Source: Chthoniobacterales bacterium
Lineage (GTDB): Bacteria; Verrucomicrobiota; Verrucomicrobiia; Chthoniobacterales; UBA10450
Direction: 5' to 3'
DNA length: 40,676 bases
Assembly (NCBI GenBank): GCA_025934755.1
Contig: JAICWQ010000007.1
Location: 1-40,676 of the forward strand
Shown here: piece after piece, positions 1 through 40,676 of the stretch
Layout: the number at the start of each line of letters is the position of its first letter
How positions within the stretch are numbered: the stretch's first letter is position 1
Made by a program: the position numbers and the translations under genes
Notes under the pieces: generated by a model
Seen by the model: the letters and a program-made list of their open reading frames with translations, nothing else
What the model was told of the DNA's origin: nothing
The model's database searches: none

Positions 1-221
1 AATCGGGCAGATCCGCTGACGAACGGCACGTTCAGATCGTTCTCGGCGTGCTGGATGATTCCTTTCGGAATTTTGAGCGAATCGAGCTCGTGTTTCGCAA
101 CTTGTTTGGCATGACCACTCAACACCAAATGGACCTCATGGGCGGCGGCGTCGATTTGGTCCAGCAAACGCTGGAGATAAATCGAGCCGCTGGCGCCAGT
201 GGCGGCGATCACAAGTTTCAT
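1..221 (-). CDS. ubiX: Flavin prenyltransferase UbiX (partial, runs off left edge)
   Basis: Reverse strand from CAT at 219-221 reads MKLVIAATGASGSIYLQRLLDQIDAAAHEVHLVLSGHAKQVAKHELDSLKIPKGIIQHAENDLNVPF..., the UbiX/Pad1 N-terminal motif. The listed + ORF 48-374 is its antisense. Confidence 0.9.
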   Translation of the reverse strand, partial: MKLVIAATGASGSIYLQRLLDQIDAAAHEVHLVLSGHAKQVAKHELDSLKIPKGIIQHAENDLNVPFVSGSAR

Positions 222-226
222 CGGAT

Positions 227-252
227 TAGACACGAATTACACGGATTTTCAC
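227..252 (-). repeat. ATTCGTG-type short-period repeat, left arm of an inverted pair flanking the GxxExxY gene
   Basis: Reverse strand GTGAAAATCCGTGTAATTCGTGTCTA; 22/26 identical to 902-927 on the + strand. Confidence 0.75.
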
Positions 253-377
253 TAACGGGAACTAAAGACATACCGAACCCCTCCGATTCTCAAAAATGCC
301 CGAAGGATGGGATCTCTGTCCGGACTGAAGTCATAGCATTGCAGCAAGTCTCGACAAATTCCTCTCCGAACTGAATC

Positions 378-752
378 TCATAAGACAACCCTCTTCCATT
401 CCAGCGAGTCGCCACCGAAATTTACCAGCAAGCCGAGTCTGATCTTGGACGCAGCCAGGTAGTTCAACACTTGTTTCTTGTGGGCGTCACATAACTGTTC
501 AACGGCCTTTGCTTCGAACAAAATCTTGTCCCAAATAATGAAATCCGCGAAATACCTGTGGGGAAGGACAACTCCTTTGTAACTGACTGAATAGGGTCTT
601 TCCCGAGAAAATGGAATTCCGGCGCGACTCAGCTCCACAACGAGAGCATCCTTGTAGATGATTTCATCATGTCCCTTGCCCAGTAAACGGTGAATCTCCA
701 TGCAAAAACCGATAAGTTGAAAAGCTTCCTGTTTGTGAAGTAACTCACGCAT
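378..752 (-). CDS. GxxExxY family protein (PDDEXK-like fold)
   Basis: IHRLLGKGHDEIIYKDALVVEL...GIPFSRERPYSVSYKGVVLPHRYFADFIIWDKILFEAKAVEQL...Q.LNYLAASKIRLGLLVNFG, the characteristic GxxExxY layout. Confidence 0.88.
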   Translation of the reverse strand: MRELLHKQEAFQLIGFCMEIHRLLGKGHDEIIYKDALVVELSRAGIPFSRERPYSVSYKGVVLPHRYFADFIIWDKILFEAKAVEQLCDAHKKQVLNYLAASKIRLGLLVNFGGDSLEWKRVVL

Positions 753-804
753 CCGGGGGGACGTCGATTGTCACGCGTTACGGCGCTCAGAGTCAATCCG
801 TTTG

Positions 805-929
805 GAACTATTCGTGTGAATTCGTGAGTCCGTGTCAATCCAGTTTCCAACTATTCGTGTGAATTCGTGAAATTCGTGTCTACGCCGGTTTTCAACTATT
901 CGTGTGAATTCGTGAAATTCGTGTCTACG
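805..929 (+). repeat. Three tandem copies of AACTATTCGTGTGAATTCGTGAAATTCGTGTCTACG-like sequence
   Basis: AACTATTCGTGTGAATTCGTGA begins at 806, 849 and 894; internal 9-10 nt periodicity. Confidence 0.9.
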
Positions 930-936
930 ATTGTGC

Positions 937-1323
937 ATGGTGACAAAACTCTTACACACCCGTTATCGAGTGAAGGACTTGGAAAAAACGGTCGATTTTT
1001 ACAAGAACGTGCTCGGCTTGCAGGAAATCCGGCGACACACCTCCGGGCGCGGATCACAACTGGTGTTTTTCAAAGCTCCCGGAAGCGACGAGGAGATCGA
1101 GATCTGCAAATTCGACGAAAGCGGACCGGTGATCGTCGGCCCCGACCTGACTCATCTCGCCTTCGAAGTGGATGATCTCGAAAAATTTGCGGGCGAATCG
1201 GCCGCAAAAGGATATCCACTGTCGGACGGTCCCCATAAAACGTCGGGGGGCAGCGCGATAGCGTTTATCGACGCGCCCGAAGGCTACGAAATCGAACTGA
1301 TTCAACGCGGAAAAGATTTATAG
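937..1323 (+). CDS. VOC/glyoxalase family protein (lactoylglutathione lyase-like)
   Basis: MVTKLLHTRYRVKDLEKTVDFYKNVLGL...; ATG at 937 preferred over TTG at 931. Confidence 0.88.
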   Translation: MVTKLLHTRYRVKDLEKTVDFYKNVLGLQEIRRHTSGRGSQLVFFKAPGSDEEIEICKFDESGPVIVGPDLTHLAFEVDDLEKFAGESAAKGYPLSDGPHKTSGGSAIAFIDAPEGYEIELIQRGKDL

Positions 1324-1364
1324 CCGCTTGCGCGCATTGAATCTTTGCCGCTAATTTGCCGCCG

Positions 1365-2387
1365 ATGAATCGCTGGAATCGCGCCGGTTTCGTTTTTTGC
1401 GCGATCGCGTTTACTTCTCTTTGCTTTGCGGTTGAGCCGGCATCGGTTTCGCCCGACCAGGACAACGCGAACGAAATCCGGCCCACGGGCGTTCCTCATC
1501 GTCAGCATGCGAAAGTTAAAGCGTCGGCCGCTGCCGATTCGAACGAAAGTCCGACCCCGACCCCTAAATCCCGTCGCGCACATCGGGCGCCGCGCCCGCG
1601 CAGTTCTGACGACGATTCGATTTCAACTCAAACCGTCCCGGGCTCAATTCCGAAAACCACCGCGGTCTCCGTCATTGTCATCAATGCCGCCAGCGGACAG
1701 GTCATTTACGAGAAAAATGCCGATCAAATGCGCGCGCCGGCGAGCACGACAAAACTTCTCACCGGCCTGATTGTCGCTGAAAGCGGGAACCTCGATCGGC
1801 CGGTGGTTGTCCAGCAGACCGATACTTTGGCCGAACCGGTGAAGTTGAACATTAAGCCGGGCGACGTTTACCAGCGATTCGATTTGCTTCGGGCCTTGTT
1901 AGTCAAAAGTCCCAACGATGTCGCTCGTTGCGTGGCGCGAGACAACGCCGGCAGCATTGAAGCGTTCGCCGAGAAAATGAACCAGCGGGCTTACGCGATC
2001 GGAGCGCGCAACTCCCACTGGGTCAATCCGAACGGATTGCCCGACGCGCGGCAATATTCTACCGCTCGGGATTTATCGGCGATCGCACGCGTCGCATACG
2101 CCAACCCGATCATTCGGTCGATTGTGTGTCTTCCTCAGCTTAATTTCCGCTACGCGAACGGCCGAACCCGCGAGTTAGAGAACACGAATAAACTCCTGAA
2201 ACGACTGCCGTACTGCAACGGGATGAAGACCGGCTACACCGAAGCTGCAGGCAAATGCCTGATCGCGAGCGGGTCCCGGCCGGGCAAAGATATTATCGTG
2301 GTTGTGCTCGGCGACAGCCATTCCGGCGTCTGGAAAGACGCGGGCGCATTGCTCGCCTGGGCGCTCTGGAACCCGGCCGCTGGTTGA
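1365..2387 (+). CDS. D-alanyl-D-alanine carboxypeptidase, peptidase S11 (PBP5/DacA-like)
   Basis: ASTTKLLTGLIV (SxxK), SPNDVA (SxN) and KTGYTEAAG (KTG) motifs; N-terminal signal-like region. Confidence 0.9.
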   Translation: MNRWNRAGFVFCAIAFTSLCFAVEPASVSPDQDNANEIRPTGVPHRQHAKVKASAAADSNESPTPTPKSRRAHRAPRPRSSDDDSISTQTVPGSIPKTTAVSVIVINAASGQVIYEKNADQMRAPASTTKLLTGLIVAESGNLDRPVVVQQTDTLAEPVKLNIKPGDVYQRFDLLRALLVKSPNDVARCVARDNAGSIEAFAEKMNQRAYAIGARNSHWVNPNGLPDARQYSTARDLSAIARVAYANPIIRSIVCLPQLNFRYANGRTRELENTNKLLKRLPYCNGMKTGYTEAAGKCLIASGSRPGKDIIVVVLGDSHSGVWKDAGALLAWALWNPAAG

Positions 2388-2403
2388 GCTGAATCGCCGC
2401 CGG

Positions 2404-2691
2404 TTAGGGCGTGCGCGAGGCTGCCCAGTAACGCAGTAACGGACTCGGCATCAAAGCCGGATTGTGATCGACGTTATCCGGAGCGTCTGCTGGGACATCT
2501 TCCGGACCTTCCGCTGGCGGCGCCGGTTCTTCGCCGGGGACGCCGGGTTCTGTTGCATTGCTGGCGTATTTCGCGGTCAAGCGCTGCTCGAGAGTTTGAT
2601 TAGCAGCCGTGGTCTGAGAGGTGGTCGAACAAGCAGGCAGAAAGGCGAGACCGAGCAAGCAAAAGGCGATTTCAATTTTCATGGTGCGCAA
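2404..2691 (-). CDS. Small putative lipoprotein, hypothetical
   Basis: Lipobox-like FCLLGLAFLPAC followed by low-complexity Pro/Glu/Ala sequence. Confidence 0.6.
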   Translation of the reverse strand: MRTMKIEIAFCLLGLAFLPACSTTSQTTAANQTLEQRLTAKYASNATEPGVPGEEPAPPAEGPEDVPADAPDNVDHNPALMPSPLLRYWAASRTP

Positions 2692-2759
2692 AAACGTAAT
2701 TCAGTTACGCGTTTATAATTACTATAATTCGGCGAGCCATGGCAAGTACTTTTTTCTCA

Positions 2760-3629
2760 TCAGGAAAAACGGCTCAGAATGGGCCCCAGCTTCTCGATTG
2801 TCTCTCTCGGCCAGAGGCTTCGTTCAGTAGTGAGGGCCGCATCGAGCGCGAAATGCTCCGGCCAGTTCGGCTCCGTTGGAATTCTCGGGATTGCCTCCAG
2901 CAATACTTTCTTTGCCGCCTCCGCATTTGCCGTTAAATGACCAAAAACCGTCTGGGCCGAGACCGGTTCTTCCTCGGCTTTCCAGCAATCGTAATCGGTA
3001 ATCATCGCCATCGTGGCGAGGGCGATCTCCGCCTCGCGAGCCAACTTCGCTTCCGGCAGATTCGTCATCCCTATCACATCAAAACCGTGGCGCCGGTTGA
3101 GCTCCGATTCCGCGCGGGTGGAAAAGGCGGGCCCGTCCATGTTTACGTAAGTGCCCCCGTTGTGGACCGTGACCCCGACCTTTCTGGCCGACTCGGCCAG
3201 CATGCTGCGCAACTGAACACTGATCGGCTCGGCGAAAGAAATATGGGCGGCAATTCCTTGTCCGAAAAAAGTATGCTGCGTGCGCAAACTGGTGCGGTCG
3301 TAGAACTGCGACGGCAGCAGAATATCGCGCGGTTTGTATCTCTCCTGGAGACTGCCGACTGCGGTTACCGCGATGATCCAGCGGACGTTAACGGAGCGCA
3401 GCGCGTAAATATTCGCGCGATGATTCAATTCGTGCGGCAAGATCCGATGGCCGCGCGCGTGTCGCGGCAGGAAGTAGACCTCCCGGCCGCTGATGGTGCC
3501 GCCGATCAACGCGTCTGATGGCGAACCAAACGGGGTATCGACTTTATGCTCGGTCGCATCATGCAGTTGCTCCACTTGGTAAAGACCGCTGCCCCCAATG
3601 ACGCCTATTGCTGGTACGCCTGATTTCAT
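2760..3629 (-). CDS. mtnP: S-methyl-5'-thioadenosine phosphorylase
   Basis: IGVIGGSGLY, LPRHARGHRILPHELNHRANIYAL, MDGPAFSTRAES, IGMTNLPEAKLAREAEI motifs. Confidence 0.92.
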   Translation of the reverse strand: MKSGVPAIGVIGGSGLYQVEQLHDATEHKVDTPFGSPSDALIGGTISGREVYFLPRHARGHRILPHELNHRANIYALRSVNVRWIIAVTAVGSLQERYKPRDILLPSQFYDRTSLRTQHTFFGQGIAAHISFAEPISVQLRSMLAESARKVGVTVHNGGTYVNMDGPAFSTRAESELNRRHGFDVIGMTNLPEAKLAREAEIALATMAMITDYDCWKAEEEPVSAQTVFGHLTANAEAAKKVLLEAIPRIPTEPNWPEHFALDAALTTERSLWPRETIEKLGPILSRFS

Positions 3630-3724
3630 TCGGCCACCGATTTAATCGAAAAAATCGACAACTTGGAAAGCGGATAATCTCCCCGTGGCGGAGGCGACGC
3701 CGCGGTGTATTATTTCGCCCGCCG

Positions 3725-5110
3725 ATGCCCAAGTTTTTCATCAAAACCTACGGTTGCCAGATGAACGAGCGCGATTCGGAACAGGTCGCCCACTCTCTGA
3801 TCGAACGAGGTTACCAACGGGTCGAGAATGAATCGGACGCCGACGTGGTCTTGTTGAACACGTGCAGCGTTCGCGACATGGCCGATCAAAAGGCGGTTGG
3901 TAAAATGGGAATGCTGGGTCGGGTCGCTAAGGAACGGCCGGAGGTCGTTTTTGGTTTTCTGGGGTGCATGGCGCAGGCGCGCGGAGCCAACCTTCTCAAA
4001 GATCTGCCCCACTTGGACCTCGTCGTCGGGACCCAAAAGTTCCATCGGGTAGCCGAATACGTCCAAGATGCCCTGAACAACAAACGCAATCGGGCGATGG
4101 ACGATCCTCGATTTTCAATCGTCGACGTTGAGGTGGAAAAGGGATCGCAATCGACAATCCGCGAACAGCAACTAACGCCCAAACAGGCAACTGCGTTCGT
4201 TTCGATCATGCAAGGCTGCAATATGCACTGCACGTTTTGCATCGTTCCGCAGACCCGTGGGTCGGAGCGCAGCCGGTCGATTGAGGAAATTGTGGCCGAA
4301 GTCAGCGAGCTGGTTTCCCACGGGGTAAAAGACGTGACCTTGCTCGGCCAGATCGTCAACCTCTACGGCCGGCATGAATTTCCAAAAATCGGCAACAAGA
4401 GCCCGTTCGTGCAGTTACTCGAGACGATTCATGCGATCGATGGGTTGGAGCGCCTGCGATTCACTTCGCCGCATCCAATTGGTTTTCGCGAAGATCTGGT
4501 TGAGGCTTATCGGCGTCTGCCGAAGTTGGTCGACCATCTTCATTTGCCGCTGCAATCCGGTTCCAACAGAATCTTGAAAGCGATGCATCGCACCTATACC
4601 GCCGAGAGATACGTCGATCTTGTTCGACGGGTTCGCGCAGCCCGCGAGGGACTCGCTATCACGAGCGACATCATCGTCGGATTTCCAGGCGAGACGAATG
4701 ACGATTATCATCAGACAAAGAAACTTGTGCGAGAAATCGAATTCGATAATGCGTTTGTGTTTCGTTATTCACCGCGCCGCGACACGCCGGCTGCCGGAAT
4801 GCCCGGCCAGATCGATGAAAGGGTCAAGGAAGCGCGCAATCACGATTTGCTTGAAGTGGTGGATGATTGCGCACGCCGGATCAACGACCGACTGGTGGGA
4901 CGCACAACGCAGGTTCTTTGCGAAGGCCCGAGCAAAACGAACCGTTCTCGTCTAATGGGACGCACCCGCACCAACAAAATTGTTTTGTTCGAAAGCCCGG
5001 AAAATCTCACCGGCAAATTTGTCGACATACACATTGAACGGGCCACTGGATTCAGCCTTTACGGAACGCCCGTGGAATTGGAAACAAAAACTTCAATGGC
5101 CGCCGCATGA
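3725..5110 (+). CDS. miaB: tRNA-2-methylthio-N6-dimethylallyladenosine synthase
   Basis: KTYGCQMNERDSEQ, radical SAM GCNMHCTFCIVPQTRG, HLPLQSGSNRILKAMHR, DIIVGFPGET; ATG at 3725. Confidence 0.95.
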   Translation: MPKFFIKTYGCQMNERDSEQVAHSLIERGYQRVENESDADVVLLNTCSVRDMADQKAVGKMGMLGRVAKERPEVVFGFLGCMAQARGANLLKDLPHLDLVVGTQKFHRVAEYVQDALNNKRNRAMDDPRFSIVDVEVEKGSQSTIREQQLTPKQATAFVSIMQGCNMHCTFCIVPQTRGSERSRSIEEIVAEVSELVSHGVKDVTLLGQIVNLYGRHEFPKIGNKSPFVQLLETIHAIDGLERLRFTSPHPIGFREDLVEAYRRLPKLVDHLHLPLQSGSNRILKAMHRTYTAERYVDLVRRVRAAREGLAITSDIIVGFPGETNDDYHQTKKLVREIEFDNAFVFRYSPRRDTPAAGMPGQIDERVKEARNHDLLEVVDDCARRINDRLVGRTTQVLCEGPSKTNRSRLMGRTRTNKIVLFESPENLTGKFVDIHIERATGFSLYGTPVELETKTSMAAA

Positions 5111-5658
5111 TTTACGACTTCGATCTTCACACTATCGGTATCGTCGCTGGCACGCTGCTGGTCCTGATCAGTTTGCCCGGATTTATAAAGCCCGCCGTGG
5201 TCCAAAGCTGGGTCAAGAACTTGCCGCGCTCGCGCGTCGCGGGAGTCGTCTTGTTGACGGTCGTTCTGGTCTGGTCCTTCTGGCTCATCGCAACCATGGA
5301 AATGGGCGAGTTTTCAAGTTTTCGCCGGCCGCTCCTTATCATTTTGCCAATCGGTTATTTGCTGATCATCCGGTTCGTCGACGAATTTCTCGCAGTCCGG
5401 GCGCTCGGAATTTTATGCCTGCTCGCTGCTGAACCCCTTCTGGAGGCGGCGTTCTTCCGTTACGAAACAAGCCGGTTATTCCTCACGGTGCTCGCCTATC
5501 TGCTGATCGTCGCGGGCCTGTTCTGGGTGACGATGCCCTACCTGCTTCGCGACCACATTAATTGGAGCACCCACACGAACACGCGCTGGCACGCCGTCCA
5601 CGGCATCTTCGCGCTTTACGGCATCGCCATTCTCGCCTGCGCGTTTACTCAATACTGA
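5107..5658 (+). CDS. Hypothetical integral membrane protein
   Basis: 183 aa with several hydrophobic segments; ATGA overlap with miaB stop. Confidence 0.7.
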   Translation: MIYDFDLHTIGIVAGTLLVLISLPGFIKPAVVQSWVKNLPRSRVAGVVLLTVVLVWSFWLIATMEMGEFSSFRRPLLIILPIGYLLIIRFVDEFLAVRALGILCLLAAEPLLEAAFFRYETSRLFLTVLAYLLIVAGLFWVTMPYLLRDHINWSTHTNTRWHAVHGIFALYGIAILACAFTQY

Positions 5659-5664
5659 TTTGTC

Positions 5665-6600
5665 TTGAATCGAATCCTGGTGATTCGCGGCGGGGCGATC
5701 GGCGATTTCATCCTCACTCTGCCGGCGATCAAAACGCTCCGCGACGCCTACCCTGCGGCGCAGATCGATATCCTCGGCTACAGGCACATTGCAATTCTTG
5801 GAATGAACCAGTTTCACGCCGACCGGGTCCGCTCAATCGAATCCGCCGAGCTGTCGAGATTCTTTGCCAAAGACGCGGAGTTGCCTCACGAGCTGGCACT
5901 TTATTTTGCCAACTTCGATTTAATCATCAGCTATCTCTACGATCCGGACTCCATCTTCAAAAACAATCTCCGGCAGGCCGGCGCCAAGCGGATCATTCAC
6001 GGCCCGGCCAGGATCAACCATGACTCGCACGCGGCCAGGCAACTCGCGCAGCCAATCCAGGAAATCGAGTTAAAAATCTCAGACTTTGCCCCGAAGGTAT
6101 TCCCGTCGGGTGAAGATCGAGATCGCGCCGCGAAGTTCCTCATCGGACTAGATCGGCCAATCATTGCCCTGCATCCCGGGAGCGGAAGCGACAAGAAGAA
6201 TTGGCCTCTGCAAAACTGGGTCCAGCTTGGAGATCATTTGCTCAGAAACTTTTCCGGCTCGCTGGTGATTGTCGCTGGAGAAGCTGACGCATCGCAAATA
6301 AACCAACTGCACTCGGTGTGGCAATCTCCACGGGTCCGGTTTGCACAACATTGGCCGCTTCCCGAACTGGGAGCGCTGCTGAAAAACACAATCTTCGTCG
6401 GTCACGACAGCGGAATTTCGCATTTGGCAGCGGCCGCCGGCGCAAACTGTATTCTTCTGTTTGGCCCGACAGATCCCGCGATTTGGGCGCCTTTAAATGA
6501 AAATGTGCGGGTGATTCGTGCGCCGAACGGCGACTTGCAACAACCGGACCAGAATCAGGTGCGGGAAACATTGGAGGCTGTAATTAACACCGGCCTTTAG
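5665..6600 (+). CDS. Glycosyltransferase family 9 (heptosyltransferase-like)
   Basis: ILVIRGGAIGDFILTLPAIKTLRDAYP...IALHPGSGSDKKNWP...FVGHDSGISHLAAAAGANCILLFGPTDPAIWAP; TTG start. Confidence 0.88.
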   Translation: MNRILVIRGGAIGDFILTLPAIKTLRDAYPAAQIDILGYRHIAILGMNQFHADRVRSIESAELSRFFAKDAELPHELALYFANFDLIISYLYDPDSIFKNNLRQAGAKRIIHGPARINHDSHAARQLAQPIQEIELKISDFAPKVFPSGEDRDRAAKFLIGLDRPIIALHPGSGSDKKNWPLQNWVQLGDHLLRNFSGSLVIVAGEADASQINQLHSVWQSPRVRFAQHWPLPELGALLKNTIFVGHDSGISHLAAAAGANCILLFGPTDPAIWAPLNENVRVIRAPNGDLQQPDQNQVRETLEAVINTGL

Positions 6601-6850
6601 GCCGGTGCGTTCGCCGCGGTAACGAGGAACTGTTTTAACAGCTTCTTTGCCCTCGCCGCTACCTCGAAAAGCCGTTGAAACGGCTCATCCACGATGATGT
6701 CGATCTTAGAGGATGGCGAAAGCGCCGGCAGGCGCGACATGTTTGTAGCAAAATTCATTCTTATCCATCAAAAGCCCCGTCAGGAGCGGCATCCGAAGCC
6801 GGTGAACGTTCCATCCACCCGCGCGCTCGAAACCCCTGGCTGAAGCCAGG
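6588..6850. repeat. Cluster of REP-like small hairpins
   Basis: CACCGGCC-TTTA-GGCCGGTG (6588-6607), CTGTT-TT-AACAG (6630-6641), AGCCGTT-GA-AACGGCT (6670-6685), GCGCC-GGCA-GGCGC (6722-6735), CCTGGCT-GA-AGCCAGG (6835-6850). Confidence 0.85.
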
Positions 6851-6873
6851 CGTTAATGACATTGCCAATCCTG

Positions 6874-7971
6874 CTAGGAGCTGATGCGCATAGGCATCAG
6901 GACGTAGAGGAACGGCGTCTGAATTTTCAGGACGCCCGGACTCATTTCATCAATCAGATCCAGGAAAACTTCGTCTTCAGTCAATGCCCGCAGCGGCGCC
7001 ATGAAAAACTCGGGATTAAAGGCAATCGAGAAATCGCGCCCTTTGTATTGCACTGGAAGCGATTCCTTGGCTTCACCGACTTCTGGGGTGTTAGCCGTAA
7101 TGTCGATGTTGTTCTTGCTGAAGTTGAGCTTGATTGAGTTTGATTTCTCGCTCGCAAGAAGCGATACGCGCCGCAACGAATTCAGAAATGTTTCGCGCTC
7201 GAGAGTCACCCGTTCCTTCGCTTCGGCCGGAATGACCTGCTTATAATTCGGGTAATTACCCTCAATCAATTTCGAGACCAGCAACGTCTTGTTCAGGTCA
7301 AAGGCAATTTGACCGCTGGCCACGCTGACTTTGACATCGCCTTCATCAGTCAACAGCCGCTGCAGCTCGGTAACGGCCTTGGTTGGAACGATGATGTCCG
7401 CTTCCTGACTCCGCGGAATCTCCAGCTCGATATCAACCATCGCCAGACGACGTCCATCTGTTGCCACCAGGGTCAGCTTGTTGTCTTTGAAACTGAACAA
7501 CAGACCATTGAGAACGTAGCGAGTTTCATCCGTCGAGATGGCGTAGGAAGTTTTTCGCAAACCGTCTCGAAGGTCTTTTTGGCGAATGGTGACCACTTTC
7601 GCTTCTTCGAATTTCGGAAGCGGCGGAAATTCCTCTTCCGGCAAGCCCAATATCTTGAAAAAACTCTGGCCGCTCCGAATCGAAGCTGCGTTTTTACCAT
7701 CGACGTCGATTTGAATCTCGCTGGCGGGTAATTCGCGAACGATGTTGAACAACCGCCGGGCCGGCAGGGTCGTTGCCCCTTCCTTTTCCACCTCAGCCTC
7801 AAAGCTTCCCCGGACTCCCACGTCAAGATCGGTGGTCGTCAAATGAACCGCGCCGTCGTTCGCCTGCAGGAGCACGTTCGACAGAATTGGCAGCGTCGTC
7901 CGGGTGCTGACGACATTCTGGACCTGCTGCAAACCTTCGAGCAACTTTTCTTTAGTGGCGCTAAACTTCAT
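6874..7971 (-). CDS. dnaN: DNA polymerase III subunit beta (sliding clamp)
   Basis: MKFSATKEKLLEGLQQVQNVVSTRTTLPILSNVLLQ...LTTTDLDVGVRGSFEAEV...VATDGRRLAMV...YVLMPMRI. Confidence 0.95.
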   Translation of the reverse strand: MKFSATKEKLLEGLQQVQNVVSTRTTLPILSNVLLQANDGAVHLTTTDLDVGVRGSFEAEVEKEGATTLPARRLFNIVRELPASEIQIDVDGKNAASIRSGQSFFKILGLPEEEFPPLPKFEEAKVVTIRQKDLRDGLRKTSYAISTDETRYVLNGLLFSFKDNKLTLVATDGRRLAMVDIELEIPRSQEADIIVPTKAVTELQRLLTDEGDVKVSVASGQIAFDLNKTLLVSKLIEGNYPNYKQVIPAEAKERVTLERETFLNSLRRVSLLASEKSNSIKLNFSKNNIDITANTPEVGEAKESLPVQYKGRDFSIAFNPEFFMAPLRALTEDEVFLDLIDEMSPGVLKIQTPFLYVLMPMRISS

Positions 7972-8054
7972 GAAAACTGATCTGACTTAGATGTTAGGCG
8001 GCCTGTCTTATTCGGCAACCGCAAAGTCTTGTGCGTTGGGATCGACCGGTACAC

Positions 8055-9407
8055 TCAGCGTTGCAGTGAACTGTCGATAAACGAAATCGTTTGCCTGATG
8101 TTGTCCTGCTCCTTCATCCGTCTCTTCACCAATTTGCACGCGTGCAGAACCGTGCCGTGATCGCGACCTCCAAAGGCATCTCCAATTTCGTTGAGGGATG
8201 ACTTGGTCAACTCCCGCGCCAGATACATTGCCACCTGTCGCGGGAAGGCGATGCTGGCGGGCCGGCGTTTGCTCGTCATGTCGGCCAGACGCACATCGAA
8301 ATGCTCCGCTACCTTGCGTTGAATTTGCTCGATCGTAATCGAGGTCCGCGCTTCTTCCTGCAGGATGTCCTTCAGCAAATGCTCGATCACTTCCTGGGTG
8401 AGCGCTTTGCCGCTGAGCGACGCGAATGATGCCACCCGCATGAGCGCGCCTTCAAGTCGCCGCACGTTGCTGCGGATTCGATTGGCCAGAAATTCAAAAA
8501 TCTCGTCCGGCAACTTGATCTGCATGCCCCGGGCTTTTTTGCGCAAAATGGCGAGCCGCGTTTCAATCGCGGGCGGCTGAAGCTCGGCGGTCAGGCCCCA
8601 TTCGAACCGCGAAACCAGCCGGTGCTCGAGATTGGCGATTTCCGATGCCGGCCGATCACAGGAGAGCACAATCTGCTTGTGGCCATCGAAGAGAGTATTG
8701 AAGGTGTGGAAGAATTCCTCCTGCGAGCGTTCTTTGCCGGCCAGGAATTGGATGTCGTCGATGCAAAGCAAGTCGGCTTGACGATAGCGCTTCCGGAACT
8801 TCACCAGGTTGTTGTGCTGGATCGCGTCGATGAACTCGTTGATGAACAGTTCGCTCGAAAGATAAATCACTTTGGTATTTTTCTTTTTCCCGACGACGTA
8901 CTGCCCAATCGCCTGCATCAGGTGGGTTTTGCCGAGCCCGACGCCGCCGTAAATGAAAAGCGGGTTGTAAGTGCGCGCCGGAGCCTGGGCGACAGCCAGG
9001 GAAGCCGCGTGGGCGATTTCGTTGTTGGGGCCGATCACGAACGATTCAAAAGTGTTGCGGGGATTGAGCCCGAACGAACTCGTGCTCGCTGGTTTTGTGC
9101 TTCCGCCTGAATCGGCCTCTTTGGAAACCGTGGTCAATTCGGAATCGTCGACCGGTGATTCGGAGGAAATGAATTTTATTTCGCGCGACTCGCCGAGGGC
9201 AGTTAGCACCGCAGCCTCCAGGGCCACCATATGATTACTCTCGATCCAATACTGATAGATGTTGTTTGGAACACGAAAGCTCAGTGACTTGGGTGTCACG
9301 GCCGCGAGTTCGACGGCGGAAAACCAGCGCTTATATGTGTCGGCGCTGACGTGAGGTTTGAGGGCGGCCGAGAGTTTCTGCCAAAGCTGCGTACATTTCT
9401 CGTCCAT
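8055..9407 (-). CDS. dnaA: Chromosomal replication initiator protein DnaA
   Basis: Walker A GGVGLGKTHLMQAIG, LLCIDDIQFLAGKERSQEEFFHTFNTL, C-terminal signature GGRDHGTVLHACK; start chosen at ATG 9407 (MDEKCTQLW). Confidence 0.95.
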   Translation of the reverse strand: MDEKCTQLWQKLSAALKPHVSADTYKRWFSAVELAAVTPKSLSFRVPNNIYQYWIESNHMVALEAAVLTALGESREIKFISSESPVDDSELTTVSKEADSGGSTKPASTSSFGLNPRNTFESFVIGPNNEIAHAASLAVAQAPARTYNPLFIYGGVGLGKTHLMQAIGQYVVGKKKNTKVIYLSSELFINEFIDAIQHNNLVKFRKRYRQADLLCIDDIQFLAGKERSQEEFFHTFNTLFDGHKQIVLSCDRPASEIANLEHRLVSRFEWGLTAELQPPAIETRLAILRKKARGMQIKLPDEIFEFLANRIRSNVRRLEGALMRVASFASLSGKALTQEVIEHLLKDILQEEARTSITIEQIQRKVAEHFDVRLADMTSKRRPASIAFPRQVAMYLARELTKSSLNEIGDAFGGRDHGTVLHACKLVKRRMKEQDNIRQTISFIDSSLQR

Positions 9408-9939
9408 GGGAGTTGTTAACAGTGTTACACAATCGCCATAAAGGCGGTTATGAGAGGGAATTGAGCCTTCTTGCCAGGGCATCGCTTTGAAAAACGTGCC
9501 TCGACCTCACGCATCAAAACCTGATTAAAAATGCCAAAATTGCCAAAATACGAGGGGAAACAGCCCTTTCGCGCCCAGGTAGTCAATCCATGTGCACTGG
9601 AACTGACGACTCGTTCATCATTTCGATTTACCGGGGTCAAGGCTTTGCTCATTCTAGGGAATCAAATCTTTCTCGGACATGTTCACATCTTATTCACATG
9701 CGCCTTTTTCTTGTCCCCTGGCGCGGGCTTGAGATTAGAAATCGCGTCGAACAGCGACAAGAAAAAATCTGAACTTTATTTTTATTTGTTGGTCAAAAAA
9801 TTCTTGACTGAAAAAGCAATCCGAGCGTGTGCCGCGAGCAGGAAATTTTGTCATAATGTCACTCGATCACGCGCCCCGGGCGGCGGTATTTTCTTTGCTC
9901 CAACCGGCTGCTAATGTTGTCGTCGCGCCCTAAATCGTC
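9408..9939. other. Candidate replication origin (oriC) region
   Basis: Intergenic region upstream of dnaA with DnaA-box-like TTATTCACA at 9690-9698 and an A/T-rich tract around 9768-9815. Confidence 0.45.
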
Positions 9940-10458
9940 ATGTCGCGCCTCCTGATTTCGGTTCTGTTTCTGTTCCTTGCCGCCGCCATCGCGCGTGGCG
10001 CCGAAGAATTACTGCCACCATTTGGATTTCGCTGGAACGATCCAATGTCTCGCGTCGAAGCGGTGCTGAAAGGCGCGAAAGCAACCATTGTTTCGCGGGA
10101 GAAAAAGGAAAATCGCGAGGTCTGGACAGTGGAAGGCCTGGTCCATCCGGGCTTGAAACGCACCCTCTTTACTTTTAAGGGCGGCGCTCTCTTTGGCGTT
10201 GAGCTCCAATACGAGTATCCCGACTGGTCGATCGAGCGTTACAACGAGCGCATGGGCGAAATCCGTCGTTACTTCGACGCCAAATACGGAACCGGAAAAT
10301 TAGTCTCGCGAACGCGCGATACCGACTCGGATGTCATTCAAACTCTGGTGGGCTATCAATGGACAATCGGCGCGACGATGCTCGAGCTCTTCTATTTCTC
10401 GGCCCAGCACGACCAACTCGTGTTCCGCACGATTTCGGTCGACTACAAAGCGCTGTAA
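9940..10458 (+). CDS. Hypothetical secreted protein
   Basis: Signal-like N-terminus MSRLLISVLFLFLAAAIARGAEE; ordered ORF with strong coding feel. Confidence 0.7.
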   Translation: MSRLLISVLFLFLAAAIARGAEELLPPFGFRWNDPMSRVEAVLKGAKATIVSREKKENREVWTVEGLVHPGLKRTLFTFKGGALFGVELQYEYPDWSIERYNERMGEIRRYFDAKYGTGKLVSRTRDTDSDVIQTLVGYQWTIGATMLELFYFSAQHDQLVFRTISVDYKAL

Positions 10459-10573
10459 GACTGGTGCGTTCCAAATAATCCCTGCCAAAAACCTGGCGGT
10501 TGGGGTGGTTTGCAATGCTCGTCGCGATTTTGATTCGGTACGTTCGGTTCTTCCGACCGCACTGACTCTATCT

Positions 10574-10592
10574 CCTCTCCCTCACGGAGAGG
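10574..10592. repeat. CCTCTCC-CTCAC-GGAGAGG hairpin between convergent genes
   Basis: 7-bp perfect stem, followed by GATTAAGGTGAGG; possible bidirectional terminator or dispersed repeat. Confidence 0.55.
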
Positions 10593-10607
10593 ATTAAGGT
10601 GAGGCAA

Positions 10608-11204
10608 TCAGAGAGTCGTCTCGGCGACAGCCCGTTGCCGATGCTTCAATCCGCGCTGAGTTTCCTTCTGCAGCCGCTTGAGCCTGCTCGATAAACTTAT
10701 CTTTGCTGCGGAGCTCATCCGATCGATGAACAAAATGCCGTTCAGATGATCGACTTCGTGCTGAATAGCGCGCGCCAGGAACCCGGTGGTCTTGATCTCA
10801 ATCGAGTTTCCATCCAAATCCTGTGCGCGCACGACGATGGAAGTTGACCGCGGGATTTCGCCGGTAATTTCGGGGAAACTTAAACACCCTTCCGTGCCGG
10901 TTTCCGTTTCGGCGCTCACATCAACCGTCGGATTGATCAGGATGAGCGGCATCGCGGTCGCTGGATCGACGTCTTGTCCGTTGAACTTCAATGTGCTCGG
11001 CCGGTCCTTCACCTGCGACACATCGAGCACGGTGAGCTGAATCGGCTCCCCGATTTGTTGCGCCGCCAGGCCGACGCCGTTGGCCGTGTGCATGGTTTCG
11101 ATCATGTTTTGAGCAAGTTCGCGAATCCGATCGTTGATCTTTTCAATTTGTGAACCCTTCGCCCGCAGGACCGGGTCACCGTACTGCACGATCTGCAATT
11201 TCAT
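10608..11204 (-). CDS. def: Peptide deformylase
   Basis: GVGLAAQQIGEP, EGCLSFPEI, QHEVDHLNGILFIDRM motifs. Confidence 0.95.
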   Translation of the reverse strand: MKLQIVQYGDPVLRAKGSQIEKINDRIRELAQNMIETMHTANGVGLAAQQIGEPIQLTVLDVSQVKDRPSTLKFNGQDVDPATAMPLILINPTVDVSAETETGTEGCLSFPEITGEIPRSTSIVVRAQDLDGNSIEIKTTGFLARAIQHEVDHLNGILFIDRMSSAAKISLSSRLKRLQKETQRGLKHRQRAVAETTL

Positions 11205-11608
11205 TTTTCGCCGCGAGTAAACGCCGGAAGGTTTTTCACCCCGGCCAGTTTCAGCGCGTCCATCACTTTGACGATGATCCCAAAAGACGCCTTCTTGTCG
11301 GCTTGCAAGGCGAGCGAGGTCCGCCGCGTATCGGGCAACTTCTTCACCGCGCTTTCCAGGTCTTCCACTGCAATCGTCTTCCCATCGAGTTTGATCTCGT
11401 CGTTCGCGCTCACCGTCAAAAGCGCGTGCTCAAGCTCGGCCGGCGCGCTGGTTGCCGTTTTCGATTCCGGCAAATTAATCTGCACTTCCGGCTGGTCCTT
11501 CTTGAAGGTGGTCGAGACAACGAAAAAGATCAGGAGGATGGTCAGGATATCGACCAGAGACACTATGATTATCGACGGCGCTCGTCTCTTACGGACCGCA
11601 AACTTCAT
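11201..11608 (-). CDS. Biopolymer transport protein ExbD/TolR family
   Basis: IIIVSLVDILTILLIFFVVSTTFKKDQPEVQINLPES; overlaps def start by 4 bp. Confidence 0.88.
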   Translation of the reverse strand: MKFAVRKRRAPSIIIVSLVDILTILLIFFVVSTTFKKDQPEVQINLPESKTATSAPAELEHALLTVSANDEIKLDGKTIAVEDLESAVKKLPDTRRTSLALQADKKASFGIIVKVMDALKLAGVKNLPAFTRGEK

Positions 11609-11664
11609 GGATGCACGTGATTCGTGAGTCGAGGTCGATTGATTCGGCAGGCCGGGACCGATTT

Positions 11665-11725
11665 GACGATGCAACGATGCACCGAGTCACCTTGTTTCGA
11701 CATTCGACATTCGTCCTTCGTCATT
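11665..11725. repeat. Two short-period arrays: octamers (GACGATGC AACGATGC ACCGAGTC) and heptamers (TTTCGAC ATTCGAC ATTCGTC CTTCGTC)
   Basis: Read directly; lies between exbB stop and exbD start. Confidence 0.7.
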
Positions 11726-11730
11726 TCCCA

Positions 11731-12450
11731 TCACGCCATCGGCGCAATCTCCGGCGTGGCGGGTTGGGCCGGGGTAATCGGCTCGGCCGGGACTTGCGCC
11801 GGAGCCTTTCGAGTGCCCAGCAAGCGGCCGTAATAACATTTCGACAGCAAATCGGTCACCAGTGATTCCATTTCCACGGAAAGGACTTCGACTTTTTTCG
11901 AAAAATAGACAAATGCGATCAAGCTCGGGACCGCAATCCCCAATCCGAACACGGTACAATTCAACGCTTCGGAAATTCCCCGCGCGATCATCTTCGGATC
12001 GGCCGAGCCGGCGCTGACTCCGAGACTGGCAAACACATGGACCAACCCGGAAACAGTTCCGATCAAACCAATCAAGGGCGCAATGCCGATGATCACTTCG
12101 AGGACGACAAGTCCCCGCTCCAATCGCACCATCTCGTAGCGCGCGCGGGTTTGCACGGCCTCGACATTTTCGGAGCGCGGCCAGCGTAAATGCGCCAGGG
12201 CTACTCGGAGAATGCGGGCCAGCGATGAACTGTCGTGCTGAACTATCCGAAAGAGTCGCTCCGGATTTCCGCCGGGCGGGAGCCGCTCCATCTCGCTTTC
12301 GATGGTGAGGGGCAGGACATTTCTTCCCCGGAGGGCAAGGGTTCGCAAGATGATGACGGTCAAGGAAACGATGGAGCACGCGAGCAATGGCCACATGAAC
12401 ACGCCGCCCTTGGCAAAAAATCCGGTAACAGTTTCAAGCACGTTCGACAT
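11731..12450 (-). CDS. MotA/TolQ/ExbB proton channel family protein
   Basis: GVFMWPLLACSIVSLTVIILRTLAL...LEVIIGIAPLIGLIGTVSGLVHVFASLG...GISEALNCTVFGLGIAVPSLIAFVYF. Confidence 0.9.
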   Translation of the reverse strand: MSNVLETVTGFFAKGGVFMWPLLACSIVSLTVIILRTLALRGRNVLPLTIESEMERLPPGGNPERLFRIVQHDSSSLARILRVALAHLRWPRSENVEAVQTRARYEMVRLERGLVVLEVIIGIAPLIGLIGTVSGLVHVFASLGVSAGSADPKMIARGISEALNCTVFGLGIAVPSLIAFVYFSKKVEVLSVEMESLVTDLLSKCYYGRLLGTRKAPAQVPAEPITPAQPATPEIAPMA

Positions 12451-12462
12451 CTCGCAGCACAG

Positions 12463-13437
12463 TTACCCGTTTGGGAAATTTATAAAGTTAATCTCTTGTT
12501 CCAAACCCTCTGAGGGCAGGGTACTTGCGACTTCCTCAGGGATGGGTGGCAGCTGAATCTCAAGGATAGATTGCAGACACACATTGGCGAAAGCCTCATT
12601 CGAGTTATTTTCTCGCACTTTTAGCGACCCGGGCTTGACTCGCCCGCTGCGATCAACCCAAAAGGTAACGCGCACGGTTCCTATACTCACCAAATCGCCA
12701 CTCTGCGCCATGTAACTGTACCATCGCGAGCCGATGGCGTCGTAGACGAGCTTTTGATACCGGCCAAGTGGTGTGCCGACGGCATTGACGGCGGACGAGC
12801 CACGGTTCGAAATCGATCCGGCCAGCCGCGTCTTTTCTCTTAATGGTTGGTATGACGATGTTGGGGGCTGGGCCTTTTTGGCAACGCTCGGTCGTGGCGT
12901 GGGGGTTGAAGTCAACATCGCGAACTCGTCGGACTTCGAGACCGGGGTTGGTTGGACGGTCGGCTGCGGAGTCGCTTGTTCTTGAGGAGCGACACTGGGT
13001 TGGGGTTGAGCGCCCTGACTGGTCAAGGACGGAGCCTGCGAATTGAAATCAAGCTTCGTTCTTTCACTGCCGTCCTGGGACGGCAACGGCATGCTCCCAG
13101 CCGCCGGTTGCTCGGTCGCTGCAATCGAGTTCGCGTTCGACTCGAAAGTTTTATCTTTCGGCGCCTCGGTTTGTTTCGATTCGTCGTTTGGAACGAACAT
13201 CGTGTTCTTCATCGGCGCAGGCGTCGCAGAGAGATCGACAAAGCTCAGCTCTACCGGTTTGTCATTTTCGGCGACGACCGGCGCATACAAAAGGCCGCCA
13301 TAAACGGCGAGCGCGTAACCGATAACCAGATGAACACAAAGCGCAGCCAAAAGCGCCCAGAACATCTTGCGCATCTCTTGTTTTCGCTCGTCCGCGTCAT
13401 CCGCCGAATGACCAATGATGAACTCCGCCGTGGTCAT
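12463..13437 (-). CDS. TonB family protein (energy transducer-like)
   Basis: Single N-terminal TM, Pro/Thr/Gln-rich middle, C-terminal VRVTFWVDRSGRVKPGSLKVRENNSNEAFANVCLQSILEIQLPPIP. Confidence 0.75.
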   Translation of the reverse strand: MTTAEFIIGHSADDADERKQEMRKMFWALLAALCVHLVIGYALAVYGGLLYAPVVAENDKPVELSFVDLSATPAPMKNTMFVPNDESKQTEAPKDKTFESNANSIAATEQPAAGSMPLPSQDGSERTKLDFNSQAPSLTSQGAQPQPSVAPQEQATPQPTVQPTPVSKSDEFAMLTSTPTPRPSVAKKAQPPTSSYQPLREKTRLAGSISNRGSSAVNAVGTPLGRYQKLVYDAIGSRWYSYMAQSGDLVSIGTVRVTFWVDRSGRVKPGSLKVRENNSNEAFANVCLQSILEIQLPPIPEEVASTLPSEGLEQEINFINFPNG

Positions 13438-13455
13438 GAATTCAGGATCGAAACA

Positions 13456-14352
13456 TTATCGCACCCGCGGGACGGTGACAAACGGCCTGTGCGTCCCTTT
13501 CCTGTTAGTCTTGGCCCTACTTTTCCGCGCGTGATGAAATAAATACTGCTGCGCATAACCACCATGGCTGCCGAAGTATTTCTCTGTGAACGCCCGCAAC
13601 CGCGCGACGTTCAATTTTCGCGCCCGCGGAAAATACTTCTCGCGCAGGACCCGCTCGATCCAGACGTCGATCGGGAACGCGCTTAATCGCTCATAGGCAA
13701 AAAGCATCACACAATTAGCAACCTTCGCACCCACACCCGGGAGATCGCACAAGCGCGCGCGAAGTTCGGTATCGGAGAGTTGGGTCGGACTCTCGAGATC
13801 GACATCTCCCGAGCTGATTTGACGCGCTGTGGCCAGCAGATTTTTCGCCCGATAACCGAGCGCGCATTTGCGCAGCTCCTTCTCCGAACTGGCCGCGATC
13901 CGTTCCGCCGATGGAAATGTGTAGACGACTTCGTTTCTGATTCTTCGTGGTTCGCCAAATCGTTCCCGCAGCTTGTGCGAGATCTGCCGGATATGGGCGA
14001 CCTGTTTCATTGACGAACAAATAAAGCTCGCCAGGCACTCCCATTTTGGCTGCCGAATGATTCGCAAGCCGCGACAAAAATCGCGCGCCGCATTCATCGC
14101 CGGATCGTTTGGAAACGAAGCGCAGATTTCCCTGAGCGGATGGTCGAGGGCGAAATAACGCGCGACCGTGGCACGGGCATCCTGCCCCTGTTCATTATCC
14201 CATCGGCTGGAAGCCGATGCCACTCTTAACAAATCTCCACGCTGCTCCACAAAAACCGCTTGTTCGCCAATCGTTCCCACGAATCCGTCGCCGGACGGTT
14301 CCCAATGAAACACCTGTCCGCAATCGAGGGTCATCGCCAAATCGAAATCCAT
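13456..14352 (-). CDS. 8-oxoguanine DNA glycosylase / HhH-GPD family DNA glycosylase
   Basis: DCGQVFHWEPSGDGFVG, FICSSMKQVAHIRQIS, LCDLPGVGAKVANCVMLFAYERLSAFPIDVWIERVL (HhH-GPD); start uncertain, upstream starts to 14415 possible. Confidence 0.85.
   Translation of the reverse strand: MDFDLAMTLDCGQVFHWEPSGDGFVGTIGEQAVFVEQRGDLLRVASASSRWDNEQGQDARATVARYFALDHPLREICASFPNDPAMNAARDFCRGLRIIRQPKWECLASFICSSMKQVAHIRQISHKLRERFGEPRRIRNEVVYTFPSAERIAASSEKELRKCALGYRAKNLLATARQISSGDVDLESPTQLSDTELRARLCDLPGVGAKVANCVMLFAYERLSAFPIDVWIERVLREKYFPRARKLNVARLRAFTEKYFGSHGGYAQQYLFHHARKSRAKTNRKGTHRPFVTVPRVR
14168..14223. repeat. REP-like double-hairpin element inside the glycosylase CDS
   Basis: GTGGCACGGGCATCCTGCCCCTG...CATCGGCTGGAAGCCGATGCCAC; closely matches 23886-23934. 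Confidence 0.85.
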
Positions 14353-14420
14353 GGTAACGATTTTGGTTGGCTCCACTTGGAAACGTTCAACGCCGGAACC
14401 CTCAACGTCCAACACTCAAT

Positions 14421-14450
14421 ATCTGTGTGAATCTGGGTTCATCTGTGGCT
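14421..14450 (+). repeat. Decamer array ATCTGTGTGA ATCTGGGTTC ATCTGTGGCT
   Basis: Three consecutive 10-mers starting ATCTG, 13 nt before the SSF ATG. Confidence 0.7.
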
Positions 14451-14463
14451 AAGTATCGCCGTC

Positions 14464-16074
14464 ATGGACGCGCGGCTGGCGATCGATAGCGGAGTGCTTC
14501 TGGTTTATTTCGTAGTCATCATTTCCATCGGCCTGTTCATGGGCCGCAAGGAACGCGATCTTGCCGATTTCGCCCTCGGTCGGCGGCAAATCGCGTGGTG
14601 GGCGATTCTCGCGTCGCTCATCGCCGCCGAAACCAGCGCTGGCACATTTTTCGGCACGCCGGGTGAAGGTTTCACCTTTCGCAATTACACCTACTTGCAG
14701 CTGGCCCTCGGCACGATCCTCGCCCGCATCTTGGTCAGCTACATTTTCATCAAGCCCTACTACGACTACAAAGTTTACTCGATTTATGAATATCTGACCG
14801 CTCGCTTCGGTGTCGGCAGCAAGAACGCCGCCTCCGCCGTTTTCCTTTTCACCCGGTTACTCGCATCCGGCGCGCGTTTGTACGTCGCCGCGATCGCCCT
14901 CGCCCTCGGCTACGAAATGATTCGGGGCGTCCGTCCGAATCAAACCGAGACTCTGTTCATCTACATCGGCGCCGTCGTCGTGATTGTCCTTTTGACTGCG
15001 ATTTACACGACCCTTGGTGGAATCAAGGCCGTCATTTGGACCGACGTCATCCAGGCTTCAATTATGATCGGCAGCGCAGTCGTTGCCGTCGGCCTGCTTT
15101 ACTTTTCGATCCCGGGCGGCGGACACGAAATCGCACAGCGTCTCGGCGGTTTTCATCTTTCCGATTTCATCACCACCGGGCTCGATCCGGCCAAAACCGG
15201 TTGGGACAAAATCAAAGGCATGTTCGCGATTGAGTACACAATTTTTGCGGGACTGATCGGTTCGACTTTCATGACCATGTCCACTCACGGAACGGACCAG
15301 GACATGGTCCAACGAATGTTGACCGCTCCCGACGTGCGTCGCAGCCGGCGCTCACTGATCCTGTCGGGTCTCGCCGATATTCCGATCGCCTTCACCTTTC
15401 TCAGCATTGGCGTTTTGCTTTGGGTCTTTTACCAAACCCACAACGATCCCACTCTGCCGAAAACCCCGAACGAAATTTTCTGCCATTACATTCTCTACGA
15501 GATGCCGGTCGGCATTCGCGGTTTGCTTCTCGCCGGAATCTTCGCAACCGCAATGGGTTCGCTTAGCACCGCAATCAACGCCCTGGCAACCAGTTTCACC
15601 CGGGATTGGTACGAGCACTACGTCAATCGCGCAGCGACCCCGGAACAAAGTTTGCGGGCCGTCCGCTGGGCCACCATCGCGTTTTCGGCGCTGATGATCG
15701 TGGTCGCATCAACCACCGCTTACGTCGTCATCGTTTATCCCAACGTGCGCATCATCCCGATCGTGCTCGGAATTTACGGCTACACCTATGGCTCAGTCCT
15801 CGGTATTTTTCTGACCGGCATGCTGACAAAATCAAGGGGCAACAATTTTGGTAACGTGATGGCGATGATCATCGGCTTTATCGTCGTTGCCATCCTGAGC
15901 GGGCTACCGAACAACATTGCCGCTCTTTTTGGAGCCAGGCTCTATGAACAACCCGGCTGGTTGCCCGTCATGGAGTTTCCGTGGTGGATCTGTTTCGGAA
16001 CGATCGTCACCTTTTCTGTGGCGATCCTTTTCCGAAGCGGCCCCCAGCATCAGCCACCGCAGGACGCAAATTAA
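14464..16074 (+). CDS. Sodium:solute symporter (SSF) family transporter
   Basis: RRQIAWWAILASLIAAETSAGTFFGTPGEGF..., TTLGGIKAVIWTDVIQASIM, about 13 hydrophobic segments. Confidence 0.9.
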   Translation: MDARLAIDSGVLLVYFVVIISIGLFMGRKERDLADFALGRRQIAWWAILASLIAAETSAGTFFGTPGEGFTFRNYTYLQLALGTILARILVSYIFIKPYYDYKVYSIYEYLTARFGVGSKNAASAVFLFTRLLASGARLYVAAIALALGYEMIRGVRPNQTETLFIYIGAVVVIVLLTAIYTTLGGIKAVIWTDVIQASIMIGSAVVAVGLLYFSIPGGGHEIAQRLGGFHLSDFITTGLDPAKTGWDKIKGMFAIEYTIFAGLIGSTFMTMSTHGTDQDMVQRMLTAPDVRRSRRSLILSGLADIPIAFTFLSIGVLLWVFYQTHNDPTLPKTPNEIFCHYILYEMPVGIRGLLLAGIFATAMGSLSTAINALATSFTRDWYEHYVNRAATPEQSLRAVRWATIAFSALMIVVASTTAYVVIVYPNVRIIPIVLGIYGYTYGSVLGIFLTGMLTKSRGNNFGNVMAMIIGFIVVAILSGLPNNIAALFGARLYEQPGWLPVMEFPWWICFGTIVTFSVAILFRSGPQHQPPQDAN

Positions 16075-16128
16075 ATGAAAGCCGGCGATTGACCCGGGAG
16101 ATTCCTTTCCTACCAATTATTAAGTCAT

Positions 16129-16449
16129 ATGGCTCACGTCGTCACCGATAAATGCACCGGATGCAAGTTCACGGACTGTGTCGAAGTCTGTCCCGTCACC
16201 TGCTTCTACGAAATGGACAATCAAGTTGTCATTCATCCCGATGAATGCATCGATTGCACCGCCTGCGTGGACGTCTGTCCCGTGCACGCAATTTACGCAG
16301 AGCCAGATCTTCCTGCGGAATTCACCAAGGATATCGAATTCAACGCGGTTGAGGCCAATAAGATCAAGGATGTCAGCGGGGAGCCGATTATGAAAAAGAA
16401 GGACCCGTTGCCCGGCGCCTTGGACAAGAAAAAAGCGCTCGGTTACTGA
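16129..16449 (+). CDS. Ferredoxin, 7Fe/8Fe type (FdxA-like)
   Basis: [28 protein letters not shown]...[21 protein letters not shown]. Confidence 0.92.
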
Positions 16450-18275
16450 GCCGGCCATTCTGATTCCACTTTCTTGTCGGACGCCGGCTTAATCCCAAGT
16501 TCGCGTAATTGACGGGGATCCACGTCGGCAGGCGATTGAGACATCAGGTCCATCCCGCGATTGTTTTTCGGAAACGCCATTACGTCACGAATTGAATCGG
16601 CGCCGCAAATCAACATCACCAACCGATCGAGGCCCATCGCAATGCCGCCATGAGGCGGCGCACCGAGACGTAACGCCCGCAGCAAATGCCCGAACATGGT
16701 CTGACGCTCTTCTGGACTGATCCCAAGCACCCCGAACATTTTGTCCTGCAACTGCGTTTCGTGAATCCGGATACTGCCGCCGCCGATCTCAACGCCGTTC
16801 AACACGACGTCGTAAGCTTCCGCCCGGACCTCGGACAATTTCGTTTTGTCATCGAGCAGCGCCACATCTTCGACTTTCGGACGAGTGAACGGATGGTGCA
16901 TCGCGTTCCACTTGTTTTCCTCCGCGCTCCAAAGGAGCAACGGAAAATCGTAAACCCACAAGAAATCCCAGTCCGACGTGCGAGCCGCACTGGCATTTGA
17001 CTGGCCTTTAACCGCTGTGCCAAGCAAATCCTGGATCTCTGCCACGCGGAGTCGAATCCGTCCGAGTACTTCGCAGGCGACGTCCCACTTGTCGGCCGCG
17101 AAGAAAATGCAATCGCCTTCTTCGATTTTTAGTTTCGCCTGGAGCGCCGCTTTTTCCGTGTCGGAAAAGAATTTCACGATCGGCGATTTCCATTCGCCGT
17201 TCTCGACCTTGATGAATGCGAGACCTTTCGCGCCAAATGTCTTCGCGATTTCAGTCAACTCGTCCACTTGCCCAATCGTGATTCCGGCGAATCCCTTGGC
17301 GTTGATTGCCTTCACCACGCCACCAGAATCGAGCGCGCCGCGAAAAACTTTGAAACTGCTAGCGCGGAAGTCATCGCTGAGATCGACCAGCTCGATTCCA
17401 AACCGGCGGTCCGGTTTGTCGCTGCCGAATCGGCCGACTGCTTCCCGGTAAGTGAGCCGATCGAACGGTGTCTTAATGTCGATGTTGAGCGTGGCCTTGA
17501 AGATCGCGGCCAGCATTCCTTCGGTCAGCGCGAAAATGTCCTCCGGCTCGACGAAAGAAGCTTCGATGTCGATCTGGGTGAACTCCGGCTGACGGTCGGC
17601 CCGCAAATCTTCGTCACGGAAACATTTCGCGATTTGAAAATATTTCTCCACTCCGGCTACCTGGAGCAGCTGTTTGTATTGCTGAGGGGCCTGAGGCAGA
17701 GCGTAAAATTTTCCCGGCATCAATCGGCTCGGCACCAAAAAATCTCGAGCTCCTTCCGGCGTGCTCTTCGATAAAATCGGGGTCTCGATCTCGAGATAAC
17801 CCTGGGAATCCAAATAATCACGGGTCGCTTTGGCCGCCCGGTGACGGATTCGCAAGTTCCGCGAGAGTTCGGGCCGGCGGAGATCGTAATAACGATACGT
17901 CAGTCGCAAGTCTTCGTTGTGAATGTCGGCATCCATCGGGAACGGGAGATCGTCCGCGCGATTCAAGATTTTCAATTCGGCCGGAATTAGCTCGATGTCC
18001 CCCGTCGCCAGCTTTGGATTTTCCGTTCCCGGTACCCGCGGCGCGACTTTTCCCGAAACTTGAATCACGTCTTCGCTACCCAAACCATGCGCTTGTTTCG
18101 CGAGGGCCGCATTTTCCTCGGGCCGAAAGACGACCTGGGTCAGTCCCTCGCGATCTCGCAAATCGATGAAGATCACCCCGCCATGATCTCGCGAGACGTG
18201 GACCCAACCGGCAAGGGTGGCGTCTTTGCCGATGTCGGTTTTACGAAGTGAATTGCAATCGTGGCTGCGATACAT
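16443..18275 (-). CDS. aspS: Aspartate--tRNA ligase
   Basis: [68 protein letters not shown]; convergent 7-bp overlap with ferredoxin stop. Confidence 0.95.
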
Positions 18276-18277
18276 GA

Positions 18278-19534
18278 TCAAACCGAGCCGGAGACCCTGA
18301 AGAATTTTGCCACGCTGTCCAGCAGGGCGTCGTTCGGGATCAGCGATTCTTCCCGCGTTGCGAGATTTTTAACCTTCACCTGCGGCCATTCGTCTCCGTA
18401 GAGCAACGCAATTCGGGCCCCGGCGTTTTCCGCGTTTTGAAATTGTTTGCCAACCTTGTCGGCGGTGAGCGGATAATCGACTCGATAACCGCGGTCGCGC
18501 AGTTCCTGAATCTGCTCGAGGGCATCGGAACGGCGCTGTTCCTTGGCGATGACGGCGTAGATGTCGATTCGATTTTGTTCCTTGAGTGCGCGTTCGAGCT
18601 GTTCCCGAGTCGCCGGCCGTTCGCGCAACAATTCGCCGAGAACCACATCTCCCATCGCAAAACCAAGTGCGGGCATGGACACCTCGCCGTCGCTCAATTG
18701 GGCAATCAAATTGTTGTAGCGCCCGCCGCCGGCAATCGCCCGCAGTTTTCCAGCGCGATCGAAAACTTCGAAAACCGTCCCGGTGTAGTAAGCAAGTCCT
18801 CGGACAATTTTGACGTCGATATCGACAAATCCGGCGAGGCCGCGCGCCCCAAGTCCATCCACCAGTCGATCGAGTTTCCCGTTGGAACCGCCCTTGTCGA
18901 AAATCGAGAAAACCGGAGCGGCGAGCGGGCCAAGTTTTTCTTCCGTTTTTTCGCGCGGTTCGCGTCCCGACTTATCGATGATTTGCAAAACTTCCTCCCA
19001 TCGTTCCGTGGGAAGCTCCTGCTCCTGCAAAAAATCCGTCCAGAACTCGCGATCGCTGATTCGAACGACGAAATCCTGTTCGGTCAGACCGAACGAGCGC
19101 AGAATGTCGATGCAAAGCGCGATCAGTTCGATGTCGGCCGCGAAATCGGTTTCGCCCATCATGTCGCAATTCAACTGGTAATGTTCGCGCAGCCGGCCGC
19201 GCTGTTGCTTTTCGTAGCGAAAGAATTGACCGATTGAAAACCACTTCAGCGGTTTTTTGAATGCGCGCTCGTGAGCCGCGACCACCCGGGCGAGGGTTGG
19301 CGTCAGCTCGGGTCGCATCGAAACTTCACGGTCGCCTTTGTCGGTGAAATTAAAAAGCTGATCGACAATTTCGGCGCCGCTTTTTTTGCGGTAAAGATCG
19401 GTCGATTCCAGGACCGGGCCGTCCCACTCCACGAACCCGTACCGGCGCGAGACCTCGCGCCAGCGCGCGAAGATGTAGTTTCGGACCGCACAATCTTCGG
19501 GCAAAAAATCTCGAAAACCTGGGAGTGTCTGCAT
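18278..19534 (-). CDS. hisS: Histidine--tRNA ligase
   Basis: GFRDFLPEDCAVRNYIF, class II motifs, VRGLAYYTGTVFEVFD, IAGGGRYNNLIAQL. Confidence 0.95.
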   Translation of the reverse strand: MQTLPGFRDFLPEDCAVRNYIFARWREVSRRYGFVEWDGPVLESTDLYRKKSGAEIVDQLFNFTDKGDREVSMRPELTPTLARVVAAHERAFKKPLKWFSIGQFFRYEKQQRGRLREHYQLNCDMMGETDFAADIELIALCIDILRSFGLTEQDFVVRISDREFWTDFLQEQELPTERWEEVLQIIDKSGREPREKTEEKLGPLAAPVFSIFDKGGSNGKLDRLVDGLGARGLAGFVDIDVKIVRGLAYYTGTVFEVFDRAGKLRAIAGGGRYNNLIAQLSDGEVSMPALGFAMGDVVLGELLRERPATREQLERALKEQNRIDIYAVIAKEQRRSDALEQIQELRDRGYRVDYPLTADKVGKQFQNAENAGARIALLYGDEWPQVKVKNLATREESLIPNDALLDSVAKFFRVSGSV

Positions 19535-19661
19535 TTTTCAAAAACCGGACAGCCGACTGGGCACGAACCATTTGTGGCGCAGTGGTCGAATAAATCGCCC
19601 CTGCCCGGAGTCAAACTTCTTCACAACAAAGAGCATTGGGTAACCAAAGCAAACAACAACT

Positions 19662-20081
19662 ATGAAAGAAAACACATTAGCGAAAATATTGGCCGTGGCT
19701 TGCGGTTTAGTCGCCGTAACTGCGATGGCCCAAACTTCAACCACGGTCACAACCAAAGATGGCGCAGCGGGAACCGCGGTCACAGAGACCAGTACCACCA
19801 GCGCCTCCGGAACAATTACCACCTACACGCCGGAGAGCGACTCCCTGATGCTGCGCGCGGGAACAACCGGCGCTCCGGTTCGTTATTACTACAACAAGGA
19901 CACAACGGTGCTCGATCCCGAAGGTCATACCGTAACCTGGTCATCCGTCCGGCCTGACGTGCCCGCGACAGTTTATTATGTTCGCGACGGAGATCGGATG
20001 ATCGTGCGCAAGGTTGTGCTGAGCAAACCGACGGTCGTGGAAAAAGAGACCACCACAACGACAACGACAAAAAAGCCCTAA
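19662..20081 (+). CDS. Hypothetical secreted Thr-rich protein
   Basis: Signal-like N-terminus MKENTLAKILAVACGLVAVTAMAQ; Thr-rich tails. Confidence 0.65.
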   Translation: MKENTLAKILAVACGLVAVTAMAQTSTTVTTKDGAAGTAVTETSTTSASGTITTYTPESDSLMLRAGTTGAPVRYYYNKDTTVLDPEGHTVTWSSVRPDVPATVYYVRDGDRMIVRKVVLSKPTVVEKETTTTTTTKKP

Positions 20082-20138
20082 ACCGCAGCTATTGATCGAT
20101 TGATTGCGGCGCTTCGCGCCGAAGCTACAACAAATTCG

Positions 20139-20176
20139 AAAGCGCTCGCGGAGAAATTCGCGGGCGCTTTTTGTTT
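20139..20176 (+). terminator. Candidate rho-independent terminator
   Basis: AAAGCGCTCGCG-gagaaatt-CGCGGGCGCTTT followed by TTGTTTT. Confidence 0.6.
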
Positions 20177-20181
20177 TGCGA

Positions 20182-20224
20182 GATTGTTCAAACAATCATC
20201 ACGGGCGATTGGGGGCAATCGCCC
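20182..20224. repeat. Two REP-like hairpins next to the galE stop
   Basis: GATTGTT-CA-AACAATC (20182-20197) and GGGCGATT-GGGGGC-AATCGCCC (20203-20224). Confidence 0.75.
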
Positions 20225-20228
20225 CTGC

Positions 20229-21200
20229 CTAATCCCCGTAGCCGCGCGGAAATCTCTGATGCCATTTCCACGCGCTTTCGAGAATCGCGTCCAGTGACTC
20301 AAATTCCGGCGCCCAGCCCAGTTCGCGTTTTATTTTTTCCGAGGAAGCAATTAAACGCGGCGGATCTCCGGGCCGGCGAGGCTTCTCGATTACGGGGATT
20401 TTACGCCCGGTAACTTTCCGGCAGGAATCGATTACTTGTCGCACACTCGCCCCGCCGCCGGTCCCAAGATTGTAAAAATCACTTTTCGACGCGCCGAGCG
20501 CGAGCATATGAGCCCGGGCCAGATCGACGATGTGGATGTAATCGCGAATGCACGTCCCGTCCGGGGTGTCGTAATCGCTCCCGAAGATTTCCACGCTCGG
20601 TTTTTCGCCGAGAGCGACTTTGAGAACGTTGGGGATCAAATGAGTCTCGACCCGATGGTCCTCGCCAAACTTCGCCGACGCTCCAGCGGCGTTGAAATAG
20701 CGAAGGGAAACAAATGTCACTCCATGGATCTGATGGTACCAGCGGAGAATTTTCTCGAATATCAGCTTCGATTCGCCGTAGGGATTGATTGGGTGCTTCG
20801 GCGTTGTTTCGTCGATTGGAAGTTTTTCCGGCGGGCCAAAGATCGCGCAGGTAGATGAGAAAATTATTTTTTGGACGCCCGTTCGAACCATCGCATCCAG
20901 GAGATTAAGGCCGTTGCCCACGTTGTTTCGAAAATACTTCGACGGATTTTGCATCGACTCGCCAACCAGGGCATTGGCAGCAAAATGCATCACCGCATCC
21001 GGCTTCTGTATCGAAAGCGTCTTCTCGACTGATTGTCGGTCACCCAAATCGCCTTCGACGAATTGAGCACGCGGATCGATCGCCGCCCGATGTCCTTCGC
21101 TTAAGTTGTCGAAGATCGAAACGGTGTGCCCTTCATCCAGTAAAAGCTCGGCACAGACACTTCCGATGTAACCGGCGCCACCGACGACGAGAATCTTCAT
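20229..21200 (-). CDS. galE: UDP-glucose 4-epimerase
   Basis: KILVVGGAGYIGSVCAELLLDEGHTVSIFDNLSEGH, NPYGESKLIFEKILRWY, DTPDGTCIRDYIHIVDLA. Confidence 0.93.
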   Translation of the reverse strand: MKILVVGGAGYIGSVCAELLLDEGHTVSIFDNLSEGHRAAIDPRAQFVEGDLGDRQSVEKTLSIQKPDAVMHFAANALVGESMQNPSKYFRNNVGNGLNLLDAMVRTGVQKIIFSSTCAIFGPPEKLPIDETTPKHPINPYGESKLIFEKILRWYHQIHGVTFVSLRYFNAAGASAKFGEDHRVETHLIPNVLKVALGEKPSVEIFGSDYDTPDGTCIRDYIHIVDLARAHMLALGASKSDFYNLGTGGGASVRQVIDSCRKVTGRKIPVIEKPRRPGDPPRLIASSEKIKRELGWAPEFESLDAILESAWKWHQRFPRGYGD

Positions 21201-21231
21201 CGCGGGAAAACTCGGCGGCCTTCGCCGTTAA

Positions 21232-21864
21232 TCAATCCAAAGTCCGACTCGAAGAAATCTTCGGCTTCGATCGCTTTGCCGAGGATTGTGATCCACTGGA
21301 AGCGAGCTTCTTAGATTTCTTCAAAGCTTTCGTCACGTCTGCGACAGCCACGGGGCTTGACGGAGTTTTGTTTTGGAGGGCGAGAAGCATCTGCTGGACT
21401 TGCGGGAATTTGGCGCGTGGCGCGAGCACCTCGACGCTTTTCTGCTCTGAGCCCCATTGCAGCACGTCAATGTCCACACTGCGCACGCCCCATCGCTTCA
21501 TTTCCAGTTTGGTCGGTTTGTAGAGATCAATCGTGTTCGATCCGACCAGGGCCGTCCCATAGTCATCGATGATGAATTCTTCGCGGGTGCTACAGATTCG
21601 GAACCGCGTACCGAGCGGAAAACGCGACCAATCCGCCGCGGCGCTCATCACGTGACGGCCGGACAAATATTTGCCGAGCGCATTCTGAATTCCGCCTTTT
21701 TCCTTTCGAGTGTAGGCGGTGGTCCGGACATTAGGCATGCGACCGAGATGGGAATTCGCGGTTGCGACTGCGGCCAATGGTTTTTGCACCGCAGTCTGTT
21801 CGGCGCATCCGACAAGAAAACAAGTAGCTCCAAGAGCTATTGTAAGGTTAAGGCTTTTCAACAT
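21232..21864 (-). CDS. Putative lipoprotein with 3D (Asp-Asp-Asp) domain
   Basis: Lipobox-like CFLVGC; VRTTAYTRKEKGG...PLGTRFRI...FIIDDYGTALVGSNTIDLYKPTKLEMKRWGVRSVDIDVLQWG. Confidence 0.75.
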   Translation of the reverse strand: MLKSLNLTIALGATCFLVGCAEQTAVQKPLAAVATANSHLGRMPNVRTTAYTRKEKGGIQNALGKYLSGRHVMSAAADWSRFPLGTRFRICSTREEFIIDDYGTALVGSNTIDLYKPTKLEMKRWGVRSVDIDVLQWGSEQKSVEVLAPRAKFPQVQQMLLALQNKTPSSPVAVADVTKALKKSKKLASSGSQSSAKRSKPKISSSRTLD

Positions 21865-22017
21865 TTACAACACTGCGGCCTGAAATAGCACTGTAGGGCC
21901 CGGTAGCAAGAATAATCTTACGCGTTCGCAATTTTATCTTTTTGAGCCCCAGCGCTTTCTGCTGGGTAAAATCAGCAGGAACCGCGCTAAACGCGAAAGT
22001 TACTCACAGGTTGTTCA

Positions 22018-22467
22018 CTAAATCCGCGAGAATTCCGTGGTGCAATGGGGACAGCGCGTCGCTTTGATCGGAATCGACATGGTGCACGCCGGACACTCTT
22101 TCACCACGGGGTCGGCACCGGGCGATGGCTTCTTCATTTTGCTCATCGCCTTGATCACGAGAAAGATACAGAACGCAACGATCAGGAAATTAATTATCAG
22201 GGTGATAAAGTTTCCATAATTCCACGTAACGGCTCCGGCCTTCGCCGCGTCCGCCGGCGTATTGAACACTCCTGCGCCGGGCGCGTTTTTGAGAATCAAA
22301 AACTTGTTGGAGAAATCGAGACCGCCGGTCAGCAGCCCAATCGGCGGCATCAGGATGTCTTTGACTAACGAGTTCACGATTCCACCGAACGCTGCCCCAA
22401 TGATGACGCCGACGGCGAGATCGATCGCGTTACCTTTAATGGCGAACTCTTTGAATTCCTTCCACAT
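22018..22467 (-). CDS. mscL: Large-conductance mechanosensitive channel
   Basis: [47 protein letters not shown]-terminal [18 protein letters not shown] zinc-ribbon-like tail. Confidence 0.93.
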
Positions 22468-22480
22468 GCCGCCTGTTTAG

Positions 22481-25135
22481 TTAGGCGACGACGATGTTGA
22501 CAAGCTTTTTCGGAACGACGACGACCTTGATTACATTCTTTCCGGCAAGGAGTTCCGCGATTTTGGGGTTCGCCAGGGCCGCGGCTTTGATTTCATCTTC
22601 GGTCGCGGACATCGACATCATCATTCGATCTCGGAGTTTTCCGTTCACTTGAACGACGATCTGGACTTCGTCTTCGACGAGGAATTTCTCGTCGTAAGAT
22701 GGCCAGGGTTGTTGGCTAATATCTCCGGTCGAGCTCAATTTTTCCCACAACTCCGAGCTCAAATGCGGGGCGAATGGATTGAGCAAGGTCAAGAAGGTCC
22801 GTATCGCAGAAATCGGGACGGCATCAGTCGCGCGCTGAGGAATAAATGCGTTCACGAAAATCATCATCTGTGAAATCGCGGTGTTGAACGAAAGCGATTC
22901 GATGTCCTCCGTGACTTTTTTGATCGTGGCGTGAAGGACTTTGCTTTGCGCCTTCGTCAGTTCGGCATCTTTTAGTCCATTCGACAACTGCCAGTCACCT
23001 GCCTGGTTTTCGGTCATGATGAGGCGCCAGACGCGCGCCAAAAACCGCGCCACGCCTTCGACCCCGTGCATACTCCACGGTTTCATCTGCTCGAGCGGCC
23101 CCATGAACATTTCGTAACAGCGAAACGCGTCCGCGCCGTACTGGTCGATCACGTCGTCGGGGTTGACGATGTTCCCGCGGGACTTCGACATTTTCTGGCC
23201 GTCTTCGCCGAGGATGATTCCCTGATTCACCAGACGCTGGAACGGCTCGGATTTCGACAGATATCCAAGATCGAAAAGCACCTTGTGCCAGAAACGCGCA
23301 TAAAGCAGGTGCAAGACGGCGTGCTCCGTCCCGCCTACGTACAAATCGACTCCGCCTGGAGTCGATTTGAGTGACGACCGAGTCCGAGCCGGACTGGCAT
23401 TCGAGACGGGTGACGCGCTTCCCATCCAATATTTTTCAGCGTCCTCGCCGACGAAACGTTTGTCGTTTTTCGGATCGCAAAAACGCAGATAGTACCAACA
23501 TGAACCCGCCCATTGGGGCATGACGTTCAGCTCGCGCGTTGCTTTGTCCGAGTAACGAATCCAATCCTTCGCCTTAGCAAGCGGCGGCTCACCGGTGCCG
23601 GTCGGTTTGTAGTCCTCCAACGGCGGCGGGATTACCGGGAGTTCTTTTTCCCCTAACGAACGATGTTTTAGATGCCCTCCCGGATCGCACTGCTCCCACA
23701 CGATCGGAAACGGTTCGCCCCAGTAACGCTGGCGTGAGAAAAGCCAGTCGCGGAGTTTGTAGTTAATTGCGCGTTTACCGAGCCCGCGTTTTTCCAGCCA
23801 CTCCGTTATTTTTCGAATCGCATCGCGAGATGGTAGTCCGTCAATAATCGGCGAATTGACGGCAATGCCGTCGCCGACAAAGGCTGTGGCATTGGCATCC
23901 TGCCAATGAGACGCCGGCTGGAAGCCGATGTCACTTTCTCCAGGCGGCTGAACTACCTGCCGGATCGGCAGATCAAACTTGCGCGCGAATTCGAGATCGC
24001 GCTCATCGTGCGCCGGCACAGCCTGAATCGCGCCGGTCCCGTAACCAAGCAGGACGTAATCGGCGATCCAGATCGGAATCTTTTCTTCGTTGGCTGGATT
24101 TATCGCGAAGGCGCCGGTGAAGACACCGGTTTTTTCTTTCGAGAGCTCGGTGCGCTCGAGATCGCTTTTGCGCGCAGTCCGTTCCCGATATTCGCGAACC
24201 GAGGGCCACTCCTCTTCGGTGACGATTTGATCGACCAACGAATGTTCCGGCGCGAGCACCATGTAGGTCGCCCCGTAGAGGGTATCGGGCCGGGTCGTGA
24301 ACACACGGATGCGCGTTTCGTGGTTATCAATTTTAAAATCGATCTCCGCGCCTTCGCTGCGGCCGATCCAGTTTTGTTGAAGCAACTTGATGCCTTCCGG
24401 CCAATCGAGACCTTCGAGTTCGTCAATCAGTCGCTCGGCGTACGCAGTAATGCGCAACATCCATTGTCGCATCGGCCGCCGGACAACTGGAAAACCGCCG
24501 ACCTCACTTTTGCCATCCACCACTTCTTCGTTCGCCAGAACGGTTCCAAGTTCCGGGCACCAGTTCACCGGCACATCGGCGACGTAAGCGAGCCGGACAA
24601 AATCGGGATCATCCCCTCGGTAGGTCGAGATCGGCTCCGCCTTGTTTGTCTCCGGATTGAACCAGGAGTTGTAGATCTTGAGAAAAATCCATTGGGTCCA
24701 CTTGTAGTAACCGGGATCGGTGGTGTTGATCTCGCGTTGCCAGTCGTAGGAAAAACCAATCCGCTTTAACTGCGATTTGAATTTGGCAACGTTTTCGCGG
24801 GTGGTGATCGCCGGATGCTGGCCACTTTTGATGGCGTATTGCTCGGCCGGGAGACCGAAGGCGTCCCATCCCATCGGATGCAAGACGTTGAAACCGCGCA
24901 TTCGCTTGTAGCGAGCGATAATATCGGTGGCGGTGTAACCTTCAGGATGTCCGACGTGCAGACCCGCCCCGCTCGGATACGGGAACATGTCGAGGACGTA
25001 GAATTTGGATTTCTTGGGATTAAAACCGTTCTCGCCCGGGTTCGGCGCGTGAAAGCTCTGGCGATCCTCCCAGATTTTCTGCCATTTCGGCTCGATCTGG
25101 TCGAACGGATAAGGTTTGCGGCGCTCGCTGCTCAT
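22481..25135 (-). CDS. leuS: Leucine--tRNA ligase
   Basis: [20 protein letters not shown] (HIGH), [11 protein letters not shown] (KMSKS), [25 protein letters not shown]; start at [19 protein letters not shown]. Confidence 0.95.
23343..23395. repeat. Palindromic insertion within leuS
   Basis: AAATCGACTCC-GCCT-GGAGTCGATTT (23343-23368, perfect 11-bp stem) and AGTCCG-AGC-CGGACT (23381-23395). Confidence 0.75.
23886..23934. repeat. REP-like double-hairpin element inside leuS
   Basis: GTGGCATTGGCATCCTGCCAATGAGACGCCGGCTGGAAGCCGATGTCAC; homologous to 14168-14223. Confidence 0.85.
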
Positions 25136-25147
25136 CGGATTATCAAT

Positions 25148-25171
25148 CAGGAAAGCAGGAAAACAGGAAAA
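25148..25171 (+). repeat. Octamer array CAGGAAAG CAGGAAAA CAGGAAAA abutting the rdgB ATG
   Basis: Read directly; the last A is the A of the start codon; contains repeated AGGA (SD-like). Confidence 0.7.
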
Positions 25172-25755
25172 TGGAATTGGTTCTTGCAACCGGCAATCCG
25201 CACAAAACGCGGGAGTTTCGACAACTCCTCGGAGATGATTGCGAGCTGCTCGATTTAAGCAGCTTCGCCAACATCGAGATGCCGGATGAAACCGGAGTTA
25301 CCTACGAAGACAACGCAATTCTGAAAGCGAACAACATTTCGAGGCGAGTCGACAAAGCCATCATTGCGGATGATTCCGGGCTCGAAGTGGACGGGCTTGA
25401 TGGCGCTCCCGGAATCTATTCCGCCCGTTATGCCGGAGAGAAATCGACGGATATGGCCAAGGTCGACAAGTTGCTGCGAGAACTAAAACCCGGAATGAAC
25501 CGGTCGGCGCGTTTTCGATGCGTGATCGCCCTGGCGCGGGCGGGAAACGTATTGGGTACCTTTGAAGGAATCGTCGAAGGAACAATCGTCGATTGTCCCC
25601 GCGGCAGTTTCGGATTTGGTTACGATCCGGTCTTTCAGCCAGCCGGTTACCAACAGACGTTTGCCGAAATGACCGCTGAACTAAAGAACCGGATCAGTCA
25701 CCGCGCGAAAGCGGTCGCCGCATTGCGCGAGTTCCTTTCCGAAATCGGAAATTAA
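25171..25755 (+). CDS. rdgB: dITP/XTP pyrophosphatase (RdgB/HAM1)
   Basis: [55 protein letters not shown]. Confidence 0.94.
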
Positions 25756-26222
25756 TGGGGAGGTCCGGGCGGTGGTGGAGCTCCCGGAGGCGCGCCAGGT
25801 CCAGGGCCGCCGGGGGTGGCAGCCCGGATCTGATAACCGACTTTCTGAATTCCGGCCCGCCGTACTTCGTCCAGCACAGTGATCACATCGCCGTGAAGCG
25901 CCATACCCTCAGCGCTAATTGAAACCTTAATATTTGGATTGGCGGCGTGAAGCTGGAACAACATCGGCATCACCTGATCCTGGGAAACCACTCGTCCATC
26001 GAAGCTGACGACGTCGCCTGCCCCGACTCGGACCGAAACGAAGTCCTTCGGCGGGTTCGGCGGCGGCACGGTGGCCGACGGCAAGGCAACTTTGATTCCT
26101 TTCATGTGAGTCTGGCTCAAGCTCACCATCATGAAACTGGCCAGTAGAAAGAACATAATGTCGATCAACGGAATGATTTCGATCCGGGCGTGTTTCTTGG
26201 GAATCGGCGAAGTGACTTGCAT
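25752..26222 (-). CDS. ExbD/TolR family protein (first of two in this locus), Pro/Gly-rich C-terminus
   Basis: ARIEIIPLIDIMFFLLASFMMVSLSQTHMKGIKVALP; tail [19 protein letters not shown]; stop overlaps rdgB stop. Confidence 0.9.
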   Translation of the reverse strand: MQVTSPIPKKHARIEIIPLIDIMFFLLASFMMVSLSQTHMKGIKVALPSATVPPPNPPKDFVSVRVGAGDVVSFDGRVVSQDQVMPMLFQLHAANPNIKVSISAEGMALHGDVITVLDEVRRAGIQKVGYQIRAATPGGPGPGAPPGAPPPPGPPH

Positions 26223-26224
26223 AA

Positions 26225-26836
26225 CTAATACGAAGCTCCTGTCATCGTGTAAGTGATGGGCACTTTTACCTTTGGCGCGCACTTTCCGGGGGCAAAGCGC
26301 CAACGCCGGAATGCGCTCATGGTTGACTGATCCAAAATCGGGCTCCCGATGGACTGCGCCATCGACACATCGGTAACATTGCCGCTAGCGGTGTCGACAC
26401 TTAAGAGCGCGACCCCGCTTCCAGTCTGGTGGCGGCTACGTGCTTCGTAGGGGTACTCCGGCTTCGGTGCAAAAATCGCGACCGCTTTGGCGCCGGTAAT
26501 GGACATTGTTCCGGTGACGCCTTGTGGCGCTTTGACCGGCCCAGTTGGCCGGTTGGTTTTTGGTGGTGGCGGTTTTTCTTCGTGGAATTCCGGAGCCACG
26601 TCCGGAATCGGGGGCGGCTCCTGAATTGGAATATCTTCCGGCGGCGGAGTCGGTTGATCTTCGGGCTGCAACGTCGCCTCGACGGTCGCGGTTGGAATTT
26701 GCGACAAATCGACGGCCGGCGGCTCGTGTTTAATTCCTGCGATCACAACCGAGGCCGCCTCTATCAGCACGGCGCCTCCAAGAGCGGCCCAAAATTGCCA
26801 TCTCGGTGGCGGCTTATAGAGAAGCGGTTTAGCCAT
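26225..26836 (-). CDS. TonB family protein
   Basis: N-terminal TM, PPP/E-rich linker, C-terminal PEYPYEARSRHQTGSGVALLSVDTASGNVTDVSMAQSIGSPILDQSTMSAFRRWRFAPG. Confidence 0.88.
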   Translation of the reverse strand: MAKPLLYKPPPRWQFWAALGGAVLIEAASVVIAGIKHEPPAVDLSQIPTATVEATLQPEDQPTPPPEDIPIQEPPPIPDVAPEFHEEKPPPPKTNRPTGPVKAPQGVTGTMSITGAKAVAIFAPKPEYPYEARSRHQTGSGVALLSVDTASGNVTDVSMAQSIGSPILDQSTMSAFRRWRFAPGKCAPKVKVPITYTMTGASY

Positions 26837-26839
26837 AGG

Positions 26840-27286
26840 TTATGGTCCTGTTGATGGGCCAGGCATGCCTTTAAGCGCCTCACTCTTGATCTCGAATGCG
26901 ACCTTGTAAAAACCGACCGACCGCAATGTGTCAAGTACTCGGATAATGTTGAAGTGCACGGTGTCGGCATCGCCGCGGATAAAGACTTTGGCTTCCGGAT
27001 TTTCGTCGTGCACTTTTTTCAATCTGGCGGCCAAATCTTCGTAACTTCGCATCTCGTCCTTATCGAAATAAGGATGGCCATCGCGGTCCACCGAAACGCT
27101 GATGTACTCATTCTTGGCCTGGGTTTCGCCAGTCTGCCCCGTGGGCAGATTCACCTTCATTCCCTTCATGTGCACCTGGCTCAAACTCACCATCATGAAG
27201 CTCGCCAGCAAAAAGAACATGATGTCGATCAACGGAATGATCTCGATCCGTGCTTTGTGATGCGGGATTGGTGAGCTTACGCGCAT
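26840..27286 (-). CDS. ExbD/TolR family protein (second)
   Basis: KARIEIIPLIDIMFFLLASFMMVSLSQVHMKGMKVNLPTGQ. Confidence 0.9.
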   Translation of the reverse strand: MRVSSPIPHHKARIEIIPLIDIMFFLLASFMMVSLSQVHMKGMKVNLPTGQTGETQAKNEYISVSVDRDGHPYFDKDEMRSYEDLAARLKKVHDENPEAKVFIRGDADTVHFNIIRVLDTLRSVGFYKVAFEIKSEALKGMPGPSTGP

Positions 27287-27292
27287 AAGGTT

Positions 27293-28342
27293 CTAAATGG
27301 ATGACCCTTTGGTCGAACTCTGGGCCGATGATCCGTGAGGGATCGCAACTTCTTCGCGCTGTCCTTTGCTTTGCGCTTCCAACATAACTTCGAGGTTCGT
27401 GGCCGCGGTTTGCAGCTCGAACTCTAAGTTAGACACGCGCGAAGTGAAAAAGTTAAACGGAATCAGCGAGAAAATCGCGATGCCCAGACCGCAGGCCGTA
27501 GCGATGAGCGCTTCGGCGATACCACCGGTAACCGCAACCACCGCGATTTCTTCGGTACCAAGAGCGCCGAACGCCTTGATCAGTCCGGTGACCGTTCCTA
27601 ACAACCCGAGCAACGGCGCGAGGGTCACCAGGGTGTCCATCACCACCAGAAACCGGCCGGCGCGTTTGATTTCAATACCGGCGGCCACTTGCAACGCGCC
27701 CTGCAACGACGCGTGTTGATGGTTTAGACCGTTCCACATCATGCGCAGAACCGGATCCCGTGAATCGCGTGACAGTCGGGACGCTTCCGCCACGTCGCCA
27801 ACTTCGATCGCGGTAAAAACTTTCTCGATCCGTTTGGGATCGCGACGGAACCAGCGGCCGGTCCACCAGAAAACTCGCTCGATCACGACCGTGAGGGCGA
27901 CGATGGAGACGATGAGGATCGGCCACATCACCGGGCCGCCTTGATTAAACTTGTCGATGAAATAGTTGCCGGTGACCTTCGTCTCGTATAAGTGCGCAGC
28001 GGGCGCGGGGGAGGCGCTGGGCCCCGGACTTAGGGTGGCAGTAACGCTCGTCCCGGGAGCAGCAACTCCGGGTGCGCCGGGTGCAGCCGGCGACATTCCT
28101 GGCGCACCGGGCGGCATTCCGGCTGGCGGGGGCTGACCGGGTACACCGGGAGGTTGTTGAGCTGGAACGCCTGGCGGTTGAGCGGGAGCACCGGGCGCTT
28201 GTGCGCCTGCGGGATTAGCCGGGGCGCCCGCGGAAGGAGGCGGCGCATTTGGCGGCGGCGGTTGTTGCCCAGGCCGCTGCGGCGGCTGAGCAAATGCAGT
28301 CAGCGCGATCAAGCTGAGACTCAAACTTAGGAATGTTTTCAT
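27293..28342 (-). CDS. MotA/TolQ/ExbB proton channel with signal peptide and Pro/Gly/Ala-rich N-terminal extension
   Basis: MKTFLSLSLSLIALTAFAQPPQRPGQQPPPP... then GPVMWPILIVSIVALTVVIERVFWWTGRWF...LVTLAPLLGLLGTVTGLIKAFGALG. Confidence 0.88.
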   Translation of the reverse strand: MKTFLSLSLSLIALTAFAQPPQRPGQQPPPPNAPPPSAGAPANPAGAQAPGAPAQPPGVPAQQPPGVPGQPPPAGMPPGAPGMSPAAPGAPGVAAPGTSVTATLSPGPSASPAPAAHLYETKVTGNYFIDKFNQGGPVMWPILIVSIVALTVVIERVFWWTGRWFRRDPKRIEKVFTAIEVGDVAEASRLSRDSRDPVLRMMWNGLNHQHASLQGALQVAAGIEIKRAGRFLVVMDTLVTLAPLLGLLGTVTGLIKAFGALGTEEIAVVAVTGGIAEALIATACGLGIAIFSLIPFNFFTSRVSNLEFELQTAATNLEVMLEAQSKGQREEVAIPHGSSAQSSTKGSSI

Positions 28343-28536
28343 AATTTCGGCGGAGTTAAATTTACTGCTCGGTACATCCGGTTTATCCCAAAAGGTTTGG
28401 ACGCGAGTCGAGCAAAACTTTTCACTTTTCTTTAGTGGACGCTCCGCAGGCTAGCGCCGCTTAATATTTCGCATCAGCCACGCTCGCAGGATGTAACGCA
28501 GGCATCGAAACCTTGAGGCGACTGAAGAAAAAACTA

Positions 28537-29298
28537 TCAGCGCGCGGCTGCCCGGTTGCGTAAAACCGGCCAATTAGCGATCCGGGCCTCCAGCTGATCC
28601 CCTGCCCGAATGGGTCCGACGCCGGATGGAGTTCCGGTGAGGATGACATCGCCTGGCAACAAAGTCAGCGACTGACTCGCGAACGAAACAACTTCCGCCG
28701 GCGGATAAATCATCTGGCTGGTGCGCGCGCTCTGCCGCATTTCGCCGTTCTGCCGCAGCTCGATTGATACGTCGCGAACGTCGACGTCCGCATAAACGAA
28801 CGGACCGACCGGCGTGTAAGTATCGAATGACTTACACCGTCCAAATTGCTTCTCCGATTTCTGCAAGTCGCGGTCGCTGATATCCAGACCGATGGTGTAG
28901 CCGAAGATGAAATCGTTCGCTTGTTCGACGGAGACATTTTTAGCCACGCGCCCGATCACGATCCCCAGCTCGGTTTCATAATCAGTTTGATGTTCCGGAA
29001 ACGCGATTTCAATCACGCCTTCACTCGGCAACAGCGACGAAGGTGCTTTGAACCAGATCAACGGTGTGCCTAATGGGGTGCGCTTCATTTCCGCGATGTG
29101 GTCGGCATAGTTCAATCCCACAGCGAGCAACTTTGATGGCGCGACGGGAAGATCGACGACCAAGTCTGTTAACTTCCGCACTTCGCCGGTTGATTCGACG
29201 CTGGTCCAATACGGGGTGGCCAAGATGTGGACCTCGCTGCCCCGGACTTCGCCGTAGAAATTTTTGTCGCCTGATTTGAAGCCGCCAAATGTTCTCAT
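28537..29298 (-). CDS. Fumarylacetoacetate hydrolase family protein
   Basis: LLAVGLNYADHIAEM, WFKAPSSLLPSEGVIE, DYETELGIVIGR, GDVILTGTPSGVGPI. Confidence 0.9.
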   Translation of the reverse strand: MRTFGGFKSGDKNFYGEVRGSEVHILATPYWTSVESTGEVRKLTDLVVDLPVAPSKLLAVGLNYADHIAEMKRTPLGTPLIWFKAPSSLLPSEGVIEIAFPEHQTDYETELGIVIGRVAKNVSVEQANDFIFGYTIGLDISDRDLQKSEKQFGRCKSFDTYTPVGPFVYADVDVRDVSIELRQNGEMRQSARTSQMIYPPAEVVSFASQSLTLLPGDVILTGTPSGVGPIRAGDQLEARIANWPVLRNRAAAR

Positions 29299-29410
29299 CG
29301 CATGTCCCGAACGAATGTGAGGAATCTCACAATCGAAGCGAAGACTACACAGGTTATATCGTGAGTTCTATCACCCTGTGCGAGATTCTCGCTTCGCTCG
29401 GACGACCTGG

Positions 29411-30178
29411 CTATCTCGGTATAACTGCAACGAAATCACGCACCGGCTTTTGTTCGCTGATCGAAAATGGACTACCACTCGCTTTTTTTATCCAAAATGC
29501 GCTCGACGAGCCGCCGTCCAGGTTGATCGCACGTTGGATTTTAAAATCGCCGATCGCAACCGTGAAAAGAATGTTGGACAAATCGGCCAGAGTCACATCC
29601 GAACAGAAACCGATCGCCGCTCGATCGTTTGAGCTGACGGCGGCAAAAGTGCGCCGGGCGTTTCTGGAGGATTCCAATCCGCCCACCGGTTTGCCTGCGT
29701 CGACAATCATCGGTCCGCACTCGACCGCGGCATCCGGTTTCTGGCGCATTGAGAATTCAGACACCCTGGAGATTTGGATTTTTTTCGCAGTCGAGCTGAG
29801 CACGCCCGAAAGGAGGCGGGCCTTTTGCAGCGGGGCGACGATCTTTCCATCGACAATCAAGAGACCGATCGGCCGATATTCGGGATCAAAGTAGCCGCCA
29901 TTGACCCCGGCCAGGCAATTCTCTTTGGCCATGACTTCCTCCAAGTCCAGCCGCGGCTCGGTTGATTGATCGATGACCTTTAAACGACACGATTTCGTCG
30001 AGAAAATCGCCAATTCCAGCGATGCCCGATCTCCGGTGCCCGAATCCTCCATCACTAAATATCGGTGCTCGATCCCGCGCGCAGGCTGGCCCTCCGATTG
30101 ATTCGAGATTTGCGTCCACTGCGCTTCGGCAGTGGCAAAACTAAGGAGCAGAAAAATTGCGGCGCTAAGCTTTCGCAC
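29411..30178 (-). CDS. Phosphodiester glycosidase / DUF2233 family secreted protein
   Basis: Signal-like N-terminus; AGVNGGYFDPEYRPIGLLIVDGK, CGPMIVDAGK, RNARRTFAAVS, AINLDGGSSSAFWI; GTG start, overlaps upstream gene. Confidence 0.8.
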   Translation of the reverse strand: MRKLSAAIFLLLSFATAEAQWTQISNQSEGQPARGIEHRYLVMEDSGTGDRASLELAIFSTKSCRLKVIDQSTEPRLDLEEVMAKENCLAGVNGGYFDPEYRPIGLLIVDGKIVAPLQKARLLSGVLSSTAKKIQISRVSEFSMRQKPDAAVECGPMIVDAGKPVGGLESSRNARRTFAAVSSNDRAAIGFCSDVTLADLSNILFTVAIGDFKIQRAINLDGGSSSAFWIKKASGSPFSISEQKPVRDFVAVIPR

Positions 30179-32168
30179 CGTATTTTGCCATCAAAGCTTG
30201 GAATTGCGGATCGTCACGGATGGAATCCCAAATCGGGTTCAATTTGAGGATTGGAACTGTGACTCCGCTGGGGCGTTGTAACAAGCCGTCCAAAATAGGG
30301 ACCGCACCGGACGCATTCCCGAAAATCGCGTGCACCTGAGCGAGTGCTTCGGTGATCTGTGGACCTTCAAAGGCATCTTTGCTCTCAGGGAGTAAGTCCT
30401 GCGCTCGCTTGATCTCGGCCAACGCGGCATCCTTCTGGCCAAGCCACGCCAAAGCTTCGGCGAGATTTTCGTGAGCATTGGCGTCATTCGGTCGTTCCTG
30501 AATATCGCGTTCGGCGATGCTCTTGGCATTTTCGAATACCCGTTGAGCACCGGCCACATCCCCTGTCCGCTTTTTCGCGACCCCAAGGGTGATGTATTTT
30601 CCACAAACCGCGCCCGGATAACGAGCGAGCATATCATCCGGAACCTTCTCGGCTTCATGCGCGGCCTCATCAAATTTGCGCAGGAAAAACAAAACCTGAA
30701 TGCGCCCCTGAACCACCTGGGTCTTGATCTCCGGACTTAAATTCTCGATCGAATCTGCAGCAGCCAGGAACTTCTGAGCCACCGAGAAATCGCCCTTCTC
30801 CTCGAGTGCGAGTTTCGCTTTGAGTTCTTTGATGCCGAAGGCGCGCGGGTCAACCGCGAGAGCGCGATCGAAAATCTTCGTGGCGTCATCAAACCGGCGC
30901 TGCATTTCGTAATTGATGCCGAGATTTTGCATCGCCCAGGTGTCGTTGGGGCTAAGGCTGACCGCTTTTTCCAGGCTGGCGTTGGATTCAGCCCATTTTC
31001 CCTGCCGGCGTTGGATTGCCCCCGTCGCGAGATAGGCGCCGGCATCATTGGGCAATCCGCGCTGGGCGATCTGAAATTCCTTCAGCCCTGCTTCGTAATC
31101 AAGATCTCCATAATAATAGCAATACCCGAGGGCCAAATGTCCCTCCGACAAATTCGGCTGTAACTCCAATGCCCGTTGCGACAGGGTGCGGGCTTTCTGG
31201 ATGCGCAAGGGTGTCTTATCGAAATTTCGATAGATCCACGTTTCCAACTGGCCGTATCCCGCGTAGGCAAGAGCAAAGTTGGGATCCAACTCCAATGCGC
31301 GCGCATATAACTGTTCCGCCTGTTTCAATTTTTCGAAGTCTTCCGGCGAAAACAGGTTCCGCGCCTGAATCAGGGCGAGATAAGCGTCGTTGTTCTGGGT
31401 TGGCTTGTTTTCGATCTGCGCCTTCTCGCTGGGCGAGAGTTTCGCCTGTAATTCGTTGGCGATTTTTTGGGCGAGATCGGTCTGGATCGCAAACACGTCG
31501 GTCAGGTCCCGGTCGTAATCATTAGCCCACAGGTGCTCGTCATTGTTCGCGTCAATCAATTGCACATTTACCCGCACCCGATTACCGGAACGCCGAACGC
31601 TTCCTTCTAAAATTGCGGAAACGCCCAGCGCCTTTCCGATCTCCCGCACGCTCTGCTTCGCGCCGCGATACGGCATCACCGAAGTGCGCGAAATCACTTT
31701 CAAATCGCCGATCTTCGACAAGTTCGTGAGAATGTCGTCCTGGACGCCGTCCGCGAAATAGGCGTTTTCCTTTTCGTCGCTCAGATTTTCAAACGGCAGG
31801 ACCGCGATTGATTTGTCGACCTTGTGAGCGGCGGCGCGGGGCAGAAGAAAGAAACCGGCGGCGGCGGAAATAATAATTCCAGTGGCGACGAGCATGATCA
31901 CGTTGCGCCGGAGATGCGAACCGGGCGCGACCGGCGCCGGCGTCGCCTTGACTCCTTGCGAAGTAATGTCGAAAGCCCACGCCAGAATCAGCGCGATCGG
32001 AAACCCGATGAGCAAAATCACAATGACCAGCCGCAGTGACCAGTTCGGCAATTCCCAGGCCGGAAACGCGGCCGATGCAAGCTGGATGATGCCGCCGGCG
32101 GCAATGACGTACGCGACCGCGACGCGATAAACCTTGCGGCGCTGCACTTCCTGGAAGAAGCCGCTCAT
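30165..32168 (-). CDS. TolB-like/FlgO-domain and TPR repeat membrane protein
   Basis: N-terminal TMs; KSIAVLPFENLSDEKENAYFADGVQDDILTNLSKIGDLKVISRTSVMPYRG; multiple TPR units. Confidence 0.85.
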   Translation of the reverse strand: MSGFFQEVQRRKVYRVAVAYVIAAGGIIQLASAAFPAWELPNWSLRLVIVILLIGFPIALILAWAFDITSQGVKATPAPVAPGSHLRRNVIMLVATGIIISAAAGFFLLPRAAAHKVDKSIAVLPFENLSDEKENAYFADGVQDDILTNLSKIGDLKVISRTSVMPYRGAKQSVREIGKALGVSAILEGSVRRSGNRVRVNVQLIDANNDEHLWANDYDRDLTDVFAIQTDLAQKIANELQAKLSPSEKAQIENKPTQNNDAYLALIQARNLFSPEDFEKLKQAEQLYARALELDPNFALAYAGYGQLETWIYRNFDKTPLRIQKARTLSQRALELQPNLSEGHLALGYCYYYGDLDYEAGLKEFQIAQRGLPNDAGAYLATGAIQRRQGKWAESNASLEKAVSLSPNDTWAMQNLGINYEMQRRFDDATKIFDRALAVDPRAFGIKELKAKLALEEKGDFSVAQKFLAAADSIENLSPEIKTQVVQGRIQVLFFLRKFDEAAHEAEKVPDDMLARYPGAVCGKYITLGVAKKRTGDVAGAQRVFENAKSIAERDIQERPNDANAHENLAEALAWLGQKDAALAEIKRAQDLLPESKDAFEGPQITEALAQVHAIFGNASGAVPILDGLLQRPSGVTVPILKLNPIWDSIRDDPQFQALMAKYGAKA

Positions 32169-32239
32169 AGCCAGTGATTCAGGATCGTTCTTATTATAAC
32201 TCAACGGCAGGGGTTAGACATGCAATTCGATAGACCCGT

Positions 32240-33175
32240 TCACTTCACCCCGGTGGCGAACACCGTCTGGAAATGCGGGTTCTGCGTCTCGCGGGAAACC
32301 ACCGATACCTCCACTTCCCGAAAGCCGCCCCCTTCCAGCAATTGGTGGAGGCGCACTTCGCTAAATCCGAGCCATCGATCCGAGTAAAGTTTTCGAGCTC
32401 GTTCAAAATTGTGACTTAGTAAATCGAGCACAACGACCCGGCCGTTCTTTTTTAGAATTCTATGGGCCGATTTAATCGCGCGTTCAGGCTTGATCGCATG
32501 GTGCAGCGCCTGACTCAGCAAAACGAGGTCGACACTGTCCTTTGCAATCGGCGGATCTTCGAGATCGCCCAGCCGGTATTCGAGATTCTTGAAACCGTGC
32601 TGTTTTGCCAGCTTCGACCCGAACTCGACCATCTTCGGCGAGTTATCGACCGCGATGACTTTGCGAGCGTTTCGCGCCAATAGCTGGGAAAGCGTTCCTT
32701 CGCCCGCGCCCAAATCAACAATCGTTAATCGCGGAACCAACGAGATCAGGGCATGCGACAACGCTTTCCAGGAACGGCCGGGGACATAACTGCGCCCAAA
32801 TTTTCCGGCCAGCTGATCGAAATATTCCCGCGCTTTGTCCTGACGTTTGCGCAGGGCAAGCTTCAAGGCAGTGCGGTCCCGGGCCGTTTCAGGAACTTCG
32901 CGCGCCAGAAGTTGGAGGATTTCCCGAACCCGACCGCGGGCGCCATTTTTGCCCGCAGCTTTGGCGGCGCCGTAATAAACATTTTTGCCGGCCCGGCGAT
33001 CTTCGACCACTCCGGCCCGCTTGAGCTGGGCGAGATGGCTGGAAATCCGGGATTGGCCCATGCCGAGGACCTGCTGCAACTCGGCCACGGAAAGTTCTTC
33101 CTGTTCGAGGAGCAACAGCAGCCGCAACCGGGTGGGATCGGCCAGGAGCCTGAGTAAATTAATCGTTGACGGCAT
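32240..33175 (-). CDS. ArsR-family regulator fused to SAM-dependent methyltransferase domain (SahR-like)
   Basis: LLRLLADPTRLRLLLLLEQEELSVAELQQVLGMGQSRISSHLAQLKRAGVVEDRRAGKNVYY + IVDLGAGEGTLSQLLARNARKVIAVDNSPKMVEFG; divergent from metK. Confidence 0.88.
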   Translation of the reverse strand: MPSTINLLRLLADPTRLRLLLLLEQEELSVAELQQVLGMGQSRISSHLAQLKRAGVVEDRRAGKNVYYGAAKAAGKNGARGRVREILQLLAREVPETARDRTALKLALRKRQDKAREYFDQLAGKFGRSYVPGRSWKALSHALISLVPRLTIVDLGAGEGTLSQLLARNARKVIAVDNSPKMVEFGSKLAKQHGFKNLEYRLGDLEDPPIAKDSVDLVLLSQALHHAIKPERAIKSAHRILKKNGRVVVLDLLSHNFERARKLYSDRWLGFSEVRLHQLLEGGGFREVEVSVVSRETQNPHFQTVFATGVK

Positions 33176-33188
33176 TCTACGGTCAAAC

Positions 33189-33204
33189 GATATATCTACG
33201 TATC
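33189..33204. promoter_or_regulatory. Candidate operator for the ArsR-methyltransferase regulator
   Basis: GATATATCTACGTATC: GATATATC self-palindrome and GATA...TATC symmetry, in the divergent intergenic region. Confidence 0.35.
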
Positions 33205-33230
33205 ATGATTGGTCAATATGTCTGCCGACC

Positions 33231-33313
33231 CGTTAAAACGTCGAAGCGATACAGCGTTGAAGCGGCTCCCCGGCAGCGGACCGGTCCCGGTTCAACGCTT
33301 TAACCCTTCAACG
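33231..33313. repeat. Inverted octamer arrays upstream of metK
   Basis: CGTTAAAA CGTCGAAG CGATACAG CGTTGAAG (33231-33262) versus inverted GTTCAACG CTTTAACC CTTCAACG (33290-33313). Confidence 0.75.
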
Positions 33314-33326
33314 AATCCACGCTCCC

Positions 33327-34529
33327 ATGTCGCGTCGTTATATTTTTTCTTCTGAGTCCGTCGGCGAAGGCCACCCCGATAAAGTTTGCGATACCATCTC
33401 GGACGCCGTCCTCGATGCCTGTTTGCGACAAGATCGAAACAGCCGGGTCGCGTGCGAAACCTACGCTAAAAGTCACACCGTCATTGTCGGCGGCGAGATT
33501 ACGATTCCGAATCTTCCCGAAACCCGCGCCCTCGAAACCGTCGTGCCCATTTCCAAGATCGTGCGCGATTGCGTGCGCGGGATCGGCTATGTCAACGACG
33601 ACGATGTTTTTCACGCTGACAAGATCGACATCCAAAACATTATCACCCATCAATCGCCCGACATTGCACAAGGCGTTGATGCGCGCGGGGCCGTAGGAAA
33701 GGAAACAGCCGAGCAAGGCGCGGGCGATCAGGGTTTGATGTTCGGTTACGCGAGTGATGAAACGCCTGAGCTCATGCCGGCGCCGGTCATGTTCGCACAT
33801 CGACTAGGTCGCGAGCTCACCCGGGTGCGCAAAAGCGGCAAAGTTCCGTGGCTGCGTCCGGATGCGAAATCGCAGGTCTCAGTGATTTATGAGGATGGCC
33901 GACCGATCGGCATTTCGTGCGTGGTTGTTTCAACGCAGCACGCAAAGGAGGTGAAACATTCCGAGATTCGCAGCTTCATCATCGAAGAAATCATTCGCAA
34001 AGTTTTACCGAAAGAAATGCTCAGCGATGACACCAAGTTTCTCATCAATCCGACCGGGAATTTCGTGGTCGGCGGACCGCAAGGCGATACCGGCCTGACC
34101 GGACGTAAGATCATCGTGGACAGTTATGGCGGAATGGGTCGCCACGGCGGAGGCGCATTCTCTGGCAAAGATCCGAGCAAGGTCGATCGCAGCGCGGCAT
34201 ATATGGGACGGTGGGTCGCGAAGAACGTGGTGGCGGCAGGTCTCGCTTCCAAATGCGAAATTCAATTCGCCTACGCGATCGGTCACCCCGAACCGCTGAG
34301 CGTTCACATTGATACCTTCGGCACCAACACTGCCGACGAAGACCGGATCGAGCGCGCGGTAAGATCGACATTCAGTTTCAAGCCGGCCGCCATCATCGAG
34401 CAGCTTGATTTGCTCCGCCCGATTTACTCCAAGACCACGAATTACGGTCACTTCGGCAAAGTGGACGATCCGGACATTACCTGGGAATCGACGGATAAGG
34501 CCGACGAATTACGGAAGGCCGCACGTTAG
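33327..34529 (+). CDS. metK: S-adenosylmethionine synthase
   Basis: [61 protein letters not shown]. Confidence 0.97.
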
Positions 34530-34532
34530 TCA

Positions 34533-34563
34533 GTTTTAGGCTTTAAGTTTTAAGCTTTAAGTT
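34533..34563 (+). repeat. Heptamer array, left arm of inverted pair flanking the four-helix-bundle ORF
   Basis: GTTTTAG GCTTTAA GTTTTAA GCTTTAA GTT, ending at the ATG. Confidence 0.85.
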
Positions 34564-34962
34564 ATGGCCTATCAATCGTTCGAAGATCTGGAAGTATGGC
34601 AGCGAGCATGCGCGCTTTCGGTTCGAATTTTCGAGGCATTCGCTGACTGCAAGAATTTCACACTCAAGGACCAGATCGGCCGCGCGTCCTTATCCATCCC
34701 CTGTAACATCGCGGAAGGATCTGAGCGCGGCAGCACGAAAGACTTCGCGCACTTTCTAAATTTTTCGAAGGGATCCTGCGGCGAACTGCGCGCTCAGATT
34801 TATATCGCCCGTAGATTAAATCTGCTTCGCAAAGACGCGTTCGATCATTTCATCACGGAGACCAAAGCTATTTCCAAAATGCTGGAAGGATTGCGGCGTT
34901 CCATGCTCGCAAAGAGCCGGCCCAAAGAAAAGCGGATCCGACGCAGAAAACTTAAAGCTTAA
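34564..34962 (+). CDS. Four-helix-bundle protein, S23/IVP (23S rRNA intervening sequence) family
   Basis: SFEDLEVWQRACALSVRIFEAF...FTLKDQIGRASLSIPCNIAEGSERGSTKDFAHFLNFSKGSCGELRAQIYIARRL. Confidence 0.92.
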   Translation: MAYQSFEDLEVWQRACALSVRIFEAFADCKNFTLKDQIGRASLSIPCNIAEGSERGSTKDFAHFLNFSKGSCGELRAQIYIARRLNLLRKDAFDHFITETKAISKMLEGLRRSMLAKSRPKEKRIRRRKLKA

Positions 34963-34979
34963 CACTTAAAACTTAAAGC
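34949..34979 (-). repeat. Heptamer array, right arm of inverted pair flanking the four-helix-bundle ORF
   Basis: Reverse strand GCTTTAA GTTTTAA GTGTTAA GCTTTAA GTT; contains the full 24-nt left core plus one extra 7-nt unit. Confidence 0.85.
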
Positions 34980-34980
34980 T

Positions 34981-36423
34981 ATGGCAACTACTACTACAAC
35001 AACCTGCGATCTGGCGAAAGAAACGGACTATAAGATCGCCGACATTTCGCTGGCCGACTTTGGTCGAAAGGAAATTTCCATTGCAGAAAAGGAAATGCCC
35101 GGATTGATGTCGATCCGCGAGCAGTATGCGAAATCAAAACCGCTCGCCGGAGTTCGCATCACCGGTTCGCTGCACATGACGATCCAGACCGCGGTCTTGA
35201 TCGAAACCCTGGTCGATCTCGGCGCGACTGTGCGATGGGCTTCGTGCAATATTTTCTCGACCCAAGACCATGCTGCGGCGGCGATCGCCAAGACCGGCAT
35301 CCCGGTTTTCGCGTGGAAAGGGGAATCGCTCGAAGAGTATTGGTGGTGCACTTATCGCGCGCTTTCACACTCGGATGGCAAAGGCCCGCAGCTCATCGTC
35401 GACGACGGGGGCGACGCCACGCTCCTGATTCACAAAGGTTACGAGCTCGAAGAAGGCAGCGATTGGGCAAAATCGAAATCCGCGAACAAAGAGGAACAGG
35501 TGATCAAGGACCTGCTCCTGGAGGTCCGGCGCGAAGATCCGTATCGCTGGCACGAGATCGCGAAGCAGTGGCGCGGCGTCTCCGAAGAAACAACGACCGG
35601 CGTTCATCGTCTTTACAAGATGGGGCAGGAAAATCGCCTTCTTGTTGCAGCAATTAATGTCAATGATTCGGTCACCAAATCGAAGTTCGACAATCTCTAC
35701 GGCTGCCGGCATTCGCTGGTCGATGGATTGAACCGAGCCCTCGACGTGATGATCGCTGGCAAAGTCGCGGTCGTTTGCGGTTATGGCGACGTCGGCAAAG
35801 GTTGCGCCCAATCATTGCGCGGCCAGGGCGCGCGAGTGGTGATCACCGAGATCGATCCAATCAACGCCTTGCAAGCTGCGATGGAAGGTTACGAAGTCAC
35901 AACGATCGAAAACACGCTTGGCCGCGGCGACATTTATATCAGCGCGACGGGCAACACCGACGTGATCACGCTCGAGCACATGCAGAAAATGAAAAACCAG
36001 GCCGTGGTCGGTAACATTGGCCACTTCGATAATGAAATCCAGGTTGATGCGCTCAACGATGCGAACGGGGTGAAGCGGACGAACATTAAACCGCAGGTCG
36101 ATAAATATACTTTCCCCGACGGACACGAAATCTTCCTGCTGTCCGAAGGCCGATTGCTCAACCTCGGCAACGCGACCGGTCACCCGAGTTTCGTGATGTC
36201 GAATTCATTTTCGAACCAGGTGCTCGCCCAACTCGACCTTTGGAAAAATCGCGACACTTACAAACCCGGCGTTTATGTGTTGCCGAAGAAACTCGACGAA
36301 GAAGTCGCGCGCCTGCACTTGAACAAGATCGGCGTGAAACTAACCAAGCTTAGCGAGAAACAAGCCGATTACCTGGGCATTTCAGCCGAAGGCCCGTTCA
36401 AGTCCGAGCACTACCGGTATTAG
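34981..36423 (+). CDS. ahcY: Adenosylhomocysteinase
   Basis: [67 protein letters not shown]-terminal FKSEHYRY. Confidence 0.97.
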
Positions 36424-36432
36424 AAAGTTGGA

Positions 36433-36454
36433 GGGACATGCCCGGTGATGTCCC
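36433..36454. terminator. Hairpin downstream of ahcY, possible terminator
   Basis: GGGACAT-GCCCGGTG-ATGTCCC, 10 nt after the stop; no clear T-tract. Confidence 0.35.
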
Positions 36455-36484
36455 AAAAACCAAGAAGGCGGCCGCAGCCCTCGC

Positions 36485-36856
36485 TTACCAGAACGATTTC
36501 TGAATTGTTTCCACCTGGGTGGCTTCCACGTAAGAACAATCCGGCGTTCGGCCGCGACGCCATTTGCCGACCACTCGAATGCGGCGGTGAGAATGAACCG
36601 CATCCTTCAGGATTTGTGATTCCCGCCACGGCGCAGCCAGCGAGATCGACCCCGAACCGGCGTGAAAGATAAACACCACCTGCGATGCGCAGGATTCACC
36701 CGGATACAACGTGACCGTTCCGGCCTGATCGAATTCGCCCCCAACCCTCGCCCTGTTCGACCGGATGGAAGCGGGTCGTGCCTTTTCCGGTTCGCCGCAA
36801 CTCGCGAACAGAAATGCAATCGCCGAAATCCACAGTGAACGCACGAGTAGATTCAT
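36485..36856 (-). CDS. Putative lipoprotein, hypothetical
   Basis: Lipobox-like AIAFLFASC; overlaps upstream gene stop by 4 bp. Confidence 0.6.
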   Translation of the reverse strand: MNLLVRSLWISAIAFLFASCGEPEKARPASIRSNRARVGGEFDQAGTVTLYPGESCASQVVFIFHAGSGSISLAAPWRESQILKDAVHSHRRIRVVGKWRRGRTPDCSYVEATQVETIQKSFW

Positions 36857-37857
36857 TTCTTCTCCTCAACGAATTTATCGCCGGTCCATGCCACTCGGTG
36901 CAAAATCTTTTTTGTTTTCAGACTGCGCACCAGAACGGTGCGTCCGTGGCGGGGCAACTCAAATTGGAAATCCGCGTATTTCGGATTGCCTTCGTCCGAC
37001 ATCCAGAAGTCGCCGATCGGAAAAATCTGGCGCGGGACCTCGTGCATTCTGCCGTCGGTACCGAGTTCGAAGAAGTTCAGACTGATGGAATTGTCCCCCT
37101 CCAATTCGCCTTCACAAAGCGCGAGCAATGGTCGCCCGTCTCGGTAACGAAACAGCGCGACCTCAAACGACGGCTGCGCGCCATCGCCGCTCACACTCAT
37201 GTAACCATTCTCCTTATCGACAGTGGCGTAATGCAACCAGTCCCGGGGCGCAGTTTCCAGAGTTTTGTCTGGGAGCAACAAAAAGTAATCCAGGATCGAC
37301 ACCGGTTCCGGTTCGATTTTGGCAATTGTCGCCGCCCTCTGGCGATCGAGCTTGAGTAAAATCTTTTCGGCGCCGCGCCAGCCGCTATCGGTGATGATCT
37401 CGTATTCAAGCTCGAGCGACACGGTATCCGACCAACGGATTGGTTTGATCCGCACCTGTTGTTTTTCGGATGCAGAAGCTTGCCCAGGCATTTTCGGCGA
37501 CGGCAGATCCGGTAGTTTGATTTCTTCGAACCTGGAACCGGTCCACTGAAAGATGCGAGTTCCTACACTTTCGCCGGGTTCATTCGTTCGCCGCACATAA
37601 GCGAATCCCCGAGAATCGCTTGTCCAGGAAAGCTTCGCTTCAGGATCAAAAGGCTGATCTTTATCGAGATCGACAATTACTTTCCGAGTGGCTCGCTCGA
37701 CCAAAGCATCGGTTTGGCGAAACGGCTGTTTGTCTTCGCGCGTGAGGTGTAATGCGAATTTTCCGCCCGGCGACCTGGAGTCGACATATTCGTCCGCGTT
37801 ACAAAGCGAAAACGCGAAACAAATTCCGGACGCGACGAGAATGAAGGTGCGTTTCAT
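36853..37857 (-). CDS. Hypothetical secreted protein
   Basis: MKRTFILVASGICFAFSLCNADEYVDSRSPGGKFALHLTRED; start set at internal ATG 37857 because the upstream ORF extension overlaps the PaiB-like gene. Confidence 0.7.
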   Translation of the reverse strand: MKRTFILVASGICFAFSLCNADEYVDSRSPGGKFALHLTREDKQPFRQTDALVERATRKVIVDLDKDQPFDPEAKLSWTSDSRGFAYVRRTNEPGESVGTRIFQWTGSRFEEIKLPDLPSPKMPGQASASEKQQVRIKPIRWSDTVSLELEYEIITDSGWRGAEKILLKLDRQRAATIAKIEPEPVSILDYFLLLPDKTLETAPRDWLHYATVDKENGYMSVSGDGAQPSFEVALFRYRDGRPLLALCEGELEGDNSISLNFFELGTDGRMHEVPRQIFPIGDFWMSDEGNPKYADFQFELPRHGRTVLVRSLKTKKILHRVAWTGDKFVEEKK

Positions 37858-37904
37858 CGGCCTCACGCCAACGCGGATCGTTGTATCGATCGTCCGCGAT
37901 TGCG

Positions 37905-38519
37905 TCAATTTTGTTCCCGATGCGAGACAATAAACCGGGCGAGCGCGCGGCTCTCCTCGTCTGGCGCGGCTTGCAAGTGCCTCAACATTTTTTCCTGATC
38001 TTCCGCCGAACGATTTTGACCTAGCTTGAACTTCACTTCCACTCGCGTGATCGGAATGTTGAACCCGACGATCGCTTTCAACATCGCGGCGATTTCCTGT
38101 TCGGATAACGGGATCTTCCACGGTTCAGGCATCGTCGATTCGAACTTTGCCGTCGTGTCTAAAACGATTTGCTTGAGCTGCGGGTCATCGACCAGCGACG
38201 GTTTTCCATAAACGTGCGCGACAGCGTAGTTCCAGGTCGGGACGGTATGCTGTTGCTCGTACCAGGAGGGCGAGATGTATGCGTGCGGGCCGTGAAAGAT
38301 GCACAGCACTTCTTTGCCGTTGTCGAAATGTTTCCATTGTCCGTTTGCGCGCGCCATGTGGCTTCGCAGAACATTTGCTTCTTCGTCGAATACGATCGGC
38401 AAATGACTGGCCATGAGATTGCCTTCACTAGTCGTAATCAGGGTTCCGAAGCTGTGCGCGTGAATGAACGCATTGATCGATTTGGAATCTTCAACGCGGT
38501 TGAATTGCGGGATATACAT
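37905..38519 (-). CDS. FMN-binding negative transcriptional regulator, PaiB family
   Basis: MYIPQFNRVEDSKSINAFIHAHSFGTLITTSEGNLMASHLPIVFD...FHGPHAYISPSWYEQQHTVPTWNYAVAHVYG. Confidence 0.93.
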   Translation of the reverse strand: MYIPQFNRVEDSKSINAFIHAHSFGTLITTSEGNLMASHLPIVFDEEANVLRSHMARANGQWKHFDNGKEVLCIFHGPHAYISPSWYEQQHTVPTWNYAVAHVYGKPSLVDDPQLKQIVLDTTAKFESTMPEPWKIPLSEQEIAAMLKAIVGFNIPITRVEVKFKLGQNRSAEDQEKMLRHLQAAPDEESRALARFIVSHREQN

Positions 38520-38526
38520 TTTTCAA

Positions 38527-38608
38527 AGTGACGAGTGACAAGTGACCGGTGACAAGTAAAGAATTATCAATCTGAAGACTCGTCACTCGCCACCTGTCAC
38601 TCGTCACT
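38527..38608. repeat. Inverted GTGACNA heptamer arrays between divergent genes
   Basis: Left AGTGACGAGTGACAAGTGACCGGTGACAAGT (38527-38557); right reverse complement AGTGACGAGTGACAGGTGGCGAGTGACGAGT (38578-38608). Confidence 0.88.
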
Positions 38609-38609
38609 A

Positions 38610-39905
38610 ATGAAGAACCGCCAGGCCGCCATCATTTTCATCCTGGTCACCGTGACCCTGGATATTCTGGCGATGGGTTTGATCATTCCGGTGTTGCCGA
38701 AACTCATCCTCGACTTTCTCGGCGGCCGGATGACCGACGCGGCGACCTGGAGCGCGCGTTTCGCAGTCGTGTTCGCATTGATGCAGTTCATTTTTTCACC
38801 GCTGCTTGGCGTTCTGTCCGACCGTTTCGGCCGGCGGCCCGTGATTTTGCTCTCGAACCTCGGACTCGGCCTCGACTACGTCGTGATGGCGATGGCGCCG
38901 ACGATCGGGTGGCTATTTCTCGGCCGCATCATTTCCGGAATCACAACCTCGAGCATTCCGACCGCGATGGCTTACATCGCCGACGTCACGCCGAAGGAAA
39001 AACGCGCGGGCGCGTTTGGCATGATTGGTGTCGCGTTCGGAGTCGGATTTACCTTTGGGCCCGCGATTGGCGGATTGGTCGGTGACATCAATCCGCGCCT
39101 CGCGTTCTGGGTGGCCGCCGGTCTGAGTCTGGCCAACTGGCTTTGGGGATTTTTATTCGTGCCGGAATCGCTTAGCCAGGAACAGCGCAAGCCGTTCGCA
39201 CTCCGCAGGGCCAATCCGGTCGGCTCACTCGTTTTGCTGCGATCGCATCACGAGCTGTGGCGACTGGCTACGATTCAATTTCTTGCTTACACCGCTCACA
39301 ATGTCTTCAGCGTTTGGGCGCTCTACGCAATTTATCGATACGCCTGGAACCAAAAGTGGATCGGTCTTTCGCTGATGGTGGTTGGCATTTGCACGGCAGC
39401 GATTTCGGGCGGGCTGACCGGTCGAATGGTGAAGCGTTTTGGCGAGAAGCGGACCCTTTACATCGGCCAATTTTTCGGGGCCGCCGGAATGACCGTTGCC
39501 GGCTGGGCCCGGAACAGCCTCGGATACTTCGCTTCCATCCCGATCATTTCGCTTTGGAACATCGCCATGCCGGCGGCCCAATCGATGATGACTCATCGAG
39601 TCAGCGAACGCGAACAAGGCGAGCTGCAAGGCGCAATCCAAAGCATGCGGTCGATCACTTTTATCATCGGACCGTGGATCTTTCTCAAAGTTTTTGGATG
39701 GTTTATCAATCCGAAGAACCCGGTGCACGTGCCGGGCGCGCCCTACTATCTGGCCGCGGTCCTTCTTTTCACGGCGATGCTAATGTCGACTCGAATTAAA
39801 GTATCACCCACCGTGTCCACCAAAGCAGTCGAGACGGCGCCGGAAGCGCCGCCGGAAATTACCGCGACGGGGGCCGCACCGATCGCATCACAAGAAACCG
39901 TTTGA
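38610..39905 (+). CDS. MFS transporter, TetA/TCR-like
   Basis: LDILAMGLIIPVLPKL, LSDRFGRRPVILLSNLGLGLDY, multiple TMs; MFS_1/TCR layout. Confidence 0.9.
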   Translation: MKNRQAAIIFILVTVTLDILAMGLIIPVLPKLILDFLGGRMTDAATWSARFAVVFALMQFIFSPLLGVLSDRFGRRPVILLSNLGLGLDYVVMAMAPTIGWLFLGRIISGITTSSIPTAMAYIADVTPKEKRAGAFGMIGVAFGVGFTFGPAIGGLVGDINPRLAFWVAAGLSLANWLWGFLFVPESLSQEQRKPFALRRANPVGSLVLLRSHHELWRLATIQFLAYTAHNVFSVWALYAIYRYAWNQKWIGLSLMVVGICTAAISGGLTGRMVKRFGEKRTLYIGQFFGAAGMTVAGWARNSLGYFASIPIISLWNIAMPAAQSMMTHRVSEREQGELQGAIQSMRSITFIIGPWIFLKVFGWFINPKNPVHVPGAPYYLAAVLLFTAMLMSTRIKVSPTVSTKAVETAPEAPPEITATGAAPIASQETV

Positions 39906-39936
39906 GAAATTGGGCAGGGTCGACGATTGAATCGCG

Positions 39937-40329
39937 GTGAAAGCAACCGGGCGGCGTTGCCTGATCGTCGCGGTCACGATTTTCGCGTGGCTCGCGATTT
40001 CCAATCATTGCGCGTTGAGCGCAGCCTTGACGAAGAAAACTGAAACGACCAGCGGTTGCCCGTTCCATTCCAAGCCGGCCAAGCCGCAGCCGAGGCCAGC
40101 CCCAACCGAGTGCTGTAAGGTCCTTCGGGCGACATCCAACATGCCGGCGAAAACTGTCGGACCTGCGATAATCGACGTGTTGTCGCTCGATTTTCGCGAA
40201 CTTCTTGTTTTCGCTCCGCCAAAGAATTCGATCGCGCCGGCAATCCTGGACACGGGTCCACCCGGCAAGACGTGCTTCCCTGAACTGAATCGGAGCCTGC
40301 GATCGCACGCTCCGCCGGCCGACGCCTAA
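39937..40329 (+). CDS. Hypothetical secreted Cys/His-containing protein
   Basis: GTG start; signal-like N-terminus; CPFH and ECCK motifs. Confidence 0.55.
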   Translation: MKATGRRCLIVAVTIFAWLAISNHCALSAALTKKTETTSGCPFHSKPAKPQPRPAPTECCKVLRATSNMPAKTVGPAIIDVLSLDFRELLVFAPPKNSIAPAILDTGPPGKTCFPELNRSLRSHAPPADA

Positions 40330-40338
40330 TCGCCCTGA

Positions 40339-40416
40339 TTGGTAGGGCGAGACTCTGTCGAGCCGACAACTCGGCTACTGCTGTACCCACGGCTCCGCAG
40401 AGCGTCGCCCTACCAA
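40339..40416. repeat. Long cruciform repeat
   Basis: TTGGTAGGGCGA (40339-40350) / TCGCCCTACCAA (40405-40416) perfect 12-bp outer stem, inner AGCCGA-CAAC-TCGGCT (40361-40376). Confidence 0.85.
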
Positions 40417-40420
40417 ATTT

Positions 40421-40676
40421 ATGCAGAGAAAACTTTGGCCGTTGACGGTTTGCGCCGTGGTCTTCTTGCTCGCGTCCAGCGAACAGGCAGGCGCGATTGA
40501 GCTCAATCGCCCGAACTCCGGAGAAAAAGAGAAAAAACTCTACACCTGTCTGATGCATCCGGAGGTCGTTCGAACTGAACCGGGCGCATGTCCAAAATGC
40601 GGAATGACACTCGTTCCGGTCAAAGAGGCAGGGGCGGTTCACCGAACCGCCCGCGGGCGATTGGGTCAATCGCCCC
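40421..40676 (+). CDS. Heavy-metal-binding domain protein (partial, runs off right edge)
   Basis: Translated by eye: MQRKLWPLTVCAVVFLLASSEQAGAIELNRPNSGEKEKKLYTCLMHPEVVRTEPGACPKCGMTLVPVKEAG...; YTCxMHPEV...PGxCPKCGMxLVP signature. Absent from ORF track because it has no stop in the window. Confidence 0.75.
   Translation, partial: MQRKLWPLTVCAVVFLLASSEQAGAIELNRPNSGEKEKKLYTCLMHPEVVRTEPGACPKCGMTLVPVKEAGAVHRTARGRLGQSP
40632..40675. repeat. Tandem REP-like hairpins in the right-edge ORF
   Basis: GGGCGGTT-CACCG-AACCGCCC (40632-40652) and GGGCGATT-GGGTC-AATCGCCC (40655-40675). Confidence 0.75.

Follow-up and report, generated by a model that had tools for sequence, protein, structure and literature searches.

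We propose that positions 227-929 of the window, by which we mean the whole 40,676-nt stretch of Chthoniobacterales DNA that was analysed, are a small mobile-element cassette that occupies the gap between ubiX and a VOC gene and resembles REPIN/RAYT systems, but with a dedicated enzyme of the PD-(D/E)XK type. We give this reading a probability of roughly 0.6, and the binding, cutting and copying that it implies are inferred. The layout of the cassette, the gene-dependent number of gene-less hairpins and the covariation of the array unit with the protein together fit a system of the REPIN/RAYT kind.

Anatomy and polymorphism of the cassette between ubiX and VOC

The preliminary description of this locus had claimed that a GxxExxY gene is bracketed by an inverted repeat pair matching at 22 of 26 positions, whose outer ends nearly touch the start codons of ubiX (ATG at 221, minus strand) and VOC (ATG at 937). 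Both start codons lie at these positions, and the repeat pair was confirmed by match counts and shuffling. Segment 227-252 matches the reverse complement of 902-927 at 22/26 positions, and the pair lengthens to 24/29 when taken as 227-255 and 899-927. The Smith-Waterman score of the arms was 16.5, while dinucleotide shuffles of the flanks gave a mean of 8.4 and a maximum of 15.5 (0/2000 as good), and the pair is one of the longest inverted pairs within 900 bp across the window. The reading as a cassette also held, since arms were found around most GxxExxY genes elsewhere. The view of the flanks as a single repeat pair held only in part: both flanks are inverted arrays of ~9-nt units with the core CRCRRAK, such arrays are also present as gene-less hairpins, and the array on the VOC side is a tandem triplicate of ~45 bp, so that 854-887 also pairs with the left arm. 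This anatomy is shown (Table 1).

Table 1. Coordinates of the GxxExxY and S23 cassettes and of neighbouring genes in the window.
Feature	Position	Strand	Remarks
ubiX, 5' part	1..221	minus	at contig start; start codon 6 bp from left arm
Left arm	227..255	+ (as read)	array of ~9-nt units; ubiX side, 3' of GxxExxY gene
Left-arm units	231-237; 240-246; 250-255	+	CACGAAT; CACGGAT; CACTAA
GxxExxY gene	378..752	minus	124 aa; PD-(D/E)XK family
Right array, copy 1	797..841		TTCGTG-type units; most degenerate copy
Right array, copy 2	840..884		854-887 inverted relative to 222-255, 79% complementary
Right array, copy 3	885..929		contains arm 902-927 of the preliminary description
VOC/glyoxalase gene	937..1323	+	start codon 7 bp from right array
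S23 cassette, left arm	34532..34563		TTTAAGT-type units, 7-nt period
S23/four-helix-bundle gene	34564..34962	+	TIGR02436
S23 cassette, right arm	34949..34980		

A second contig of the assembly (C221) carries a ubiX that is 97% identical together with a matching cassette end, and this duplicate likely reflects a strain mixture in the metagenome-assembled genome (MAG).

The encoded protein matches PF13366 (E=5e-34, 117.5 bits; curated cut-off 22) and TIGR04256 (E=7e-38, 129.7 bits; curated cut-off 35), so the description of GxxExxY as a small orphan family failed: the gene is a clear member of PDDEXK_3 in the PD-(D/E)XK nuclease superfamily. Nuclease activity is inferred from the sequence alone. 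When the HUH/Y1 transposase (PF01797) and S23 (TIGR02436) families were considered beside PF13366, only the last matched the cassette's protein. Among close homologues D70, E80-A-K82 and E30 of the GxxExxY motif are invariant, and in divergent homologues the lysine remains invariant and the aspartate is mostly kept. The cargo is under purifying selection, with dN/dS of 0.12 and 0.05 in the two pairs that had measurable synonymous divergence. This genome carries nine GxxExxY genes, which are mostly 31-39% identical to that of the window, and thus there is no sign of a recent cassette burst. A search by sequence for relatives with solved structures found none, and an AF2 model built from 8 sequences was poor (pLDDT 55). 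Carriage by viruses was rejected, as searches of IMG/VR and of phage records gave no relatives.

The presence/absence polymorphism of the cassette is shown. In three genomes of the same genus (G001, G002 and G004) the gap between ubiX and VOC is 48 bp long and has no insert, whereas the cassette is present in this genome, in G005 and in the AV52 MAG. Several other genera of the family have ubiX-VOC spacings of 45-58 bp, close to the 48 bp of the empty sites. The gap between gyrB and gyrA varies likewise among sister species: in two of them it contains a GxxExxY cassette, in two others a gene-less hairpin whose unit differs (TGACGAA), and in one a single array. The cassette thus moves or has moved, the movement itself being inferred. 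We saw no target-site duplication at either gap, where the flanks have diverged, and no excision or new insertion was observed.

Inverted arms at other loci and covariation with the protein

In this genome 8 of the 9 GxxExxY genes lie between inverted arrays, each with its own unit. Inverted arms were likewise found at 24/30 GxxExxY loci of relatives, with a similar result for S23 (28 loci), and at 29/30 loci in a phylum-wide draw. True flank pairs were scored against mispaired flanks of other cassettes, and in all three sets (this genome, relatives, phylum) arms pair far better within a cassette than across cassettes. The association extends to other phyla; like arms stand at several GxxExxY cassettes in Bacteroidota and Alphaproteobacteria (Bacteroides, Bernardetia, Sphingomonas), and those of the Bacteroides finegoldii cassette are TTCACCACAGAGGACGCAGAGGACACGGAG and its inverse. 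A minority of GxxExxY genes (L188, L043, L053 and L156) has weak or absent inverted arms. In Persicobacter (L158) and Fusobacteria (L156) the arrays or ~50-bp repeats on the two sides of a GxxExxY gene run in the same direction instead of being inverted.

The unit varies from cassette to cassette, yet it is common to both arms. The claim that the layout matches that of the S23 cassette, with different sequence and unit length, held: the period of GxxExxY arms is about 9 nt (8-10) and that of S23 arms is 7 nt, and the cargo family could be predicted from arm composition alone in 65/76 cases (shuffled maximum 51). At least 16 S23 genes are present in this genome, nearly all bracketed by inverted arms with 7-nt units. 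Two gene-less hairpins in the window, at 38527-38608 and 33239-33313, have S23-type units, GTGAC and GTTGAAGC.

That the array unit tracks the protein subfamily even where the sites are unrelated is shown. For pairs of cassettes at unrelated sites, arm similarity rises with protein identity (r=0.38 for GxxExxY and r=0.55 for S23, both p=0.0005). Relatives of the window's protein at 71-80% identity occupy four different sites, and cargos that are 76-84% identical at unrelated sites have switched units in concert (CACGAAT/CACGGAT/CGCGAAT). Between closely related cargos, a unit change hits the copies in both arms together.

These observations bear on a reading at the level of RNA, in which the element resembles the intervening sequence (IVS) of 23S rRNA, pairing of the arms takes place in the transcript, where they are cleaved by RNase III or serve as terminators or mRNA stabilisers, and the gene is either incidental or left over from earlier mobility. 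In its favour, S23 is the protein family of the 23S rRNA IVS; the Coxiella IVS contains an S23 gene, has heptamers in tandem as well as inverted ends, and is removed by RNase III (PMC4990558). Hairpins also stand directly after stop codons. Against it, G-U is not favoured over A-C among the mismatches of the arms (64 vs 60), folding of the cassette transcript does not exceed that of shuffled sequences (z -0.23), and RNA pairing requires neither a direct unit periodicity nor covariation between protein and unit. A conserved RNA was rejected as a candidate, as there was no Rfam match, no excess of folding and no G-U bias. We consider the RNA reading unlikely, but it is not excluded.

Gene-less hairpins and their dependence on the GxxExxY gene

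Short gene-less hairpins of cassette-type arrays adjoin stop and start codons at gene borders. Over 115 genomes, the number of arrays per genome was 29 on average (median 10) with GxxExxY and 1.2 (median 1) without it (p=3e-14), while a reversed control pattern gave 0.9 and 0.5, respectively. When every gene is credited with two arms, at least 1192 of the 1506 arrays remain outside cassettes and the difference persists (p=0.0005). At the family level array number and GxxExxY are related with a rho of 0.63, and the direction was the same in 6 of the 7 families that have both gene states. The dependence is shown, but since the counts were made with a generic pattern that covers one unit type only, in genomes that are related, it is a correlation only.

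Three observations stand beside these counts. A genome of the same phylum (G061) shows an extreme expansion, with 425 CRCRRAK arrays to only five GxxExxY genes. The sole genome with at least 6 arrays in which no GxxExxY gene was detected, G125, has 10 and is a possible case of recent gene loss or of an assembly gap. At one locus (L006, around 1501-2300) the units CAACGTC and GTCACAG are seemingly read through in frame inside a thiC-like ORF, adding repeat-derived peptides, as judged by eye.

In an alternative explanation, another enzyme or process (RAYT, another transposase, or slippage or template switching during host replication) mobilises the hairpins, and GxxExxY is a passenger or an addiction-type gene caught between two of them. 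In the AV52 MAG the GxxExxY gene (L074) lies between two complete hairpins of ~88 bp, which are about 80% alike and in direct orientation, and therefore an origin by capture remains possible. RAYT-family genes are also common in these genomes, and quasi-palindrome correction is a process that could homogenise inverted arms. However, array number follows GxxExxY and neither RAYT nor S23: presence of RAYT had no effect among genomes without GxxExxY (p=0.77), nor did that of S23, whereas GxxExxY had a large effect among RAYT-positive genomes (p=4e-10). RAYT and S23 were accordingly rejected as drivers of the arrays. The tracking of protein subfamily by the unit also argues against this explanation, which seems unlikely. 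This genome has hairpins (CACGAAG, CACAGAT) without a matching cassette; on contig C92 the stretch between two CACGAAG hairpins was considered as a further cargo and discarded, being just an ordinary 206-aa ORF that resembles a peptidase gene.

A role in the service of the host appears still less probable, indeed very unlikely; here GxxExxY would act as a structure-specific nuclease in resolving or trimming these hairpins, and arrays close to the gene would serve as its operator. PD-(D/E)XK folds include junction-resolving enzymes, and the genes are diverse, low in copy and under purifying selection, as such a role would have it. Against this, the gene is patchy within a genus, hairpins are more rather than fewer where it is present, and the gene occurs with its arms at unrelated sites.

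In the preferred reading as a mobile element, a gene of the PD-(D/E)XK family, framed by inverted ~9-nt arrays, would have been inserted into the gap between ubiX and VOC, and its protein would recognise its own array unit. The protein may act on both arms, or on gene-less hairpins built of them, and so drive copying or insertion into gene gaps, most likely by nicking the foot of a hairpin or cruciform, with repair or replication to follow. The gene-less hairpins would then be its non-autonomous counterpart, in the way that REPINs relate to RAYT transposases. Binding and cutting of the arrays by the GxxExxY protein and the origin of new copies are inferred, without activity or binding data. 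Further points that weigh against this reading are the missing target-site duplication and the lack of any observed excision or insertion, the poor AF2 model, the low identity among most GxxExxY genes of this genome, its hairpins without a matching cassette, the minority of genes with weak or absent inverted arms, and the merely correlative nature of co-occurrence in related genomes.

Relation to known elements and significance

In REPIN/RAYT systems (TnpA-REP, REPtrons), a gene is bordered by inverted repeats, gene-less hairpin pairs and singlets are dispersed in gene gaps, repeat abundance correlates with the gene, and diverse low-copy genes each have their own repeat (PMC3116915, PMC8266576). 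The GxxExxY element likewise has inverted pairs that are dispersed and vary in number with its gene, which is a behaviour common to both and not a sign of membership. The enzyme is of the PD-(D/E)XK type instead of a HUH/Y1 tyrosine transposase, and the arms are tandem 9-nt units where REPIN/RAYT systems have single short palindromes tagged by GTAG or CGTC; no constant GTAG/CGTC foot was seen by eye in the printed cassettes and hairpins. As the enzyme class and the design of the repeats differ, the GxxExxY element is not a member of REPIN/RAYT, and its array number is also independent of RAYT genes.

The S23/IVS elements of Leptospira and Coxiella, long suspected to be mobile (PMC4990558), are similar in that complementary ends bearing short tandem repeats enclose a small gene. 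GxxExxY, in contrast, is an unrelated protein family with 9-nt units, a different grammar and no heptamers, and its cassette sits between protein genes and not in rRNA. MITEs of classical transposons also retain the ends of a gene-bearing element without its gene, but the GxxExxY element lacks a DDE transposase, no target-site duplication was seen at its diverged flanks, and its ends consist of unit arrays whose sequence changes in step from one close relative to the next. The association of GxxExxY with repeats was not described in the open-access literature that we searched, where the names PF13366 and TIGR04256 appear only in passing.

A bolder reading, which we hold to be slightly more likely wrong than right, is that these cassettes represent an undescribed class of mobile element, in which a lone PD-(D/E)XK nuclease of ~120 aa would recognise short-unit arrays, with a re-programmable unit in both arms, and would spread hairpins that lack the gene into the gaps between genes, across phyla. 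Elements with an S23 four-helix-bundle gene and 7-nt units, rRNA intervening sequences among them, would form a sister class of the same architecture.

If the mobile-element reading is correct, the element would account for the imperfect intergenic arrays of the CACAGAG/CACGGAT type in these genomes, and a nuclease family that is widespread but almost absent from the literature would be placed in its genomic context and given a role that can be tested. S23 genes and rRNA intervening sequences, puzzling so far, would become tied to a broader class of elements. If the protein does read its unit, the natural variety of units and matching proteins would be a data set on how a small nuclease changes its DNA specificity.

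Follow-up and report, generated by a model that had tools for sequence, protein, structure and literature searches.

Genes are not where bacterial transposons are expected to be found, and the locus described here raises the question of how a palindromic repeat comes to be read as part of a conserved DNA repair enzyme. In the window, i.e., the whole 40,676-nucleotide stretch of DNA analysed in this study, the first-pass annotation singled out a REP-like element inside an ogg-like DNA glycosylase gene and regarded it as an intergenic-type repeat that the enzyme had tolerated. The repeat does lie inside the enzyme, but it is not a single stray intergenic repeat, because most copies of its family in this genome are intragenic as well. 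From sequence comparisons, we consider it very probable that the element represents a short non-autonomous transposon of the REPIN/BIME type, built from two head-to-head GTGG-tailed REPs, presumably moved by a RAYT and tolerated in a permissive loop of Ogg. A repeat family and its transposase would then be housed mainly within essential coding sequence and leave it readable. The window belongs to a 2.97-Mb MAG (G000) of an uncultured soil Verrucomicrobium, and the genomes compared here are draft assemblies, mostly MAGs.

A REP dimer within an ogg-like gene

The 56-bp element, whose sequence is identical to that quoted in the annotation, reads GTGGCACGGGCATCCTGCCCCTG-TTCATTATCC-CATCGGCTGGAAGCCGATGCCAC and consists of two REPs, each with an unpaired GTGG tail, an 8-bp stem and a 3-nt loop, on either side of a 10-bp spacer (Table 1). 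The complementary ends (GTGGCA/TGCCAC) and the two inner hairpins described earlier are real, with one C-C mismatch in the left hairpin (7 of 8 pairs). The minimum free energy of the element folded as DNA is -13.2 kcal/mol (z -2.2), and the 56-bp sequence was absent from all shuffles of the window.

Table 1. Coordinates of the REP dimers, their host genes and the embedded RAYT loci (window positions unless a contig or locus is named)
Feature	Position	Strand	Remarks
ogg-like 8-oxoguanine DNA glycosylase gene	13456..14415	-	319 aa; dimer = residues 65-83
REP dimer (REPIN-like, head-to-head, GTGG tails outside)	14168..14223	.	in frame in ogg-like gene
Left REP monomer GTGGCACGGGCATCCTGCCCCTG	14168..14190	+	tail GTGG, stem with one mismatch, loop TCC
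Spacer TTCATTATCC	14191..14200	.	10 bp; differs between copies
Right REP monomer	14201..14223	-	exact consensus GTGGCATCGGCTTCCAGCCGATG on minus strand
Leucyl-tRNA synthetase gene	22481..25189	-	carries dimer 23886..23934 in editing domain
Second REP dimer, same family	23886..23934	.	in frame in LeuRS, 17-residue peptide
Sua5-embedded RAYT	contig C2, L086:6097-7725		frame order YrdC domain, REP, RAYT, REP, Sua5_C
REPs flanking Y1_Tnp domain in sua5	C2, L086:6743-6765 and 7384-7406		
Embedded RAYT loci	L191-L208, L291-L325		

The element encodes V65-T83 (VASASSRWDNEQGQDARAT) exactly in frame, and the host assignment made in the annotation is borne out by the domains of the 319-aa ORF, which matches Pfam OGG_N (4.6e-19) and HhH-GPD (5.6e-9) as well as TIGR00588 ogg (9e-52); it matches PDB entry 3f0z by sequence (9.2e-48) and by fold (TM 0.79/0.88). 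An AlphaFold model based on 68 sequences (mean pLDDT 88) places the insert between the strand of residues 62-67 and the helix of residues 80-87, with pLDDT below 50 at residues 71-77. The insert is thus predicted to occupy a beta-alpha loop in the N-terminal part of the enzyme, the N-terminal domain, and to be disordered there, so that the modelling proposed in the annotation leads to a loop. Distant orthologues lack these residues: the loop comprises 27 aa in the window and 16-17 aa in the members of the same order outside the window's clade. The lineage-specific insertion proposed earlier is therefore real, but its size is not the 15-20 residues expected; the net gain is only approximately 11 residues because approximately 8 native loop residues are gone. 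Native loop residues have been replaced, not merely displaced, and the insertion boundaries are therefore approximate.

A dispersed family, largely in genes

The search for further copies in the genome, also proposed in the annotation, was productive. BLAST of the 56-bp element against its own MAG gave 60 matches, and a covariance model built from 25 aligned full dimers identified approximately 48 distinct dimers (E < 0.01), most of which were listed twice because the dimer is nearly its own reverse complement. All 25 aligned dimers share the inverted, tails-outward order, the GTGG tail, the 8-bp stem and the 3-nt loop; in the family as a whole, the unit is G+C-rich and 48-67 bp long, with spacers usually of 2-5 or 9-13 bp. 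In the alignment, 94% of the cells are paired, and both sides have changed in 9 of the 16 pairs; compensatory cells number 46, against 15.6 in shuffles (as high in 0 of 500), and sliding the stem partner abolishes the signal. The covariance model also detects GTGG-REP dimers in the genomes of many relatives. Across Ogg proteins, this loop varies greatly in both length and sequence, as it would if these residues were an ordinary fast-evolving loop with a coincidental palindrome. We regard this explanation as refuted by the genomic copies: the DNA of the insert matches a repeat that is scattered through the genome and whose stems change in pairs, and the same peptide type (ASASSR..GQDAHAT) occupies the same Ogg loop in three other genomes.

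A coding score over 240 nt proved too weak to classify the copies, and copies were instead assigned to genes or to intergenic regions from ORF span and Pfam matches, not from a full annotation. By this measure, at least 28 of the 48 dimers in G000 lie in frame inside Pfam-recognised genes. The hosts are Ogg, PurL, RmlD, TsaD, IleRS, LeuRS, a barrel-domain ribonucleotide reductase, an amino-acid permease (two copies), the E2 subunit of a 2-oxoacid dehydrogenase, LpxB, UvrA, a GH, a methyltransferase, DNA polymerase B, RarA, a class III aminotransferase, CoaE, PMT_2, QueG, SMC, MoaA, an IMS polymerase, DnaE, OCD, a class V aminotransferase, an endonuclease/exonuclease/phosphatase protein and an S9 peptidase. 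Pfam profiles are stretched at the inserts, by roughly as many residues as the insert contributes: HHH_6 of DnaE takes 110 residues for 90 positions, AAA_assoc_2 of RarA 96 for 80, and QueG_DUF1730 90 for 77. The remaining copies are mostly between intact genes; approximately 10 are wedged between the 3' ends of convergent genes, with both stop codons only a few bases away. No gene-breaking copy was seen among the G000 dimers. In the LeuRS gene of the window, window positions 23,351-23,422 hold another apparent in-frame insertion, of 24 residues, between EKYWM and VDLYVGG, and its DNA differs from the GTGG-REP.

Since all these genomes are drafts, we considered whether the in-gene copies might be assembly chimeras of a short repeat. 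This is extremely improbable: in 28 cases, the flanks come from one gene and the frame is kept, and the same insert type recurs at the same sites in separately assembled genomes. A role of the REP peptide or of an mRNA hairpin in the host, e.g., in regulating repair or translation enzymes, would fit the many DNA repair, replication and tRNA genes in the above list, and Di Nocera 2013 (PMC3733652) noted similar host genes in other species. We nevertheless hold such a role to be very unlikely, because all three reading phases are used, yielding peptides of the VASAS-, WHRHPAD- and GIGFQPM- types and therefore no conserved peptide, and because a permease, LpxB, RmlD and a peptidase are hosts as well. 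Most likely, the dimer has no role in the host and is selfish DNA that extends a permissive loop. Peptides derived from REPs (ASASSR..GQDARAT and others) call for caution when verrucomicrobial proteins are annotated, aligned or used in indel-based phylogeny.

Intragenic REPs as such are already known, from Rickettsia and Opitutus. REPs of the GTAG superfamily occur inside ORFs, most numerously in the verrucomicrobium Opitutus terrae, and GTGG is a reported variant of the GTAG tail that is found in most O. terrae GTAG-20 elements (PMC3733652). The GTAG-20 elements resemble the family described here in their short stem, short loop, unpaired four-base tail, head-to-head dimers and presence in Verrucomicrobia, and also in that dimers lie inside ORFs (encoding 20-30 aa in that case) and often strike DNA-repair genes (PMC3733652). 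However, GTAG REPs are mostly intergenic (PMC3733652), unlike the copies in G000, and the hosts of GTAG-20 differ from those found here (Ogg, LeuRS, IleRS, TsaD and Sua5); the comparison covers architecture, placement and hosts. In Pseudomonas fluorescens SBW25, REPINs are likewise mobile units consisting of an inverted REP doublet with a variable spacer and a RAYT as presumed transposase, but they are extragenic (14 of 1,067 REP 16-mers overlap genes), and spacers in the present family are much shorter (Bertels and Rainey 2011, PMC3116915). The Rickettsia palindromic elements (RPEs), which predate the 2013 description of GTAG REPs, are also palindromes tolerated in frame in unrelated metabolic genes. 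They were first reported at approximately 150 bp, however, and the GTGG-REP dimers, which are shorter, G+C-rich, GTGG-tagged and associated with a RAYT that stands between copies of the same REP, fall outside the RPE family in both sequence and size; the CGTC-type REPs of Rickettsia have no known dedicated transposase. The dimers share with GTAG-type REPs and REPINs the tail, the inverted order, dispersal in many copies and a RAYT flanked by the same REPs, and depart from REPINs in not being mainly extragenic. Their intragenic placement is a variant of the GTAG-type REP, not a reason to exclude them from that class.

Several palindrome classes in the Ogg loop

Ogg orthologues were collected from 58 related genomes and 80 named GTDB records, mostly soil Chthoniobacterales including Candidatus Udaeobacter. 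The orthologues point to a basal loop of 16-17 residues, and in the window's clade it has been lengthened by at least four unrelated classes of palindromic insert: the TCC-loop REP (the window, L212, L213 and L243), an inverted repeat of the GGAGGGCGGAGCTCC class (L214, L232, L245 and L251), a GACCGCTTAAAGCGGTC hairpin (L211, L215, L236 and L249) and a GGCGAGACGCC type. Repetition is plain for the GGAGGGCGGAGCTCC class, with 45, 26 and 21 matches in a set of three genomes (G021, G026 and G032). The GGCGAGACGCC-type double hairpin is a low-copy element that sits in the Ogg loop of many relatives (L033, L039, L051, L072 and others) and is rare elsewhere in their genomes. High copy number was also sought for the 27-aa inserts that are common in relatives (GETPQPARETRA type), of which only a few copies were found, and this class is therefore weaker evidence.

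The dimer might instead be an old, vertically inherited insertion that is only decaying, in which case the palindromes of the relatives would be diverged descendants of one event. The equal net loop length (27 aa) of several inserts speaks for such a history, as does the modest support of the Ogg tree, the starred branches of which force just one change involving the TCC-REP. On the other hand, the loop classes have unrelated stems and loops, one of them being repeated in its genomes; in a tree built without the loop, the loop class changes 19 times and the four TCC-REP carriers fall on four branches (with modest branch support); and the copies in G000 have near-identical stems but different spacers. 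We therefore consider a single old insertion unlikely and conclude that related genomes have filled the Ogg loop repeatedly with different palindrome families. In-frame insertions of this kind amount to repeated natural experiments on which loops of a protein can take up extra sequence, and through them mobile DNA makes proteins longer and may give rise to new domains. Ogg has a second in-frame insertion hotspot near residue 157, which is occupied in four genomes (L071, L072, L073 and L074; G002, G027, G022 and G029, respectively). The inserts at this site differ from one another and measure 20-40 aa, and that of G029 has a palindrome-like stretch, TCGACTGCGCTCCGCTTCGCTCGGGATGACAG.

A presumptive transposase in Sua5

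Among the 13 Y1_Tnp matches in G000, all of which were checked for neighbouring REPs, only the one in Sua5 is REP-flanked. This RAYT has the HUH motif PNHVH, the Tyr motif YVIENP (Y-x3-NP) and a PF01797 match (E 7.7e-9), and we take it as the presumptive cognate transposase of the GTGG-REP dimers. The REP-RAYT-REP arrangement occupies the Sua5 linker in G000, G023 and G146; the linker is empty in most relatives, e.g., G004/G022, and holds a bare REP dimer, RGRGFQPMSHRQDADAT, in G010. In the Sua5 of G023 (L208), a full REP dimer is directly followed by REP-RAYT-REP in the linker, as if two insertions were stacked. The LeuRS loop that carries a bare dimer in the window holds a complete RAYT in eight genomes of other families; in G066, the same REP peptides, SGIGFQPM and QDADAT, stand on either side of this RAYT, and the genome has 212 matches to the REP model on both strands, the highest count seen. 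The variants of the Sua5 linker and the LeuRS loop thus present both forms of one element family at two sites.

REP copy number suggestively tracks the cognate RAYT: counts are high in G000, G066 and G023, zero in G138 and one in G124. However, the REP-rich genomes G022 (73% complete) and G009 have no Sua5-clade RAYT, and we therefore do not take the trend as proof. In the mechanism that we propose, the RAYT, a Y1 HUH transposase, probably moves the REP dimer as single-stranded hairpin DNA. In every frame, the REP halves are largely free of stops, and an insertion that keeps the frame by its net length therefore adds approximately 16-20 residues to the host protein; copies would survive in loops, in linkers or between genes, and frame-breaking insertions would presumably be purged. 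The enzymes that carry inserts or fusions presumably work.

RAYT domains across the order

In a survey of 146 genomes, in which RAYT matches were sorted by the length of the stop-free frame, 121 matches were found in 59 genomes, 79 of them in frames of at least 550 aa and 39 in frames of at most 320 aa. A host was recognisable in 43 of 45 long frames inspected, by Pfam for representatives and by flanking residues for the rest: CarB (14), restriction/methylase genes (6), LeuRS (8), RecG (5), ValRS, ClpB and Sua5 (3 each) and MetH (1). In the 12 genomes tested, the CPSase_L_D3 domain occurs once per genome; it is split by a RAYT near profile position 55 of 80 in seven and unsplit in five. The RAYTs cluster by host gene rather than by genome (16 label changes versus 37.7 in shuffles), and the 14 CarB rows, the Sua5 rows and the ClpB rows each form one clade in the RAYT tree; by their sequences, RAYT domains thus appear largely to form host-gene-specific clades. 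This pattern resembles the inheritance of inteins, but no intein/Hint match was present among the Pfam hits of eight RAYT fusions (E <= 1e-6). On balance, we lean towards the view that Chthoniobacterales RAYTs are in-frame, apparently non-splicing domains of single-copy housekeeping enzymes that persist as intein-like host-gene lineages and seed REP dimers in permissive loops. If the RAYT truly persists in this embedded state, its long retention would be explained, as imprecise removal kills the host gene.

The REPtrons formed by RAYT/TnpA-REP proteins similarly comprise a Y1 HUH transposase flanked by REPs (Quentin 2018, PMC6006769; PMC8266576), but their RAYT is a free-standing gene, in contrast to the in-frame domains of housekeeping enzymes described here. 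Quentin et al. 2018 (PMC6006769) dropped unexpectedly long Y1 members as gene fusions or annotation errors. Our literature search, outside which most subscription papers lay, found no report of RAYTs inside CarB, LeuRS or similar enzymes; as far as the searched literature shows, the intragenic share of the dimers, the shared hotspot and the embedded transposases are new. The CarB of G000 itself has no RAYT (L326, G000:C185:22193-22462), and its D3 match takes 90 residues for 77 positions, which suggests a small insert near the same point.
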